A program made the position numbers and the translations under genes. A model generated the notes under the pieces. The model saw only the letters and a program-made list of their open reading frames with translations. It did not search any database and had not been told where the DNA came from. Shown piece by piece: positions 1 through 64,000 of a DNA stretch of 64,000 nucleotides. Origin of the DNA: Brevibacillus choshinensis (GTDB lineage Bacteria > Bacillota > Bacilli > Brevibacillales > Brevibacillaceae); NCBI RefSeq assembly GCF_016811915.1, contig NZ_CP069127.1:1952001-2016000 (forward strand), written 5' to 3'. How positions within the stretch are numbered: position 1 is the first letter of the stretch; each line of letters opens with the position of its first letter.

Positions 1-1097
1 AAGTGCAGCCGACACAGGTCAGCCCGTACATGTATCAACCAAACGTTCCTCAGCCGCTGCGTCCGCTGCGTCCTCCAGTCCAACCGCCGCAGGTCAGCCC
101 GTATATGTATCAACAACCGAATGTACGACCGACAATGGCTCCGCTGCGTCCGCCCGTCCAACCGACACAGGTGAGCCCATATATGTATCAGTACCCGAAT
201 GTACCGCCGCCGATGGCTCCATTGCGTCCGCCTGTTCAACCGACACAGGTGAGTCCCTTTATGTATCAACCAAATATACCGCCAAGCCGTGTGAGCCCGC
301 TGCAGCCGTCGTTTCCACCAAACTATTGCTGCCCGCCGTGTCCTCCTATGCAGGTACAGCCAACGAGACAGCCGCAGGTAAGTCCGGAGTCGACATCGAA
401 GCAAAGGCCACAGGTAAGTCCGGAGTCGACATCAAAGCAAAGGCCGCAGGTAAGTCCGGAGTCGACATCGAAGCAAAGGCCGCAGGTAAGTCCGGAGTCG
501 ACGACGAAGCAAAGGCCGCAGGTGAGCCCGGAATCAACGACGAAGCGAAGACCGCAGGTGAGTCCGCAAACAACGGTAAGACCTCCAGCACCGATCATGC
601 CGTTCAGTCCGATCAATCCGATCAGTCCGATCATGCCGTTTCCGCCTCGTCCCATGTTTCCGATCCCGCCATGTCCACCATTTCCTACGCCTTGGATGCG
701 ACCGATCTTTCCGCCATTTCCACCGATGCCGTTTACAAGGCCCAGTCAAGTGTTGCCACAGCAATTGATGCCGCGACCGTTTTTCCCGCAGCCGTTTTTG
801 CCACGGCCTCTCGTACCGTTCTGCCCACCGCCACCGCCACCGCGTCCGATGCCATATCCAGTGCCGCCATATCCACAAATCCGTCCTGAGGTCGTAGAGG
901 AATCGTCATGCTCATCGTCGTGCGAGTGTTCCCCTGAGAGTCCACAGCGAAATCCCTATCGCGGTTCTAAAAGAGACCGCGGACCAGTGAACCCGAACAA
1001 CATGATGTTCCCACCTCCACCGCGGATGGCTTCCATGCCCGATACAGGGCTATGGCCGCATTGGGGCGACGGACACGAAGAATCCTCCTCCTACTAA
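1..1097 (+). CDS. Proline-rich repeat protein, SafA-like coat assembly protein (3' part)
   Basis: The gene enters from the left edge; the first full codon is at position 3 and the stop is at 1095-1097. What remains is about 364 residues, very rich in Pro, Gln, Met and Tyr. The N-terminal part repeats a unit of about 27 residues built around QVSPYMYQ. The middle carries five copies of a 12-residue unit (RPQVSPESTSKQ), and the rest is Pro/Phe/Met-rich. Low-complexity Pro/Tyr/Met tails are typical of SafA-type spore coat assembly proteins, whose N-terminal LysM domain would lie outside the window. In B. subtilis safA lies close to ruvA-ruvB, which fits the position here, and a CotS-like gene follows 11 bases downstream. 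The SafA assignment is an inference from composition and position; another coat or exosporium protein is possible. Confidence 0.5.
   Translation, partial: VQPTQVSPYMYQPNVPQPLRPLRPPVQPPQVSPYMYQQPNVRPTMAPLRPPVQPTQVSPYMYQYPNVPPPMAPLRPPVQPTQVSPFMYQPNIPPSRVSPLQPSFPPNYCCPPCPPMQVQPTRQPQVSPESTSKQRPQVSPESTSKQRPQVSPESTSKQRPQVSPESTTKQRPQVSPESTTKRRPQVSPQTTVRPPAPIMPFSPINPISPIMPFPPRPMFPIPPCPPFPTPWMRPIFPPFPPMPFTRPSQVLPQQLMPRPFFPQPFLPRPLVPFCPPPPPPRPMPYPVPPYPQIRPEVVEESSCSSSCECSPESPQRNPYRGSKRDRGPVNPNNMMFPPPPRMASMPDTGLWPHWGDGHEESSSY
372..560 (+). repeat. Five tandem 36-bp repeats in the proline-rich gene
   Basis: A 36-bp unit containing GCAGGTAAGTCCGGAGTCGA is repeated head to tail about five times with few changes; it encodes RPQVSPESTSKQ. 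The last copies diverge. The period is a multiple of three, so other frames stay open across the array. Copy number probably varies between strains. Confidence 0.85.
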
Positions 1098-1108
1098 GCG
1101 GTTTTCGT

Positions 1109-2137
1109 ATGAATAAAGGGCTAATAGCATCACTTGAAAAAGCGTTTCGCTGTCAAATTCACGCCGTAAAGCCAAAGCGGAACGTGAATTTGCTGAAGAC
1201 GGACCGGGGATACTGGATCATCAAGGGCTATAAGCAAATGGATAAAGCAGTGTGGGTCACCCAGCTTTCTGATGCATTGCGTGAAAAGGGCTTCCTCCAT
1301 ACCGTGCAATACGTGCCGGATGGAGGAGGTGCGAAAATATTTCCGTATGACGATCGGTATTATACGATCATGAAAATGATTGATGGACGTGAAGCGGACA
1401 ATGCTTCCCTCTACGATGTGAAAAAGACAGCGGAAACGCTTGCTCATTTTCACGTTGCTGCACGAGGATTTCCTGTACCCCATCAATACGCTTTTGAAGG
1501 GAAGTCTACTCTCCTCGACAAATGGGAAAGCAGGCTTGAGCAATTTGAGCGAATCACATGGGGAATCGAACAGAATGGACCTCAATCGAAGCTGGAGCAG
1601 GTCATCCAGCAAATGTCGATGCCGATCATTCAGGACGGACAGCACTTGCTGCAGTCAGCCTACAAGCTGCCCCTGACACCCGAATTGTTCACAGCGATGG
1701 AGATAGGGACGCTGGCTCATCGAGATGTAGCGAGCCATAACTTTCTGGTGACGCCCCGAAGCAGCTGTTACTTGATTGATTTGGATACGGTTGGACATGA
1801 TGTACAGCTGGTCGATTTGGTGCAGCTGATGTCTAGGATGCTGCTCCTTCAGGAATATCGCATGAGCTCCTTTATCGAAGCCATGGAGGCGTACAGCAAG
1901 GTCAATTATTTGAGTGACACCCAAATGTGGATGGTTCATCAGCTGCTGCGTTACCCGGATAACTTCTTGCGGGAAGTTACGGGATTGTACAGCAATCGCC
2001 CGGGCTACCATTTACGCGGAGTGCAGCAGCTGGTTCAGATGGAAGGGAAGCTTCTGCAAGAGCGTCAGGCTTTTCTGCGGGCAGGCGAGCAAATCTTCCA
2101 GCGTTCTCCGTGGGGGCAGTATCATTTCGTCGGATAA
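1109..2137 (+). CDS. CotS-like spore coat kinase-fold protein
   Basis: This 342-residue protein resembles the CotS/YsxE/YutH family of spore coat proteins, which have an aminoglycoside-phosphotransferase or protein-kinase fold. The kinase-like signature HRDVASHNF is near residue 203 and LIDLDTVGHD follows near 222, matching the catalytic-loop HxDxxxxN and the metal-binding Asp motif. The N-terminal half has the expected nucleotide-fold strand WIIKGYK. ATG 1109 is chosen because it lies 11 bases after the stop of the preceding coat-like gene; an upstream in-frame start would overlap that gene. The ribosome binding site is weak, so translation may be coupled. The substrate is unknown. The neighbour supports a role in spore outer layers. 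Confidence 0.75.
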   Translation: MNKGLIASLEKAFRCQIHAVKPKRNVNLLKTDRGYWIIKGYKQMDKAVWVTQLSDALREKGFLHTVQYVPDGGGAKIFPYDDRYYTIMKMIDGREADNASLYDVKKTAETLAHFHVAARGFPVPHQYAFEGKSTLLDKWESRLEQFERITWGIEQNGPQSKLEQVIQQMSMPIIQDGQHLLQSAYKLPLTPELFTAMEIGTLAHRDVASHNFLVTPRSSCYLIDLDTVGHDVQLVDLVQLMSRMLLLQEYRMSSFIEAMEAYSKVNYLSDTQMWMVHQLLRYPDNFLREVTGLYSNRPGYHLRGVQQLVQMEGKLLQERQAFLRAGEQIFQRSPWGQYHFVG

Positions 2138-2177
2138 AGGGATCGATCGCGTGTATCGAGGCCCCATGAATCGATGT

Positions 2178-2211
2178 AAAAAAGAAGCTGACGGCTTTGG
2201 CCATCAGCTTC
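2178..2211 (-). terminator. Terminator of the 5'-nucleotidase gene
   Basis: GAAGCTGA (2184-2191) pairs with TCAGCTTC (2204-2211). Read on the minus strand the hairpin is followed by a run of at least six T, just after the nucleotidase stop. On the plus strand it could also stop transcripts of the CotS-like gene. Confidence 0.85.
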
Positions 2212-2220
2212 TTTGCATGT

Positions 2221-4209
2221 TTATTTTTTTGCTGGTTTGGAAAGGTCGATGCCGTATTTCGCAAAGCCTGTATCCAAAGTGGAGATGTATTTCAGGTTCG
2301 GCATTTTTTCGGCGTACGGCTTCGCGTCAGGAGAAGTTGTGAAGGTCACGTTCACTTTTGCGTTAACCGGAGCAAAAGACCAGTTTTGGTCTGCAGCTGG
2401 GTTGATCGATTTTTCGCTCAGGATGTAATCGATCACGACTTGACGGTTTTCGTCTGGAGAATCGATTACGATGTTTTTGCCGTCCAGTCCTGGGAAGTTT
2501 CCGCCGCCGCCTGCACGGTAGTTGTTCGTTACCACGATGAATTTGTCGTCCGCTTTTACTGGCTTGCCGTTGTACGCCAATTTTTTGATGCGGTTAGCTT
2601 TTTCGTCAACCAGCTTGCCATCGATCGCATATTTGGATGGCTGTGTAACGTCTACCTGGTAAGTTACGCCATCAATGACGTCGAAGTTGTAGGTTGGGAA
2701 TGCTTCGTTTACCAATGGCTGCTCATCCGCTTTTTTCACATCGATCTGGTTGAATTGGCCAGCGGAGCGCTCGAGCCATTCTTGCAGCTGGGAACCGTTG
2801 ATCAGTACGGCTTTCAGCGTGTTTGGATAGATGTACAAGTCAGACACGTTTTTGATTGCGATCGTGCCAGCAGGGATATTGGTGTAGTAGCTTGCGCCGT
2901 TACGACCGCCTGCTTTGAACGGTGCGCCTGCGGACAGGACTGGAATGCCGTCATACTCAGTGCCCTTGATGTTTTTCTCCACAAACCATTTTTGTGCATT
3001 TGTTACGATCTGGATGGACGGATCGTCTTGTACCAGTGCAAAGTAGCTGAAGATAGGGGAGCTGGTCGTACCTACTGCAGAACGTACCCACTCAACCGTA
3101 TGGTCATGGTCTTCCTTCACGGCATCCAACACTTTTTGATCCGCATCAGCCAGGGAAGCTTTGTTAGCTTTGTCATAGATCGGAACTGCTTTGGAGGTGG
3201 AGTCTGCTACTTTCCACTTGCCGTTTTCTTGCGTCAGAGTAAGGTCGATTACACCCAGGTTATTGCCCCAGTATCCTGGCATAACAGCTGGTTTGCCGTT
3301 GATCATGCCTTTTGTACCGTCTACGCCTTCGATGTTTTCAAAGCCAGGGCCTGGGAATACGAGGTGAGAGTGGCCGAAGAGGATCGCATCGATGCCTTCG
3401 ATTTTGCTCAGCTGGTAGCTCGCATTTTCCAGGTTGGCAGCTGTTTCAACAGGGCCGAGGCCGGAGTGAGCTACAGCCACGATGATGTCAGCGCCTTTTG
3501 CTTTCATTTCCGGTATGTACTTGTTTGCCGATTCGAGGATATCCTTGGCAACGACTTTTCCTTCCAGATTCGCTTTGTCCCATTGCATGATTTGCGGAGG
3601 GACGAAACCGATCACGCCGACTTTCAGGGACACTTCTTTACCGCTTTCATCTTTGAATGTACGGTCGAGGATTTGATAAGGGGTGAAGAGGTTTTTGTCG
3701 TTGTTTGGATCGTTGTCTTTGTCATCCACGTACACGTTGGAGTTGATATAAGGGAACTTGGCGCCCTTGATGCTGCGCTCCAAATGCTCCAATCCAAAGT
3801 TGAACTCGTGGTTACCGATGTTGCCCAGGTCGTAGTCCAAAAGATTCATGGCTTTGTACACAGGGTGAGTCTCGCCATCTTTGAGCGGGTCAATCTTGGC
3901 TACGTAGTCGCCCAGTGGGTTCCCTTGAAGCAGGTCGCCGTTGTCAATCAGGATGCTGTTTTTCGCTTCATCGCGGGCTTTCTTAATGAGAGTGGCCGTT
4001 TTGGCGAAACCGAATTCGTCAGTCGCTTTGTCTTGATAGTAGTCGTAGTTGACGATGTTGGTGTGAATGTCCGTGGTTTCCAGCAGGCGGAGTTTGAGGG
4101 TGGAAGTTGTTTGAGCGCTTACAGGAGTAAGGGAGAAAGTGAGTGCGCCTACAACCAGCGAAGTGCTGAGAAGACATGCAGCCAGCATTTTTTTGTTTGC
4201 TTTTTTCAT
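2221..4209 (-). CDS. Secreted 5'-nucleotidase / 2',3'-cyclic phosphodiesterase
   Basis: This 662-residue exported metallophosphatase of the 5'-nucleotidase/CpdB family hydrolyses extracellular nucleotides to nucleosides and phosphate. The ATG at 4209 has GGAGGT 11 bases upstream. It starts a clear signal peptide (MKKANKK, hydrophobic core, cleavage near VSA-Q at 32). Metallophosphatase motifs are present: DIH at 47-49, GDLLQG near 91, GNHEF near 132 and GHSH at 279-282. The C-terminal half is the substrate-binding 5'-nucleotidase domain, including YRAGGGGNF. There is no LPXTG motif or obvious membrane anchor, so it is probably released or loosely held. It stands alone, with its own terminator. 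The exact substrate range (5'-nucleotides or cyclic 2',3' nucleotides) cannot be told from sequence. Confidence 0.9.
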   Translation of the reverse strand: MKKANKKMLAACLLSTSLVVGALTFSLTPVSAQTTSTLKLRLLETTDIHTNIVNYDYYQDKATDEFGFAKTATLIKKARDEAKNSILIDNGDLLQGNPLGDYVAKIDPLKDGETHPVYKAMNLLDYDLGNIGNHEFNFGLEHLERSIKGAKFPYINSNVYVDDKDNDPNNDKNLFTPYQILDRTFKDESGKEVSLKVGVIGFVPPQIMQWDKANLEGKVVAKDILESANKYIPEMKAKGADIIVAVAHSGLGPVETAANLENASYQLSKIEGIDAILFGHSHLVFPGPGFENIEGVDGTKGMINGKPAVMPGYWGNNLGVIDLTLTQENGKWKVADSTSKAVPIYDKANKASLADADQKVLDAVKEDHDHTVEWVRSAVGTTSSPIFSYFALVQDDPSIQIVTNAQKWFVEKNIKGTEYDGIPVLSAGAPFKAGGRNGASYYTNIPAGTIAIKNVSDLYIYPNTLKAVLINGSQLQEWLERSAGQFNQIDVKKADEQPLVNEAFPTYNFDVIDGVTYQVDVTQPSKYAIDGKLVDEKANRIKKLAYNGKPVKADDKFIVVTNNYRAGGGGNFPGLDGKNIVIDSPDENRQVVIDYILSEKSINPAADQNWSFAPVNAKVNVTFTTSPDAKPYAEKMPNLKYISTLDTGFAKYGIDLSKPAKK

Positions 4210-4399
4210 GTTTTTGGATGACCTCCATAACTTTACAATAATTCCAAGCAAAAATAGTTTATCACTAGAATCATTGGATTGGTAGATATTCCTTGTGAAT
4301 TTGTCGTAAATATACGAATCTTGAGAGTATCAGGTATGCGTGACCATTTTACTGGCAAGACTAGGAGAAAAAGGCTAGTAAAAGGGGTTCATTCGTATC

Positions 4400-4969
4400 A
4401 TGAAGAAAAAATGGATGGTCTATACTTCGTGGGCCTTCGCCTTGGTGACAGGGCTCGTGGCGGGGATCCTCCTTTCACAGGGCAGTGGAAAGGAAGCGGG
4501 AGGACTGACTCAGCTCTTGGCTGGAGGAAAAAGATCCATGGAAGTTGCGGGAAGCTCCTATGAATTGGTGCTAGCACGCAGCTATTTGTGCGGCGTGAGG
4601 GATGAAGAACGCAAACCGGTGGCGATCAGCCATCTCGCTGATGCCATGGCAGATTACAAGGGCTGGGAGATTGTGACGGCAGATCACAGCAAGATGATCC
4701 TGATGAAGAGAGAGCAGGATATTTCTCCGGAATGCAAGGAGAATGGCCATTTCGGATTATCGGCTGACGGTATGCTCACACTCTTTCACGGCGTCCCTGC
4801 GGATCAGGAGGTCGTACAGACCTTCTACCGGATCAATACAGCCAAAATGGAAGCGAGCCTCCCAAAAGAGGAAGTGGAAAGCCTTAGGCGCGGCATCCGC
4901 GTGCGTGATCTGTCAGAGTATAACAGCGTCCTGTCGACCTATGGGGAATTTCAACTGAATGAAGAGTGA
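4400..4969 (+). CDS. bofC: BofC, forespore regulator of the sigma-K checkpoint
   Basis: This 189-residue protein matches BofC, which in Bacillus is made in the forespore, exported to the intermembrane space, and restrains the SpoIVB signalling protease that triggers pro-sigma-K processing. The N-terminus has one hydrophobic segment (about residues 7-26). The C-terminal part contains FGLSADGMLTLFHGVP and a FYRINTAKMEASLP stretch typical of the BofC C-terminal domain. ATG 4400 follows AAAGGGG at a good distance. In B. subtilis bofC also sits by the ruv genes. Its terminator hairpin has been split by an IS3-family insertion 16 bases after the stop codon. The coding region is intact. Confidence 0.85.
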   Translation: MKKKWMVYTSWAFALVTGLVAGILLSQGSGKEAGGLTQLLAGGKRSMEVAGSSYELVLARSYLCGVRDEERKPVAISHLADAMADYKGWEIVTADHSKMILMKREQDISPECKENGHFGLSADGMLTLFHGVPADQEVVQTFYRINTAKMEASLPKEEVESLRRGIRVRDLSEYNSVLSTYGEFQLNEE

Positions 4970-4972
4970 GAA

Positions 4973-4985
4973 GGCTGCCCGACAT
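4973..4985. terminator. Left half of the IS-split bofC terminator hairpin
   Basis: The arm GGCTGCCCGA (4973-4982) is complementary to TCGGGCAGCC at 6653-6662, on the far side of the IS. With the IS and one copy of the CAT duplication removed, the two join into a perfect 10-bp hairpin between the convergent genes bofC and the minus-strand secreted protein. The element therefore landed in the hairpin loop. Confidence 0.8.
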
Positions 4986-5021
4986 TGATATGCTCCCCTT
5001 TAAGTAGACAGGTGAAATAAT
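4986..5021 (+). repeat. Left terminal inverted repeat of the IS3-family element
   Basis: It begins TGATATGCTCCCC and matches the reverse complement of 6615-6650 at about 26 of 36 positions. Confidence 0.9.
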
Positions 5022-5050
5022 GAAACCTGCTAATAAAGGGGAGCATTTTC

Positions 5051-5728
5051 ATGTCTAAAGTACAATTTACTGCGTCAGAAAAACTGGCCATCCTTCTGGA
5101 GATCGATAGCGGTCAGATTGGTGTTATGGCTGCTGCTAAAACATACGGTAATAGCAAAACAACCGTAGTGAAATGGCGACGGCGATATGAGGTGTACGGA
5201 TACAAAGGGTTAGAGATTCAATCTTACAATAGAACTTACTCGGTGGAGCTTAAGCTTCAAGCCGTTCAAGATTATCTAACCGGTCATTACTCCCAATATG
5301 AAATCATTGATAAATATAAAATCGCCAGCCGCACCCAACTCAAGAATTGGGTAGACAAGTATAATGGTCATAGCAGCTTAAAATCGTATAACGAAGGAGC
5401 AAAAGCTATGACGAAAGGTCGGGCTACAACATGGCAGGAGCGAATTGACATCGTTCACTACTGTCTTGCACATAAACATGACTATCAGGAGACGGCGAGC
5501 CAGTATCAAGTGTCTTATCAACAAGTATACCAATGGGTCAAGAAATATGAGGATGGCGGGCTAGATGCCCTACAGGATCGTCGTGGTCGGAAGAAGCCTG
5601 TTGAAGAGCTAACTGAAACAGAGCAGGAAAAGATGGCGATGAAAAAGTTGGAGTATGAAAATGAGCGGCTTCGAGCGGAGATTGCTTTCTTAAAAAAGTT
5701 ACAGGAATTCCAAAGGAGGCGAGTTTAA
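5051..5728 (+). CDS. IS3-family transposase OrfA
   Basis: This 225-residue OrfA binds the inverted repeats and is the N-terminal part of the OrfAB transposase. It contains repeated helix-turn-helix units (for example near residues 15-40 and 140-160, TASQYQVSYQQVYQWVKKY). A C-terminal leucine-zipper stretch (MKKLEYENERLRAEIAFLKKL) is typical of the IS150 subgroup. ATG 5051 follows AAAGGGGAG. The in-frame heptamer A-AAA-AAG within codons for L-K-K, near 5692-5698, is the classic -1 frameshift signal that fuses OrfA to OrfB. The gene appears intact. Confidence 0.93.
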   Translation: MSKVQFTASEKLAILLEIDSGQIGVMAAAKTYGNSKTTVVKWRRRYEVYGYKGLEIQSYNRTYSVELKLQAVQDYLTGHYSQYEIIDKYKIASRTQLKNWVDKYNGHSSLKSYNEGAKAMTKGRATTWQERIDIVHYCLAHKHDYQETASQYQVSYQQVYQWVKKYEDGGLDALQDRRGRKKPVEELTETEQEKMAMKKLEYENERLRAEIAFLKKLQEFQRRRV

Positions 5729-5742
5729 GGCAGCACCGACAG

Positions 5743-6605
5743 GTGCATGTTTATTTAGCAATCCAGTCCATTCAGCAGGAAGGAGAGTTTAGTCTACAGC
5801 TACTATGCGAAACTGCAGGGGTTCCACGGTCAAGTTATTACAAATGGCGTAACCACAAGCCTAGTTTGCGTGAACTGGAAAACCGACAACTGATTCAGGC
5901 TATGCTTTTACTCCATGAGCAGGTTGGGGAATCTACGGGTATAGACGATTGACACTTCATTTACGCCGACAAACCAAACTGCGAATTAACCACAAACGGA
6001 TGAAACGCCTAATGAAGATGGCCGGTGACCAATCGGTTATTCGTAGAAAGAGAAAGAAATATGCACGATCAACTCCTCAACATATTGCCGAGAATTTGTT
6101 AAACCGTGAGTTTCATGCAGCAGCACCAAACGAAAAAAAGTGGGTAACGGATGTTACGGAATTCAAATACGGCAGTGGAAAGAAGGCCTATTTAAGCGCA
6201 ATTCTGGATTTACATGACAACACGGTTGTCTCGTACGCTTTCGGTCATTCCAACAACAATGCCCTAGTAATTCGAACGGTGAAATCGGCCCTGCAAACGG
6301 TACGGGTAAACAAGCCTATGCTCCACAGTGATCGGGGTTTCCAGTATACCTCTTCGAGGTTTAAAAGATTGTTTGGGCACGAAGTGGTCCAGAGCATGTC
6401 CCGAGTTGGCAGGTGTATCGATAATGGTCCCATGGAAGCTTTCTGGGGAACACTGAAATGCGAGAAATATTATTTGAATACATACAGTACCTTTGAGGAA
6501 CTTGAAAAAGACATTAAGGACTACATTTATTTCTACAATAACGAACGATTACAAGCAAAATTAGACGGCCTCAGTCCCATGGAATTCAGGACCAAGGCCG
6601 CTTAA
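5743..6605 (+). pseudogene. IS3-family transposase OrfB (integrase), frameshifted
   Basis: OrfB supplies the DDE catalytic core: WVTDVTEFKYG (first Asp), LHSDRGFQYTS (second Asp) and MEAFWGTLKCEKYY (Glu). The N-terminal helix-turn-helix part lies in one frame (to 5952) and the catalytic part in the next (from 5949 on). Comparing the frames, the expected family motif G-I-Y-G-Y-R-R-L-T-L is restored if one G is added to the GGGG run at 5926-5929. So one base has been lost there. It is either a real inactivating mutation or a homopolymer error; two similar losses occur in recD2. The upstream end reads on in the -1 frame from the orfA slippery site. Confidence 0.9.
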
Positions 6606-6614
6606 CCGGTTTTT

Positions 6615-6650
6615 ATTATTTGTAATGTCTACTTGACGGGGTGCAGTTCA
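6615..6650 (-). repeat. Right terminal inverted repeat of the IS3-family element
   Basis: Its reverse complement begins TGAACTGCACCCC and aligns with the left end. It is followed by the CAT target duplication at 6651-6653 and by the right arm of the split hairpin (6653-6662). Confidence 0.9.
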
Positions 6651-6666
6651 CATCGGGCAGCCTGAT

Positions 6667-7755
6667 TTATTTGATTGCAATATCCACGATCCGCCACCGC
6701 TCCCACGGAGCAGAGCGGAGGAGGAGAAAATGCCATGTGCCAGCTCGTGATCCTCCTGAGCGCAGATGGTATTCGACCCGTACAGGTACGGATACCATCA
6801 GTGGATGGGAAGAGTCCGAGACGGCGATATGATCCGGCTTTTTCACAGAATCAACCAATCTCAGCTCATCTGGCATAGTCGAACCGTCTGTCGTCATTCG
6901 CAGCGTATGCTCGTCATGCTCATGGAGGGACGTGAGAAAATAGCCCACCAGTTTTTCAGGACTCGCCTCCATGATGGTTTGCGGCAGAGTACCCGCTGCC
7001 TTCAGGATCATCAGGCTGTGACTCGGATCCGGTTCCGTGCGACGGTGAGTGGAGCTGCCGCTAAAGTGAATGCAAAAGTGCCCGGGAAAGTCGTTGCCGC
7101 GGATGGCGCCCGCACCGTGGGGCATTCCATGCATGGAAGCTGCATAGTAGATGCCGTCGACCTCGACGAGGATCGCGCGTCGCTTCCAGCTCCATTTTCC
7201 TTGGTAAATATGCTTCATGATGTGGGTGTCGCTGCGTGTGAGCGGCTGGACATCTGCGTGCCGGCTGCCGGCTCTGCGCTGAATGTGAAAGCGCTCCCCT
7301 GTCTCCAGATCGATCACGGTCGCATATTTCATACGGCCAAAGGAGTGCCTGACTTTTTCCCAAGGAATGGCTTTTCCGTAATGAGCTTGTTCGACCGTCT
7401 GAACCAGAGCATCCACTTTCGATTTCAGCTGCTCTGACAAGAGGAATCGCCGTGCTTTCTTATAGTCAAACAGGCGCCCGTGATAATCGTAGATAAGGTT
7501 GCGGTTTTTCACCTTGATGCGGGCGCGTATCCAATCCGGCGAAAATGAAGCAGGGATGGTAGGAGTGCGGATCAGCTCGCGAGCAATCTCCGAGGTATTT
7601 TGAAAAACGAGCGTCGAGACAAAAGGCGAATCTGGGGAAACCGATACAGAGATGACGAGATCGTTTGCTTGGCTCGCGTAAGCAGCGTGGGGAATCGAAA
7701 GACAACAGGCCAACAGCCATGCACTATGGATCAAAAGCAGCTTCACAAGTCGCAA
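6667..7755 (-). CDS. Secreted protein of unknown function with a His/Cys-rich motif
   Basis: This 362-residue protein is not assigned to a named family. TTG 7755 is chosen as start because GGAGGTGA lies 5-8 bases upstream; the upstream ATG 7768-7770 overlaps that ribosome binding site. The start opens directly into a signal peptide (RLVKLLL, hydrophobic core, cleavage near AYA-S). The centre (about residues 205-245) holds a dense motif: SMHGMPHGAGAI, then GHFCIHFSGSSTH and DPSHS. Ordered His and Cys like this suggests a metal site or a Cys-His catalytic site. I recall similar motifs in other secreted Firmicutes proteins without known function. The C-terminal third looks like a separate small domain ending WRIVDIAIK. 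It is convergent with bofC and shares the IS-split hairpin. Confidence 0.6.
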   Translation of the reverse strand: MRLVKLLLIHSAWLLACCLSIPHAAYASQANDLVISVSVSPDSPFVSTLVFQNTSEIARELIRTPTIPASFSPDWIRARIKVKNRNLIYDYHGRLFDYKKARRFLLSEQLKSKVDALVQTVEQAHYGKAIPWEKVRHSFGRMKYATVIDLETGERFHIQRRAGSRHADVQPLTRSDTHIMKHIYQGKWSWKRRAILVEVDGIYYAASMHGMPHGAGAIRGNDFPGHFCIHFSGSSTHRRTEPDPSHSLMILKAAGTLPQTIMEASPEKLVGYFLTSLHEHDEHTLRMTTDGSTMPDELRLVDSVKKPDHIAVSDSSHPLMVSVPVRVEYHLRSGGSRAGTWHFLLLRSAPWERWRIVDIAIK

Positions 7756-7884
7756 ATGAGTCACCTCCATTACGATAGTGTCTCCACCATACAAAACAAA
7801 TGACGAGCAAATCTTGCCATCATAACACGGATGACGATCCGCCATACTGTTGTCATACGGTGACCTAAGGAGGAGTCTTTTAGC

Positions 7885-8076
7885 ATGTCTTCGATGCCTA
7901 GAGGTAGCTACAAAGACCAGTTCCACCAGCGTTTGTACGTTCAATTGAATCAGGGACACAACAAGCTAGACTACCGACGAATCAATATGATTCAGGAGCA
8001 GATGCAGAATGGCGTCGACGATTACGCCCATATGCAGCATGATGTGTCAGATTTGCAAGGACTGAACAAACACTAG
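7885..8076 (+). CDS. Small hypothetical protein, 63 aa
   Basis: This short, hydrophilic, Gln- and His-rich protein (MSSMPRGSYKDQFHQRLYV...) has no signal peptide or membrane segment. A strong AAGGAGGAG ribosome binding site lies upstream of ATG 7885, and a good intrinsic terminator follows 15 bases after the stop. These make it a believable gene. It is divergent from the secreted protein at 6667-7755. I do not recognise the family. The composition would fit a small sporulation-associated protein, but nothing proves that. Confidence 0.65.
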   Translation: MSSMPRGSYKDQFHQRLYVQLNQGHNKLDYRRINMIQEQMQNGVDDYAHMQHDVSDLQGLNKH

Positions 8077-8090
8077 CATGGCCACCGTAT

Positions 8091-8122
8091 GCCCGCTCCC
8101 ATTTAGGGGGCGGGTTTCTTCT
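8091..8122 (+). terminator. Terminator of the small gene before ruvC
   Basis: CCCGCTCCC pairs with GGGGGCGGG across a short ATTTA loop, followed by TTTCTTCTT. Confidence 0.8.
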
Positions 8123-8222
8123 TGTGGAGATGGAAATGCACGTTCGCTTTTCGGTCGCTTTGTGATACAGTAGAGAGTAGGATCTTTGCATTACAGATAA
8201 GAATTTTACGATTCTTGTCCAA

Positions 8223-8248
8223 GGCTCCGCCAAGAGCTTGGCGCAGCC
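8223..8248. repeat. Palindrome ahead of ruvC
   Basis: CGCCAAGAGCTTGGCG is a perfect palindrome, extended by GGCT on the left and AGCC on the right across one mismatch. A second palindrome, AAGAAT-N6-ATTCTT, lies about 10 bases further upstream. Both fall between the probable promoter and the ruvC start; their function is unknown. Confidence 0.6.
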
Positions 8249-8272
8249 AGTTTTCTAAACGGAGAGTGGGCC

Positions 8273-8773
8273 ATGCGCATCTTAGGAATCGACCCCGGCA
8301 TTGCAATCGTCGGCTTTGGGGTGATAGATAAACAAGGGAGCCAGCTTCGTCCCGTACAATACGGAAGCATTCAGACGGAGGCAGGCTTGCCGGTTCCCCT
8401 TCGTCTCAAGCAGATTTTTGAATCCATGCAGAGCCTGATCAGCACGTATCAGCCGGATGAAATGTCAGTGGAGAAACTGTTCTTCAACAAAAACGTGACC
8501 ACAGCATTTACGGTTGGGCAGGCGCGCGGTGTCATTATACTTGCTGCGGAGCTTGCCGGTGTCCCTGTATACGAGTACACCCCCATGCAGGTCAAGCAAG
8601 CGGTGACCGGTTACGGGGGAGCGGAGAAAAAACAGATCCAGGAAATGACGAAGCTGCTTTTGCGGCTAAAGGAAGTGCCCAAGCCTGACGATGTGGCGGA
8701 TGCGCTGGGGATTGCCATTACGCACGCTCAGTTCCGCGCGTTCATTTCCATATCGGAAGGAGTTCAGAAATGA
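8273..8773 (+). CDS. ruvC: RuvC, Holliday junction resolvase
   Basis: This 166-residue endonuclease cuts Holliday junctions symmetrically as the last step of RuvABC-mediated recombination. The RNase H-like acidic residues are visible: D7 in GIDPG, E67 in MSVEKLFF, and D140/D143 in PDDVADALGIAI. Length is normal for the family. ATG 8273 follows CGGAGAG. It overlaps ruvA by 4 bases (ATGA), so the two are translationally coupled. Bacillus and close relatives often lack ruvC beside ruvAB, so a ruvC-ruvA-ruvB order points to a Brevibacillus/Paenibacillus-type genome. No LexA-type CGAAC-N4-GTTCG site was seen upstream. Confidence 0.96.
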   Translation: MRILGIDPGIAIVGFGVIDKQGSQLRPVQYGSIQTEAGLPVPLRLKQIFESMQSLISTYQPDEMSVEKLFFNKNVTTAFTVGQARGVIILAAELAGVPVYEYTPMQVKQAVTGYGGAEKKQIQEMTKLLLRLKEVPKPDDVADALGIAITHAQFRAFISISEGVQK

Positions 8774-9387
8774 TTGATTTTGTCGAAGGTACGCTGTGTT
8801 ACCTGGATTCAGAATACATAGTGGTAGAAACGGGTGGAATTGGCTACCGCCTGTTTTGTCCAAACCCGTACCAGTATGTTCGTTACGAGGGAAATCGGAC
8901 GAAGCTGTATACCCATCACCATGTGCGGGAGGACGCAATTCTTCTGTACGGATTCGGCACTCGCGACGAACGGGACCTGTTCCGCAAGATCCTCGATGTC
9001 AATGGGATCGGGCCCAAAGGTGCTTTGGCGATCCTCGCAGCTGCTACGCCAGAGCAAATCGTCATGGCCGTACAACAGGAAAACGTTACGTACTTGACGA
9101 AATTTCCCGGTATCGGGAAGAAGACAGCGCAGCGCATGATTCTGGACTTGAAGGATAAATTGGTAGGCTATACCCCATCTGCGATCTTGACTGTCGCTGC
9201 GGGTGATTTGACAGCAGGAGAAGCGGCTGTATCGGCATTAAACGAAGCCTTGGATGCGTTGACTGCGCTCGGCTATTCGGACGGTGAATTGCAGAAAATC
9301 AGAAATGCCCTGTCCGAAAAGTCAAAAGAGGGCGATGGTGTAGAAAAGCTCATCAAGCAAGGGCTCGCTTTGCTCATGAGGGGGTAG
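8770..9387 (+). CDS. ruvA: RuvA, Holliday junction-binding protein
   Basis: This 205-residue protein forms the tetrameric shell that holds the Holliday junction and loads the RuvB motor. The N-terminal OB-fold starts [13 protein letters not shown]. Two helix-hairpin-helix DNA-binding units follow ([15 protein letters not shown] near 75 and [16 protein letters not shown] near 110). The C-terminal RuvB-interacting domain ends [20 protein letters not shown] onward. The start overlaps the ruvC stop and ruvB begins 4 bases after the stop, a tight operon. Confidence 0.97.
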
Positions 9388-9391
9388 GACT

Positions 9392-10390
9392 TTGGATCAG
9401 CGAATTATAACAACGCAGATGGATTGGGAAGAAGACGCGGCGGAGCTGAGCCTCCGTCCTCGCTATTTAAACGAATACATCGGTCAGCAGCACGTAAAGG
9501 AAAACCTCAAAATTTTCATTGAAGCTGCCAAGATGCGAAAAGAATCGCTGGACCACGTGCTTCTGTACGGGCCGCCGGGTCTGGGGAAGACGACGCTTTC
9601 TCAGATCATTGCCAATGAGCTGGGAGTCAACATCCGCACGACGTCCGGTCCGGCTATTGAGCGACCGGGAGATTTGGCAGCGATCCTCACCAATTTGCAA
9701 GAAGGGGATGTCCTGTTTATCGACGAGATTCACAGGCTGAACCGCAGCGTAGAGGAAGTTCTTTACCCGGCGATGGAGGATTTTGCGCTGGATATCATTA
9801 TCGGGAAGGGCCCGAGCGCGCGCAGTGTGCGGCTGGATTTGCCACCTTTTACCCTGGTGGGTGCAACGACCCGTGCAGGCATGCTTTCAGCGCCGTTGCG
9901 AGATCGATTTGGCGTGGTTAACCGATTGGAGTTTTACACGGTTCCCGAGCTGGCATTCATTGTTTCGCGTGCTTCGGATATTCTACAAGTAGTGATTCGG
10001 GAAGGGGGAGCCGAAGAGATTGCCAAGCGTTCCAGAGGCACCCCGCGCGTCGCGAATCGTTTGTTAAAGCGCGTCCGAGACTTCGCACAGGTGAAGGGGG
10101 AAGGCGTGATTACGACGGAGATTGCCAAAGAAGCGCTGGAACGGCTGCAGGTGGACGCGTGCGGGCTGGATCACATCGATCACAAGCTGCTTTTGGCCAT
10201 CATCGAACGATTCGATGGAGGTCCTGTAGGCCTGGATACGATTGCCGCGACGATCGGTGAAGAGTCGCAAACGATCGAAGACGTCTGCGAGCCGTATTTG
10301 ATGCAGATCGGCTTTATGCAGCGAACCCCCCGTGGCCGGGTCCTGACACCCAGTGCGTACCAACACTTTGGTCGGGAGATGAAAGAGTGA
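9392..10390 (+). CDS. ruvB: RuvB, branch migration ATPase
   Basis: This 332-residue AAA+ motor drives branch migration at the RuvA-bound junction. Walker A is GPPGLGKTT (about residues 61-69), Walker B is [10 protein letters not shown] (about 110), and sensor motif [10 protein letters not shown] is followed by an arginine finger region PLRDRFG. The C-terminal winged helix contains TPRGRVLTP. The start is TTG at 9392 preceded by GGGGGTAGGA. The last codons overlap the next gene (GTGA), so ruvB and the DUF2905 gene are coupled. Confidence 0.97.
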
Positions 10391-10605
10391 ATCCGATTGC
10401 GAAGCTGCTGATTATCGGTGGAGCTGTGTTGATTGTGATTGGCCTCTTGTGGCAAGTCGGCGGCCGCTTTTTGCCGCTGGGCCGCATGCCGGGTGACATT
10501 GTAGTCGAGAAAGAAAACGTAAAGTTCTACTTTCCCGTGGTCACCTGCATCATCATCAGCATTGTATTGTCCCTCGCTACTTATCTGTTTCGTCTGTTTA
10601 AATGA
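10387..10605 (+). CDS. DUF2905 small membrane protein
   Basis: This 72-residue protein has two transmembrane segments (about 4-22 and 47-68) joined by a short loop, [19 protein letters not shown], matching the DUF2905 family. Function is unknown. In many Firmicutes and other bacteria it follows ruvB, as here. GTG 10387 overlaps the ruvB stop by 4 bases. A strong terminator follows, closing the ruvC-ruvA-ruvB operon. Confidence 0.9.
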
Positions 10606-10613
10606 AAGAGCAA

Positions 10614-10646
10614 AAGCCATTGGGAGTGTTCCCGATGGCTTTTTTT
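10614..10646 (+). terminator. Terminator of the ruvCAB operon
   Basis: AAGCCATTGGGA pairs with TCCCGATGGCTT (one G-T pair) and runs into T7. Confidence 0.92.
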
Positions 10647-10761
10647 CTGACTGCTGATTTTACCTTTATTTTCATCATGCAGCGGTTCGTTGTATTTTGT
10701 CGAATGAGGCAGACAAATCCGACAGGGCCCAAATTGTGAAAAAAGGGAGGAGAACGCAGAA

Positions 10762-10807
10762 GGTTTGTCGAAAAACATGGGAGTTCATGCCAATTTTCGA
10801 CGAAACC
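10762..10807 (+). promoter_or_regulatory. Leader hairpin directly before spoIID
   Basis: GGTTTGTCGAAAA (10762-10774) pairs with TTTTCGACGAAACC (10794-10807), about 13 bp with one bulged G. It ends 3 bases before the AAGGAAGGGAAGG ribosome binding region. No T run follows, so it is not a terminator; it could affect translation or mRNA stability. Its role is not known. Confidence 0.5.
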
Positions 10808-10825
10808 TAAAGGAAGGGAAGGACG

Positions 10826-12925
10826 ATGGACGACATGTGGAAGAAATGGATGGGAAAAGTCCTTTCGGCGGGTCTGATATCAGCTGCACTTCTCGGAGGG
10901 TACACCCCTGCTGAGGCGGCAAGCAAGAATATCCGGGTGGCTCTCTTTGTGGATACAGGACAGGGGTACCGCGGTGTGGTGCCAGCTGTAACGCTAACGA
11001 CTGAAAAAGGAATGGATGTGACGCTGGTAGGACCGGAAGGCAAAGCAAAGCTACCGAACCTCGGCGGTGATGAGGCTCGTTACCGGGTGGATGAATATCA
11101 TCTGGTCGTGGCGGAATCCAGCGACTGGAATCGCGCGCAGCAAGTGGCTCAGCAGATGAGCCAGCGCAAGTACGAAGGTAGCATTCAGGTCGTGAAACGG
11201 GCCGGCCAAACGATCTACCAAGTAGTGAGCGGGACGTACGGAACCTATCAGGCAGCTGCGAATCAGGCAAAAGCAGTTAGCCAAGCTACCGGTCAGGCAC
11301 CGGTAGTAAAAGGTCCTCTGCGGCTTGAGGCGGGGCGATTCAACAGCTTGAAGGAAGCCCAGGATTGGCAAGCAATCTTCGAGGCATCAGGGATATCTGC
11401 CTATCCCGTTTTGGTGGGAGACAAGAGCAAGGCGACTTTTGCGGTATGGATTGGGGATGAGGTGAGCCAGGACGCTCTCTCAGCACTGGCAAGAAAAGCT
11501 TCAGCGGAGGTTCCAGGTTTTTCGTACAAGCAGCCTGCTACCCAGGCATATGTCGTGCTGAAACAGGACGCGTACGGCTCCAAAAGTGATACAATATGGA
11601 AGTACGTATTCTCGCCAAACGTGAAACTGACTGTCGAGCCGAAAAAAGCCGGATCCGTAGCGTTGATCGGCGTCGTGGAGCGGGACAAGCGCACCTATCG
11701 CGGGGAAATGGAGCTGTCCGAGTACAAAGGGAATTTGACCTTGGTCAATGAATTGTCCATGGAAGAGTACTTGTACGGCGTGGTCAGTTCGGAAATGGCT
11801 CCAGGCTGGCCGATCGAGGCACTCAAGACCCAGGCGGTTCTCGCCCGCACCCGTGCGGTAGGGACAGGGAATAAGTACGGGATCGCAAACTTGTCGGATA
11901 CCGTCTACGAACAGGCTTATTACGGGTATACAAAGGAGTCAAAGGATATTCGGGAAGCGGTAGATGAAACGGAAGGCGAAGTCATCTACTACAAAGGAAA
12001 GATTGCCGAGTCTTTGTTTTATTCCAATGCTGGGGGGATGACCGCGGATGGAACAGAAGTGTGGGGAAATCCGGTTCCGTACCTGCGGCCCGTCATGAGC
12101 GAGGATACCGAACCGTTAGAAAAGGCGAAGATCTGGTATCTCGTTTCACTTGCTGATGGCACGCTCGGGTACATTCGGAGTGATCTGGTGAAAGTGACCG
12201 GCGGGACAAATCCAGTGGGATTGCGAATGGCGGTCGTCAGCACCAACAGCACAAACCTGCGTTCCGGCCCGAGCACGGCATATCATCGCGTGCTCTCTAC
12301 GCTGCCGACAGGAGCCGAGGTTACGATCGTGTCCGAAGAGGCAGAGGAAAACGCGTATTCCTGGACGAGGGGGCCATACACACCGGCAGAGGTAGCCGGG
12401 ATGATTAACGCTGTGCAGGCAAAGGGCAATGCACAGCGTGTTCCAACCAATCTCAAAAGCCTCCAGGTGACGGAGCGGGGACCGTCCGGCCGCGTTCAGG
12501 AAATGGAAGCAAACGGTATCAAAATTGCCGCAAGTTCACCGGATGCGCATCGTTCTATTTTTCAGCAAGGAGCCAGTACCTTGCGCAGCACCAAGTTTGA
12601 TGTGGAGGAAATGGGGACATTCACCATTTTGGGAGCGGGAGGCAAGCGTACGACGTACCCTGCCGGAAGCGGCAATGTACAGGCGCTCAGCGCTGACGGT
12701 TACGGTTCTGTATCGGCGAATGGCTACAACGACCAGTTTCTGATTTATCGGGGAACTGATGATTGGCGTGTGGCCAGCAAGACTCAGCAGTTTCTCTTCA
12801 GAGGGACAGGCTTCGGTCATGGACTCGGCGTCTCTCAGTACGGAGCAAAAGCAATGGCAGAGAGCGGGTATGACTACAAGGAGATCTTGCAACACTACTA
12901 CCAAGATGTGACAATCGAAGAGTGA
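10826..12925 (+). CDS. spoIID: SpoIID/LytB-domain peptidoglycan hydrolase with SPOR and SH3 modules
   Basis: This 699-residue exported protein is a homologue of SpoIID, the lytic transglycosylase that helps remodel septal peptidoglycan during forespore engulfment. ATG 10826 follows AAGGAAGGGAAGG; a signal peptide ends near AEA-A at residue 32. SPOR-like tandem repeats occupy about 85-235. The SpoIID domain starts near 280 with LSMEEYLYGVVSSEMAPGWP, where E323 aligns with the catalytic Glu. It ends GTGFGHGLGVSQYGAKAMAE. An SH3-like segment (about 430-510, NSTNLRSGPSTAYHRVL) interrupts the domain between its two halves. It is about twice the length of B. subtilis SpoIID (about 340 aa). The gene lies between the ruv operon and queA, an order also known in clostridia. 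Confidence 0.85.
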   Translation: MDDMWKKWMGKVLSAGLISAALLGGYTPAEAASKNIRVALFVDTGQGYRGVVPAVTLTTEKGMDVTLVGPEGKAKLPNLGGDEARYRVDEYHLVVAESSDWNRAQQVAQQMSQRKYEGSIQVVKRAGQTIYQVVSGTYGTYQAAANQAKAVSQATGQAPVVKGPLRLEAGRFNSLKEAQDWQAIFEASGISAYPVLVGDKSKATFAVWIGDEVSQDALSALARKASAEVPGFSYKQPATQAYVVLKQDAYGSKSDTIWKYVFSPNVKLTVEPKKAGSVALIGVVERDKRTYRGEMELSEYKGNLTLVNELSMEEYLYGVVSSEMAPGWPIEALKTQAVLARTRAVGTGNKYGIANLSDTVYEQAYYGYTKESKDIREAVDETEGEVIYYKGKIAESLFYSNAGGMTADGTEVWGNPVPYLRPVMSEDTEPLEKAKIWYLVSLADGTLGYIRSDLVKVTGGTNPVGLRMAVVSTNSTNLRSGPSTAYHRVLSTLPTGAEVTIVSEEAEENAYSWTRGPYTPAEVAGMINAVQAKGNAQRVPTNLKSLQVTERGPSGRVQEMEANGIKIAASSPDAHRSIFQQGASTLRSTKFDVEEMGTFTILGAGGKRTTYPAGSGNVQALSADGYGSVSANGYNDQFLIYRGTDDWRVASKTQQFLFRGTGFGHGLGVSQYGAKAMAESGYDYKEILQHYYQDVTIEE

Positions 12926-12968
12926 CGTCGAGGAAGCACATGAATTGTCATAAAAGGAGCAACGACTC

Positions 12969-13997
12969 GTGGATGTGCAACAATTTGATTTTGATTTGCC
13001 GGAGCATTTGATTGCCCAGCACCCCCTGGAGGAGCGCACCTCTTCCAGACTGCTGGTCCTTCGCAAAGAAACAGGGGACATCCTGCATCAACGATTTACG
13101 GATTTGATCGATCATCTTGTCCCGGGTGATGTCCTAGTGATGAATGACAGCCGGGTACTGCCTGCACGGCTGATTGGAGAAAAAGCAGAAACAGGTGCCA
13201 AGATCGAGGTTCTTTTGCTAAAATCACTCGGCGATGACCGCTGGGAAACACTCGTGAAGCCAGGGAAGCGGATGAAGCCTGGAACAGAGGTAGTCTTTGG
13301 CAACGGGCTTTTGCGCTGCACATGCCTCGATGTGACGGATACAGGCGGTCGGATCATCCAGTTTCATTACGAAGGCATTTTTTACGAAATCTTGGACCAG
13401 CTCGGCTCCATGCCGCTTCCGCCGTATATTCATGAACAGCTGGATGACCAGGAGCGCTACCAGACCGTCTACTCCCGCGAGCGTGGATCGGCAGCTGCTC
13501 CAACGGCAGGCCTTCATTTTACGAAGCCTTACTTGGAGCAGATTGCAGCAAAAGGTGTCCAGCTCGCCTATGTGACCTTGCACGTAGGACTGGGGACGTT
13601 TCGACCGGTATCAGCCGATACGATCGAAGAACACGTCATGCATTCCGAGTATTACGAGATTCCCGAAGAGACGGTGGAAATCGTCAACCGTGCCAAGGCA
13701 GAGGGCAGGCGTGTGATCGCCGTCGGTACGACTTCCTGCCGAACGCTGGAAACGGTGGGAAAAGCGCATGGAGGTAAGCTGGCTGCGACTTCCGGCTGGA
13801 CGGATATTTTCATCTATCCAGGCTATTCGTTCTCCATTCTCGATGGATTGCTGACGAATTTCCACCTCCCTAAATCGACCTTGGTCATGCTGGTGAGTGC
13901 ATTGGCGGGGAAAGAGAATGTCCTCCGAGCCTACAAGACGGCGGTCGAGGAAGAATACCGTTTCTTCAGTTTCGGCGATGCGATGCTGATTTTGTAG
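12969..13997 (+). CDS. queA: QueA, tRNA preQ1 ribosyltransferase-isomerase
   Basis: This 342-residue enzyme transfers and isomerises the ribosyl group of S-adenosylmethionine onto preQ1 in tRNA, giving epoxyqueuosine. Recognisable segments are [14 protein letters not shown] at the N-terminus, [14 protein letters not shown] near 50, [13 protein letters not shown] near 175, [10 protein letters not shown] near 200 and [16 protein letters not shown] near 290. The start is GTG 12969 (family start M-D-V), with AAAAGGAG upstream. Tgt, which puts preQ1 into the tRNA, is the next gene, so the pair forms the usual queA-tgt pathway. Confidence 0.97.
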
Positions 13998-14047
13998 CTA
14001 ATTTGTGGATATTCGCATTCGTTTATATATCCGCTAGGTCATGTGGG

Positions 14048-14076
14048 TTTACTTCATTGTGAGATTTTTTTATAAT
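14048..14076 (+). promoter_or_regulatory. Sigma-A-type promoter before tgt
   Basis: TTTACT (14048-14053), 17-bp spacer, TATAAT (14071-14076), lying in the 118-base gap between queA and tgt. It would let tgt-yajC be transcribed apart from queA. Confidence 0.65.
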
Positions 14077-14097
14077 AGGAAAGACTTACATACATAG

Positions 14098-15246
<1,149 letters not shown>

Positions 15247-15261
15247 TCGAGGGGGATTTAC

Positions 15262-15597
15262 ATGGATAGCTTAACTAATTTTTTACCGATCATCATCATG
15301 TTTGCGATTTTCTACTTCTTGCTGATCCGTCCGCAGCAAAAGAAGGCAAAAACACGTAACGCCATGTTAGCCGCAGTGAAAAAAGGCGACAAGATCGTTA
15401 CCATTGGCGGCATGCACGGAACGATTCAAGAACTGACAGATGACACCGTTACGCTGCGCGTAGCTCACAATGTGAATGTTACGTTTGACCGCGGTGCCAT
15501 CAACAGTGTCGTTTCCGCTAGCAATGCGGCTCCTGCAAAGACTGAGCCAGTGAAAACAGAAGCGAAAGCCGAAGAAGCAAGCGAAGAAGCGAAATAA
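15262..15597 (+). CDS. yajC: YajC, SecDF-associated translocase subunit
   Basis: This 111-residue single-pass membrane protein forms a complex with SecD and SecF that assists export. The transmembrane segment (about 6-25, PIIIMFAIFYFLLIRPQQKK) is followed by the conserved cytoplasmic KGDKIVTIGGMHGTI. The C-terminal tail is rich in Ala, Glu and Lys. ATG 15262 follows GAGGGGG. A strong terminator follows. secD-secF lie about 4.5 kb downstream in their own transcription unit. Confidence 0.95.
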   Translation: MDSLTNFLPIIIMFAIFYFLLIRPQQKKAKTRNAMLAAVKKGDKIVTIGGMHGTIQELTDDTVTLRVAHNVNVTFDRGAINSVVSASNAAPAKTEPVKTEAKAEEASEEAK

Positions 15598-15605
15598 TAA
15601 AAGGA

Positions 15606-15637
15606 AAAAGCAGGTGGGGCAGCCCGCCTGCTTTTTT
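15606..15637 (+). terminator. Terminator after yajC
   Basis: AAAGCAGGTGGG pairs with CCCGCCTGCTTT and ends in T6. It lies between yajC and the convergent TIGR04086 gene. Confidence 0.92.
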
Positions 15638-15660
15638 CTTTGGTTTCGGATCCAGCCAGC

Positions 15661-16062
15661 TTATCGTCTCGGCTTGATCCCTTTTGGCTTGTGGCTGGTG
15701 TTGATGGAATTGACTCCGAGGATGCCGCCAAGTCCTGCCAATGCAAAGGCACCGACTAGAAAGAGGAGGGTTCCCCATTGCATGGGTGCATCAAAGCCGA
15801 GGAAGCCGATGAGCAGGACGAGAATGAAATAGGTGAGCCCCGTAAGTCCGCCATAGTACCAGCCCTTGCCACCGCAACGCCGCCCTGTCACATAACCGCC
15901 AATCAATAGTCCGATGATGTTGATGACGTACGTAAAATAGGGCAGGGAGCTTTCACGCAGATTGGTAAAGCTAAGTAGAAAGGTAGCGAGCAGCGCTCCG
16001 ATCAAGACGAGACCGAGCGTATACAAAAGACCTGTTAGTACAGAGGTGGAAGCACTCCGCAC
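15661..16062 (-). CDS. TIGR04086 family membrane protein (YrzE-like)
   Basis: This 133-residue protein has four predicted transmembrane segments and fits the TIGR04086 family of small Bacillales/clostridial membrane proteins. The B. subtilis counterpart yrzE also follows yajC. GTG 16062 is chosen because GAGGGGG lies 8 bases upstream; the longer TTG 16086 start would put that ribosome binding site inside the gene. Loop GYVTGRRCGGKGWYYGGLTG lies between segments 2 and 3. Function is unknown. It is convergent with yajC and divergent from corA. Confidence 0.8.
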   Translation of the reverse strand: MRSASTSVLTGLLYTLGLVLIGALLATFLLSFTNLRESSLPYFTYVINIIGLLIGGYVTGRRCGGKGWYYGGLTGLTYFILVLLIGFLGFDAPMQWGTLLFLVGAFALAGLGGILGVNSINTSHKPKGIKPRR

Positions 16063-16136
16063 GGTATTTACCCCCTCACTGGTCAACTGTTTGTACCATC
16101 TATATGAAAGGCTTGGCTGACGTATTCATCTTCGCG

Positions 16137-16165
16137 TTGAACATTGAAAGGAATTTTCGTATGAT
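16137..16165 (+). promoter_or_regulatory. Sigma-A-type promoter before corA
   Basis: TTGAAC (16137-16142), 17-bp spacer, TATGAT (16160-16165), about 30 bases before the corA start. Confidence 0.65.
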
Positions 16166-16195
16166 GGATGAGGAACAAGACGGGGGTGAAGAAAG

Positions 16196-17173
16196 ATGAT
16201 TAAAACGTACTTTTATAACCACTCAGAACAGAAGATGTTTCATGACGTTGATCTCGCTACCAAAGACCAATGGCTGAAATCTCCCGAGGATTTGCTCTGG
16301 ATTGATCTGTATGATGTGGGAAACAATGAACTTCCCTATATTGCCAAGATCTTCGACTTTCACCCGCTGGCAATTGAGGACTGCCTGCACGTCAGTCCGC
16401 GTGCTAAGGTAGACAAGTACGACGACTACTATTTCTTCGTCTTTCACGCCCTGCGTTATAACGAAGAGAGCGACGATGAAATTACGACGGTAGAACTGAA
16501 CGTGTTTCTCGGTCCGAACTACATCGTCACGATTCACAAATCACCAATGAATACCATCGGGAGAATCGCGGCCATGTGCCACCGCAACATTTCGTACCTG
16601 AATCGGGGCCCGGATTACCTGCTGTACGCCATCGTGGATGGTATTACGGATGAATACTTCCCGATTATCGACCGAATCAGCGTGCGGATTGACGAGCTGG
16701 AGGACGAGATTTACGAGCATCAGATGGAAGAAATTACGGAAGAATTCCTGGCGCTGAAGCGAACGATTATTTTGATTCGTCGAGTGATTATGCCGCAAAA
16801 ACGAATCTTCGCCAATGTAAATGGCCGTTACTCGTTCGATATATCCGAGGAAAACGTTCCGTTCTACAGTGATTTGACAGACCACTTGGAGAGGATTTCC
16901 GACTCGACGGAGACTTTCCGCGATCTGGTAAACGGTGCGCTGGATACGTACTACACCATTATCAGTGCGAAAACGACGGAAACGATGCGTGTGCTCACGA
17001 TCATTTCCACCATTATCCTGCCCCTGACCTTCATCACCGGTTTATTTGGAATGAATACCTTTGCGTGGCTGGGTGAAGAAGCGGAGAAGTACATGCTCAT
17101 CATCGCGCTTGTCATCATGTTGGCCATGACTTTTGCGATGCTCCATATATTCCGCAAGCGCAAGTGGCTGTAA
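16196..17173 (+). CDS. corA: CorA family magnesium/cobalt transporter
   Basis: This 325-residue protein is a CorA channel: a long cytoplasmic N-terminal alpha/beta domain and two C-terminal transmembrane helices. The signature GMN sits in LFGMNTFAW (about residue 284), and the second helix ends in the basic tail FRKRKWL. Length is normal. It transports Mg2+ and possibly Co2+ or Ni2+ as a pentamer. ATG 16196 has GGGGGTGAAGAAAG upstream. It has its own promoter-like sequence and no Mg riboswitch was seen in the short leader. Confidence 0.94.
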   Translation: MIKTYFYNHSEQKMFHDVDLATKDQWLKSPEDLLWIDLYDVGNNELPYIAKIFDFHPLAIEDCLHVSPRAKVDKYDDYYFFVFHALRYNEESDDEITTVELNVFLGPNYIVTIHKSPMNTIGRIAAMCHRNISYLNRGPDYLLYAIVDGITDEYFPIIDRISVRIDELEDEIYEHQMEEITEEFLALKRTIILIRRVIMPQKRIFANVNGRYSFDISEENVPFYSDLTDHLERISDSTETFRDLVNGALDTYYTIISAKTTETMRVLTIISTIILPLTFITGLFGMNTFAWLGEEAEKYMLIIALVIMLAMTFAMLHIFRKRKWL

Positions 17174-17240
17174 TTGGCGCTTATAGTTGCCCCCTCGCTG
17201 AACAAGACTAGTAGCAAATGTTCAGTGGGGGGCGCAAGAA

Positions 17241-17957
17241 GTGGAAGATATGACAACTGCATTGCTACGCACCCTGTTTTCGTATTTTTTTCTGCTGGTG
17301 ATGCTGCGATTGATGGGGAAACGGGAGCTGGGCAAGCTTTCCGTTTTTGATGTAGTCATTTCCATCATGCTGGCGGAAATGGCTGTTCTGGCGATCGAGG
17401 AGATCGACAAACCGGCGAGCCTGTTTTACATACCGATGATGCTCATTGGGGTTTTGGAGATCGCAATGGCGTATATCTCCTTGAAAAGCAAAAAAGTCCG
17501 AGACGTGGTAGACGGCTCGGCAGACATCATTATTGAAAATGGTGAGATCAGGGAAGGCGCGATGCGGAGAAATCGCCTAAACATGGATGATCTGATGGTG
17601 CATCTGCGTCAAAAGAACGTCAAGAACATAGCGGATGTAGAATTCGCTCTGTTGGAGCCGACAGGACAGATGAGCGTTTTTTTAAAAGCGCGCAAGGATC
17701 CGGTCACTCGAGAGGACTTGGGCATATCCGAGCATGAATCATCTGGCCCTGTTTCCTACAAGGGTCTGCCCATCCCGCTAATCCTCGACGGCAAAGTCCG
17801 GATGGAAGCTCTCAATAAAATCGGGCAAAATGAGCTTTGGCTCAAACGGGAAATTCGCAAGTACGGAATAAAAGATATTCGAGAGGTATCGTTCTGCAGC
17901 ATTGACGAGCGCGGAATCATTTACCTGGATAAGAAAGACAAACAGCCGCTGCAGTAA
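17241..17957 (+). CDS. DUF421 (YetF/YrbG family) membrane protein
   Basis: This 238-residue protein has three N-terminal transmembrane segments (to about residue 80) and a cytoplasmic DUF421 domain with the typical VVDGSADIIIENGEI and RNRLNMDDLMVHLRQK segments. The B. subtilis homologue yrbG lies in the same place before spoVB. Related YetF-type proteins occur in spores, but the molecular function is not established. The start is GTG 17241 with a G-rich site upstream; ATG 17250 is an alternative. It is convergent with spoVB, only 3 bases apart, with no clear terminator between. Confidence 0.88.
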   Translation: MEDMTTALLRTLFSYFFLLVMLRLMGKRELGKLSVFDVVISIMLAEMAVLAIEEIDKPASLFYIPMMLIGVLEIAMAYISLKSKKVRDVVDGSADIIIENGEIREGAMRRNRLNMDDLMVHLRQKNVKNIADVEFALLEPTGQMSVFLKARKDPVTREDLGISEHESSGPVSYKGLPIPLILDGKVRMEALNKIGQNELWLKREIRKYGIKDIREVSFCSIDERGIIYLDKKDKQPLQ

Positions 17958-17960
17958 TCC

Positions 17961-19547
17961 TCAGCGGCGTGGAAAAAAGATTGCCAATTGTTCGCCGATC
18001 CATGGGATGCGGCGAACGTCTTGTTTGCCCAGAACGCGCATCGCGACCAGCAAGACGACGTACAGCACCGTGCTGACCATCGTGCAGACGAGCAAGAGCT
18101 GTCCGATGGATGTATCCATGAACCAATGCTTTGCCATGTAGGAGCCAGCGTAACCCATGGCGATCATGGCGGCCCCGATCTTGCCAAATTCGCGAATGTC
18201 GATGGTGAAGCCGATCTTTTTGATGAGGCTGGCAAAATGGAGCAGAGTGACCAGCGTGATTCCGATGTTGAGTGCAATCACGGTCCCATGGATGCCAAAG
18301 GCGGGTTGAGCCGTAAACAGAAACATGGCTGCTGTTTTCACGATCGCACCAATGAGGGTGTTGCGAAAGACGACCTGAGCGTAATCCAGTCCTTGCAAGG
18401 CTGCAGCGAGTGGCGCCTGAAAAAAGAGGAAGACAGAAAAAGGCGCCATCTCTTTTAACAGAAGTCCGACCTCATGAAATTGGTTTCCGTAGATCAATCC
18501 GCACAGCGGTTCAGCAAAAATGGTCAGCAATACCGTGCAGGGTGCTCCTATTACGAGTGTGATCCGCATCGACTGATAGATGCGACGATGCACGAGGGGA
18601 GCATTATTTTGATAGGCGGCTTCCGCGACGGCAGGAACGAGGGAAATCGACAAGGAATAGGTAAGGAATGTCGGAAACATCAAAAGCGGTACGGCCATTC
18701 CTGCGAACTGCCCGTACAAGCCCGTAGCGGTCGATGTGGTGAATCCGGCGATGACGAGGGCAAGCGGGACGAGCATCGGCTCCAGGACATAGGCGATGGA
18801 GCCGATCATTCGGCTCATGGTCACCGGCAGCGCCACGTGAATCAATTGGCGCAGGCTCGCTTTGCTCGCGGACACCGCTTGAAGAAATGGCTTTTCCAAA
18901 AGCAGGGATGCTGTATGCTTGCTTCCTTTTCGATATTGCCACAAGATGTACAAGAGTCCGGCCGCTTCTCCGAAAATGATGCTGCCTACTGCCCCTGCCG
19001 TCGCGTACTCGATGCCGGCTGGCAAAAAGGTGATCGTCATCACGACGACCAAGGCCATTCTGACCATTTGCTCCACCAGCTGCGAGATGGCCGTCGGAAT
19101 CATGTTCTGTTTGCCTTGGAAGTACCCCCGCAGCACCAGGGAAATGCTGGAGATGGGAATGACGGGAATGGCTGCGAGCATGACGATGTGAGCGCGCGGG
19201 TCCGCAAACAAACTGCTGGCGATCAAGTGAGAGAATAGCAGAAGAATGGAGCACAAGATCAGGCTGATCCCACCCGCAACAGACAGTGCCAATACGAGAA
19301 ACCGGCGAGTCAATCGTGGGTTTTTGGCCGCTTCCGTTTCCGCGACCTGCTTTGCGATCGCGACAGGCAATCCGAATGTGGTCAAGGTGATCAGGAAGTA
19401 CAAGAGGGGCACGACCATCTGGTAGAGACCCATCCCTTCTGCGCCGATGATACGGGAGAGCACGATTCTGTGGGCAAATCCGAATACTTTTGTCACGCCG
19501 CCTGCGATGATGAGGATGACCGTCCCGTAAAAGAATGACTGTCTCAT
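17961..19547 (-). CDS. spoVB: SpoVB, MOP-superfamily lipid flippase of spore cortex synthesis
   Basis: This protein of about 528 residues is a multi-pass (about 14 transmembrane segments) transporter of the polysaccharide-exporter/MurJ group. SpoVB is needed for cortex peptidoglycan, most likely as a lipid II flippase. The N-terminus (MRQSFFYGTVILIIAGGVTKVFGFAHR) and the GAEGMGLYQMV stretch are characteristic. ATG 19547 is chosen because AAGGAG lies about 8 bases upstream; the longer start at 19574 lacks a site. Its place between the DUF421 gene and comN is the same as in B. subtilis. Confidence 0.92.
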   Translation of the reverse strand: MRQSFFYGTVILIIAGGVTKVFGFAHRIVLSRIIGAEGMGLYQMVVPLLYFLITLTTFGLPVAIAKQVAETEAAKNPRLTRRFLVLALSVAGGISLILCSILLLFSHLIASSLFADPRAHIVMLAAIPVIPISSISLVLRGYFQGKQNMIPTAISQLVEQMVRMALVVVMTITFLPAGIEYATAGAVGSIIFGEAAGLLYILWQYRKGSKHTASLLLEKPFLQAVSASKASLRQLIHVALPVTMSRMIGSIAYVLEPMLVPLALVIAGFTTSTATGLYGQFAGMAVPLLMFPTFLTYSLSISLVPAVAEAAYQNNAPLVHRRIYQSMRITLVIGAPCTVLLTIFAEPLCGLIYGNQFHEVGLLLKEMAPFSVFLFFQAPLAAALQGLDYAQVVFRNTLIGAIVKTAAMFLFTAQPAFGIHGTVIALNIGITLVTLLHFASLIKKIGFTIDIREFGKIGAAMIAMGYAGSYMAKHWFMDTSIGQLLLVCTMVSTVLYVVLLVAMRVLGKQDVRRIPWIGEQLAIFFPRR

Positions 19548-19634
19548 GGAGGGCTCCTTTGCAAGGAAATTCACTTAATACAGAATATGGACGTGCCACA
19601 GTCGGCATGACTACTTTGGGGAGGGAATAAAAAG

Positions 19635-19871
19635 ATGGACCAAGCGGAAAAAGATGGTTGGTTTCGGCATGTTTCAAGTATTTGCCAGAGCAAAGCGGAA
19701 GAATTTGCCTTGCTCGGCTATGAAAATGTGACGGCAAAAGATATTTGGGAGTGTGTCAGCCATGCGTACAAGGAGATCCCGCCGATGCACCGCCTGGTCA
19801 ATGATGTCCTGTCCCTGAAGCCCAACAAGTACATGAATTACCTCATGATCCAAATGTATCGAAATTCATGA
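19635..19871 (+). CDS. comN: ComN, post-transcriptional regulator
   Basis: This 78-residue protein fits the ComN (YrzD) family. In B. subtilis ComN affects late competence (comE) mRNA and localises to poles and septa. The sequence has the family pattern CQSKAEEFALLGYENVTAKDIWECV followed by VNDVLSLKPNKYMNYL. ATG 19635 follows GGGGAGGG. The position between spoVB (divergent) and secD-secF matches B. subtilis. Whether this organism becomes competent cannot be told here. Confidence 0.82.
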   Translation: MDQAEKDGWFRHVSSICQSKAEEFALLGYENVTAKDIWECVSHAYKEIPPMHRLVNDVLSLKPNKYMNYLMIQMYRNS

Positions 19872-19960
19872 TGAAACTTCCTCGCCGCACATTCGTATGA
19901 AAGAAAATGTGCAAGCAAGCGCAAGGGGTTGGTTACCATGGTTCACTTTTCCAGCAATAA

Positions 19961-19990
19961 TTGACACGTTTTTTCATACTTCGCTATAAT
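19961..19990 (+). promoter_or_regulatory. Strong sigma-A promoter before secD-secF
   Basis: A consensus TTGACA (19961-19966), 18-bp spacer, TATAAT (19985-19990). The transcript would start near 19997, about 55 bases before the secD start. Confidence 0.85.
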
Positions 19991-20050
19991 GGGCATACTG
20001 GTTTCTCGTCAAGGGACGGGACCCTGTTACGAAAGAGGGGTATTACTGCG

Positions 20051-21289
20051 ATGATAAAATGGGGAAGATTCCTCCTGTTCCTGGTTGTTGTAGCCTTACT
20101 CGGCACGTTGGTAGCAACGACGACCACGCAGGTGGCAGGTAAGATCACACTCGGTCTGGACCTTCAAGGTGGTTTTGAAATTTTGTATGAAGTAGAACCG
20201 CTTGAAGCTGGACACAAAGTTGATATTGATTTGCTCAAATCAACTGCACACATGATTGAGAGGCGGATTAACATTGGTGGCGTGGTAGAGCCCGTTATCG
20301 ATACAGAATTGCCGAACCGTATTCGTGTGAAAATCGCTTCGCAATCCGCCGACCAGGACAAGCTTCGCGAACTGATCGGGAAACCCGCTGTATTGACTTT
20401 CCGTGACGAGGCTGGAAAAACGATACTGCGCGGCAGCGATTTGGCTCCGAATGGCGCAGCAGTCGGCTACGATGACTTGAAACGTCCTTTGGTAACCGTG
20501 AAATTCTCTGATGCGAAAAAATTGGAAGATGTAACGCGTGCGAATCTACATAAACGCATGGCGATTTATCTGGATGAAAACTTGCAAACGAACCCGACCA
20601 TTCAATCGGTCATCACGGGCGGCAGTGCGCAAATCACGGGGGATTACACTCGGGAATCCGCTCAGGAGCTGGCTGACCTGCTGAACTCCGGTGCGATGCC
20701 TGCCAAGCTGATTGAGAAACAGGTAACTTCTGTGGGCGCTTCCCTGGGTGCGCTTGCTCTGCAAAAAACGATTTATGCGGGATACATCGGGGCGGCCTTG
20801 ATCTTCTTGTTCATGCTGTTCGTGTACCGCATGCCAGGTATGATTGCGAACATTACACTGGCTGGATTTACGTATTTCTGTCTGGTCGTACTTGATTGGA
20901 TGGACGCAACGCTGACATTGCCGGGGATCGCAGGTTTCATTCTCTCGATCGGTATTGCCGTGGACGCGAACATCATTACGTACGAGCGCATTCAGGAAGA
21001 AATTCGTTCCGGAAAAACGATCCTTTCGGCATTCCGTGCCGGTGAACGTCGTTCCTTGATCACCATTTTGGACGCACATATCACAACATTGATTGCGACT
21101 GGCGTGCTGTTCTACTTTGGGACGAGCTCCATCCAAGGATTCGCCGTTGTCCTCGCCATGACGATCGTCGTAAGTATCATTACCAACGTGTTCGGATCTC
21201 GATTCCTCCTCTGGCTGGTTATCCGCTCCAACATGTTTAAAAAGCCGTTCTGGTTCGGAGTAAAGGAGAGTGAGATCGGTGAGCTTTAA
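20051..21289 (+). CDS. secD: SecD, protein translocase accessory subunit
   Basis: This 412-residue RND-type membrane protein acts with SecF and YajC to use the proton gradient to aid late steps of Sec export. It has the SecD hallmark LGLDLQGGFEILYEV near residue 40, a large extracytoplasmic domain, and five C-terminal helices including TLPGIAGFILSIGIAVDANIITYERI. ATG 20051 is chosen since the promoter overlaps the upstream in-frame start at 19961, and GAGGGG precedes it. The gene is separate from secF, unlike the fused secDF of Bacillus. Confidence 0.95.
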   Translation: MIKWGRFLLFLVVVALLGTLVATTTTQVAGKITLGLDLQGGFEILYEVEPLEAGHKVDIDLLKSTAHMIERRINIGGVVEPVIDTELPNRIRVKIASQSADQDKLRELIGKPAVLTFRDEAGKTILRGSDLAPNGAAVGYDDLKRPLVTVKFSDAKKLEDVTRANLHKRMAIYLDENLQTNPTIQSVITGGSAQITGDYTRESAQELADLLNSGAMPAKLIEKQVTSVGASLGALALQKTIYAGYIGAALIFLFMLFVYRMPGMIANITLAGFTYFCLVVLDWMDATLTLPGIAGFILSIGIAVDANIITYERIQEEIRSGKTILSAFRAGERRSLITILDAHITTLIATGVLFYFGTSSIQGFAVVLAMTIVVSIITNVFGSRFLLWLVIRSNMFKKPFWFGVKESEIGEL

Positions 21290-22190
21290 TAATCACGACA
21301 CGGTCGTTCGATTTGATATCGTAAAAAACCGCCGGAAGTTTTTTATCGGATCTTCCGCGATTATCATCATTGGCTTGCTGTTCATCCTGATCCAAGGTCT
21401 GCATCTGGGCGTAGACTTCAAAGCGGGTACACGCCTTGACCTCTATATTGGGAAAGAATTCAAGCCTGCAGAAGTAGAGGCAATCATCAAGGAGAAAATT
21501 CCGGATGTGGCGTTCTCTCCAGTAACGACGTACGGTACGTACCAGGCCTTCACTCGTTTTGATAAAACGGTCTCATCCGACACGCTGATGGTAGTGGAGC
21601 AGTCGTTGAAAGCGAAATACGGGGACCAGGTAAACAAGCAAGTATCCACGGTAGACCCGAGTATTGCTCAAGAGATGGTGAAAAAAGCGGCAATCGCTGT
21701 AGCGGTCGCTTCCATCGGGATTGTCATCTACATCGCGATACGTTTTCAGTGGCTCTTCGGGGTTGCGACAGTTGCTGGTCTGCTGCATGACGTTTTTATC
21801 CCGATCGCGATTTTCTCCATTTTGGGGCTTGAGGTCGATCTGACCTTCATCGCAGCGCTTTTGACGATTCTCGGTTACTCCATTAATGACAAAATCGTTA
21901 TTTTTGACCGGATCCGTGAAAATCTCAGAACCATGAAATCCAGGAGCATTGAAGATCTGGAGCATCTCGTAAACGTATCCCTTTGGCAGACCATGCGCCG
22001 CTCCGTTTACACGGTAGCGACCGTATTCTTCACCGTATTGGCAATTGCATTGCTGGGTAGCGAGAGCATCCGCAATTTCTCTTTGGCCCTGTTGTTCGGT
22101 CTGGTAAGCGGTACCTATTCTTCGATCTTTATTGCTGCTCAAATTTGGGTGAATTTAAAAGAACGGAATATGCTGAAGAAGAAAGCATAA
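21279..22190 (+). CDS. secF: SecF, protein translocase accessory subunit
   Basis: This 303-residue partner of SecD has GLHLGVDFKAGTRLDLYIG near the first transmembrane segment. The SecF motif LLTILGYSINDKIVIFDRIRENLR lies near residue 200. GTG 21279 is preferred because GGAG lies about 10 bases upstream; GTG 21270 would be too near. The start overlaps the end of secD by 11 bases, so translation is coupled. A strong GC-rich terminator ends the operon. Confidence 0.95.
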   Translation: MSFNNHDTVVRFDIVKNRRKFFIGSSAIIIIGLLFILIQGLHLGVDFKAGTRLDLYIGKEFKPAEVEAIIKEKIPDVAFSPVTTYGTYQAFTRFDKTVSSDTLMVVEQSLKAKYGDQVNKQVSTVDPSIAQEMVKKAAIAVAVASIGIVIYIAIRFQWLFGVATVAGLLHDVFIPIAIFSILGLEVDLTFIAALLTILGYSINDKIVIFDRIRENLRTMKSRSIEDLEHLVNVSLWQTMRRSVYTVATVFFTVLAIALLGSESIRNFSLALLFGLVSGTYSSIFIAAQIWVNLKERNMLKKKA

Positions 22191-22231
22191 GCCTAACGCA
22201 GTTTCTTCTCATAACAGCCTGTTCAAAAATG

Positions 22232-22258
22232 CCGCGGGGAAGCTCCCCGCGGTTTTCT
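22232..22258 (+). terminator. Terminator of secD-secF
   Basis: CCGCGGGGA pairs with TCCCCGCGG across an AGC loop, followed by TTTTCTACTT. Confidence 0.9.
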
Positions 22259-22294
22259 ACTTCATGAGCATAGGTCCCCCCTTATTTTACGCAG

Positions 22295-22324
22295 TTGTCA
22301 GTCTCACGCTCCATCCTCTATAAT
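22295..22324 (+). promoter_or_regulatory. Promoter before recJ
   Basis: TTGTCA (22295-22300), 18-bp spacer, TATAAT (22319-22324), 25 bases before the recJ start. Confidence 0.7.
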
Positions 22325-22348
22325 GAATGAGGATTGGAGGTGGGCTCA

Positions 22349-24703
22349 TTGTTGAAAGCGAAATCACGCTGGCAACTGGCAGCTTACGATGAACAATTGG
22401 CAGCGTCCATTGCTGCTGAGTGTGGGTTGACTCCGCTTGTTTCCAAGCTGTTGGTGATTCGCGGTCTTGATTCACCACAGAAGGCTCGAGACTTTCTTCA
22501 CGCAGGTCCCCAGCTGTTCCATGACCCATTCTTGCTGCATGGCATGGAGGAGAGCGTACATCGCATCAGGCAAGCCATCGAGAAGAGAGAACCGATCTGT
22601 ATTTACGGAGATTACGATGCGGATGGAGTCAGTTCGACATCGTTAATGGTACATTTGTTGCGACAATTGGGCGCGGTATTTGATTACTACATCCCCAACC
22701 GATTTACAGAAGGGTATGGGTTACATAAAGACGCACTCTCTCAACTTCACCAGAGCGGTTACAAGCTGATCATTACTGTCGATACCGGGATCAGTGCGGT
22801 AGAGCAGGTAGAATTTGCGAACCAACTGGGTCTTGAGGTCATCGTAACCGACCACCACGAACCTCCGGCTGTCATCCCGGAGGCATTTGCTGTGATTAAT
22901 CCGAAAAAGCCGGGCTGTTCGTACCCGTTTGATATGCTGGCGGGTGTAGGTGTGGCTTTCAAGCTCGGGCATGCGCTTCTGGGAGAAGCTCCCTTGCATC
23001 TCGCCGATCTGGCAGCATTGGGAACTATCGCCGACCTCGTTCCGCTGGTAGACGAAAACCGTATCTTGGCGAGAGCAGGTTTAAAACGCTTGAACCAGAC
23101 TCGAAATGTCGGACTGCAGGCGCTCGTCCGCGTGTGTGGACTAGCCGATACCGAGCTGTCAGCCGGCCATGTCGGATTTGCACTCGGACCGCGGTTGAAT
23201 GCTAGCGGAAGGCTGGAGACAGCAGAATCGGCAGTCAAGCTGTTGACGACAGAAGACCCCGCCGAAGCGGAGCAATGCGCCCAAGCTTTGGACGACCTGA
23301 ATCGTGAGAGACAAGAGCTCGTGCAGACGATGACCGAAGAAGCGATTCAGATGGTGCATGAGCATTTTCCGCCTGACGATCATAAGGTACTGGTGGTAGC
23401 TAAGGAAGGCTGGAACGTCGGAGTCGTGGGGATTGTCGCCTCTCGCCTGGTGGAGACTTTCTATCGGCCTACCATTGTACTCGGGATCGATCCCGTCAAA
23501 GGTACAGCCAAGGGTTCTGCACGCAGCATTGCTGGTTATGATATGTATGAGGCGCTGACGGCTTGCAAGGAATGGCTGCCGCACTTTGGCGGACATACGA
23601 TGGCAGCAGGCATGACATTGCCTACGGAAAACCTCGACCCGCTGCGTCAGCGCTTAAATGAGCTGGCCAAAGAGTGGCTGACCCCTGAAGACTTTACACC
23701 GCTGACCAAGGTGGATGTATCCATGGACATACAGGAAGTCAGTCTGGATGCCGCTGAGCAGCTCGAACAGCTGGCCCCGTACGGAATGGGGAACCCTACA
23801 CCGCTTGTCCTGCTCGAAGACGTGGAAACCAGCGGGATGCGCACCATTGGTCGAGATGACAATCACTTGAAGTGCTCCTTGCAAAAAGCGGGGACGACCG
23901 TTGACGCCATAGGCTTCAACTGGGCCCATGTCACGAAAAAGGTAACGCCCAAAGCGAAGTTCCGCGTGCTTGGCGAGCTATCCGTCAACGAATGGAACGG
24001 GAATCGCAAACCGCAGTTGACCATACGTGATCTGGCGGTGCCTCATCAGCAAGTGTTTGACTGGAGGGGAAGCCGAGATAAATGGGACAAATGGCTTTTG
24101 CTAGCGGCAGAGCCGAATTCCCGCACGATCTTGTTTCGGGAAGAAAGTTACGAGTCGCTGAGCTCAAAGGCTACGGCTGAGCAGGTGCAGTCCATCGTTT
24201 TGGTAGGGGTCGCTCCTTTCAAGGAGACAGCTTCCACGCTGCAAAATGTGGTTCTGTACGACATGCCCAAGAGCCGTGCCCAATTGAAGGAGATCTTGGC
24301 CGAGGTAAGTCAGGCAGAACGCATCTACTGCCTGTTTGGTGACCCTGATCTGGGAATGGAAAAGCTATCTTGCCCTGGGCGTGAGCACTTCAAGCAATTG
24401 TACCAATTTCTTTTGCAAGTGCCTGTGGTCCCGCAGATTCATTTGGATGCACTGGCTAAAAAGCTGAAGTGGAAGCGCAATCTGCTAGACGGCATGATCG
24501 CCATCTTCATGGAGCTCGGGTTTCTGGCAGAAGAGCCAGGACAGTACCGACTGCAAAATCCCGAGGGAAAACGTCCTCTGGAGAGCTCCATGCTTTACCA
24601 GGCTTGGAAGGAAGAATCCGAGCTGGCAACGGACTTGCTGCTGTCATCTTCAGATGAATTGATTCGAACGCTTCATCAGTTGGTGGAACCTGCCACCTTA
24701 TAG
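22349..24703 (+). CDS. recJ: RecJ, single-stranded-DNA 5'-3' exonuclease
   Basis: This 784-residue protein is a DHH-family exonuclease for repair and recombination. Key segments are YGDYDADGVSSTS (motif I, about 95), ITVDTGISAVEQ, VTDHHEPP (the DHH motif, about 170), LAALGTIADLVPL (about 220) and the DHHA1 part with GGHTMAAGMTL (about 415). A long C-terminal domain (beyond about 570) is typical of Bacilli RecJ. TTG 22349 is chosen because GGAGG ends 8 bases upstream; TTG 22352 is nearly as good. apt follows 12 bases downstream, as in B. subtilis. Confidence 0.95.
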   Translation: MLKAKSRWQLAAYDEQLAASIAAECGLTPLVSKLLVIRGLDSPQKARDFLHAGPQLFHDPFLLHGMEESVHRIRQAIEKREPICIYGDYDADGVSSTSLMVHLLRQLGAVFDYYIPNRFTEGYGLHKDALSQLHQSGYKLIITVDTGISAVEQVEFANQLGLEVIVTDHHEPPAVIPEAFAVINPKKPGCSYPFDMLAGVGVAFKLGHALLGEAPLHLADLAALGTIADLVPLVDENRILARAGLKRLNQTRNVGLQALVRVCGLADTELSAGHVGFALGPRLNASGRLETAESAVKLLTTEDPAEAEQCAQALDDLNRERQELVQTMTEEAIQMVHEHFPPDDHKVLVVAKEGWNVGVVGIVASRLVETFYRPTIVLGIDPVKGTAKGSARSIAGYDMYEALTACKEWLPHFGGHTMAAGMTLPTENLDPLRQRLNELAKEWLTPEDFTPLTKVDVSMDIQEVSLDAAEQLEQLAPYGMGNPTPLVLLEDVETSGMRTIGRDDNHLKCSLQKAGTTVDAIGFNWAHVTKKVTPKAKFRVLGELSVNEWNGNRKPQLTIRDLAVPHQQVFDWRGSRDKWDKWLLLAAEPNSRTILFREESYESLSSKATAEQVQSIVLVGVAPFKETASTLQNVVLYDMPKSRAQLKEILAEVSQAERIYCLFGDPDLGMEKLSCPGREHFKQLYQFLLQVPVVPQIHLDALAKKLKWKRNLLDGMIAIFMELGFLAEEPGQYRLQNPEGKRPLESSMLYQAWKEESELATDLLLSSSDELIRTLHQLVEPATL

Positions 24704-24715
24704 GAGGAATTATTC

Positions 24716-25228
24716 ATGGATTTCAAACAATACATTCGCGTCATTCCTGATTTCCCGCAGCCTGGGATTCGCTTCAAAGACATCACGACGCTGCTCAAAG
24801 ACGGTCCAGCATACCGCGCTGCGATCGAGGAGCTGGCTGTTTTTGCTCGTGAAGTTCAGGCAGACGTCATCGCAGGACCGGAAGCACGCGGGTTTGTCGT
24901 AGGTGCGCCACTGTCTTATGAAATGAGCATCGGGTTTGTACCGATCCGCAAGTCTGGCAAGCTGCCATACGAATCCATCAAAGCAGACTACGACCTCGAA
25001 TACGGAAAGGATGCTCTCGCCGTGCACGTCGATGCGATTGTGCCTGGGCAACGTGTGCTGATCGCGGACGACCTGCTTGCGACGGGTGGGACCATCGAGA
25101 CTACGATCAACCTGATTGAACAACTGGGAGGAAAAGTCGTGGGAGCAGCGTTCTTCATCGAGCTGTCTTACCTGGATGGACGCAAAAAAATCGGAGACAT
25201 CCCAGTGAAATCCTTGGTGCAATATTAA
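24716..25228 (+). CDS. apt: Adenine phosphoribosyltransferase
   Basis: This 170-residue enzyme makes AMP from adenine and PRPP (purine salvage). It shows the family start [21 protein letters not shown], the GPEARGF loop and the PRPP-binding motif [13 protein letters not shown] (about 118-130). GGAGG lies upstream of ATG 24716. It is co-transcribed with recJ and closed by a strong terminator. The relA gene follows but with its own promoter. Confidence 0.97.
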
Positions 25229-25243
25229 TAACGTAGCAACCTG

Positions 25244-25268
25244 AAAACGGGCCGAACGCCCGTTTTTT
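25244..25268 (+). terminator. Terminator of recJ-apt
   Basis: AAAACGGGC pairs with GCCCGTTTT across a short CGAAC loop and runs into T6. Confidence 0.93.
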
Positions 25269-25310
25269 GCTTATTTCCTAGACTGTTCATACTTTACAGG
25301 GGAAATCAGC

Positions 25311-25339
25311 TTTACAATACGAACGACTTACAAGATAAT
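25311..25339 (+). promoter_or_regulatory. Probable promoter of the relA leader
   Basis: TTTACA (25311-25316), 17-bp spacer, GATAAT (25334-25339). If used, it gives a 5' untranslated leader of about 400 bases before relA. Confidence 0.55.
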
Positions 25340-25752
25340 AGTATGAAATAGACATGATTATCTTTTTCCATCCTAACGCAGAACGATTTTGTGAACCGGC
25401 TTCGCAGGTCTTTTTTTTACTATCAGAAAGTGAGACGGCTTCGCCTACGGCAAGGCAAGCTCGGTTTTCTCATATACTATCGTTTTTCTGTCGTTCTTTC
25501 TCTGGCAGGCTGATAGGAAAGTCCATGCAAAGGCTTCGACCGGCTCCTTCGTAAGAACTTCAATCAGAAGCTTTTTTTACCGTATAGGAATTCGTCAGTC
25601 GAACACACTCATGAATTCAGGAGCACATGACGAAGTACCTCAGCGCCCGCTTCATGCGTTGCTGCGGTATAACTTTCCGCGTAAGCGCGGTCGCCCAACT
25701 TTGAGCAAACCTCAGTCGAGGCTTTGTTATGAGAGGATAAGGGAAGGGAACT
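25340..25752 (+). promoter_or_regulatory. Long hairpin-rich leader of relA (unassigned)
   Basis: About 410 bases with no convincing gene. It holds a small hairpin ACCGGCTTCGCAGGT (25395-25409) followed by T8. It also holds three GGCTTCG motifs (25398, 25437, 25532), a second T-rich stop-like site (GAAG then T7 at 25567-25577), a 7-bp inverted pair TTCGTCA/TGACGAA (25591 and 25628), and a hairpin CCTCAGTCGAGG just before the relA ribosome binding site. It does not show T-box, ykkC or other riboswitch motifs that I know. It looks like a cis-acting RNA leader, but the identity is open. Confidence 0.45.
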
Positions 25753-27924
25753 ATGATTACCGGCATTGATGAGGTAGTAAAAAAAGCTAGCACGTATTTA
25801 TCCGAGACGGATTTAGATCTGATTACACGCGCGTATCAGTTGGCTGATCAAGCACACGAGGGCCAGGTGAGAAAATCCGGTGTTCCGTACATCATGCACC
25901 CGATCGCCGTAGCGGGCATTCTCGCTAACCTGCACATGGATGCAGTCACGATCGCAGCGGGCTTTTTGCACGATGTCGTAGAAGACACCGAGATCACACT
26001 TGATTACCTTCGGGAGCAGTTTGGACCGGATGTGGCCCTCTTGGTTGACGGCGTGACGAAGCTGGAAAAAATTAAATACAAATCCAAAGAAGAGCAGCTC
26101 GCGGAAAACCACCGCAAGATGCTGATTGCTATGGCTCAGGATATCCGGGTCATCATGATCAAGCTGGCTGACCGTTTGCACAACATGCGAACTTTGCGGC
26201 ACATGTCAGAAGAAAAGCAGCGGGAAATTTCCGATGAGACGCTGGAGATTTTCGCACCACTGGCTCACCGCTTGGGGATCGCGTCTGTCAAATGGGAGCT
26301 GGAAGACACATCCCTTCGCTACTTGAATCCCCAACAGTACTACCGGATCGTCAATCTGATGCAGAAGAAGCGGGTAGAGCGCGAAGCCTATCTGAACGAA
26401 GCCTCTGATACGATCCGCGAGAAATTGGGCGAGCTGAATATCGAGGCGGAGATCTCCGGCAGACCGAAGCACATCTACAGCATCTACAAGAAGATGACGA
26501 AGCAAAACAAGCAGTTCAACGAGATTTACGACCTGCTTGCCCTGCGCATCATCGTGAATGACATCCGCGACTGCTATGCGGTCCTGGGGATTGTCCATAC
26601 CTTGTGGAAGCCGATGCCGGGACGCTTCAAAGACTATATTGCAATGCCGAAAACCAACATGTACCAGTCCTTGCATACGACGGTGATCGGACCAAAAGGC
26701 GAACCGCTGGAAGTGCAAATCCGCACGTGGGATATGCATCAGACGGCAGAGATCGGGATCGCGGCTCACTGGGCCTACAAAGAGGGCAAAAATGTCGTGC
26801 AAGGCTCGTTCGCCGAGAAGCTGGGCAATCTGCGTGAGATGATCGAAGGCGGCTCTGAAGAAGCGCCAAACGCTCAGGAATTCATGGAAAGCCTCAAGCA
26901 AGACCTGTTCTCGGATACGGTATTCGTTTTCACACCAAAAGGCGATGTCGTAGAGCTCCCGAAAGGCTCCGTGCCGCTCGACTTCTCCTACCGGATTCAC
27001 TCCGCTGTCGGAAATCGAACGATCGGTGCGAAAGTGAACGGCAAGATCGTGCCGCTCGACTATGCGATGAAGACCGGAGATATCATTGAAATTCTGACCT
27101 CCAAGCATTCGTACGGACCGAGCCAGGATTGGCTCAAGATGGCGAAGTCCGCGCATGCCCGCAACAAAATCAAGCAATGGTTCAAGAAAGAGAAGCGCGA
27201 AGAAAACGTCGCAAAAGGGCAGCAGATGGTGGAAGCTGAGGTCAAGGCCCGCAGCTTTGACATCAAGGAAGCGATGACGGAGGCAAACCTGAAGGAAGCA
27301 GCGGCGCGGTTCAACTTCCAGGGGGCCGAGGACATGTTCGCAGCGGTCGGCTACGGTGGAATCACCGCTTCGCAAATCGTGACTCGTCTGGTCGACAAGC
27401 TGCGTCGGGAGCGGGAAGAGCAGAATCCAGTCATCCCTGAATACAAGCCGAATCCCGCCCAGCATGCTGGAAAGAGCGAATCCGGGGTCAAAGTACGCGG
27501 TGTAGACAACCTGTTGGTACGTATATCCCGCTGCTGTACGCCGGTCCCAGGTGACCAGATCATCGGGTTCATCACGAGAGGCCGCGGTGTTTCCGTGCAT
27601 AGGCTCGACTGCCCGAATGTGCTGACAGATGAATGCACGGAACGACTGATCGACGTCGAATGGGACACCGATTTCAAGCACAACTTCAATGTGGAGATCG
27701 AAATCACGGGCAATGATCGCAGCGGCCTCCTGAACGACGTGCTTCAAGTCGTTGCAGAGACCAAAACGAACATCGCTGCTGTGAGTGGAAAGGCGGACAA
27801 AAACCGTGTCGCAACCATTCACATGACGATTTCCATCAGCAATGTGGATCATCTGCAAAAGGTTGTGGAGCGCATCAAGCGCATCAAGGATATTTATTCG
27901 GTTCGCCGGATTTTGAGCACCTAG
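25753..27924 (+). CDS. relA: Rel, bifunctional (p)ppGpp synthetase/hydrolase
   Basis: This 723-residue protein makes and degrades the alarmone (p)ppGpp in the stringent response. The HD hydrolase domain has HPIAVAGILANL and GFLHDVVEDT (about 50-80). The synthetase domain lies around 230-340 (RPKHIYSIYKKM, MPKTNMYQSLHTT). TGS follows near 390-450 (VFVFTPKGDVVELPKGSVPLDFSYRIH). The C-terminal zinc-finger region contains RISRCCTPVPGD, and an ACT domain ends the protein. ATG 25753 has AAGGGAAGGG close upstream. The dtd gene follows, as in B. subtilis. Confidence 0.96.
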   Translation: MITGIDEVVKKASTYLSETDLDLITRAYQLADQAHEGQVRKSGVPYIMHPIAVAGILANLHMDAVTIAAGFLHDVVEDTEITLDYLREQFGPDVALLVDGVTKLEKIKYKSKEEQLAENHRKMLIAMAQDIRVIMIKLADRLHNMRTLRHMSEEKQREISDETLEIFAPLAHRLGIASVKWELEDTSLRYLNPQQYYRIVNLMQKKRVEREAYLNEASDTIREKLGELNIEAEISGRPKHIYSIYKKMTKQNKQFNEIYDLLALRIIVNDIRDCYAVLGIVHTLWKPMPGRFKDYIAMPKTNMYQSLHTTVIGPKGEPLEVQIRTWDMHQTAEIGIAAHWAYKEGKNVVQGSFAEKLGNLREMIEGGSEEAPNAQEFMESLKQDLFSDTVFVFTPKGDVVELPKGSVPLDFSYRIHSAVGNRTIGAKVNGKIVPLDYAMKTGDIIEILTSKHSYGPSQDWLKMAKSAHARNKIKQWFKKEKREENVAKGQQMVEAEVKARSFDIKEAMTEANLKEAAARFNFQGAEDMFAAVGYGGITASQIVTRLVDKLRREREEQNPVIPEYKPNPAQHAGKSESGVKVRGVDNLLVRISRCCTPVPGDQIIGFITRGRGVSVHRLDCPNVLTDECTERLIDVEWDTDFKHNFNVEIEITGNDRSGLLNDVLQVVAETKTNIAAVSGKADKNRVATIHMTISISNVDHLQKVVERIKRIKDIYSVRRILST

Positions 27925-27993
27925 TCCTTCGTGGATTGGGTGTTCTTCTTTACATAAATGTGTCAGCAGCGAAGAGAAAGGAATGGACGAGAG

Positions 27994-28431
27994 ATGAGAG
28001 TAGTCGTGCAGCGCACCCGGGAAGCGAGTGTAACAGTAGCAGGAGAAGTAGTGGGACAGATCGAGCACGGCTTGATGCTGCTCGTGGGAATTACACACGA
28101 GGATGGCGAAAAGGAAGTGGAATTCGTCGCCGATAAAATAGCCAACCTGCGCATCTTTGAAGACGAGGAAGGGAAAATGAATCACTCCGTATTGGAGACA
28201 GGCGGTCAGATCCTTTCTGTCTCTCAATTCACGCTGTACGGCGATTGTCGCAAAGGGAGAAGACCCAATTTCATGGCGGCGGCGAGACCAGAGCACGCAG
28301 AGCCTTTGTATGAGCTCTTCAACAAAAAGCTGCGGGAAAAAGGGCTGCAAGTGGAGACGGGACGCTTTGGCGCGATGATGGATGTCCGCCTGCTCAACGA
28401 CGGGCCTGTTACACTGATTGTAGAATCGTAA
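27994..28431 (+). CDS. dtd: D-aminoacyl-tRNA deacylase
   Basis: This 145-residue enzyme removes D-amino acids mischarged on tRNA. Both family motifs are present: SQFTLYGDC (about 78-86) and [11 protein letters not shown] at the C-terminus. ATG 27994 is chosen because [13 protein letters not shown] is the standard family N-terminus. It probably shares a transcript with relA, which ends 69 bases upstream. Confidence 0.96.
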
Positions 28432-28452
28432 TGGAGACAGGGGGGCGTACGT

Positions 28453-29004
28453 ATGGGGCGTGAAGCGCTGGTAGTAGGCGGCAGTGGAATGCTTGCTGAT
28501 GCGACCATCTGGCTGGCCCGTGAAGGCTACCATGTGAGCGTGGTTGGGCGGGATCGAGGCAGGCTGGAACGAGTCGCAAATGATTCGTCCACACCTGATC
28601 GGTTTACCCTTCTGGACTTGGACTACCAAGACTCCACAGCGCTTTTGCAGGCGATGGCGAGGCTTCAATCCGATCGAGGTGAGATGGATCTGGTTGTGGC
28701 GTGGATCCACCAGACGGCTCCGGAGGCGTTGTCGATCATCCAGCGGGCATTTTCCGGGCAGGAAAAGGCGTGGCGCTTGTATCATGTTTGCGGGAGTCGA
28801 GCATGGATCGATCCTCCCACAGTGCAGGAGGTCCCTTCATGCCTGTATCGCCGCATCATCCTCGGTTTTGTGCCGGGAGAGCCTGCATCCCGTTGGCTGA
28901 CAAATGATGAGATCGCAGGAGGAGTCGTACAGGCGATCAAAGCTGATCGTCCGCAGTCTATCGTGGGGAGCGTGGAGCCGTGGGAGAAACGGCCCGGCTA
29001 CTGA
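28453..29004 (+). CDS. Short-chain dehydrogenase-like Rossmann protein
   Basis: This 183-residue protein begins with a nucleotide-binding Rossmann motif ALVVGGSGMLADAT followed by VVGRDRGRLERV, as in SDR enzymes. It is shorter than a typical SDR (about 250) and lacks an evident YxxxK catalytic pair, so it may bind NAD(P) without classic dehydrogenase activity. Later parts contain VAWIHQTAPEAL. ATG 28453 is preceded by GGGGGG. It sits between dtd and a strong bidirectional terminator. Substrate unknown. Confidence 0.7.
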   Translation: MGREALVVGGSGMLADATIWLAREGYHVSVVGRDRGRLERVANDSSTPDRFTLLDLDYQDSTALLQAMARLQSDRGEMDLVVAWIHQTAPEALSIIQRAFSGQEKAWRLYHVCGSRAWIDPPTVQEVPSCLYRRIILGFVPGEPASRWLTNDEIAGGVVQAIKADRPQSIVGSVEPWEKRPGY

Positions 29005-29024
29005 TGCATATCGTAGGCAAGAAA

Positions 29025-29059
29025 AAAGAACGCGGGAGCTTTTGTCCTGCGTTCTTTTT
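29025..29059. terminator. Bidirectional terminator
   Basis: GAACGCGGGA pairs with TCCTGCGTTC (one mismatch), flanked by A-rich sequence on the left and T5 on the right. It serves the SDR-like gene on the plus strand and the amidase on the minus strand. Confidence 0.85.
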
Positions 29060-29072
29060 GTTATATGAGCGC

Positions 29073-30926
29073 TTAGCTGCCTTGCGTGTTTTGCGAGGAG
29101 AAGAACTGGATGATCCCTTTGTATAGGCCTTCCGCGGCCAAATCCTGCTGTTTTTCGGAGCGGACGCGAACCTCCTCGTTGTAGTTGGAGAGGAAGCCGA
29201 TCTCTGCCAAAATGGAAGTCACGGGATTTTCACGCAAGACGAAGTAATCTCCAAAGCGGGATTGCAGGTCTTTGTAGTTTGTGGCTTTGACCAGCTCATT
29301 TTGAACCAGGGAGGCCAGCTTGCTGGAGTTGCCTTGGTTGTAGTAGAAAACGATCGAGCCGTTTGTGGCGGTATTGGGATGCGTGTTGTGATGGACACTG
29401 ACGAATATATCGGCTTTGTTTACGATGGCGACATCCACACGTTGCTGCAAAGTCAGCTTGCGATCGTCCGGCCTGGTCATGATGACTTTTGCCCCAGCCG
29501 CTTCGAGCTTGTTGCGCAGCAAAAGAGCCACTTGCAGGTTGACCGTCTTTTCCAAAGTGGAAAAGCTCAAGCCTGTTGCGCCATTGTCGTTGCCGCCATG
29601 GCCTGCGTCCACGACGATGACCTTTCCGGCCAATTCATTGGAACGGATCACGGCAGGCGTGCCACTGGCGGAAACGAGCCATCCTGCGATGTATCCGCTA
29701 GTACCGTTGCCCAGGGTCACTTGGAACCAATCTCCTGCTTTGTTTGTGATCGCAAACTTTTCTCCGGTCTGCGCGAGCGAGATGACATCATGCTCAGTAC
29801 CTGGGCCGGAGCGAATATTCGTATCAGGATTGATGATGGTGACGTAAGGTCCGCTCGGTGTAGGATAAGTCGGTTGGGAGACCGTGACGAGCCAACCTGC
29901 GACCCATCCCGTTTTGCCATCTGGAGCCTGTACGCGGTACCATTCGCCTTGTTTTTCCATGATGGTCAGCGTGGTGCCAATTGCCAAGGTCCCGAGAATT
30001 CCACTGGAAGTGTTGGCCCCGCTGCGCAAATTGAGTCCGTCCGTATTCACTCTGGCTGTTTGTTTGGCAGCAGATGGCTGTCCGGTTGGCCCAGGAGTGA
30101 CGACGGGTGGCTGTGCAGGAGTACCTGAGGTGTCCGCGGCCTCTCCAGCACCGGTAGTCGGAAGGGAAGGCATCGAGCCTTCATCTGTGGAAAACCAGGC
30201 GTTTACCCCATCGTATTGAAATTGAATCCAGCCGTTCTGCTGCTTGATGACCGTGACATTTTCTCCCGCGTGCAGCTGTCCGATTGCTGGCGTACTGGCA
30301 TCGGGCGTGGCATACACGTAGGGGGCAAATTCCAGAGTGAGGCTGGCCCCTTGCACGGCACCCGGCTTTGCAGGTGTGCCTCCGTCTGCTTGTGTGACGG
30401 GCGGAGTGGTTGGAGTAGGGGGAGGTGCTGCAGGATTTGCCTGTCCACCGCTCGTGGTCTCCTTGACCAACCAGGAAGCCACCCAGCCTTTTGTCTGACC
30501 AGAGAGCTGAATCTGTATCCATTGCCCATTTTTTTGCACGATAGGGTAGCGCGTTCCCGGATTGATCGTCTGTACGACGGCATATGTCTGGCCGGGACCT
30601 GAGCGCACATTGAGTCCATCGGTTGTGCTCTCGATCTGGGGTGCAGGTGCAGCCGTCTGCTGGGCTGTGACTAGCCAGTTGGCCACCCAACCTGTTTTGC
30701 CATCCGGCAGTTTTACTTGTATCCAGTCATTTTTCGTGGCGACGACTGGCAATGCCGTTTTCATAGGGAGTGTAGTGATGATGGTATCCTGAAGGCTTGG
30801 ACCTGAACGGACGTTGAGCTTGTCCACAGAAACCTGAACAGAACCGGCGGCCCAAGCTGTTGTGAGTGGGAGAGAAACGGCGCATGCGATAGTCAGGAGC
30901 GACATCAGGAACTTTTGACGAAACAC
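29073..30926 (-). CDS. N-acetylmuramoyl-L-alanine amidase with multiple SH3 domains (YrvJ-like)
   Basis: This 617-residue exported enzyme cleaves the bond between MurNAc and the peptide stem. GTG 30926 is chosen because AAGGATG lies 8 bases upstream and the start leads into a signal peptide ending TAWA-A. About five bacterial SH3 repeats (each with a LNVRSGPS-type core) fill the N-terminal two thirds, separated by Pro/Thr-rich linkers. The C-terminal Amidase_3 domain starts near KVIVVDAGHGGNDNGA and contains the second Zn ligands in SVHHNTHP and the catalytic Glu in ILAEIGFLSN. It is convergent with the SDR-like gene and matches B. subtilis yrvJ beside dtd. Confidence 0.93.
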   Translation of the reverse strand: MFRQKFLMSLLTIACAVSLPLTTAWAAGSVQVSVDKLNVRSGPSLQDTIITTLPMKTALPVVATKNDWIQVKLPDGKTGWVANWLVTAQQTAAPAPQIESTTDGLNVRSGPGQTYAVVQTINPGTRYPIVQKNGQWIQIQLSGQTKGWVASWLVKETTSGGQANPAAPPPTPTTPPVTQADGGTPAKPGAVQGASLTLEFAPYVYATPDASTPAIGQLHAGENVTVIKQQNGWIQFQYDGVNAWFSTDEGSMPSLPTTGAGEAADTSGTPAQPPVVTPGPTGQPSAAKQTARVNTDGLNLRSGANTSSGILGTLAIGTTLTIMEKQGEWYRVQAPDGKTGWVAGWLVTVSQPTYPTPSGPYVTIINPDTNIRSGPGTEHDVISLAQTGEKFAITNKAGDWFQVTLGNGTSGYIAGWLVSASGTPAVIRSNELAGKVIVVDAGHGGNDNGATGLSFSTLEKTVNLQVALLLRNKLEAAGAKVIMTRPDDRKLTLQQRVDVAIVNKADIFVSVHHNTHPNTATNGSIVFYYNQGNSSKLASLVQNELVKATNYKDLQSRFGDYFVLRENPVTSILAEIGFLSNYNEEVRVRSEKQQDLAAEGLYKGIIQFFSSQNTQGS

Positions 30927-31137
30927 TTGTGTGACATCCTTTCCAGCTGATTGATGTTTGTCAATCTTCTTTTTCTTGCCTCTTTTTGGCAAAGTTTTTT
31001 TGCAAAGGTATCTTTTTCGCCTCGTATCCTGCTTTTTCCTGCATCTTCCGACAAACTTCTTCACGGTTTTCGAGGGTTGTTTTTCCCGCTTGGCGGCAAT
31101 AATAGGGGAAGAACATTGCAACCAGGAGGAATACGGC

Positions 31138-31308
31138 GTGAGACAGTCAGACAAGGAAACATTCGCCCAGGACCTGAACCGAAAACTGTTTTCCGTCGAT
31201 TTTCACGATTTTTTGGAAAAAGAGTCGACGCTCAATGACGTGGAAATGTCGAGGGAGTTCAACATCAGCGTGAGAGATGTCCAGCATTTGCGCAGAAAAC
31301 GGAAGTAA
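31138..31308 (+). CDS. Small HTH-like protein, 56 aa (YrzK position)
   Basis: This short gene is supported by a strong AGGAGGA site 7-8 bases before GTG 31138. The protein starts MRQSDKETFAQDL and ends VEMSREFNISVRDVQHLRRKRK, which looks like the C-terminal half of a helix-turn-helix unit with a basic tail. In B. subtilis a small gene, yrzK, lies at this place between the yrvJ amidase and hisS. Function is unknown; DNA binding is only an inference from the helix pattern. Confidence 0.65.
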   Translation: MRQSDKETFAQDLNRKLFSVDFHDFLEKESTLNDVEMSREFNISVRDVQHLRRKRK

Positions 31309-31345
31309 TGGACAGGATTGCTTGTAGGTGTTGCCGCTCGGATGG

Positions 31346-31375
31346 TTGACCTGCTTACTTCCGGTCAGCTAAGAT
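31346..31375 (+). promoter_or_regulatory. Promoter before hemZ
   Basis: TTGACC (31346-31351), 18-bp spacer, TAAGAT (31370-31375), about 32 bases before hemZ. Confidence 0.6.
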
Positions 31376-31407
31376 GTAGAGTGGCATACTGAAGGGCAGG
31401 TGTAGCT

Positions 31408-32922
31408 ATGATTGAGATTACGTGCGTGGGACACGCATTTGAGCGGGAGCTTTCCCTGATTCTCGCTTTGTTTTATGAAGACCCGCAGCTCGCGTTCACG
31501 AGCCAGTGGACAGATGAGCCGGGCTTAAAGCTCAGACTCACCCTGACGCTGCGTGAAGACGGCGTGCTGGCGACAGGAGAATTATTTGACGGTACTCGTC
31601 AAATCCATCACCAGGTCAATCGCAGCTATGTGTCCCGCGAAGAAAAAGCGATGCGCAAAACGGCGAAGCAAGCTCTTTGCTATGCTTTGCTGTTAATACT
31701 GGAAGAATATACAGGAATGGAGCAAGGCTGGGGGATCTTGACAGGCATCCGCCCGACGAAGCTGCTGCACCAGATGAATGTGGCCGGAATCGGGAAAGCC
31801 GAGGCGCATCAGCGATTGCAAGAAGATGTGATCCTGCGCCCGTACAAGCTGCAGCTCCTCCAGAATATCGTGGATCGGCAACTGCAGGTCGTACCGGATC
31901 TGTACCAGATCGACCAGGAGCTGTCCGTGTACATCGGGATTCCATTCTGCCCGACGAAATGCGCGTATTGCACGTTCCCTGCCTATGCGATTCGCAGCCA
32001 TACGGCATCGGTCAATCCGTTTCTCGAGGGACTCCACTACGAAATGGAGCAGCTCGGAAAATGGCTTACGGACAACGATCAGCGGATCACTTCGATCTAC
32101 TTTGGCGGAGGGACGCCGACGAGCATTACGGCCGACGACATGGATCAGCTGTTCCAGACGATGCACCGCTCTTTTCCGCACATGGATAAGGTCAGGGAGC
32201 TGACGGTAGAGGCTGGAAGACCGGATACGATCACCCGGGAGAAGCTGGATGTCATGAAGCGCTGGGAAGTGGACCGGATCAGCATCAATCCGCAATCGTT
32301 CACGCAGGAGACGCTGAATGCAATCGGCAGACATCACACCGTCGAAGAAACGATCGAGAAGTACCACCTCGCCATGGAGATGGGCCTCACCAATATCAAC
32401 ATGGACTTGATCATCGGCCTGCCTAACGAAGGTGTGGCCGAGCTCGCACACAGTCTGCAGGAAGTGGAAAAGCTCATGCCAGCTTCCCTGACGGTCCATA
32501 CGTTGTCGTTCAAGCGTGCATCGGAAATGACGCAAAACAAGGAACGCTACAAAGTGGCAAGCCGCGAAGAAATCAGTGAAATGATGGAAATGGCGTCGAG
32601 TTGGACTGCGGCAAACGGATACGACCCATACTACCTGTACCGTCAGAAAAACATTCTGGGGAATCTGGAGAATGTCGGCTACTCCAAGCCAGGTCAGGAG
32701 AGCATCTACAACATCATGATCATGGAAGAGGTCCAGACCATTCTCGGCCTCGGCTGTGGAGCGGTATCCAAGCTGATGGCGCCGGGAAGCGGCAAGCTGA
32801 CACGCTGGCCGAACCCAAAGGATCCCAAGACGTACAACGATACGTATCGGGTACTGGTAGAGAACAAGCTTCGTGATCTGGACGACATATATTTCGGAAA
32901 AGCCACTTCTCTGGCACAATAA
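31408..32922 (+). CDS. hemZ: HemZ, oxygen-independent coproporphyrinogen III dehydrogenase-like radical SAM enzyme
   Basis: This 504-residue radical SAM protein carries the 4Fe-4S motif in IGIPFCPTKCAYCTFPAY (CxxxCxxC, about 175). The SAM-binding segments YFGGGTPTSI and INPQSFTQETLNAIGRHHT follow, as in the HemN/HemZ group. The N-terminal extension of about 160 residues before the radical SAM core marks HemZ rather than HemW. HemZ oxidises coproporphyrinogen in anaerobic haem synthesis. ATG 31408 follows AGGTGTAG. It lies just before the hisS T-box but has its own promoter. Confidence 0.88.
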   Translation: MIEITCVGHAFERELSLILALFYEDPQLAFTSQWTDEPGLKLRLTLTLREDGVLATGELFDGTRQIHHQVNRSYVSREEKAMRKTAKQALCYALLLILEEYTGMEQGWGILTGIRPTKLLHQMNVAGIGKAEAHQRLQEDVILRPYKLQLLQNIVDRQLQVVPDLYQIDQELSVYIGIPFCPTKCAYCTFPAYAIRSHTASVNPFLEGLHYEMEQLGKWLTDNDQRITSIYFGGGTPTSITADDMDQLFQTMHRSFPHMDKVRELTVEAGRPDTITREKLDVMKRWEVDRISINPQSFTQETLNAIGRHHTVEETIEKYHLAMEMGLTNINMDLIIGLPNEGVAELAHSLQEVEKLMPASLTVHTLSFKRASEMTQNKERYKVASREEISEMMEMASSWTAANGYDPYYLYRQKNILGNLENVGYSKPGQESIYNIMIMEEVQTILGLGCGAVSKLMAPGSGKLTRWPNPKDPKTYNDTYRVLVENKLRDLDDIYFGKATSLAQ

Positions 32923-32942
32923 TTGCTTTGTAAAAAAACTTT

Positions 32943-33306
32943 TATAATAGCGCCTGTTGACTCCGAGTAAGCAGGTTTGCTATGATTCACAATAAGCTTT
33001 TGAAACAGGAATATGGATCTGATGACGGGAACAAGTATCCAAGAGACGATATTCAGAGAGAGAGTGCCGTGGCTGAGAGTGCTCTCATAGACGACTTGGT
33101 GAATGACATCCCCGAAGACCGCAGTGAACGGCAGAAGCTGCATTGGCTTCCTCAGTAACTGACAGGCGTCCGCCGGCGTTATCGGCTTTATGAAGAGGAG
33201 TGACTCAACGGTCGCTCAATCAGGGTGGCACCACGGGAGTTAAAACCAGTCTCTCGTCCCTGACCTGTAGTTTGCGCTACAGGTCAGGCGGCGAGGGGCT
33301 TTTTTA
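32943..33306 (+). promoter_or_regulatory. T-box riboswitch of hisS-aspS
   Basis: A -10-like TATAAT (32943-32948) is followed by a T-box leader. Stem I shows the AGTA loop motif (33034-33037) opposite GAAT-GAC-A (33101-33108), between helices CCAAG/CTTGG and GGG/CCC. The T-box AGGGTGGCACCACGGG is at 33223-33238. The terminator is formed by CCTGACCTGTAG/CTACAGGTCAGG and ends in T6 (33300-33305). By comparison with the alaS leader the codon in register is GAC (Asp), with an overlapping CAT (His) at 33107-33109. Uncharged tRNA would prevent termination and raise hisS-aspS expression. Confidence 0.9.
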
Positions 33307-33336
33307 TTTTCTTAATCATAATGGGGGTTCAGACGA

Positions 33337-34617
33337 ATGACGCGCATTCAAATTCCTCGCGGTACGCAGGACATCATGCCCGGTACCGTAGAGCTGTGGC
33401 ACTACGTGGAGGCCAAAGCCCGCGATTTGTGCCGACGCTCCAATTATCAGGAAATCCGCACTCCGCTGTTTGAGAGCACTGAGCTGTTCCAGCGCGGCGT
33501 AGGCGAGACCACCGACATCGTGGAAAAAGAGATGTACAGTGTGGCGAATCCACGCAGCACGGATGCCCTCACACTGCGTCCAGAGGGGACGGCCGGGGTC
33601 GTTCGCTCCTATGTGGAGAACAAATTGTACGGCTCACCGAATCAACCGACGAAGCTGTACTACCTGGGGCCGATGTTCCGGCATGAGCGCCCACAGGCAG
33701 GCCGTTACCGTCAATTTGTTCAGTTTGGTGCAGAAGCGATCGGGTCCAGTGACCCGGCGATTGACGCGGAAGTGATCGGCCTTGCGATTCGTCTGTATCA
33801 GGAGCTGGGCTTGACTGGACTCAGCGTCGAGCTGAACAGCGTAGGCACGCTGGAAGACCGCGCTCATCACCGCGAGCATCTGCTGGCTCATCTGAATGGC
33901 GTGCGGACTGAGCTGTGCGAGGATTGCCAATCCCGGATCGATCGAAATCCGCTGCGCGTGCTCGACTGCAAAAACGAGAAGTGCAAGTCTCTGACCAAAG
34001 ATGCGCCATCGATTCTCGACTACTTGAGCGAAGAGTCGGCTGCACATTTTGAAGCCGTGAAAGGCTACCTGACCGCGCTGGATATCCCGTACCACGTGAA
34101 TCCACGTCTGGTTCGCGGGCTGGATTACTACACCCTGACCGCGTTTGAGATCAAGATGGCAGAGATCGGTGCGGTAGAGACCTTGTGCGGCGGCGGCCGC
34201 TACAACGGGCTGGTGGCAGAGCTCGGCGGCGATGATATGCCGGGTATCGGCTTTGCACTCAGCATCGAGCGATTGCTGCTGGCGCTGGAAAAACAAGGCG
34301 TGCAGCTGCCGATCAGTGGTGGGATCGATTGCTTCGTAGTCGTACAATCGCCAGAGGCAAAAACACAGGCATTCGTCCTCGTGGATCAATTGCGTCGGGC
34401 GGGAATTGCGGCTGAGCTCGATTACCTCGATCGCAAAATGAAGGCACAGCTGAAGCAAGCCGATCGCCTGTCTGCTCGTTTTACCGCGATCATCGGTGAG
34501 ACGGAGCTGGCAAACGGCACTGTCGTATTGAAAGAGATGGCAACAGGCGAACAGCAAGAGGTCAAACGAGATGAGCTCGTGACCGCGCTGAGCGCAAAAT
34601 TACAACCTACAATCTAG
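33337..34617 (+). CDS. hisS: Histidyl-tRNA synthetase
   Basis: This 426-residue class II synthetase charges tRNA-His. It starts IQIPRGTQDIMPG; motif 2 is YLGPMFRHERPQAGRYRQF (about 108-126), the His-binding segments are LVRGLDYYT (about 259) and GGGRYNGL, and motif 3 is GIGFALSIERL (about 306). A C-terminal anticodon-binding domain follows. ATG 33337 is preceded by ATGGGGG. It is controlled by the upstream T-box and shares the transcript with aspS, 22 bases downstream. Confidence 0.97.
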   Translation: MTRIQIPRGTQDIMPGTVELWHYVEAKARDLCRRSNYQEIRTPLFESTELFQRGVGETTDIVEKEMYSVANPRSTDALTLRPEGTAGVVRSYVENKLYGSPNQPTKLYYLGPMFRHERPQAGRYRQFVQFGAEAIGSSDPAIDAEVIGLAIRLYQELGLTGLSVELNSVGTLEDRAHHREHLLAHLNGVRTELCEDCQSRIDRNPLRVLDCKNEKCKSLTKDAPSILDYLSEESAAHFEAVKGYLTALDIPYHVNPRLVRGLDYYTLTAFEIKMAEIGAVETLCGGGRYNGLVAELGGDDMPGIGFALSIERLLLALEKQGVQLPISGGIDCFVVVQSPEAKTQAFVLVDQLRRAGIAAELDYLDRKMKAQLKQADRLSARFTAIIGETELANGTVVLKEMATGEQQEVKRDELVTALSAKLQPTI

Positions 34618-34639
34618 GAATTGAGTGGAGGATATCAAA

Positions 34640-36430
34640 ATGGCATGGCAATATCGCACCGTACATTGCGGAGAAGTAACAAAAGAACACGTCGGACAGG
34701 AAATCGTCCTGAATGGATGGGTACAAAAGCGTCGTGACCTCGGCGGAGTTATTTTCATCGACTTCCGTGACCGTACCGGCATCGTGCAAATCGTGTTCAA
34801 TCCAGAGCACCACAAGGGTGCTTGGGAGCTCGCCGATAAAGTTCGCAGCGAATACGTACTGGTCGTAAAAGGAACGGTTGTAAACCGCGCGCCGGAAGCG
34901 ATCAACCCGAAATTGCAGACAGGAGAAGTGGAAGTGCACATCTCCGACATTCAAATTCTCAACGAAGCGAAAACGCCTCCGTTCCAAATCGAGGATGAAA
35001 TCGATGTAGATGAGCAAGTGCGCCTGAAATACCGCTACCTGGACCTGCGCCGTCCGGAAATGCAGCGCTCCCTGATTCTGCGCAGCAAAGCAGCGAAGGC
35101 ATTCCGCGACTACCTCGACAACAACGGCTTTGTGGAAGTAGAAACCCCCATGCTGACAAAGAGCACGCCAGAGGGCGCCCGCGATTACTTGGTGCCATCC
35201 CGTGTGCATCCAGGCGAGTTCTATGCATTGCCGCAATCACCACAGCTGTTCAAGCAGCTGCTGATGGTGTCCGGTCTGGAACGCTACTATCAGATCGTTC
35301 GTTGCTTCCGTGACGAAGACCTGCGCGCTGACCGTCAGCCGGAATTCACCCAGGTGGACATTGAGACATCTTTCCTCTCTATGGAAGAAATCCTGCCCAT
35401 GATGGAAAAGATGGTCGCACACGTTTTCAAAGAAACGCTCGGTATTGACATCCCGACTCCGTTCCCGCGCCTCACATACGCAGATGCAATGGGACGCTAC
35501 GGCTCCGACAAGCCAGACGTTCGCTTCGGCATGGAGCTGACCGATGTATCCGACCTGGTAGCGAGCAGTGATTTCAAAGTATTCGCCAGCGTAGTAGCGG
35601 GTGGCGGTCAAGTAAAAGCGATCAACGCGAAAGGCTGCGGTCACTATTCCCGCAAAGAGGCTGACGACCTGCAAAAATTCGCAAACCGCTATGGTGCGAA
35701 AGGCCTGGCGTACATCGGCTTCCAAGGCGGAGAGGTGAAAGGTCCAATCGCGAAGTTCTTTAAAGAAGAGGAAATCGCTGAACTGAAAAAACGCCTGTCC
35801 GCTGAAGATGGCGACTTGCTTCTGTTCGTGGCAGACAAACCAAAAGTGGTTGCGGATGCTCTGGGTGCCCTTCGCTCCAAGCTGGGTGCGGAGCTCGGCC
35901 TGATCGACCACAGCAAATTCGCGTTCCTGTGGGTCGTAGACTTCCCACTGGTTGAATGGGATGAAGAGGCGAAGCGCTACGTGGCTCTGCACCATCCGTT
36001 CACTCGTCCAAAAGACGAAGACCTGCACCTGTTCGACACGGATCCAGGTCAAATCCGTGCACAAGCGTACGACATGGTGCTCAACGGCTACGAGCTCGGC
36101 GGCGGTTCCATGCGGATCTTCAAGCGTGACGTGCAAGAAAAAATGTTCAAAGCGCTCGGCTTTACACCAGAAGAAGCCCGCGAGCAATTCGGCTTCCTCC
36201 TCGATGCGTTTGAATACGGCACACCACCGCATGGCGGTATCGCACTCGGTCTGGACCGCTTGATCATGCTGCTGGCAGGACGCACCAACCTGCGCGAAGT
36301 GATTGCGTTCCCGAAAACAGCGAGTGCAACCGACCTGATGGTAAACGCACCAGATGTGGTAGCTCCAAGACAGCTGTCTGACCTGCACATCGCGACAACC
36401 GTTGAAGAGGAAGAAAAGGTAGAAGCGTAA
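34640..36430 (+). CDS. aspS: Aspartyl-tRNA synthetase
   Basis: This 596-residue bacterial-type AspRS has an N-terminal OB anticodon-binding domain ([19 protein letters not shown], about 28-46). The class II core has motif 2 [21 protein letters not shown] (split: [16 protein letters not shown]) and motif 3 [16 protein letters not shown] near 530. The bacterial GAD insertion lies between about 290 and 420. ATG 34640 is chosen because GGAGG lies 10 bases upstream, making the earlier GTG 34625 part of that site. It is the second gene of the T-box operon. Confidence 0.97.
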
Positions 36431-36480
36431 GCGACTTGCACAACCGCATTGCGATTTGATACAGTGGTAATACTAAAATG

Positions 36481-36668
36481 AAGCCCTGCGATGTACGTGA
36501 AATCCGATAGTTTTGAGCCACAAAGTTTTTTTAGGGAGTTTACCGTCCGCAACTGTAAAGGCATGCCTCCGTTTGAGTGGACGTCTGTAACAGTTGGGCA
36601 AGACACCCACCTGCGATGAGCAGGTTCAAAACTAAGGAGCTGAACGGCATAATGGGGCTCCTTTTTTC
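36481..36668 (+). ncRNA. ssrS: 6S RNA (BsrA-type)
   Basis: A -10-like TAATACT (36468-36474) precedes a transcript of about 188 bases. AGCCC near the 5' end pairs with GGGCT near the 3' end. TCC-ATAGTTTTGA (about 36506-36520) pairs with TCAAAACTA-GGA (about 36628-36640). CAACTGT pairs with ACAGTTG in the apical arm. The 3' side of the central bubble carries the hairpin ACCTGC-GATGA-GCAGGT, a known 6S feature. It ends in T6. B. subtilis bsrA lies at the same place between aspS and yrvM/tcdA. 6S RNA binds sigma-A RNA polymerase and restrains it. Confidence 0.8.
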
Positions 36669-36730
36669 GCTGGAATCCTACTTTTCCGATTGACTATAAC
36701 TTCGCTTATGAAATGAAAGGTGACAAGACG

Positions 36731-37486
36731 ATGCTTCATCAATTTTCCCGCTGTGAATTGGCCTTTGGTCCCGAAGGTTTGGAAAAAATGAAAAACAGCC
36801 GCGTTGCGGTATTAGGTATAGGCGGAGTGGGGTCTTTTACCGTAGAAGCCCTGGCTCGGACAGGCGTAGGCAAATTGGTAATGGTGGACAAGGATGTCGT
36901 GGACATTACCAACATCAACCGCCAGATTCATGCTACACTGAATACAGTCGGGCAGAAGAAAGCCGAACTGATGAAGGAACGGATCGCTTCCATCAATCCG
37001 GAGTGCGAGGTCGTTACCTTGAACATGTTCTTTACGGAAGAGACGGCAAGTGAGTTCTTTGCACATGAAGTAGACTACATCGTGGATGCCATGGACACCA
37101 TGTCCGCCAAGCTGTACTTGATCAAGGAAGCAAAGCGACGCAACATTCCCATTATCTCCAGCATGGGAGCGGCGAACAAAATGGATCCGACCCGTTTCGA
37201 GGTAGCGGATATTTCGCAGACCAGCTACGATCCGATCGCCAAGGTGATTCGCCGTGAGCTGCGCAAGGCAGGAATCTACAAGGGAGTGAAAGTGGTTTAT
37301 TCCCGTGAGATTCCGGTGACCGTACGCTCAGACGTGCGCGAGCAAATCGTTTCCAATCCGAATTCTCCGATTAGCAAAGTGCGGCAGCCTCCAGCAAGCA
37401 ACGCCTTTGTTCCGTCTGTTGCCGGTTTGATTCTGGCAAGTGTCGTTGTGCGTGACTTGTTGGATTGGCAGCCAGCAAAAGGATAG
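36731..37486 (+). CDS. tcdA: tRNA threonylcarbamoyladenosine dehydratase TcdA
   Basis: This 251-residue E1-like enzyme cyclises t6A37 of tRNA to ct6A using ATP. It has the Rossmann ATP-binding start VAVLGIGGVGSFTVEALARTGVG (GxGGVGS, about 26-32), MVDKDVVDITNINRQ (about 47-61), the catalytic-region YIVDAMDTMSAK, and RQPPASNAFVPSVAGL near the C-terminus. ATG 36731 has AAAGGTGA 7 bases upstream, favouring it over 36713. It follows 6S RNA and precedes rarA by 6 bases, matching B. subtilis yrvM-yrvN. Confidence 0.93.
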   Translation: MLHQFSRCELAFGPEGLEKMKNSRVAVLGIGGVGSFTVEALARTGVGKLVMVDKDVVDITNINRQIHATLNTVGQKKAELMKERIASINPECEVVTLNMFFTEETASEFFAHEVDYIVDAMDTMSAKLYLIKEAKRRNIPIISSMGAANKMDPTRFEVADISQTSYDPIAKVIRRELRKAGIYKGVKVVYSREIPVTVRSDVREQIVSNPNSPISKVRQPPASNAFVPSVAGLILASVVVRDLLDWQPAKG

Positions 37487-37492
37487 TGAACT

Positions 37493-38854
37493 ATGGACGA
37501 TCTGTTTACGTTTGCCTATGACCAGCAGGGTGGAGGCAAACAAAAGCCGTTGGCTGCCCGGATGCGCCCCAAGTCTATTGATGAGGTGATCGGGCAGTCC
37601 CACATACTCGCGCCCGGAAAGCTGCTGCGGCGCGCCATCGAAGCCGATCAGGTCTCGTCGCTGATATTTTACGGCCCGCCGGGAACCGGGAAGACAACCT
37701 TGGCAAAAGTCATTGCGGGGTCGACGCGGTCCCATTTTTCCGAATTGAATGCAGTCACTGCTGGCGTGGCTGATATTCGGAAAGTGGTGGAGGCAGCCAA
37801 GGAGAGGCTCGTGATGGACAACCAGCGGACAACGTTGTTTGTAGACGAGATCCATCGCTTCAATAAATCTCAGCAAGACGCACTGCTGCCTTATGTAGAA
37901 GAGGGAACGATCATTTTGATCGGGGCGACCACTGAGAATCCTTTTTTTGAGGTGAATCCGGCCCTGCTGTCGCGTTCGCAAATCTTCTCCCTGCAGTCTT
38001 TGACCCATGAAGAGCTGCAGCAGGTGGTGGATCGTGCACTGAAGGACGCCGAGAATGGCTTGGGGGAGCTGTCCGTTTCTCTGACACCGGAGGCGGCCGA
38101 GCATCTGATCCATTACGCAGAAGGGGACGCCAGGCGATTGCTGAATGCATTGGAGCTGGCTGTCACCACGACTCCGTCGGATAAGGACGGGCGTGTGGTG
38201 ATTACATTGGATGTAGCGGTTGAGTCCATTCAGCGGCGAGCTGTTCGCTACGATAAAAGCGGGGACAACCATTACGATACGATATCGGCGTTCATCAAAT
38301 CCATTCGGGGCTCGGACCCGGATGCGGCTCTGTATTGGCTGGCACGCATGATCGATGCAGGGGAAGACCCGCGCTTTATATCGCGCAGGCTGGTCATCTC
38401 TGCATCCGAGGACATCGGCAATGCAGACCCCCAGGCGATCGCTGTCGCGACAGCTTGCTTTCAGGCTGTTGAACTGGTCGGGATGCCGGAGGGGAGGATT
38501 CCTTTGGCACAAGCCACGACCTACCTCGCGACTGCACCGAAGAGCAACGCTGCCTACAACGGAATAAACGCGGCTTTGGAACGCATTCGTACCGATGGGC
38601 ACAAACCGGTTCCGATTCACCTGCGCGACGCTGCCTACAAGGGAGCGGCCAAGCTGGGACACGGAAAGGGCTATCAGTATCCACATGATTACCCATATGG
38701 GTACGTACCCCAGCAATACTTGCCGGATGGTGTCCATTATTCCTTTTACCAGCCCAAGGATCATGGTTATGAGCGGCATATCCGAAAGTTTCAGGAAGAG
38801 CGGAAAAAACTGGATCATCGCGGATTGCCTCCACAAAAAAACTCCCCCGAGTAA
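37493..38854 (+). CDS. rarA: RarA (MgsA), replication-associated AAA+ recombination protein
   Basis: This 453-residue ATPase acts at stalled replication forks. Walker A is FYGPPGTGKTTLAK (about 60-71), Walker B is TLFVDEIHRFNKSQQDALLP (split: LFVDEIHRFNKSQQ), sensor 1 is LIGATTENPFFEVNPALLSR (about 143) and the C-terminal tetramerisation domain contains DPDAALYWLARMI. ATG 37493 has AAAGGA upstream. It is 6 bases after tcdA. Its last codons form part of the terminator hairpin of the convergent small gene. Confidence 0.95.
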   Translation: MDDLFTFAYDQQGGGKQKPLAARMRPKSIDEVIGQSHILAPGKLLRRAIEADQVSSLIFYGPPGTGKTTLAKVIAGSTRSHFSELNAVTAGVADIRKVVEAAKERLVMDNQRTTLFVDEIHRFNKSQQDALLPYVEEGTIILIGATTENPFFEVNPALLSRSQIFSLQSLTHEELQQVVDRALKDAENGLGELSVSLTPEAAEHLIHYAEGDARRLLNALELAVTTTPSDKDGRVVITLDVAVESIQRRAVRYDKSGDNHYDTISAFIKSIRGSDPDAALYWLARMIDAGEDPRFISRRLVISASEDIGNADPQAIAVATACFQAVELVGMPEGRIPLAQATTYLATAPKSNAAYNGINAALERIRTDGHKPVPIHLRDAAYKGAAKLGHGKGYQYPHDYPYGYVPQQYLPDGVHYSFYQPKDHGYERHIRKFQEERKKLDHRGLPPQKNSPE

Positions 38855-38860
38855 GGGGGA
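38835..38860 (-). terminator. Minus-strand terminator inside the rarA 3' end
   Basis: TCCCCC (38843-38848) pairs with GGGGGA (38855-38860) around the rarA stop codon. On the minus strand the hairpin is followed by T7. It would stop transcription of the 57-aa gene. Confidence 0.75.
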
Positions 38861-38869
38861 ATTCAGTCG

Positions 38870-39043
38870 TCAGGTACGGACGTCGCCGCCTGGCTTGTTA
38901 GGCAAATCGCCATTTTCATTCGGCTGCTTGCTATTCTCACTGGCACCGAAACGAGCTTTGTGGGCAATGGTTCCCGCCGGTTGATCGTACAAGGTTTGGG
39001 ACGGGTGATTGCGTCCCCGTTCAGAGCGTTTATTCGTCGCCAT
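38870..39043 (-). CDS. Small hypothetical protein, 57 aa
   Basis: This small gene reads MATNKRSERGRNHPSQ and ends NKPGGDVRT. It is preceded by GGGGGTGAAG about 5 bases before ATG 39043 and followed directly by its own terminator. The protein is hydrophilic, rich in Asn, Gly, Pro and Lys, with no membrane segment, and probably disordered. I do not recognise the family. The good ribosome binding site and terminator support a real gene. Composition resembles small spore-associated proteins, but that is only a suggestion. Confidence 0.65.
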   Translation of the reverse strand: MATNKRSERGRNHPSQTLYDQPAGTIAHKARFGASENSKQPNENGDLPNKPGGDVRT

Positions 39044-39162
39044 GATACTTCACCCCCTGGATGCTAGTGTGTCCCGTCACAGCGAAGTCATGTAGGCTGC
39101 CAGAAATGGGTTTGCATCCATGCATGAGGGGATAAGCAGATTAGAAAGAGGAGAGTTGCTAC

Positions 39163-39582
39163 ATGAAGATTTCAACGAAAGGACGTTACGGGCTGACCAT
39201 CATGATGGAGCTCGCAAACCGTAACGGAGAAGGGCCGACTTCACTGCGGAGCATCGCCCAGCGTCATGACCTGTCTGAGCATTATTTGGAGCAGCTGATC
39301 GCACCTTTGCGCAATGCTGGCCTGGTAAAGAGCATTCGCGGTGCATATGGCGGATACGTATTGGCAAAACAACCCGAGGAAATATCAGCGGGCGACGTGA
39401 TTCGCGTATTGGAAGGGCCAATCAGCCCTGTCGAATTCGCAGAAGAAGAAGATCCGGCAAAACGCTATCTGTGGCTCAGAATCCGCGACAGCATTTCTGC
39501 CGTTCTCGATTCTACCTCCCTGCAAGATTTAATCAGCTTCGAGGACGATGGCCGTTCCGACAACTATATGTTTTACATTTGA
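39163..39582 (+). CDS. cymR: CymR, Rrf2-family repressor of cysteine metabolism
   Basis: This 139-residue Rrf2-family winged-helix protein matches CymR, which with CysK represses sulfur-uptake and cysteine genes. The N-terminus MKISTKGRYGLTIMMELA, the recognition region RHDLSEHYLEQLIAPL and the wing VKSIRGAYGGYVLAK are clear. The cysteine triad that holds the Fe-S cluster in IscR is absent, favouring CymR. ATG 39163 has GAGGAG upstream. It precedes the cysteine desulfurase, as in B. subtilis cymR-yrvO. The stop codon falls within the first of three palindromes. Confidence 0.9.
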   Translation: MKISTKGRYGLTIMMELANRNGEGPTSLRSIAQRHDLSEHYLEQLIAPLRNAGLVKSIRGAYGGYVLAKQPEEISAGDVIRVLEGPISPVEFAEEEDPAKRYLWLRIRDSISAVLDSTSLQDLISFEDDGRSDNYMFYI

Positions 39583-39643
39583 CGGACGTCAAGTGCTCAA
39601 ACATTTGACGAACGTCAAATCACTAATTGGTAGGCGCTACCAA
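39578..39643. promoter_or_regulatory. Three clustered palindromes before the cysteine desulfurase
   Basis: Two copies of TTGACG-N2-CGTCAA lie at 39578-39593 and 39604-39619, 26 bases apart. A third palindrome, TTGGTA-N5-TACCAA, is at 39627-39643, ending 21 bases before the start codon. The spacing of 26 bases is about two and a half helical turns. They could be operator sites or RNA hairpins; no T run follows. Confidence 0.5.
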
Positions 39644-39663
39644 GTATGTAGAAGGTGACATCC

Positions 39664-40806
39664 GTGTCTGACATGATGTATTTTGATCACGCAGCCACGA
39701 CTCCCGTGCATCACAGGGTCGTGGAAGCGATGACCCCGTATTTGACGCAAGTATTTGGCAATCCCTCCAGTGTGCATGGTTTTGGGCGAGAGGCGCGCAA
39801 GGCATTGGAGGCGGCGAGAGACCAGATCGCCGCTTTCATGGATGCGGATCCGCAATCGCTCATTTTTACCGGAAGCGGAACGGAAGCTGACAATTTGGCG
39901 ATCATCGGCGGTGCGATGGCCCAAAAAGAGCGCGGTCGTCATGTCATTACCTCGCAGGTGGAGCATCACGCGGTTCTGCATGCATGCGAATACCTGGAGC
40001 AAGCCGGCTTTGAAGTGACATACCTGCCTGTAGATGAGACCGGTTCTGTGCGTTTGGCAGATTTGAAGGAAGCGATTCGCCCAGATACGGTCCTCGTTTC
40101 CATCATGTACGGAAACAACGAAGTCGGCACGATCCAACCGATTGAAGAGATCGGCGCGTTTTTGCGCGAAAAAGGGATCATCTTCCACACCGATGCGGTT
40201 CAGGCGTTTGGGGTGCTGCCCGTACGCGTGAGACAGCTGCCAGTGGATATGCTGTCTGTCTCTGCTCACAAGATCAATGGCCCTAAAGGGGTAGGCGCTT
40301 TGTACGTAGCCAAAAAGGTGCCGCTATCACCGATCATGCACGGGGGCTCCCAAGAGAGGAAGCGACGTGCAGGCACAGAAAACCTCGCCGGGATCGTTGG
40401 ATTTGCCGAAGCGACAAGAGTTACTTCAGAGGAAATGGATGATCGTGTCTCCAAGTACAGACGGATGAAAGAAGAGATGGAGGCTGTCTGGAAGGAAGCG
40501 GGCATCGCTTATCAGATCAATGGACACCCTGAAAGAGTGTTACCTCATGTCTTTAATGTCAGCTTTATCGGTGTACATACCGAAACCATGCTGATGAATC
40601 TGGACCTGGTCCGTATAGCTGCATCCAGTGGTTCGGCTTGTACATCGGGTTCACTCGAGCTGTCTCACGTCCTCACCGCCATGAATCTGGATGAAAGCAT
40701 CGCGACATCTGCGATTCGTTTCAGCTTTGGCATCACCAATACGATCGAAGAAGCGAAGAAGGCCGCTCAAGCTGTGGCAAGCATTGTGAAGCGCCTGGTG
40801 AAATGA
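39664..40806 (+). CDS. yrvO: Cysteine desulfurase (YrvO/NifS-type)
   Basis: This 380-residue PLP enzyme takes sulfur from cysteine for tRNA thiolation or Fe-S clusters. It has YFDHAATTPV at the start, the PLP lysine in SAHKINGPKGVGAL (about 200) and the active cysteine in SSGSACTSGS (about 320). GTG 39664 is chosen because AAGGTGA ends 5 bases upstream; ATG 39673 is possible. In B. subtilis yrvO works with MnmA encoded next to it; here no mnmA follows, only a terminator, so the partner must lie elsewhere. Confidence 0.92.
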   Translation: MSDMMYFDHAATTPVHHRVVEAMTPYLTQVFGNPSSVHGFGREARKALEAARDQIAAFMDADPQSLIFTGSGTEADNLAIIGGAMAQKERGRHVITSQVEHHAVLHACEYLEQAGFEVTYLPVDETGSVRLADLKEAIRPDTVLVSIMYGNNEVGTIQPIEEIGAFLREKGIIFHTDAVQAFGVLPVRVRQLPVDMLSVSAHKINGPKGVGALYVAKKVPLSPIMHGGSQERKRRAGTENLAGIVGFAEATRVTSEEMDDRVSKYRRMKEEMEAVWKEAGIAYQINGHPERVLPHVFNVSFIGVHTETMLMNLDLVRIAASSGSACTSGSLELSHVLTAMNLDESIATSAIRFSFGITNTIEEAKKAAQAVASIVKRLVK

Positions 40807-40845
40807 GCGTAGTTTACTCAGTGAGAACAGAAGACTGTTGAAAAT

Positions 40846-40883
40846 AAACCGTTTGGGAGAATCCAGAGCCCAAGCGGTTTTTT
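40846..40883 (+). terminator. Terminator of cymR-cysteine desulfurase
   Basis: AAACCGTTTGGG pairs with CCCAAGCGGTTT and ends in T6. Confidence 0.92.
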
Positions 40884-40970
40884 GCGTCAAAAGGTAGGTA
40901 AACAGCCACTTCCAAAAGGGGGGAGGGATGCTCCCACGTCGACCACTACGATCACTGGATAAGCAAAAGC

Positions 40971-41002
40971 AAAAAACCAGCGAGTGTACTCGTTGGTTTT
41001 TT
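40971..41002. terminator. Second, bidirectional terminator before the chemotaxis gene
   Basis: AACCAGCGAGT pairs with ACTCGTTGGTT, with A6 on the left and T6 on the right, so it can act on both strands. Between it and the previous terminator lie about 87 bases with no clear gene (see findings). Confidence 0.85.
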
Positions 41003-41030
41003 CACTTTTGTGAAAGAACGACCTCGCGAA

Positions 41031-41059
41031 TTGTGGTTGATTATGGAAAATGATACACT
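41031..41059 (+). promoter_or_regulatory. Probable promoter of the chemotaxis receptor gene
   Basis: TTGTGG (41031-41036), 17-bp spacer, TACACT (41054-41059). No sigma-D-type TAAA-N15-GCCGATAT pattern was seen. Confidence 0.5.
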
Positions 41060-41119
41060 TGTATGCAGCTGCATGTGACAATAGAACTATTGCTTCAGCC
41101 TCAAAAAGGAGAGGGATTT

Positions 41120-42784
41120 ATGTTCATCAAGGGTATCTCCATTCGTTTTAAACTCGTTATCACCATACTGATCATCACGATGGTCCCGTTGATGACAGTC
41201 GGCTATTTGCAGTTTGAAAATGCCCGCAAGGCCGTCTATGAGCTTACCGTGACCGATTTGCAATACATAACGGACATGAAGACAAGAGAGCTGGCTCCAT
41301 ACACACAGGACGCCTCCGTGTTTGAAGGAAACAAACAGAAAATTAGTGAAATCATCGGCGAAGTGGCAGAGAGATATTACAAGCCGAATGGGATGAACGG
41401 CTATGCCTACATTATCGATGCGCAAGGCGTTGCGATCGTCCATCCAGATCCCTCAGTCCAAAACACCTCGCTCGCGCAAGAAGAGTTCACCAAAGAGATC
41501 TTGGCGAAAAAGAAAGGATGGCTGGAATACGATTTTCAGGGAGCGACCAAGCTCACCGTCTTTGAGGAGCTTCCCAACGGTTGGATCTTGGTCATCGGAA
41601 GTTTCCAGAATGATTTGCTAAAAACAATTGAGAGCAGCCGCATGCTCATGTTTTTGCTCAATCTGGCCAGTGCCATCATTGCTTTGGTTGTGGGAATTTT
41701 TATCGTCAACAAACTGGTCCGTCCGCTAAAAGAACTGGTAGCCGTCATGAAGGAAGCAGAGTCGGGTAATTTGACTGGTGTCGTGCAGGTGAGATCCCGC
41801 GATGAAATCGGTGCTCTGTCCGCCATGTACAATGAAATGATGGGTGGCTTCCGCAGAATGCTGCAGGAGGTGCAGCACGTCTCCCAGCAGGTGGCGGCTT
41901 CCTCTGAAGAGCTGACGGCAAGTGCCTCCGAAAGCGCACGAGCCTCCGAGCAAATTTCTGCGGCGTCTTCGGAAATCGCCAGCGGATCCGATCAGCAAAA
42001 ACGAGCTGTGCTGGATACCACTCATTTTCTGCACCGAATCGGAAACGATATTGGAGAGATCGCCGAGTCGACCGATCATGTCAGCACCGATGCGAGCCAA
42101 GCGTTTCAGCTGGCCAAAGGTGGAGAGGGCAAGCTGAAAAAACTGGTGGAGGAAATGGATCAGATCACGAGCCATGTACGCCAAACGGAGCAGGTCATAA
42201 GGGAGCTCGGGCTGCAATCGGAAAAAATCATGGGAATCATCACGATCATTCGCCAGATATCCGATCAGACCAATCTGCTCGCACTGAATGCCGCGATTGA
42301 AGCCGCACGGGCCGGCGAGCAAGGACGGAGCTTTGCTGTAGTCGCACAGGAAGTACGCAAGCTGGCGGAACAATCCGGACAGGCAGCTGAAGAAATCGCG
42401 AGCTTGATTCATACGACGCATCAGGAAATACGGGATGCTGTCACCGCGATGGAAGCGACTACCGAGGCCGTACAGGAAGGCAGAGGAGGCGTCGCGTCCG
42501 CAGGTGAAAGCTTCCAGCAAATCCTGATTGCCGTGCAGGATGTAAGCAATCAGGTAAATCGGATGAATGAAGCCGCGAGGGCCATTCATCACGATACGGA
42601 GAAGCTGGTAGGAAACGCTGACCATATCGCCAGCTTGGCCGATACAGCAGCGCGCGATACGCAGGAAGTGGCGGCCGCCTCTGAGGAGCAGACAGCGACG
42701 ACAGAGGAGATGACTGCGGCGGCCGAGACCTTGGCGGAAATGGCGGAACGGTTGTCAGAACAGGTAAAACGATTTACAATCTAA
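41120..42784 (+). CDS. Methyl-accepting chemotaxis protein
   Basis: This 554-residue receptor has one N-terminal transmembrane segment (about 12-32), an extracellular Cache-type sensor (about 35-180, including [20 protein letters not shown]) and a second segment near 190-210. A HAMP domain ([20 protein letters not shown]) and a long signalling domain follow. The hairpin tip reads [26 protein letters not shown], the conserved site that contacts CheA and CheW. ATG 41120 has GGAGAGG upstream. The ligand cannot be told. It stands alone with its own terminator. Confidence 0.93.
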
Positions 42785-42800
42785 CAAGAGTTGAAGGTAG

Positions 42801-42829
42801 AATCCACTTTGTTCGAAAGTGGATTTTTT
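42801..42829 (+). terminator. Terminator of the chemotaxis receptor gene
   Basis: AATCCACTTT pairs with AAAGTGGATT and ends in T6. Confidence 0.92.
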
Positions 42830-42881
42830 CCTTCCCAAGGGTGTTTCTCTCGGGAATGAGCTGGGTAAGGAGGAGTAAGGG

Positions 42882-45141
42882 ATGGACGAACAGCAGACAA
42901 TCTCCTTGTTTGCCGAGACATACATACGCGGATTTCTCGCACAAGAAATTTTTTACAATGAAGAAACGTGGTACGGAGTGATTCGTCTTAAAATTGAAGA
43001 GACAACCGAAAACTTCAAGGATTCGGAGGTAATCATCGTCGGCAACTTTCCGCGACCTCATCCGGATGAGCTCTATACCTTTTACGGAGAGTGGAAGACG
43101 CATGCCCGCTTTGGCCAGCAATACGTAGCCAGACGCTACGAGCGGGAGACTCCGAAGACGCTCGCGGGTGTGGAGCGTTATTTGGCGAGCGGACTCTTTC
43201 AAGGAATCGGGAAGAAGATGGCAAAAAGAATCGTGGAACAGCTGGGGATCGATGCTCTGTCCATCATTGCCGATTATCCGGAACGCTTGGCAGAGGTGCA
43301 GGGGATCTCTGAATCACGTGCCAAGATTATTTATGAATCTGTCATCGAGCACCGCTCCCTGGAGAGTGCGATGGTCTTTCTGTACGATTTTGGCATCGGC
43401 GTCAACATGGCGCTGCGCATTTACCAGACGTATAAGCTGGAAACCATGACCGTGCTCAAGGAAGAGCCCTACCGTCTCATTGAAGATGTGCAAGGGATCG
43501 GTTTCAAACGCGCGGATGATATCGCGCGGTCAACGGGAATCGCCGCGTCATCCGAAGAACGGGTAAAAGCAGCTGCCTTGTTCACTTTGCAGGAGGCTTC
43601 GTATTCGGAAGGGCATGTGTATCTTCCGGTGGACGAGCTTTGCGAAAAAACGATGAGATTATTAGACGAGTGTGGCGGCCATGCCTTTGCCGCCGAAGAG
43701 ATCACTTTGGCGGTAGAAGGGTTGTTCGTCGCAAGCAAAATCGCATGGGAAGACGATCGGGCGTACCTGCCCTCCTTGTTTTTCGCAGAGCTGGGCTTGG
43801 CGAAACGGCTCCGTCATTTTTCGAGCAGGGATCAGTTCGCATCATTTCCTGCTTCGGAGTTTTATCGAGCCATCGGGGCTGTCGAGGATGAGTTGGCCAT
43901 CACCTATGCACAGACGCAGCGGGACGCCATTGAACAGGCCGTCACGTCAGGGCTGATGCTGCTTACCGGTGGTCCGGGTACGGGGAAGACGACGGTCATC
44001 AGAGGGATCTGTCGCGTGTTTTCGCAGCTGCACGGCTTGTCTCTGGATTTGAAAAAATACGGCGAAGACAATCCGTTTCCCATCGTGCTGGTTGCACCCA
44101 CTGGTCGCGCGGCCAAACGGATGACCGAGACGACCGGGCTACCGGCAATGACGATTCATCGTTTGCTTGGCTACAAAGGGGAGAGCTTTGAGCACGATGC
44201 GGAACATCCGATCAAAGGTCGCCTCTTGATCATCGATGAGATGTCGATGGTCGATATTTGGCTGGCCAATCAGCTGTTCAGGGCGATACCCGACGAGATG
44301 CAGGTCATCATGGTGGGGGATCCGGATCAGCTGCCGTCTGTCGGTCCAGGAAACGTGCTGCAGGATATGATTCGCTCCGGCCTCTTGCCCTTGGTGCAGC
44401 TGACAGAAATCTACCGGCAAGCAGAAGAGTCCACGATTATCCGCTTGGCGCACGACGTGAGAAAAGGGAATGTACCTTTGGACTTGCTGAAAACCACTCC
44501 GGATCGGCGATTTTTCACAAGTTCGCCACAAGATGTACCGGAAGCAGTGAAACAAATTTGCTCCGGGGCCGTAAAAAAAGGATATACGGCAAAAGATGTA
44601 CAAGTTCTGGCCCCATTTATAAAGGAAATGCCGGCGTAAACCGGCTGAACGAAGAGCTGCAGGAGCTGTTTAATCCAAAGACTCCCAGAAGCGGCAAGTG
44701 ACGTTTGGAGAAACGGCATTCCGCACGGGTGACAAAGTCCTGCAGCTGGTGAACAATGCCGAAGAACAGGTGTTCAACGGTGATATGGGTGAGATTGTTG
44801 CGATTTTTTTCCCAAACGAAAACGCAGAGAACGAAGAGATGCTGGTCGTATCCTTTGACGGCCGGGAAGTGACGTACAAGCGCTCGGCGTATCATCAGCT
44901 GACGCTGGCGTACTGTTGCTCCGTCCATAAGTCACAAGGAAGCGAATTTCCGATTGTAGTGATGCCGTTTGTCAAAAGCTATTACCGGATGCTCCGGCGC
45001 AAGCTGGTTTACACAGGAATTACCCGGAGCAAATCTTTCCTCATCATGTGCGGCGAGCCAGACGCGTTTCGCGCAGCCGTGGAGACGGATGAAGAAGGAG
45101 TTCGGTACAGCTACCTGGAAGAGCGGCTTCGGCAAGGATGA
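42882..45141 (+). pseudogene. recD2: RecD2 helicase, broken by two one-base losses
   Basis: RecD2 is a 5'-3' SF1B helicase (YrrC family) involved in DNA repair and fork stability. The first frame (42882-44639) holds the N-terminal helix-hairpin-helix part and Walker A in LLTGGPGTGKTTVIRG. It also holds Walker B LLIIDEMSMVD and GDPDQLPSVGPGNVLQD. It then meets a stop after VLAPFIKEMPA. The expected IYKGNAGVNRLNEELQELFNP continues in the next frame, which itself stops at 44701; KRQVTFGETAFRTGDK resumes in the third frame and runs to 45141. Each shift is restored by adding one C, to CCCC near 44611 and to CCC near 44685. The total length otherwise equals a full RecD2 (about 750 aa). Either the gene is dead, or the sequence has homopolymer errors. 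ATG 42882 has GGAGGAG upstream. Confidence 0.9.
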
Positions 45142-45215
45142 GTTTGGAACCTTTTGCGTCGAATGACCCCCATCGAATCGCCAGATACTAATAGGGCGGA
45201 AGGGGGATGTCCCAC

Positions 45216-45704
45216 ATGCGCAAGGCAATGGATGTAGTTGGCTTGCCCGTCGTTTGCCTGCAAACAGGAGAGACGATCGGTACCGCCCGTGACATTCTTT
45301 GTGACTCCACTTGGCATGTACGAGGAGTCTTGCTGAGCGAACAGGGCTGGTTCCATTCAGGTACCTACATTCCTGCCGAACGGATTCATGCGGTAGGTGA
45401 GTCCTGCCTTACCGTATCGGGTAAAGACGCAATCACGCCCTTGCCTCATCTCGCCGGTCTGCAACCTGTCGGCTTCGTGACGGGAAAGACAAAGTTAAAA
45501 GGAAAAGCGGTCATTACCGCTTCTGGAGAACTCCTGGGCAGATTGGAAGACGTTTACTTTTCTGCGAACTGGGAGAAACTTGTAGGGTACGAACTGTCCA
45601 ATGGCTGGATTGCGGATGTCACGGAGGGGCGAAAACGCCTGCCAGCACCGTATTCCGTCATCGTCGGGGAAGAAAACCTGATCGTGCCGGACTTTTGTTC
45701 GTAG
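45216..45704 (+). CDS. PRC-barrel domain protein (YrrD-like)
   Basis: This 162-residue protein has two PRC-barrel units: MDVVGLPVVCLQTGETIGTARDIL and GKAVITASGELLGRLEDVYF. PRC-barrels are small beta-barrel interaction domains. The B. subtilis homologue yrrD lies next to recD2 (yrrC) as well. ATG 45216 is preferred because AGGGGG lies 9 bases upstream; ATG 45207 touches that site. It is cytoplasmic by appearance. Exact function is unknown. Confidence 0.82.
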   Translation: MRKAMDVVGLPVVCLQTGETIGTARDILCDSTWHVRGVLLSEQGWFHSGTYIPAERIHAVGESCLTVSGKDAITPLPHLAGLQPVGFVTGKTKLKGKAVITASGELLGRLEDVYFSANWEKLVGYELSNGWIADVTEGRKRLPAPYSVIVGEENLIVPDFCS

Positions 45705-45731
45705 CCAGGCGTGAAAGGGAGGTTTTGCGTG

Positions 45732-45938
45732 ATGCGTGTCATTTGCCCGAACTGCAGTTCCAAAGATGTAGGGAAGATTGGTACCAATCAGTACTACTGC
45801 TGGAATTGCTTTATAGAGATGAGTGTTGCAGGGGAACAGATCGCTTCTGTCTACCAAGTAGAGGAAGATGGATCGCTGCATTCGCTCAATGATCTGTTTA
45901 TCGAGGATCAAACGGTTACTGCTCAATTGAATATGTAG
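45732..45938 (+). CDS. Small zinc-ribbon protein
   Basis: This 68-residue protein starts MRVICPNCSSKDVGKIGTN and continues QYYCWNCFIE. The paired CPNC and CWNC motifs form a classic four-cysteine zinc ribbon. The rest is acidic. GGGAGG lies upstream; GTG 45729 is an alternative start. A similar small zinc-ribbon protein (YrzR) occurs in Bacillus. It probably forms an operon with the PRC-barrel gene, 27 bases upstream. Function unknown. Confidence 0.8.
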   Translation: MRVICPNCSSKDVGKIGTNQYYCWNCFIEMSVAGEQIASVYQVEEDGSLHSLNDLFIEDQTVTAQLNM

Positions 45939-45975
45939 CTCACTTGAGCGACCAAAACTACTGGAGGTGGCACGC

Positions 45976-46164
45976 TTGATCGTAAGAAGCCTGTTGCGCA
46001 TCCTAGCAACTAGTGGAATCGTGGCCGTCGTCGGATATCTGATGTCTCCACGTCGTCGTCGCAGTCGATTTTCCTTATTCATGAATCGATTGCCCTTCTC
46101 CATGCGAGACATGCAGCGCATGATGAAAACAGGTCGAAAGCTGATGCGTGCCGTCGCTCGTTAG
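45976..46164 (+). CDS. Small basic membrane protein, 62 aa (YrzQ/DUF3918-like)
   Basis: TTG 45976 is chosen because GGAGG ends 8 bases upstream; GTG 45967 overlaps that site. The protein has one N-terminal hydrophobic segment (about 4-20, LLRILATSGIVAVVGYLM), then a strongly basic stretch PRRRRSRFS and the tail MRDMQRMMKTGRKLMRAVAR. The arrangement resembles the small DUF3918/YrzQ proteins of Bacillales, but the assignment is tentative. A strong terminator follows. Confidence 0.65.
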   Translation: MIVRSLLRILATSGIVAVVGYLMSPRRRRSRFSLFMNRLPFSMRDMQRMMKTGRKLMRAVAR

Positions 46165-46185
46165 TTTGGAAATTTTATCTGGAAA

Positions 46186-46218
46186 GCTGACGCCTGTCAT
46201 TTTGGCGTCAGCTTTTTT
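46186..46218 (+). terminator. Terminator after the small membrane protein gene
   Basis: GCTGACGCC pairs with GGCGTCAGC and ends in T6. Confidence 0.93.
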
Positions 46219-46223
46219 GCAAT

Positions 46224-46265
46224 AAAAAACACCTCCTGCAAAGATCCGCTCTGCAAGAGGTGTTT
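46224..46265 (-). terminator. Terminator of terC
   Basis: AACACCTC-TGCA pairs with TGCA-GAGGTGTT; on the minus strand it runs into a T-rich stretch. Confidence 0.88.
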
Positions 46266-46298
46266 GGCGTTTTTATCGGAATGGGCAAGCTTTCAAGC

Positions 46299-46985
46299 TT
46301 ATGATTGTTCCGCCAGTCGTTTTTGCTTCTGACTTTTCATGCGACCTGTCAACAGGACACCAACCACGACTGCAACGATGAACACCCATTTTACCCAAGG
46401 GTATTGTGCAAAGAATGGCGCCAGGAATTTTTCCGAAGTAACCATGCTGGCTGCCGTGTAAGCCAGGACAGCGGAACCGATGTAGATGACGACCGGATAG
46501 CGCTCCATGACCTTCAGAATCATCGTGCTTCCCCATACCATGATCGGCACGCTAATGATCAAGCCGATGATGACCAGCAGGAAGTCACCGTGTGCAGCAC
46601 CTGCGACAGCGATTACGTTATCGAGACCCATGACGGTGTCAGCAACGATAATCGTCCAGATCGCAGCGCCGAGGCTGCCGCTGGCTTTCATGTTCTCATG
46701 ATTGTCTTCTTGGACCAGCAGCTTCAGGGAGATCCATACCAGGATCAATCCACCGACGAGCAGCAGACCAGGGATTTTCAACAACCAAACAACGGCCAAG
46801 GTAGCCAGAGCGCGTATGACAATTGCGCCGACCGTTCCCCAGATGATCGCTTTCTTTTGCTGATTCGCTGGGAGATTTCGCGCCGCCATCCCGATGACAA
46901 TCGCATTGTCGCCGGCTAGCACCAAGTCAATGACGACGATGGCTAGTAGTGCGGACCAAAATTCAGGGGTAAACAATAGTTCCAT
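46299..46985 (-). CDS. TerC family membrane protein, probable manganese exporter
   Basis: This 228-residue integral membrane protein belongs to the TerC family (YjbE/YkoY type). It has about seven transmembrane segments and the acidic metal-site motifs VVIDLVLAGDNAIVIG (about 18-33) and VADTVMGLDNVIAVAG (about 115-130). Some Bacillus TerC proteins help load or export Mn2+. ATG 46985 has GAGGAGGAAG upstream. The leader carries a yybP-ykoY manganese riboswitch, which makes a role in relieving Mn2+ excess likely. It is transcribed alone. Confidence 0.9.
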   Translation of the reverse strand: MELLFTPEFWSALLAIVVIDLVLAGDNAIVIGMAARNLPANQQKKAIIWGTVGAIVIRALATLAVVWLLKIPGLLLVGGLILVWISLKLLVQEDNHENMKASGSLGAAIWTIIVADTVMGLDNVIAVAGAAHGDFLLVIIGLIISVPIMVWGSTMILKVMERYPVVIYIGSAVLAYTAASMVTSEKFLAPFFAQYPWVKWVFIVAVVVGVLLTGRMKSQKQKRLAEQS

Positions 46986-47065
46986 GTCTCTCTTCCTCCT
47001 CGTCCTTGGAAAGTAAAAATCCTCCGGCCGTTTTCTTGATACCTCCTATAGTCTGTTATAAAGGG

Positions 47066-47106
47066 GGAAAAAGAAAACGACCTTTCCCTGGACAGGCAAA
47101 GGTCGT
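47066..47106 (-). terminator. Second terminator in the terC leader
   Basis: On the minus strand ACGACCTTTGCCTG pairs with CAGGGAAAGGTCGT (one mismatch) and is followed by TTTCTTTTT. It repeats the GACCTTTGCC element of the riboswitch terminator. Confidence 0.8.
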
Positions 47107-47109
47107 GAA

Positions 47110-47245
47110 ACATACAAAAAAAGACCTTTACCTGTTAGGCAAAGGTCTTGCTTACAACATAAGGAACATGTTGCCAACATAGCCGGGGATTTCTCCCGTA
47201 ATGACGACTATGTTGCGTAAAAGCTACTCCCCTTTGGAGATATCC
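47110..47245 (-). promoter_or_regulatory. yybP-ykoY manganese riboswitch
   Basis: On the minus strand the hallmark AAAGGGGAGTAGC (complement of 47223-47236) is followed by GTCGTCATTACGG. Next come CCGGCTATGTTG and GCAAGACCTTTGCC (complement of 47138-47151), the conserved parts of the Mn2+ aptamer. The expression platform is the terminator AAGACCTTTGCC/GGTAAAGGTCTT with T7 (47114-47149). Mn2+ binding should favour read-through into terC. Confidence 0.93.
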
Positions 47246-47257
47246 ACTTGTATTATC

Positions 47258-47286
47258 ATACTACTTCGAGGATTTTGATGTGTCAA
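47258..47286 (-). promoter_or_regulatory. Promoter of the manganese riboswitch and terC
   Basis: On the minus strand TTGACA (47281-47286), 17-bp spacer, TAGTAT (47258-47263), placing the start a few bases before the aptamer. Confidence 0.75.
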
Positions 47287-47355
47287 TAGGGTACATGTTT
47301 TTTTTGCGGAAAAGGCACCCTAGTAGATACGGAAGACGAAGGGAGGTCTGTCAGC

Positions 47356-48420
47356 GTGGATGAACTTCGGCGCAGTCGCCTGTTTGCTGCGGCCATTTGG
47401 CTCACCATTCTGTTGATCATTGGCAATCTGCTATGGCTGCTCCGACCTGTCTTGTCCGAGCTGTTTCATTTGCTGGAGGAAGTCCTGGTGCCTGTTGTGG
47501 TTGGACTGATTATCGCCTACCTGCTTCATCCGATCGTGCAGGTGTTGGAGCGTCGTCGGATGCCGCGGCTCATGGCTGTTTTGCTCATTTACGGCTCTTT
47601 TGTTCTCATCATAGCGATTGCGGTCGTGAATGCCATCCCGATTTTTACCAAGCAGCTGGTAGAGCTCTCAGATGATTTGCCGAGGCTCTCGGAGTGGTAT
47701 TACAAATGGATGAGCGAATGGGAAGCCCATAAATACTTTTTGCCGGATAGCATTTCGCATGGCGTGGATCGGGTGATTATCCAGTCGCATGAGAACGTCT
47801 CCCACACCGTTACCCAACTCGTGAACAACGCCCGCAATTCAGTCGGGAAAGTGCTTGCGTACGCCGTCGTGCCGTTCATCGCCTTCTATTTATTGAAGGA
47901 CATGAAAGAGCTGCATGAAGCGGGGATGTCGTTCGTCCCGCGAGCGTACCGCAAACAAGTGCTATCGGTGCTGCGAGATATCAATGAATCGCTCGGAAAT
48001 TACATACATGGACAAATGATGGTGGCCATCATCGTCGGAGTGTTTGCCTACATCGGCTACTGGCTGATTGGCATGCCCTATCCATTTGTCCTCGCTTCCT
48101 TTGTCTGTCTGACGAACATCATCCCGTACATTGGCCCTCTGATCGGGGCGGGACCGGCTGTCATTGTCGCATTGACCATTTCGACAAAAATGCTTTTGTT
48201 CGTACTCGCCGTCAACGTCGTCATTCAGGTAGTAGAAGGAAACATCCTATCCCCGAATATTGTCGGGCGTTCCCTTCATTTGCATCCGCTGCTCATCATC
48301 ATGGCTTTGCTCGCTGGGGAAGCGATCGGGGGGATTATCGGGCTGATTGTGGCGGTCCCGCTGCTCGCCGTATGCAAAGTCATTATCAGCCGAGTGGCGC
48401 TCATGATGCATGAAAGTTGA
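47356..48420 (+). CDS. AI-2E (PerM/YrrI) family permease
   Basis: This 354-residue protein has about eight transmembrane segments and fits the AI-2E/PerM transporter family. The cluster near CLTNIIPYIGPLIGAGPAVIVALT (about 253-276) and VVEGNILSPNIVGRSLHLHPL are conserved signatures. The B. subtilis homologue yrrI also lies just before alaS. GTG 47356 has GGGAGG upstream. Substrate is unproven; the family name comes from an E. coli AI-2 exporter. The alaS promoter -35 box overlaps the last codons of this gene. Confidence 0.85.
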   Translation: MDELRRSRLFAAAIWLTILLIIGNLLWLLRPVLSELFHLLEEVLVPVVVGLIIAYLLHPIVQVLERRRMPRLMAVLLIYGSFVLIIAIAVVNAIPIFTKQLVELSDDLPRLSEWYYKWMSEWEAHKYFLPDSISHGVDRVIIQSHENVSHTVTQLVNNARNSVGKVLAYAVVPFIAFYLLKDMKELHEAGMSFVPRAYRKQVLSVLRDINESLGNYIHGQMMVAIIVGVFAYIGYWLIGMPYPFVLASFVCLTNIIPYIGPLIGAGPAVIVALTISTKMLLFVLAVNVVIQVVEGNILSPNIVGRSLHLHPLLIIMALLAGEAIGGIIGLIVAVPLLAVCKVIISRVALMMHES

Positions 48421-48446
48421 CAGTGATCGCCAAAAAAATTTATAAT
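48417..48446 (+). promoter_or_regulatory. Strong promoter of the alaS leader
   Basis: TTGACA (48417-48422), overlapping the stop codon of the permease gene, 18-bp spacer, TATAAT (48441-48446). Confidence 0.85.
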
Positions 48447-48449
48447 ACG

Positions 48450-48716
48450 AACAAAGCAATACAGGTTTGGATCAATGAGGGAACGAGTATGTTGCAGCCC
48501 TTCTACAGAGAGGACGCTCCACGGTTGAGAGAGCGGCCAGAAGAAGTGCGACAGAAGGCTACTCCTAAGACCGGGCAAAAACCGGCGGCTTGGCACCGTT
48601 AAAGGCCGTAAAGCGACAGGCATTGGCTTTGGTTTAACGCATCAAGGGCCTGTAAGCAGGGTGGTACCGCGAGAAAAACAGTTCTCGTCCCTGAGGGGAT
48701 GGGGGCTTTTTTTATT
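48450..48716 (+). promoter_or_regulatory. T-box riboswitch of alaS
   Basis: Stem I has the AGTA motif (near 48487) opposite GAAG-GCT-A (48556-48563); the upper helix is TGTTGCA/TGCGACA. The specifier GCT (48560-48562) is an alanine codon, matching the gene. The T-box AGGGTGGTACCGCG is at 48658-48671, followed by GAGAAAAACAGTTCTCGTCCCTGA split arms and a terminator GTCCC/GGGAT region ending in T7. Uncharged tRNA-Ala would promote read-through. Confidence 0.93.
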
Positions 48717-48737
48717 TTTCATTAGAGGAGAATGTAA

Positions 48738-51386
48738 ATGAAGAAACTGACAGGCAATCAAATCCGCCGCATGTTCTTGGACTTCTTTGTTGAAAAAGGA
48801 CATCGTATTGAGCCAAGCGCTCCCTTGGTTCCCATCGACGATCCATCGCTGCTGTGGATCAACAGTGGCGTAGCGACCCTCAAGAAGTACTTTGACGGCC
48901 GCATCATTCCAGACAACCCGCGCATCACCAACTCGCAAAAATCCATTCGTACCAACGATATCGAAAACGTAGGCCGCACTGCTCGCCACCATACGTTCTT
49001 TGAGATGCTGGGGAACTTCTCCATCGGCGACTATTTCAAAGAGGAAGCCATTGAGTGGGCATGGGAATTCTTGACCAGTCCAAAATGGATCGGCTTTGAT
49101 CCAGAGCTGCTCTCCGTCACGATTCACCCGGAAGACGAAGAAGCATATGAGTACTGGAACAAAAAAATCGGCGTTCCTGCTGAGCGCATCGTGAAGCTGG
49201 AAGGCAACTTCTGGGACATCGGGGAAGGTCCGAGCGGTCCGAACACGGAAATCTTCTACGATCGCGGCGAAGCATTCGGAAACGATCCGAATGATCCTGA
49301 GCTGTACCCTGGCGGCGAAAATGAACGCTATCTGGAAGTGTGGAACCTGGTGTTCTCCCAGTTCAACCACAATCCGGACGGCACCTACACGCCATTGCCG
49401 AAGAAAAACATCGATACCGGGATGGGTCTCGAGCGCATGGCTTCGATCATCCAAGGCGTGGACAACAACTTCGAAACAGACCTGTTGTTCCCGCTGATCG
49501 AAGAAACGAGCAAAATCTCCGGTGTGGCATACAAAACAAGCCCTGAGATGGACGTCGCGCTGAAAGTGATCGCAGACCACGCACGTACGGTGGCCTTTGC
49601 CATCGGGGACGGTGCATTGCCTTCCAACGAAGGTCGCGGCTATGTCATCCGTCGCTTGCTGCGTCGCGCTGTGCGCATGGGGAAAAAGTTGGGCGTGGAA
49701 AAGCCGTTCCTCTACAGCCTGACTGAAACAGTGGGCACAATGATGGGCGAATTCTACCCAGAAGTGGTGCAAAAACGCGAATTCATCGAAAAAGTCATTC
49801 GTGCGGAAGAAGAGCGCTTCCACGAGACTTTGAACGATGGATTGGCTATCCTCTCCGAAATGGTGAAGAATGCCAAAGCGGAAGGCAAAGCACAGCTTTC
49901 CGGTCAAGACGTGTTCAAAATGTACGATACGTACGGATTCCCGGTTGACCTGACAGAAGACTTTGCGGACGAGCAAGGATTGACTGTAGATCGCGATGGC
50001 TTCGATCAAGCGATGGAAGAACAGCGTGAACGCGCGCGCGCAGCTCGTCAGGATGTGGACAGCATGCAGATTCAGGGCGGTCCATTGTCCGAGCTGACGG
50101 TTACGAGCGAATTTGTTGGTTATACTGAATTGGTAGCAACAGGTAAAGTGGAAGCGATCATTTTCGACAACCAACTGACAGACGAGGCAGAAGAAGGACA
50201 GACGGTTCAAGTCGTCCTGAGCCGGACACCGTTCTATGCAGAGAGCGGCGGACAGATCAACGACGAAGGCTATCTGATTTCGGATTCCGTGAAAGCACGT
50301 GTAACGGACGTTCAAAAAGGTCCAAAGGGCCAAAACGTTCATTCCGTTACCGTGGAAGCCGGTACCTTGCGCAAAGGCGACGAAGTGCGTGCAGAGGTAA
50401 ACCGTGAAGCGCGTCTGGCCATCACGAAAAACCATACCGCAACACACCTCTTGCACCAGGCGCTGAAGGATGTGCTGGGTACGCACGTCAATCAGGCGGG
50501 GTCTCTGGTAGCTCCTGAAAGACTTCGCTTTGACTTCACGCACATCAGTGCGATTACAGCAGAAGAGCTGGAGCGCATCGAAGCGATCGTCAACGAAAAA
50601 GTGTGGGAGAACCTCACTGTGGAGATCGCAAACAAAGCACTGGCTGAAGCAAAAGCAATGGGCGCAATGGCGTTGTTCGGCGAAAAATACGGCGATATCG
50701 TACGCGTCGTAAAAGTAGGCGACTACAGCTTGGAGCTGTGCGGCGGCTGCCATGTGAACAACACCGCGGAAATCGGTCTGTTCAAGCTGGTGAGCGAGAG
50801 CGGTATCGGTGCAGGTACCAGACGTATCGAGGCGGTTACCGGCCGTGGCGCATATCAGTTCCTGAACCAGCAATTTGCTACGCTGAAAGAAGTGGCCAAC
50901 GCATTGAAGGCTCCCGTGATTGCAGAAGCTCCAGCTCGTGTGGAAGGCCTGCAACAGCAATTGAAAGAAGCTCAGCGTGAGAACGAATCGTTGCGTGCCA
51001 AATTGGGCAACATCGAAGCGGCTTCCCTGACGGATCAATTGCAGCAAGTGGATGGCATGAATGTACTGGCTGCTCGTGTATCCGCAGTCGATATGGATAA
51101 TCTGCGCGGCATGGTGGACGAGCTGAAAAACAAGCTGGGCTCGGCTGTCATCGTTCTGGGTGCTGTAGATGGTGACAAGGTGAACCTCGTAGCCGGGGTG
51201 ACCAAAGACCTGATGGACCAGGGCATCCACGCGGGTAAGATCATTAAAGAGGTGGCGTCTCGTTGCGGCGGCGGCGGTGGCGGTCGTCCTGATATGGCGC
51301 AGGCTGGCGGTAAAGATCCGTCCAAGCTGCAGGAAGCGTTGGATGCAGTGGCCGAGTTCGTAAAGAGTCAAGCAGTGACGAAATAA
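48738..51386 (+). CDS. alaS: Alanyl-tRNA synthetase
   Basis: This 882-residue class II synthetase charges tRNA-Ala and edits mischarged Ser and Gly. The catalytic domain starts [17 protein letters not shown]. The editing domain holds [11 protein letters not shown] (about 566) and [13 protein letters not shown] (about 668), whose His and Cys bind zinc. The C-terminal DHHA1-type domain ends with a glycine-rich [18 protein letters not shown] 48738 follows AGAGGAG. It is controlled by the upstream T-box. Confidence 0.97.
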
Positions 51387-51499
51387 GTGACAGCGGGACG
51401 AAAAAATTGCGAAATCGACAAGGAGTAGGGTCGACCCAAGTCGAATAAGTATGGTAGCAAGTAGGGTCAGAAGTCTCAAATGAAATCGAGGTGTTGATT

Positions 51500-51760
51500 G
51501 TGAGTTCGTTGGATAATACCATGAAATTCACGGTGCCAAAGGAAGCGAATGCGGCGGATGTGCAAGAGACATTAACAGAGGTGTACAAAGCCCTGCAGGA
51601 AAAAGGGTACAACCCGATCACCCAGATCGTCGGTTACTTGCTTTCTGGCGACCCGGCGTTTATCCCACGCCACAACAACGCGCGCAGCCTAATTGGCAAA
51701 TTGGAACGGGACAAAATCATAGAAGAGTTGGTGACCGTTTACTTGTCAGAGCGCAAGTAA
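51500..51760 (+). CDS. IreB family regulatory protein (YrzL, UPF0297)
   Basis: This 86-residue protein matches the IreB/UPF0297 family: MKFTVPKE near the start, [30 protein letters not shown] (split: [17 protein letters not shown]) and [21 protein letters not shown]. In Enterococcus IreB is a substrate of the IreK kinase and affects cephalosporin resistance. GTG 51500 is chosen since GAGGTG lies 6 bases upstream. The alaS-yrzL-ruvX-yrzB order is conserved across Firmicutes. Confidence 0.93.
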
Positions 51761-51770
51761 GCCTGCCTAT

Positions 51771-52187
51771 ATGACGAGAGTACTGGGATTGGATGTTGGC
51801 GATAAAACGATAGGAGTTGCGGTCAGCGACGAGCTCGGTTGGACTGCCCAAGGGGTAGAAACAATCAAGAGACAGTCCAAGGAAAAGGATTTTGCTCGCT
51901 TGCACGAGTTGATTGCACAATATCAGGTCGGCGCAATTGTTGTTGGTCTGCCAAAAAACATGAATGGGACGATCGGCCCGCGGGCGGAGATGTGCCAGGC
52001 ATTTGGCAGACTGCTTGAGGAACGCACCTCTCTTCCTGTCCACATGTGGGACGAACGACTGACGACGATGGCAGCGGAGCGCATGTTGATCTCCGCTGAC
52101 GTCAGCCGTCAGAAACGCAAGACGGTAATAGACAAAATGGCGGCCACATTGATCCTGCAAGGATTTTTGGACGCGAAATCGAGGTGA
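51771..52187 (+). CDS. ruvX: RuvX/YqgF, putative Holliday junction resolvase and pre-16S nuclease
   Basis: This 138-residue protein has an RNase H-like fold: [21 protein letters not shown] at the N-terminus (first Asp), [17 protein letters not shown] (about 60-76), and [15 protein letters not shown] (about 95-109) with the catalytic Glu. YqgF proteins take part in 16S rRNA 5'-end maturation and are classed as possible resolvases. It starts 10 bases after the ireB-like gene and its end overlaps the next open frame. Confidence 0.94.
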
Positions 52188-52192
52188 CCACA

Positions 52193-52483
52193 ATGAGTGA
52201 AGAGATGATTGAGGAGTTTGAAGTGGGCGATGTGATTGCCCTTACGGAAGAAGGTACCGATGAGCCTCGCGACTTCCGGATCATGTACATTTTTGACATT
52301 GAAGATCGCAGCTATCTGGTGCTGGTACCAGTGGATCAGGAAGAAGAAGAAGAGTATGAAGTTCACTTCCTGCGCTACGACGGTACAGACATGCTCCAGC
52401 CAATCGAAGACGACGAAGAGTGGGAGCAAGTAGAAGCCACTTTCGAAACGCTGATTGCGGATTTGGAGAAAGACGGTATTTAA
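52193..52483 (+). CDS. DUF1292 family protein (YrzB-like)
   Basis: This 96-residue, very acidic protein belongs to the DUF1292 family, normally found next to ruvX. The core is DVIALTEEGTDEPRDFRIMYIF followed by a Glu-rich loop VDQEEEEEYEV. ATG 52193 is preferred over GTG 52184 because GAGGTGA serves as its ribosome binding site. Function is unknown. A strong terminator follows. Confidence 0.92.
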   Translation: MSEEMIEEFEVGDVIALTEEGTDEPRDFRIMYIFDIEDRSYLVLVPVDQEEEEEYEVHFLRYDGTDMLQPIEDDEEWEQVEATFETLIADLEKDGI

Positions 52484-52502
52484 GAGATTGGGAAGTAGAA
52501 AA

Positions 52503-52527
52503 GAGGGCTTTATGCCCTCTTTTTTTT
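52503..52527 (+). terminator. Terminator of the alaS-ruvX-DUF1292 operon
   Basis: GAGGGC pairs with GCCCTC across TTTAT and ends in T8. Confidence 0.93.
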
Positions 52528-52533
52528 GTGCAT

Positions 52534-52556
52534 TAAATCGTAATGATTATGATTTG
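52534..52556. promoter_or_regulatory. Zur-box-like operator 1
   Basis: The core TCGTAATGATTATGA matches the Bacillus Zur consensus TCGTAATNATTACGA at all but one position, and the flanks AAA and TTT also match. It lies just upstream of the -35 box of the ABC-transporter operon. Confidence 0.8.
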
Positions 52557-52558
52557 TA

Positions 52559-52587
52559 TTGACTTTTCCATCATTCTCCTTTAGTCT
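52559..52587 (+). promoter_or_regulatory. Promoter of the Nik/Cnt-type operon
   Basis: TTGACT (52559-52564), 17-bp spacer, TAGTCT (52582-52587). It is flanked by two Zur-like operators. Confidence 0.7.
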
Positions 52588-52599
52588 AAGTTTTGTCAT

Positions 52600-52622
52600 C
52601 AAATAAGAATGATTACGCTTTG
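52600..52622. promoter_or_regulatory. Zur-box-like operator 2
   Basis: The sequence AAATAAGAATGATTACGCTTT keeps the AAT-N-ATTACG half and the AAAT/TTT flanks of the Zur consensus. It lies just after the predicted transcription start, a typical repressor position. Confidence 0.65.
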
Positions 52623-52670
52623 TGCGCCGGGAAATGAATCATAAGAAGGAGAAGGGGGGAAGGAACGCTT

Positions 52671-54332
52671 ATGGTACATACTTCATCCGCGGTCGAAAAC
52701 ACACATGGAAAGGACATTGACAAAACCATGAATGCTTGGATGCGTAGAAAAAGGGGGAAATGGATGTCCCTCTTTACCCTACTCTTTGCAGTCTCCTTTG
52801 CGTTGGCAGGATGCTCTCAGAGTCAAGAAGGTGGCGGTACCAATGGTCTAGTCAGGGAGCAAAAGTCAGAGGCGAGCGGTGAGGGAGACAGAAAGAAAGT
52901 AACCATCATGATGAATTTCAAAAGCGGAAGCCTGGATCCGAGCAACAGTTATACGCCTCTAAGAGCGGGGGTCGTGGAAACCTTGGTGCGGTTGGATGAG
53001 AAGCTGGTGATCAAACCGTGGCTTGCGAGCAAATGGGAGGCAATCAATGACCATACCTGGGCTTTTACCATTCGTGATGGGGTGACTTTTCAAGATGGGA
53101 CCAAACTGGATGCAGGGGCAGTCAAAGCTTCCCTGGAACGGGCTGTGTCCGCAAGCAAACCACTTTCAGCAGCTTTGAAATTATCATCGATGGAGGCGAA
53201 CGGCCAGGAGCTGAAAATAGTGACAACCGAGCCTCACCCGGCATTGCCGTCTGAATTGGTGAGTCCGTATGCGTCCATCATCAGTGTGGAAGCGGAAAAA
53301 AAGATGGGAACGAAAGTATTTAACGATGGGCCGGTCGGAACAGGACCGTTTCAGGTGAAACAATTTACCCCCAATATAGCCATCTCTTTGCAACGATACG
53401 AAGGGTACTGGAACGGGAAGGCGAAGGTGGAGGAAATTGATTTCAAGTTCAACGAGGATGGAAATGTGAGGGCGCTTGCTTTGCAATCAAAAGAAGCGGA
53501 CATTGTCTACCAAGTTCCGGCGGAAACGGTCGAGGCGATCCGACAAGACAGTTCGCTTACTGTAGATTCGGTACCGAGCTTGCGGGTTCATTACTTGCTC
53601 TACAATCAGCAAAAGCCGCTCGTTCAAGACGTCAAAATCAGGAGAGCGTTTGATCTTTTGCTGGATAGGGAAAGCGTAGCCAAGGACATCATGCTCGGGC
53701 ATGCAAAGCCCGCTAACGGGCCATTTCATACCAGCCTGCCATTCGGAAGCGAGGACGCGATTCAATCGCTGCATGCAATGGAAGCCAAGAAGCTGCTGGA
53801 AGAAGCCGGTTATCAAGCGGGAGCGGACGGCAAGCTGTCCAAAAACGGAACCCCGCTCGTGTTGCAGCTGCTTACCTACAAAGGCAGGCCGGAATTGCCA
53901 CTAATCGCCCAAATCCTGCAGTCGGAGGCGGCGAAAATCGGGGTCGATATGGACGTCAAGATGGTAGAAAACATTGATACATACTTGCGTGAAAACAAGG
54001 ATTGGGATCTGGTGACGTACAGTAACGTAAGTGCTCCACGTGGCGACGGGGGATTCTATCTTAATTCGGCATTTGTTTCGGGTGGTGCGTTAAATCCGAG
54101 CAATTTGAGCTCTGACAAAGTGAATGAAGTCATTGCGCGTTTAAACGCTACCTCACATGTAACGAAACGTGTCCAGCTTACAAAAGAGGCAGTGGTTGCT
54201 ATCAATGATGAAGTACTGCAATCCTTTGTCGTGTATCCCAATAACATCGTCGGAAGAAATAAACGAGTAACGGACTGGAAGCCTGGCGCGGATGATTACT
54301 ATATCGTAACCAACAGGATGGATGTGAAGTAG
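52671..54332 (+). CDS. Substrate-binding lipoprotein of a NikA/CntA-type importer
   Basis: This 553-residue protein is a family-5 periplasmic-type binding lipoprotein, closest in pattern to NikA/CntA nickel or metallophore receptors. The lipobox LAGCSQ is near residue 46. FKSGSLDPSNSYTPLRAGVVETLVRL (split: SYTPLRAGVVETLVRL) and DGPVGTGPFQVKQFTPN are family signatures. ATG 52671 has GGGGGAAGGA upstream; an inner ATG at residue 20 would make a more usual signal peptide. It binds the cargo and passes it to the two permeases. The Zur-like operators suggest zinc, perhaps as a metallophore complex. The 'nickel' name would be only a family label. Confidence 0.85.
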   Translation: MVHTSSAVENTHGKDIDKTMNAWMRRKRGKWMSLFTLLFAVSFALAGCSQSQEGGGTNGLVREQKSEASGEGDRKKVTIMMNFKSGSLDPSNSYTPLRAGVVETLVRLDEKLVIKPWLASKWEAINDHTWAFTIRDGVTFQDGTKLDAGAVKASLERAVSASKPLSAALKLSSMEANGQELKIVTTEPHPALPSELVSPYASIISVEAEKKMGTKVFNDGPVGTGPFQVKQFTPNIAISLQRYEGYWNGKAKVEEIDFKFNEDGNVRALALQSKEADIVYQVPAETVEAIRQDSSLTVDSVPSLRVHYLLYNQQKPLVQDVKIRRAFDLLLDRESVAKDIMLGHAKPANGPFHTSLPFGSEDAIQSLHAMEAKKLLEEAGYQAGADGKLSKNGTPLVLQLLTYKGRPELPLIAQILQSEAAKIGVDMDVKMVENIDTYLRENKDWDLVTYSNVSAPRGDGGFYLNSAFVSGGALNPSNLSSDKVNEVIARLNATSHVTKRVQLTKEAVVAINDEVLQSFVVYPNNIVGRNKRVTDWKPGADDYYIVTNRMDVK

Positions 54333-54334
54333 CT

Positions 54335-55279
54335 GTGTTTGCCTTGATCAAAGCACGCCTGCTGCAACTCATTTTGGTCCTGTTCTTGTTATCTTTGCTA
54401 ACTTTTGCGTTGATGAAGCTGGCTCCTGGAGACCCTGTGCTGGCTATGCTCCAATTTGATGAAATGCATGTCACGCAGGCAGACGAAGAAATGCTTCACA
54501 AAGAGCTTGGCTTTGATCAGCCTATGCTGGTGCAGTATGGACGATGGGTATTCGGTATCCTGAGGCTCGACTTCGGAGAATCGTACATCAAAGGAAAGCC
54601 CGTCCTTGATGAGCTGATGGACCGATTGCCGCTTACGATTCTGCTCACCTTCGGAGGGCTGGTGGTTATGACGATGATTGCCCTGCCTCTAGGGCTGTTG
54701 GCTGCCAAATATCCAAATAAATGGCCAGATCATGCTGGACGTATCATTGCGTTGATCGGAGCTTCGATCCCCAGTTTTTGGATGGGGTTATTGCTAATCT
54801 ATACGTTTGCATGGAAGCTTAGCTGGCTCCCTACGATGGGTAAAGGTGGCGTAGAGACGCTTATCCTGCCTTCTCTAACCCTCGGTTTTGCGATGGCTGC
54901 CGTCTATGCCCGAATGCTGCGAGCGGGTCTAATCGAGAGCCTTTCTCAGGAGTACATACGCGCGGCGAGGGCGAGAGGTATTGCGGAATGGCGGATATTC
55001 TTGCGCCATGCATTGAGGGCAGCTCTTCTGCCCGTCCTAACGGTTTTCGGTATGAGCATGGGGAGTCTGCTGGCAGGCTCCGTCGTAGTTGAGACTCTTT
55101 TTTCATGGCCGGGAGTTGGAAGCATGGTGGTCGAAGCCATCTTTCAAAGAGATTATCCAGTCGTTCAGGGATACATCCTGATGACAGGTGTTTTTGTGGT
55201 CATTGTGAATTTGCTGGTCGATATCGCTTATGGCTGGCTGGATCCGCGAATTCGTCTGGGAAGGAGCGAACGAGAATGA
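54335..55279 (+). CDS. ABC importer permease, NikB/CntB-type
   Basis: This 314-residue permease of the dipeptide/nickel (DppB/NikB) family has about six transmembrane segments, starting LILVLFLLSLLTFALMKLAPGDPV. The EAA loop that contacts the ATPase is EYIRAARARGIAEWRIFLRHALR (split: EYIRAARARGIAEW), about 205. GTG 54335 starts 2 bases after the binding-protein stop, so translation is coupled. Its stop overlaps the next start (ATGA). Confidence 0.92.
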   Translation: MFALIKARLLQLILVLFLLSLLTFALMKLAPGDPVLAMLQFDEMHVTQADEEMLHKELGFDQPMLVQYGRWVFGILRLDFGESYIKGKPVLDELMDRLPLTILLTFGGLVVMTMIALPLGLLAAKYPNKWPDHAGRIIALIGASIPSFWMGLLLIYTFAWKLSWLPTMGKGGVETLILPSLTLGFAMAAVYARMLRAGLIESLSQEYIRAARARGIAEWRIFLRHALRAALLPVLTVFGMSMGSLLAGSVVVETLFSWPGVGSMVVEAIFQRDYPVVQGYILMTGVFVVIVNLLVDIAYGWLDPRIRLGRSERE

Positions 55280-56097
55280 GCATCAGGAGAAAACAGGACT
55301 CGATGATGATGTACGGGCTCTGTTTGATGGGGCTCATTGTTCTGGTGACATTGATTGGACCGTACCTGGTTCAGAATGATCCGCATATTGCGCGGATGGA
55401 TGAGCGGCTACTGCCCCCCAGCTGGAATTATCCGCTCGGGACAGATCATCTGGGGCGTTGTCTTTTTTCCAGACTGGTGGAGGGTGCCCAAATTACTCTC
55501 GGAATATCCATGCTCGTGATCGTAACTGTAGCGGTGATCGGTGTACCTCTAGGTTTGATTTCCGGGTATGTAGGCGGTCGGTTGGATGCCGTAATGATGA
55601 GACTGGTGGACGGGGTAGGAGCATTGCCAGAGTTCATCCTGGCCATTGCGATCGCTGGCTTTCTGGGGCCAACCCTGCTAAACATGATGCTGTCGATCTT
55701 GCTCGTCAAGTGGATCGGTTATGCCCGGGTCGTTAGGAGCATTGTCTTGTCTGAAAAGGAAAAGGAATACGTTCTGGCAGCACGTGTAGCAGGCAGCAGT
55801 ACGTGGACGATTCTTTGGAGACATTTGCTGCCTCAGATCATGTCCCCTGTGATTGTGCTAGCAGCTTTGGATGTGGGAAAGATCATTTTGACCATTTCTT
55901 CTCTGTCCTATTTAGGGTTGGGAGCACAACCGCCAGCTCCGGAGTGGGGAGCCATGCTGAACGACGGCCGTCCTTATTTTCAAACGGTTCCTACCTTGAT
56001 GCTTTATCCGGGTATCGCGATCATGGTAGTTGTCATTTCTTGTAACTTGATTGGAGAAGGCCTGCGAGATCGTTTGGACGTCCGAAATCGATTTTGA
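55276..56097 (+). CDS. ABC importer permease, NikC/CntC-type
   Basis: This 273-residue permease of the DppC/NikC family has an N-terminal segment (MMYGLCLMGLIVLVTLIGPYL) and LGTDHLGRCLFSRLVEGAQITLG, a family signature. The EAA loop is KEYVLAARVAGSSTWTILWRHLLP (split: EYVLAARVAGSSTW), about 165. ATG 55276 overlaps the stop of the first permease by 4 bases. Together they form the membrane channel. Confidence 0.92.
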   Translation: MSIRRKQDSMMMYGLCLMGLIVLVTLIGPYLVQNDPHIARMDERLLPPSWNYPLGTDHLGRCLFSRLVEGAQITLGISMLVIVTVAVIGVPLGLISGYVGGRLDAVMMRLVDGVGALPEFILAIAIAGFLGPTLLNMMLSILLVKWIGYARVVRSIVLSEKEKEYVLAARVAGSSTWTILWRHLLPQIMSPVIVLAALDVGKIILTISSLSYLGLGAQPPAPEWGAMLNDGRPYFQTVPTLMLYPGIAIMVVVISCNLIGEGLRDRLDVRNRF

Positions 56098-56115
56098 GCA
56101 GAAGAGGGGAGCTGC

Positions 56116-57033
56116 ATGAAGCTAGACGTACTAGGAGAATCCGGATCACTGGATTCGGTCATAGAAGTTTGTGATCTGCATATGAAAGCGAGTAATGGGC
56201 ACAGCTTTCAAACCATTCTCACAAGCGTTAGTTTTGCGATACAGCGAGGGGAGACGCTGGCCCTGGTTGGAGAAAGCGGGAGTGGAAAAAGTATGACAGC
56301 AAATGCGGTTTTAGGCCTGCTGCCGAGGTCTATTCACGTGAGCAAGGGCCGCATAATCTTTGAAGGGCACGACATCCTATCTGTGCCGGATAAAAAAAGG
56401 CGGGCCTTGCTCGGAAAAGAGATCGGCTTCGTCTTTCAAGACTATCAAAGCAGTTTTACCCCCTTCTTGAAAATAGGGGATCAACTGATAGAGACGTTGC
56501 GGACTCATCAAACCGTATCGAAAAATGAGTCGAAGAAGAGCGCGATGGAATGGCTCACGCAGGTTGGATTGCCCGCTGAACGTGTTTACGACAGCTATCC
56601 CTTTCAATTGAGCGGAGGGCAAATGCAGCGCACGGCGCTTGCTGCAGCAATGATGCTCCAGCCAAAACTTTTGATTGCGGATGAGGTAACCACGGCTCTT
56701 GATGTATGGAGCGGGGAGGTGGTGCTCGATTTGCTTGTCAAACTACAGCGCCAAACAGGCTGTGCTGTTCTCATGATTTCCCATGATTTGAGGCAGGTAC
56801 TGAAGCGAGCGGATCGAGTTGCGGTGATGAAAGATGGCAAAATCCTTGAACAGCAAACCGCCCAGATGATCCAAAAACACCCGGAGCATCCGTATACTCA
56901 AATGCTGCTTGACGCGAAACCACCTTTGCCAGAAGTCCATTTTGCGAGTAACCAGCGAATCGAATCGGGCTACAGCCCATGCGAAAGTTTTGATCGGAGG
57001 AGGAGGAAAGGTGGAAAAGCTGGTATCTGTTGA
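56116..57033 (+). CDS. ABC importer ATPase, NikD/CntD-type
   Basis: This 305-residue ATPase has Walker A LVGESGSGKSMT (about 53-64), the Q loop FQDYQSSFTP, the signature LSGGQMQRTALAAAM (about 172) and Walker B KLLIADEVTTALDV (about 193). The C-terminal part, with HPEHPYTQMLLDAKP, is the nickel/oligopeptide-type regulatory tail. ATG 56116 follows GAGGGGAG. Its end overlaps the second ATPase gene by 23 bases. It pairs with that protein to drive import. Confidence 0.92.
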   Translation: MKLDVLGESGSLDSVIEVCDLHMKASNGHSFQTILTSVSFAIQRGETLALVGESGSGKSMTANAVLGLLPRSIHVSKGRIIFEGHDILSVPDKKRRALLGKEIGFVFQDYQSSFTPFLKIGDQLIETLRTHQTVSKNESKKSAMEWLTQVGLPAERVYDSYPFQLSGGQMQRTALAAAMMLQPKLLIADEVTTALDVWSGEVVLDLLVKLQRQTGCAVLMISHDLRQVLKRADRVAVMKDGKILEQQTAQMIQKHPEHPYTQMLLDAKPPLPEVHFASNQRIESGYSPCESFDRRRRKGGKAGIC

Positions 57034-57790
57034 GGGAGTATGCAAATCGTATGGAAAGCGGGCAAATGGTGTCAGCGCATTGCAAGATGTAACTTTTCAT
57101 ATACTCGCGGGAGAATGCGTGGGGGTCGTAGGGGAGAGCGGGAGCGGAAAAAGTACCTTGTCCCGCATTGTTCTCGGACTGGAAAAGCCCGATCAAGGAA
57201 AAGTCTTCTGTATGGGCACCTCTCTTTTTGAAAAGGAAGGGTGCGCTATGCGGGAGCTTCGGCAGCATATCCAAGTGGTATTCCAGGACCCGACCTCGTC
57301 TCTCAATCAGCGCATCCCCATATGGCGCTCAGTCTTGGAACCGCTGGATAATTTTCCTCTTGTGGTTCCTCCGATTTTGGCAGACGTGCGTCACTCGCGA
57401 AGAGAAACGGCGCAAAAGTTGTTGGAAATCGTAGGGCTGGAAGAGCAGCATTTGGATCGATACCCGCACGAACTGAGCGGAGGACAGAGGCAGCGTGTTG
57501 CGATTGCCCGCGGAATCAGCCTTGGCCCCAGACTGCTGATCTGTGATGAGCCTACCTCCAGCCTCGATGTCTATATGCAAGCGCAAATCCTGCGATTGTT
57601 ACAAGAATTAAAGGAGAAGCTGGGGATGTCTTACCTATTCATCTCCCACGATTTGGCTGCAGTGCGCATGCTGAGCGACCGTATGATGATCATCCAGAAT
57701 GGACGGATCGTCGACCAGTTTGAAAGCAGGGATCTGTATTCTCCTCAAAGACATCCATATACACAGCAACTCATTGCAGTGGTCAGTTAG
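57011..57790 (+). CDS. ABC importer ATPase, NikE/CntF-type
   Basis: This 259-residue ATPase has Walker A VVGESGSGKSTLSR (about 38-49), the Q loop VFQDPTSSLNQR, signature LSGGQRQRVAIARGI (about 156) and Walker B RLLICDEPTSSLDV (about 177), with H-loop LFISHDL. GTG 57011 is chosen because GGAGGAGGAAAG lies just upstream, inside the end of the previous gene. It closes the five-gene operon; no clear terminator was seen before the mltG promoter. Confidence 0.92.
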   Translation: MEKLVSVEGVCKSYGKRANGVSALQDVTFHILAGECVGVVGESGSGKSTLSRIVLGLEKPDQGKVFCMGTSLFEKEGCAMRELRQHIQVVFQDPTSSLNQRIPIWRSVLEPLDNFPLVVPPILADVRHSRRETAQKLLEIVGLEEQHLDRYPHELSGGQRQRVAIARGISLGPRLLICDEPTSSLDVYMQAQILRLLQELKEKLGMSYLFISHDLAAVRMLSDRMMIIQNGRIVDQFESRDLYSPQRHPYTQQLIAVVS

Positions 57791-57832
57791 AGGCATAAAA
57801 ATGTGGGGCATTTCGCCAGAATTTGCTACAGA

Positions 57833-57862
57833 GTGACAAGGTAGACAACCCTCCTGTATAAT
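57833..57862 (+). promoter_or_regulatory. Promoter before mltG
   Basis: GTGACA (57833-57838), 18-bp spacer, TATAAT (57857-57862), 43 bases before the mltG start. Confidence 0.65.
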
Positions 57863-57905
57863 GGTTAGGATCGAGAGTAGAGACCCTAAAGGGAGGATTT
57901 CGAAC

Positions 57906-59006
57906 TTGAAACCCATGTCAGTGAAGCCTGATCGTCAGGCGGATCGACCAGCTGCGATGCGCCGCAGACGAGGCGGAGGATTTTTCCGCTTGATCATCGC
58001 GCTCTTTTTGCTGATGGTTGTGGCTGTAGGGGGAACAGCCTTGTACGCCTATCAGCAGTTGCAGCCGGTCGAAGGTGAACAAGCCGCCAAAAACGTAACG
58101 ATCCCGTCAGGATCCTCCGTGCGAGAAATCGGACGATTGCTGGAGGAAGCGGGATTAATCCGAAATGCAGATCTGTTCAGCAACTATGTGAAGTATAAAG
58201 GGGTGGGCCCTGCCCTCAAAGCCGGGGAATACCAGTTTACAACCGGACAAACCATTGATGCTTTGCTGCAGAATATGACCGAAGGCAAAACGATTGTCAG
58301 CGCAAAGCGGTTTACCATACCAGAAGGCTGGAACATCGAGCAAATCGCCGACCATTTGGACAAAGAAGGCATCGTAACGAAGGCGGACTTTTTGAAGGAA
58401 GTGGATCAAGGAGCATTCCCGGAATATCCCTTTGTCGCTCAAATTCCTGCCAGCAAAGAACGGAAGCACCGCCTGGAAGGTTACTTGTTCCCGGAAACGT
58501 ACGAGGTGAAAAAAGATGCGACAGCACATGAAGTCGTTTCACGGATGCTGGCCCAGTTCCAAAAGGAATGGCAGCCCCAGTGGACCAACGAGCTGAAGCA
58601 GCAAAAGCTGACGCTGGATCAGGCCGTCAATCTCGCATCGATCATCGAGCGAGAAGTGACAGTTGACAAGGAAAGGCCGATCGTAGCAGGCGTTTACTAC
58701 AATCGGATCCGGGACAAATGGCCATTGCAAGCGGACGCCACCGTGCAGTTTGTCTTGGGCAAGCAGCGTGACCGCTTGACTTATGAGGATCTGAAAGTGA
58801 ATAGTCCGTACAATACGTACACGAATCCGGGACTGCCGCCAGGGCCCATTGCCAATCCGGGACGGGCATCTCTCGAGGCCGTCGTGAAGCCAGCCAAGCA
58901 CGACTACTTTTTCTATGTCACGAAAAAAGACGGAACTTCGGAGCATTACTTCTCTCGTACACTGGAGGAGCACAACGCGAATAATGCAAAAAGCAGAGGA
59001 AACTAA
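57906..59006 (+). CDS. mltG: MltG, endolytic murein transglycosylase
   Basis: This 366-residue, single-pass membrane enzyme cuts nascent glycan strands and so ends their growth. A basic N-terminus (MRRRRGGGFF) precedes the transmembrane segment (about 25-45). A LysM-like part follows (VTIPSGSSVREIGRLLEEAG), and the YceG domain carries the catalytic Glu in LASIIEREVTVDKERPIVAGVYYNR (split: LASIIEREVTVDKERP), about 245. TTG 57906 is chosen because GGGAGG ends 9 bases upstream; ATG 57915 is possible. The next gene, trmR, matches B. subtilis yrrL-yrrM. Confidence 0.94.
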   Translation: MKPMSVKPDRQADRPAAMRRRRGGGFFRLIIALFLLMVVAVGGTALYAYQQLQPVEGEQAAKNVTIPSGSSVREIGRLLEEAGLIRNADLFSNYVKYKGVGPALKAGEYQFTTGQTIDALLQNMTEGKTIVSAKRFTIPEGWNIEQIADHLDKEGIVTKADFLKEVDQGAFPEYPFVAQIPASKERKHRLEGYLFPETYEVKKDATAHEVVSRMLAQFQKEWQPQWTNELKQQKLTLDQAVNLASIIEREVTVDKERPIVAGVYYNRIRDKWPLQADATVQFVLGKQRDRLTYEDLKVNSPYNTYTNPGLPPGPIANPGRASLEAVVKPAKHDYFFYVTKKDGTSEHYFSRTLEEHNANNAKSRGN

Positions 59007-59025
59007 CCAGGTTTCCTCTGTTTTT
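58994..59025 (+). terminator. Terminator of mltG
   Basis: CAGAGGAAAC pairs with GTTTCCTCTG around the stop codon and ends in T5. Confidence 0.9.
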
Positions 59026-59155
59026 ATGAACGGATCTCTCAGCCGAGTTTTTGCGAAAAAGGAAGAAATCGTCGTATGGATAGCGGCATCTTAAAGAAGT
59101 TTTTCTTTTAGAGGTATGCTATAATAATTCGGTTGCAAGATAGAGGAGTGAAAAG

Positions 59156-59806
59156 ATGATTACCAATCCGGCCATAGATGACTACGTGTCGGGACTGGTT
59201 CCCGAGCGTTCTAAGCTGCTTGCACGCCTGGAGCAGGAAGCGGCAGTTGAAAACATTCCGATCGTTCAGCTTCCCTCCGCACAAGTCATGCGAATGCTGC
59301 TTTTGCTGCATCAGCCAAAATCCATTCTCGAAGTAGGAACTGCGATTGGCTATTCTACCATCTGGCTGGCTGAGGCTGCGCCAGAAGCGCGTATCGTCAC
59401 CATGGACATCGATGAGGAACGATTGGGACGAGCGCGGACCAATATCGCAGAAGCAGGCGTTTCCGAACGCGTGGAGATCCTGCTGCGAGATGCCACATTA
59501 GGGCTGCCAGATACGTATCAATTTGACTGCTTGTTTATTGATGCGGCCAAAGGCCAATATCGGGCTTTCCTCGATCTGTATCTTCCTTTGCTGCGTGACG
59601 GAGGATTGGTGATTAGCGATAATGTGTTGTTCCGGGGATTGGTCGCGACACCGGACGAAGCTAGCAAGCGCCAACGACCGATGATTGAAAAGCTGCACGC
59701 CTACAATACGCTTTTGATGGAACATCCGCAGCTGGAGACGACCATGATTCCGGTAGGAGACGGACTTGCAGTCAGCCTGAAAAAGAAGAAGCAAGACACA
59801 ATATGA
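59156..59806 (+). CDS. trmR: TrmR, tRNA 5-hydroxyuridine methyltransferase
   Basis: This 216-residue class I O-methyltransferase (YrrM family) has the SAM-binding motif ILEVGTAIGYSTIWLAEAAP (about 57-76), then IVTMDIDEERLGRA and FIDAAKGQYRAFLDLYLP, a pattern shared with catechol-type O-methyltransferases. In B. subtilis TrmR converts ho5U34 to mo5U34 in tRNA. ATG 59156 has GAGGAG upstream, and a TATAAT -10 lies in the leader. The trhP1 and trhP2 genes that make ho5U follow trmR in B. subtilis but are missing here; udk follows instead. Confidence 0.88.
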   Translation: MITNPAIDDYVSGLVPERSKLLARLEQEAAVENIPIVQLPSAQVMRMLLLLHQPKSILEVGTAIGYSTIWLAEAAPEARIVTMDIDEERLGRARTNIAEAGVSERVEILLRDATLGLPDTYQFDCLFIDAAKGQYRAFLDLYLPLLRDGGLVISDNVLFRGLVATPDEASKRQRPMIEKLHAYNTLLMEHPQLETTMIPVGDGLAVSLKKKKQDTI

Positions 59807-59861
59807 TCACAATCCGAGGTAGAGATTGCCTGGATGCCAAATAGGGAAGGGGATATGAGGC

Positions 59862-60503
59862 ATGCGCAACCCCGTGTTGATTGGGGTAGCTGGAGGCAGT
59901 GGATCTGGCAAGACAACCGTCGCCAGAGAATTGTTTCGCCAGTTTCAAAATGATAGTGTAACGATGATCGAGCAGGACTCCTACTACAAGAATCAAGACC
60001 ACCTGGAAATGGAAGAACGGTACTTGACCAACTACGATCATCCCTTGGCTTTTGACAATGACCTGATGCTTTCCCACCTGCAGGATTTGCTGCAAGGCAA
60101 GGCCATTGAAAAGCCCATTTACGATTTCAAAGAACATACGAGAAAAAAAGAAACCATTCGGATCGACCCAAAGGATGTCATTATCCTGGAAGGGATGCTG
60201 ATTTTGGAGGATGAACGGATTCGGGATCTGATGGATATCAAAGTGTTTGTGGATACGGATGCAGATGTTCGGATTGTGCGCCGAATCGCCCGCGATATTG
60301 AAGAACGGGGGCGTTCGCTGGATTCTGTGGTCAATCAGTACTTAAATGTCGTGCGGCCGATGCACCTGCAATTTATCGAGCCGACGAAACGATATGCCGA
60401 CGTGATCATTCCAGAAGGCGGATACAACCTCGTCGCGCTTGATCTGCTGTCTACCAAAATCAGCAACATCCTGCGCCATAGGCAGCAGCTGGCCAATAAG
60501 TAA
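59862..60503 (+). CDS. udk: Uridine kinase
   Basis: This 213-residue kinase phosphorylates uridine and cytidine (pyrimidine salvage). Walker A is [14 protein letters not shown] (about 8-21), followed by the substrate region [22 protein letters not shown] (about 58), IYDFKEHTR (about 86) and the lid [25 protein letters not shown] (split: [18 protein letters not shown]). ATG 59862 has AAGGGGATATGAGGC upstream. A good terminator follows. Confidence 0.97.
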
Positions 60504-60512
60504 GTCTCCGTG

Positions 60513-60539
60513 CACGCCGCATATGTCGGCGTGTTTTTT
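60513..60539 (+). terminator. Terminator of udk
   Basis: CACGCCG pairs with CGGCGTG and ends in T6. Confidence 0.9.
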
Positions 60540-60605
60540 CATGCGCTCGTTTCCCTCCCTTTGAAACGGGCAATACTGGATAAAAAAGCCAGGGAGGGAA
60601 ATTCG

Positions 60606-62435
60606 ATGCAACTGGAACGGCGGTTGAAACGGCGGCACTTTCTGGTCTTGCTCGGAATGACGCTGATCTGGATCGGATTGATCGCGCGGCTGTGGTGGAT
60701 CCAGCTGGGAGCCCCTCATCGCTTTACCAAACGCGGAATTGACTTGGTCAAGAATTCTGTCAAGCAACGACAGCAGAGTATCGTGCTCCACAGCGGGCGT
60801 GGGGATATACGTGATCACAACGGGTACGCCTTTACAGGTGAAGAGCATCGGGCGCTGATTCTCTTTCCATTGGCGCGAGGAAGTCTGGAGGGGACCGATG
60901 GATTGACCAAAGTGGCGCAGGTCGTTTCCCAACCGACAGAACGCTTGACAGACATCATGGAAAAAGCAAAGGCCCCTTTGTTTTTGAGGGATGAAAATGG
61001 CCGTCTCGTCGCGCTCTCCGAGAGCCAGGCAGAACAAATCAATGCCCTATCGATCCCCGGGATTGTTGCGTTAGCCATGACAGAGAGGTACCGGCAGGAA
61101 GAGGTTGCCAAACATGTCATCGGCTTTATCAATCAGAATCCGGCATTGGTGGAGTCACTGTATCCGGATGAGTGGAAGACGGGAAAGATGAATGCGGACA
61201 GCATGATCGGAGCCTCAGGTCTGGAACGCAGCTTTGATCGTTTCTTGCAGGGCGTGGAACCATCTATCCTGTCCTACTACGTAGATGGGCAAGGAAAGCC
61301 GCTGCGTGGGCTGGACATTCGTTACTCGAAACAGAATAACGAGTACTATCCACTCTCCCTCACGACTACACTCGATGTAAGCATCCAGCGCAGAATGGAG
61401 CGTATCGCCGATGAGGTAGGGCTGACAAAAGGGAGCATGGTGGTATTGGATGCCCAAACTGGCGATATTCGCGCGATTGTGAGTCGACCCAAGTACGATC
61501 AGACCAAAGTGGACGGGAAGACAGACGACTGGAAAAATCGAGCCGTGAAGCAGCTGCCGCCTGGTTCCATCTTTAAAACCGTGGTAGCTGCCGCAGCTTT
61601 GGCGGAAGGGATCGTCTCCCCTACGGAACGCTTTACGTGTACGGGCGATTATGGAAAGTACCATTTTTCTTGCTGGAAAAAAGATGGCCACGGCAGTGTG
61701 ACCATGGAGGAAGCGTATGCTCAATCTTGCAATATCGCTTTTGCACAGATTGCCAATCGAGTAGGCGGGGAAAAGCTGGAGGAATATGCACGGAGATTGG
61801 GCTTGTCTGAGCTGGCTGGGCATGTCACCTCTCACCTGTTTAAGCTGGATGGCTTCAAGCAGGTGGATGGGGAGGAGCGTGGAGCCATCTTCGCAAAAAG
61901 TGTATCCCGAAAGGACGAAGGCGTCCTGATCCAGACAGCAATCGGTCAGCGGGATGTACGGATGACCCCCCTGCAAGCGGCAAATATGGTCGTAGCCATC
62001 TTGCGAGGAGGCCAGCCGACACAGGTCCGTCTCGTCAAAGAAATTAGTTACCGCAACGGCCAAGCCTTTCATCAGTTTCCCCTGCAGACTCTTCCTGTTC
62101 AAGGAATTGATTACGTCACGGCGAGCAAGCTGCGTAAGATGATGCGGAAGGTGGTCACAGATGGTACGGGGCAAGCGGTGAGCGGCGCTTCCTGGGAGGC
62201 TGCCGGAAAGACCGGGACCGCACAGACAGGGGACGACAGCCAATCGCTGAACCACCTTTGGTTTATCGGCTATGCGCCGTATGATCAACCACAATATGCA
62301 ATCTGCGTCGTTGCAGAAAATCAGCCGAGCTGGGGCAGAAATCAGGCTACGGAGCTGTTTCGCCGCGTGGTTGATGAACTTGCCGATCAAACAGTTCAAT
62401 CTTCCCGACCTCACGCAGGGAATTCCCCAGAATGA
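60606..62435 (+). CDS. pbpI: Class B penicillin-binding protein (PbpI-like transpeptidase)
   Basis: This 609-residue protein has one N-terminal transmembrane segment (about 15-35), a dimerisation-type domain and a C-terminal D,D-transpeptidase domain. All three active-site motifs are seen: SIFK in LPPGSIFKTVVAA (about 320), SCN in EAYAQSCNIAFAQ (about 376) and KTG in WEAAGKTGTAQTG (about 535). It crosslinks peptidoglycan. The B. subtilis gene after udk-greA is pbpI (yrrR), a sporulation-linked PBP; greA is absent here. ATG 60606 has GGGAGGG upstream. Its 3' end overlaps the convergent JAMM gene by 89 bases. Confidence 0.85.
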   Translation: MQLERRLKRRHFLVLLGMTLIWIGLIARLWWIQLGAPHRFTKRGIDLVKNSVKQRQQSIVLHSGRGDIRDHNGYAFTGEEHRALILFPLARGSLEGTDGLTKVAQVVSQPTERLTDIMEKAKAPLFLRDENGRLVALSESQAEQINALSIPGIVALAMTERYRQEEVAKHVIGFINQNPALVESLYPDEWKTGKMNADSMIGASGLERSFDRFLQGVEPSILSYYVDGQGKPLRGLDIRYSKQNNEYYPLSLTTTLDVSIQRRMERIADEVGLTKGSMVVLDAQTGDIRAIVSRPKYDQTKVDGKTDDWKNRAVKQLPPGSIFKTVVAAAALAEGIVSPTERFTCTGDYGKYHFSCWKKDGHGSVTMEEAYAQSCNIAFAQIANRVGGEKLEEYARRLGLSELAGHVTSHLFKLDGFKQVDGEERGAIFAKSVSRKDEGVLIQTAIGQRDVRMTPLQAANMVVAILRGGQPTQVRLVKEISYRNGQAFHQFPLQTLPVQGIDYVTASKLRKMMRKVVTDGTGQAVSGASWEAAGKTGTAQTGDDSQSLNHLWFIGYAPYDQPQYAICVVAENQPSWGRNQATELFRRVVDELADQTVQSSRPHAGNSPE

Positions 62436-62838
62436 AGCCTCTTGCCTGCACTTGGTTTTGCCTTCCCAAGCCGACAATCAGCATGAGCGGCGAGGAAGAT
62501 GCATATATGGACTGCGTAGCTTTTTCCAGGATGGTCTTCTTGTCGCCTTTACTGGGAGAAAGCCGCTTGATCGTATGACTATGCCAATCTCCAAGGTATT
62601 GCCATTGGCGGGTTTTGCTTAATTTACGAACGAGCTTGTTCAGATGGCCGTCGTCAAAATAGACAGACTTAGGCAGTTGTATAGCTTTGGGGCCAGGCTC
62701 GCTCGCATAGGTTACGACCCATCGATTATTATCCATGGGATAGCCCATCATCACCCCTCCGGTTTCGACCGAGGGGTCTTTTCTTACAGCTGTCTCGATC
62801 TGCTTCCAAGCTTTCGGAGTGATGTACAGAATCGTCAT
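62347..62838 (-). CDS. JAMM (Mov34/MPN) metalloprotease-like protein
   Basis: This 163-residue protein has a complete JAMM zinc-protease motif: Glu25 in VETGGVMMG, then H86-S-H88, seven residues, S96 and D99 (WHSHTIKRLSPSKGD). Bacterial JAMM proteins cleave isopeptide-like or C-terminal bonds, often on ubiquitin-like sulfur carriers, but some act in other systems. ATG 62838 is chosen because GGAGGG lies about 11 bases upstream. There is no signal peptide. No ThiS, MoaD, ThiF or other partner gene is near. The last 30 codons overlap the end of the penicillin-binding protein gene on the opposite strand. Confidence 0.85.
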   Translation of the reverse strand: MTILYITPKAWKQIETAVRKDPSVETGGVMMGYPMDNNRWVVTYASEPGPKAIQLPKSVYFDDGHLNKLVRKLSKTRQWQYLGDWHSHTIKRLSPSKGDKKTILEKATQSIYASSSPLMLIVGLGRQNQVQARGFILGNSLREVGKIELFDRQVHQPRGETAP

Positions 62839-62949
62839 ATGACGGATGTCCCTCCTTGAATCACCTATCACTACGCCTTTTAGCATATGTAATGAGTCCG
62901 CAGAACGTCCCCCATGGGAATAAAGTTTGGAATTTTCTCAAAAAATAGA

Positions 62950-62978
62950 TTGTCACTGGCATCCTTCCTTTCTATAAT
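62950..62978 (+). promoter_or_regulatory. Promoter of the HD-GYP gene
   Basis: TTGTCA (62950-62955), 17-bp spacer, TATAAT (62973-62978), 29 bases before the start codon. Confidence 0.75.
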
Positions 62979-63007
62979 TTAGAAAAAGAGTGTGAAAGGT
63001 TGATCCT

Positions 63008-64000
63008 ATGTCTTTGGCCCCAGTAGACAATTCGCTAGTAGGAAAAACAATAGCCGTAGATCTCTATACGGAAAATGGGATCCTGCTTCTGCCTCAAGAA
63101 ACGATTCTTACATCTGCTCATGTTCAGCTCCTGCAAAAACAGCGCATCAGAGAAGTGGAAGTGCGCCAGGTCCTCTCGGAGGGGACTGGGGAGCACATCA
63201 CAAGCCAACTCTTGGAACTGGACGCGGATGAAGAGACGATTGCGGCCTACGTTCAAGCGCTGGACAAGACCCGCTCCGTATTTGATCAGGTCAGCCAAAG
63301 TGGGGCTTCACACTTGGAAAAGTTTTCGGAAATTTTTAGCGAAGTAGCGGAGCAATCCATGAAGCAGCTGGGATTGTTTCGTTCCCTATATGTGCTGGAA
63401 GGGGCAGACAGCTACACCTATCGCCACTCGCTGAACGTCGGCATTCTCTGTTCCCTGATCGCTCGCCTGATGAAATGGAGTGAAGATCGGATCGCCTTTA
63501 TGGGGACGGCAGGGTTTCTCCATGATTTGGGGAAAATGCGCGTACCCAAGGAAATATTGCTCAAGCCAGGCAAGCTGACAGATGAAGAATTTGCGGAAAT
63601 GCAGAAGCATACGGTCTACGGCTATCAAATGATCATGGAGATGGAGGGCGGCTCGGAGCTGCTCGCTCAATGTGCCCTGATGCATCACGAGAGGCTGGAC
63701 GGAACGGGGTACCCGCAGAAACGGATCGGCAATGAGATCCCTGTCGAATGTCAGGTGCTGGCAGTCGCTGATATGTTTGATGCAATCTGCTCAGACCGCG
63801 TATACAAGGAGAGGACGTCCCCCTTTGAGGCGGCCCAGCTCCTGTGGAAGGAAGCGTGCGGCGGCAAGCTGAACATTGAGATCGTCTCCCAGTTTGTGAG
63901 GTATATTGCGCTGCTGTATGTGGGGGCACGTGCTCGCTTAAGCAACGGGGAAGAAGTGGAAGTCATTTTGATTCATCCGGATGAGCCGATGCGTCCTTTG
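63008..64000 (+). CDS. HD-GYP domain phosphodiesterase (3' end outside window)
   Basis: The gene runs off the right edge; at least 331 residues are seen. ATG 63008 has GAAAGG upstream. After an N-terminal part of about 130 residues comes an HD-GYP domain: YRHSLNVGILCSLIARLM, FLHDLGKMRVPKEIL, KPGKLTDEEFAEMQKH, MHHERLDGTGYPQ (the GYP motif, about 228-240) and VLAVADMFDAICSDRVYKE. Such enzymes hydrolyse cyclic di-GMP. All core metal ligands appear present, so activity is likely. It is a single gene behind its own promoter; the link to the chemotaxis receptor elsewhere in the window is not shown. Confidence 0.9.
   Translation, partial: MSLAPVDNSLVGKTIAVDLYTENGILLLPQETILTSAHVQLLQKQRIREVEVRQVLSEGTGEHITSQLLELDADEETIAAYVQALDKTRSVFDQVSQSGASHLEKFSEIFSEVAEQSMKQLGLFRSLYVLEGADSYTYRHSLNVGILCSLIARLMKWSEDRIAFMGTAGFLHDLGKMRVPKEILLKPGKLTDEEFAEMQKHTVYGYQMIMEMEGGSELLAQCALMHHERLDGTGYPQKRIGNEIPVECQVLAVADMFDAICSDRVYKERTSPFEAAQLLWKEACGGKLNIEIVSQFVRYIALLYVGARARLSNGEEVEVILIHPDEPMRPL

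Follow-up and report, generated by a model that had tools for sequence, protein, structure and literature searches.

In the T-box leaders of hisS-aspS operons the specifier loop characteristically carries GACAC, and Gutierrez-Preciado et al. 2009 are described as having suggested that this sequence interacts mainly with tRNA-Asp (PMC5313534). The same review is cited elsewhere for two alternative structures that would sense both tRNAs (PMC4342826), and the idea of a double reading at hisS-aspS is already in print, credited by these later papers to the 2009 review. The hisS-aspS T-box of Staphylococcus aureus has been called a histidine T-box (PMC7927825), regulators of hisS are described as switching between sensing systems (PMC2965389), and operons in which a synthetase gene stands second under a T-box of another specificity form an existing category (PMC2494555). 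Two-codon T-boxes do exist, as the original prediction for the present locus had stated: Saad et al. 2013, as described in PMC4052509, reported a Clostridium acetobutylicum T-box with overlapping Asn and Glu positions. An experimental test of double sensing at hisS-aspS was not found in the open-licence literature that was searched.

The leader studied here precedes hisS and aspS of Brevibacillus choshinensis, within a window that comprises the whole 64,000-nucleotide stretch of DNA that was analysed. It shares with the published GACAC leaders (PMC5313534, PMC4342826) the operon, the overlapping Asp/His sequence and the question of what is sensed, and differs from them in reading GACAU and in its organism. 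Like the C. acetobutylicum T-box it holds two codons that overlap within a single specifier loop; that system, however, concerns Asn and Glu, lies upstream of a transamidation operon and is reported to bind both tRNAs (PMC4052509), whereas ours is a reading of the sequence. The features of the locus, in window coordinates, are as follows.

33013..33264, + strand: T-box leader RNA, Rfam RF00230 (cmscan, 99.9 bits, model positions 1-219)
33021..33025, + strand: GATGA, 5' strand of the motif at the base of Stem I, which we take to be a kink-turn (sequence, aligned to the RF00230 consensus)
33027..33030, + strand: GGGA, 5' strand of the lower Stem I helix in register A, pairing with UCCC at 33109-33112
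33031..33037, + strand: 5' side of the specifier loop, ACAAGTA (sequence)
33101..33108, + strand: 3' side of the specifier loop, GAATGACA (RF00230 alignment and sequence)
33105..33107, + strand: specifier codon GAC (Asp), in register (RF00230 alignment, relatives and sequence)
33107..33109, + strand: overlapping CAT, a His codon two bases 3' of GAC (sequence), whose T33109 pairs with A33030 in register A
33109..33112, + strand: UCCC, 3' strand of the lower Stem I helix in register A (folding)
33026-33029 paired with 33111-33114, + strand: slid register B of the lower helix (folding)
33222..33261, + strand: antiterminator with the T-box sequence (RF00230 alignment)
33226..33229, + strand: UGGC (UGGN with N = C), meeting the tRNA acceptor end, its C pairing with G73 of tRNA-Asp (sequence)
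33248..33306, + strand: intrinsic terminator hairpin and T run (33240-33312 folds at -42.9 kcal/mol, z -8.9)
33337..34617, + strand: hisS, histidyl-tRNA synthetase, with relatives in 397 of 398 genomes of the class
34640..36430, + strand: aspS, aspartyl-tRNA synthetase, from the ATG at 34640 (the open reading frame list begins at GTG 34625)

The match to RF00230 lies above the family gathering score of 93 (99.9 bits, E 8.1e-21) and covers Stem I, the antiterminator and the T-box sequence. The terminator hairpin with its T run competes ahead of the amino-acid genes hisS and aspS, and folds strongly even though a simple terminator scan over 32890-33340 listed no terminator there; the antiterminator, folded alone, stays close to its shuffles (-13.5 kcal/mol, z -1.4). 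The leader is one of 25 T-box matches in the whole genome, among which two in tandem (G000:C1:1657386-1657656 and 1657697-1657933) both read CTC (Leu) ahead of a gene that by eye resembles 2-isopropylmalate synthase. Immediately downstream of aspS the window holds a 6S RNA (RF00013, 87.9 bits, 36480-36662, + strand).

The original prediction had placed an Asp codon in register despite hisS being the first gene, with a His codon overlapping it, and both codons are where it put them: GAATGACATC occupies 33101-33110, GAAT-GAC-A spans 33101-33108, and the last base of GAC opens the CAT. GAC has the position that the specifier holds in other T-boxes of this genome, for instance in GAAG-GCT-A of the alaS T-box of the same window (48466-48695, + strand). 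This comparison, drawn in the original prediction, is sound as to layout, although the alaS motif lies at 48554-48561, two bases below the 48556-48563 given there, and the alaS T-box differs in its Ala specifier and in N = T, which pairs with A73. The alaS T-box scores 77.5 bits, under the gathering score, so that a default Rfam scan misses it.

The antiterminator points to the same tRNA as the codon. The tRNA-Asp genes of the genome (seven found by pattern) have the anticodon GTC and, in all three that were read, the end GCCA, to which UGGC of the leader is complementary; the tRNA-His genes have the anticodon GTG and the end CCCA (3/3 read), with C73 as against G73 in tRNA-Asp. A tRNA discriminator was read for eight of the genome's 25 T-boxes (Phe twice, Gly, Cys, Trp, Ala twice and Asp), and in all eight it pairs with the N base. 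In keeping with G73, N is C or T in all 100 GAC hisS leaders of the main survey described below and in six leaders of the family added to it. In general, C73 is expected for tRNA-His and G73 for tRNA-Asp and tRNA-Asn. A plain histidine T-box upstream of hisZ in a genome from another family of the class (locus L234, the only T-box found by pattern before hisZ among 50 loci scanned) reads GAA-CAC-A, and its N is C although its tRNA-His is expected to have C73. Because this His T-box also has N = C, that base is no bar to tRNA-His, and we dropped it as a proof against His sensing; TBDB likewise sets discriminator matching aside for His (PMC7778990).

We consider it probable that the leader works as an ordinary transcriptional T-box, with uncharged tRNA-Asp as its signal and hisS and aspS under its joint control, the overlapping CAT most likely having no sensing role. 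Uncharged tRNA-Asp (anticodon GUC) would pair with GAC of the specifier loop and, through its GCCA end, with UGGC of the antiterminator; once bound, it would block the terminator and allow the hisS-aspS operon to be transcribed, whereas charged tRNA-Asp would be unable to bind in this way and transcription would halt at the terminator. The T-box itself, the register of its codon, the N base and the tRNA discriminators, the terminator and the gene order are seen directly; that the leader binds this tRNA, antiterminates and gives no response to histidine is what we infer.

The comparison of many hisS-aspS leaders, which the original prediction had proposed, covered 170 hisS loci: 25 genomes of the genus, one genome for each of five other genera of the family, a single genome per genus for 60 more genera of the class, and 80 named loci. 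A T-box was found by pattern in 59 of the 60 class genomes and 54 of the 80 named loci, the 27 loci of the 170 that had none by pattern (1/60 class, 26/80 named) standing outside the counts; L153 and L173 begin at hisS and hold no leader. Motifs were set by hand in eleven leaders, and L113 and L130 were counted as AACAC. Six further genomes from the five other family genera were read in addition and kept apart from the 143-leader counts, the tree and the scoring of slid helices.

Within the genus all 25 leaders read GACAT. The five other family genera read GACTT (two) or GACCT (three), so that GAC is present in 5/5 and CAY in 0/5, and the six added genomes read GACCT (five) or GACTT (one), with N = C in each. 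GAC is therefore kept in 25/25 genus genomes and in 11/11 examined from other family genera, a conservation that, on the sequences compared, is beyond chance. GACAT, in turn, is retained within the genus (25/25) and lost just outside it (0/11). This loss in relatives, a check named by the original prediction itself, counts against the additional tRNA-His sensing put forward there, which thus lacks support: all 11 genomes keep GAC without CAY, and the two codons are not kept together in the other family genera examined. Farther afield, GAC occurs in 36 leaders of the class genera (27 with CAY) and 34 of the named loci (27 with CAY), and AAC in 23 (21 with CAY) and 20 (all with CAY), respectively. 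GAC is kept and CAY seems free to be lost in the Aneurinibacillus group and in 6/8 named Paenibacillus, much as in the other five family genera.

On a tree of HisS with 127 rows, to which the genus contributes 10 of its 25 members and from which L101 is absent, the GACAT genus is nested in a family otherwise without CAY, with branch supports of 83 and 87 that lie below the starred level. With the genus nested among relatives that lack CAY, the CAT of this leader looks to have been gained within the family rather than retained from an old double sensor.

The strongest competitor of Asp sensing is the double sensor itself, in which Stem I would take two forms, GGGA/UCCC presenting GAC to tRNA-Asp and CGGG/CCCG presenting CAT to tRNA-His, and a shortage of either would raise both synthetases. 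We hold this to be unlikely, although several observations suit it. The gene that comes first is hisS, and no other His T-box was recognised among the 25 of this genome, both of which count against an Asp-only reading. (A His leader peptide before the genome's own hisZ was looked for separately; the 1500 bases upstream hold no run of at least three His codons.) In print, double sensing has been proposed for hisS-aspS and an Asn/Glu two-codon T-box is known, as PMC4342826 and PMC4052509, respectively, relate. Folding of Stem I, to which the original prediction had also looked, does not single out the GAC register: register A keeps GAC in place, the slid register B puts CAT in place, and ViennaRNA, whose energies leave out both the kink-turn and the loop E motif, computes -20.2 and -20.1 kcal/mol for the two and divides the pairing between them (probability 0.36-0.44 for A, 0.51-0.58 for B). 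Our own pairing score gave 26 for slid registers and 25 for the GAC register. The slid helix is possible in 25/25 genus leaders, all of which carry CAT.

Against double sensing stand the 11 family genomes without CAY and the nested position of the genus, and the slide itself is found where there is no His codon to present. Of the 21 GAC leaders without CAY, 16 could be scored and 7 of these can form it, and the very UCCCCG stretch seen here stands behind GACCU in L318; of the 54 GACAY leaders outside the genus, 42 could be scored and only 6 can form it. Among GAC leaders, these counts indicate, availability of the slide does not track presence of the His codon. For 23 of the 143 leaders the lower helix had no assignable position; two of them (L154 and L162, both GACAY) do have the slid helix. 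In the slid form, moreover, CAT would be followed by C, as against A or G after most specifiers.

The overlap of codons also has a plain source. GAC and CAT share one base, and the CAT arises here from a specifier with C as its last base, an A behind it in the loop and then the U that closes the lower helix; beyond the specifier and the stem, it requires only A33108. Among 58 unrelated T-boxes with a C-ending specifier, 30 have the same overlap, 14 of 21 in this genome and 16 of 37 among the best 60 of 130 matches in seven other genomes. By codon, and with the same limit to the best 60 of 130 elsewhere, it is frequent with Ile ATC (6/7), Ser TCC (5/6) and Cys TGC (5/5) and rare with Leu CTC (2/14) and Val GTC (0/5). 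The 21 are drawn from the 25 T-boxes of this genome; the other genomes' matches (47 and 83) were ranked by score, and from their best 60 four hisS leaders, 15 T-boxes with a specifier not ending in C and four with an unreadable specifier (L263, L272, L288 and L302) were left out. Because automatic register calling by base pairing was unreliable, picking the wrong place in several T-boxes, specifiers of the other T-boxes were read by eye and the strings checked by script. L025, which reads GACTGCACCCCATCC, was counted as CCC-A-T, and L267, L303 and L015 were read as CGC, their genes not identified.

An overlap this common (30/58, with the best 60 of 130 taken elsewhere) means that even a conserved overlapping CAY tells little about histidine, and the CAT of this leader looks like a by-product of the ordinary T-box build. 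Outside the genus CAY is present in 54 and absent in 21 of 75 GAC leaders (the six added ones excluded), a fraction somewhat above the 30/58 of other T-boxes (the best 60 of 130 elsewhere), the excess being uncorrected for kinship; this, like the GACAT kept throughout the genus, speaks against a sensor of tRNA-Asp only. As a warning for similar predictions, a codon overlapping a C-ending T-box specifier is to be expected about half of the time, given that an A often comes next in the loop and is usually followed by a pyrimidine of the stem.

That the leader senses tRNA-His alone, with GAC incidental, is very unlikely. The place of hisS at the head of the operon would suit it, and relatives with AAC keep CAY in 41 of 43 leaders although their Asp codon is gone, but GAC here occupies the canonical place, is retained where CAY is lost, and is accompanied by an N = C that pairs with G73 of tRNA-Asp. 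A tRNA-Asn sensor reading the neighbouring AAT (33102-33104) would likewise find G73 on its tRNA, yet this AAT comes from the generic loop GAA extended by a base and lies three positions out of register, and the genome has its own asnS above the cut-off, which leaves that reading with next to no probability.

Asp sensing through GAC thus being our preferred account of this leader, the AAC leaders of other genera pose a separate question. They are found, with CAY kept in 41 of 43, in many Bacillaceae, in Planococcaceae and in a Staphylococcus, and N in the 43 is C in 23, T in 9 and A in 11. The simplest reading of their sequences is that they would sense tRNA-His, as their first gene suggests. 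Of the 41 AACAY leaders, 37 could be scored and 21 of these can form the slid helix, a frequency for which there is no control and which would suit a His-reading form there. AAC is also an in-register Asn codon, and we considered Asn sensing on behalf of a non-discriminating AspRS; this found no support, as asnS lay above the cut-off in 23/23 AAC-leader genomes tested and the need for such sensing is not indicated. The three of 39 genomes without an asnS match above the cut-off all have GAC leaders. On the HisS tree, eight G/A changes are needed at the first codon position, and starred branches force at least four for the AACAY group; the tree gives no direction for the change, and a sign test of the first codon base against CAY had too few pairs.

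Two further features of these leaders were seen. Eleven leaders of Planococcaceae type (L094, L106, L107, L109, L115, L144, L146, L147, L149, L152 and L155) combine AAC and CAY with N = A, which would pair neither with the expected G73 of tRNA-Asp and tRNA-Asn nor with the expected C73 of tRNA-His. Among Bacillaceae hisS leaders, the AAC ones of L064-L075 together with others, many have a specifier loop that is one base longer, GAANGAACAC as against GAAN-GAC-A.

It is conceivable, though we think it quite improbable, that GACAY is a bridge between the two specificities, with leaders on one side holding on to GAC and those on the other, with AAC instead, holding on to CAY, its two-codon form being a sensor of two tRNAs that in this leader would switch between Asp and His by a cost-free slide of the helix. 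For this window alone little hangs on the answer, as the leader is a T-box of known kind; the wider series is the part worth experiment. If a one-base change does switch hisS-aspS leaders between Asp and His, these leaders would make a good natural series in which to follow the evolution of T-box specificity.
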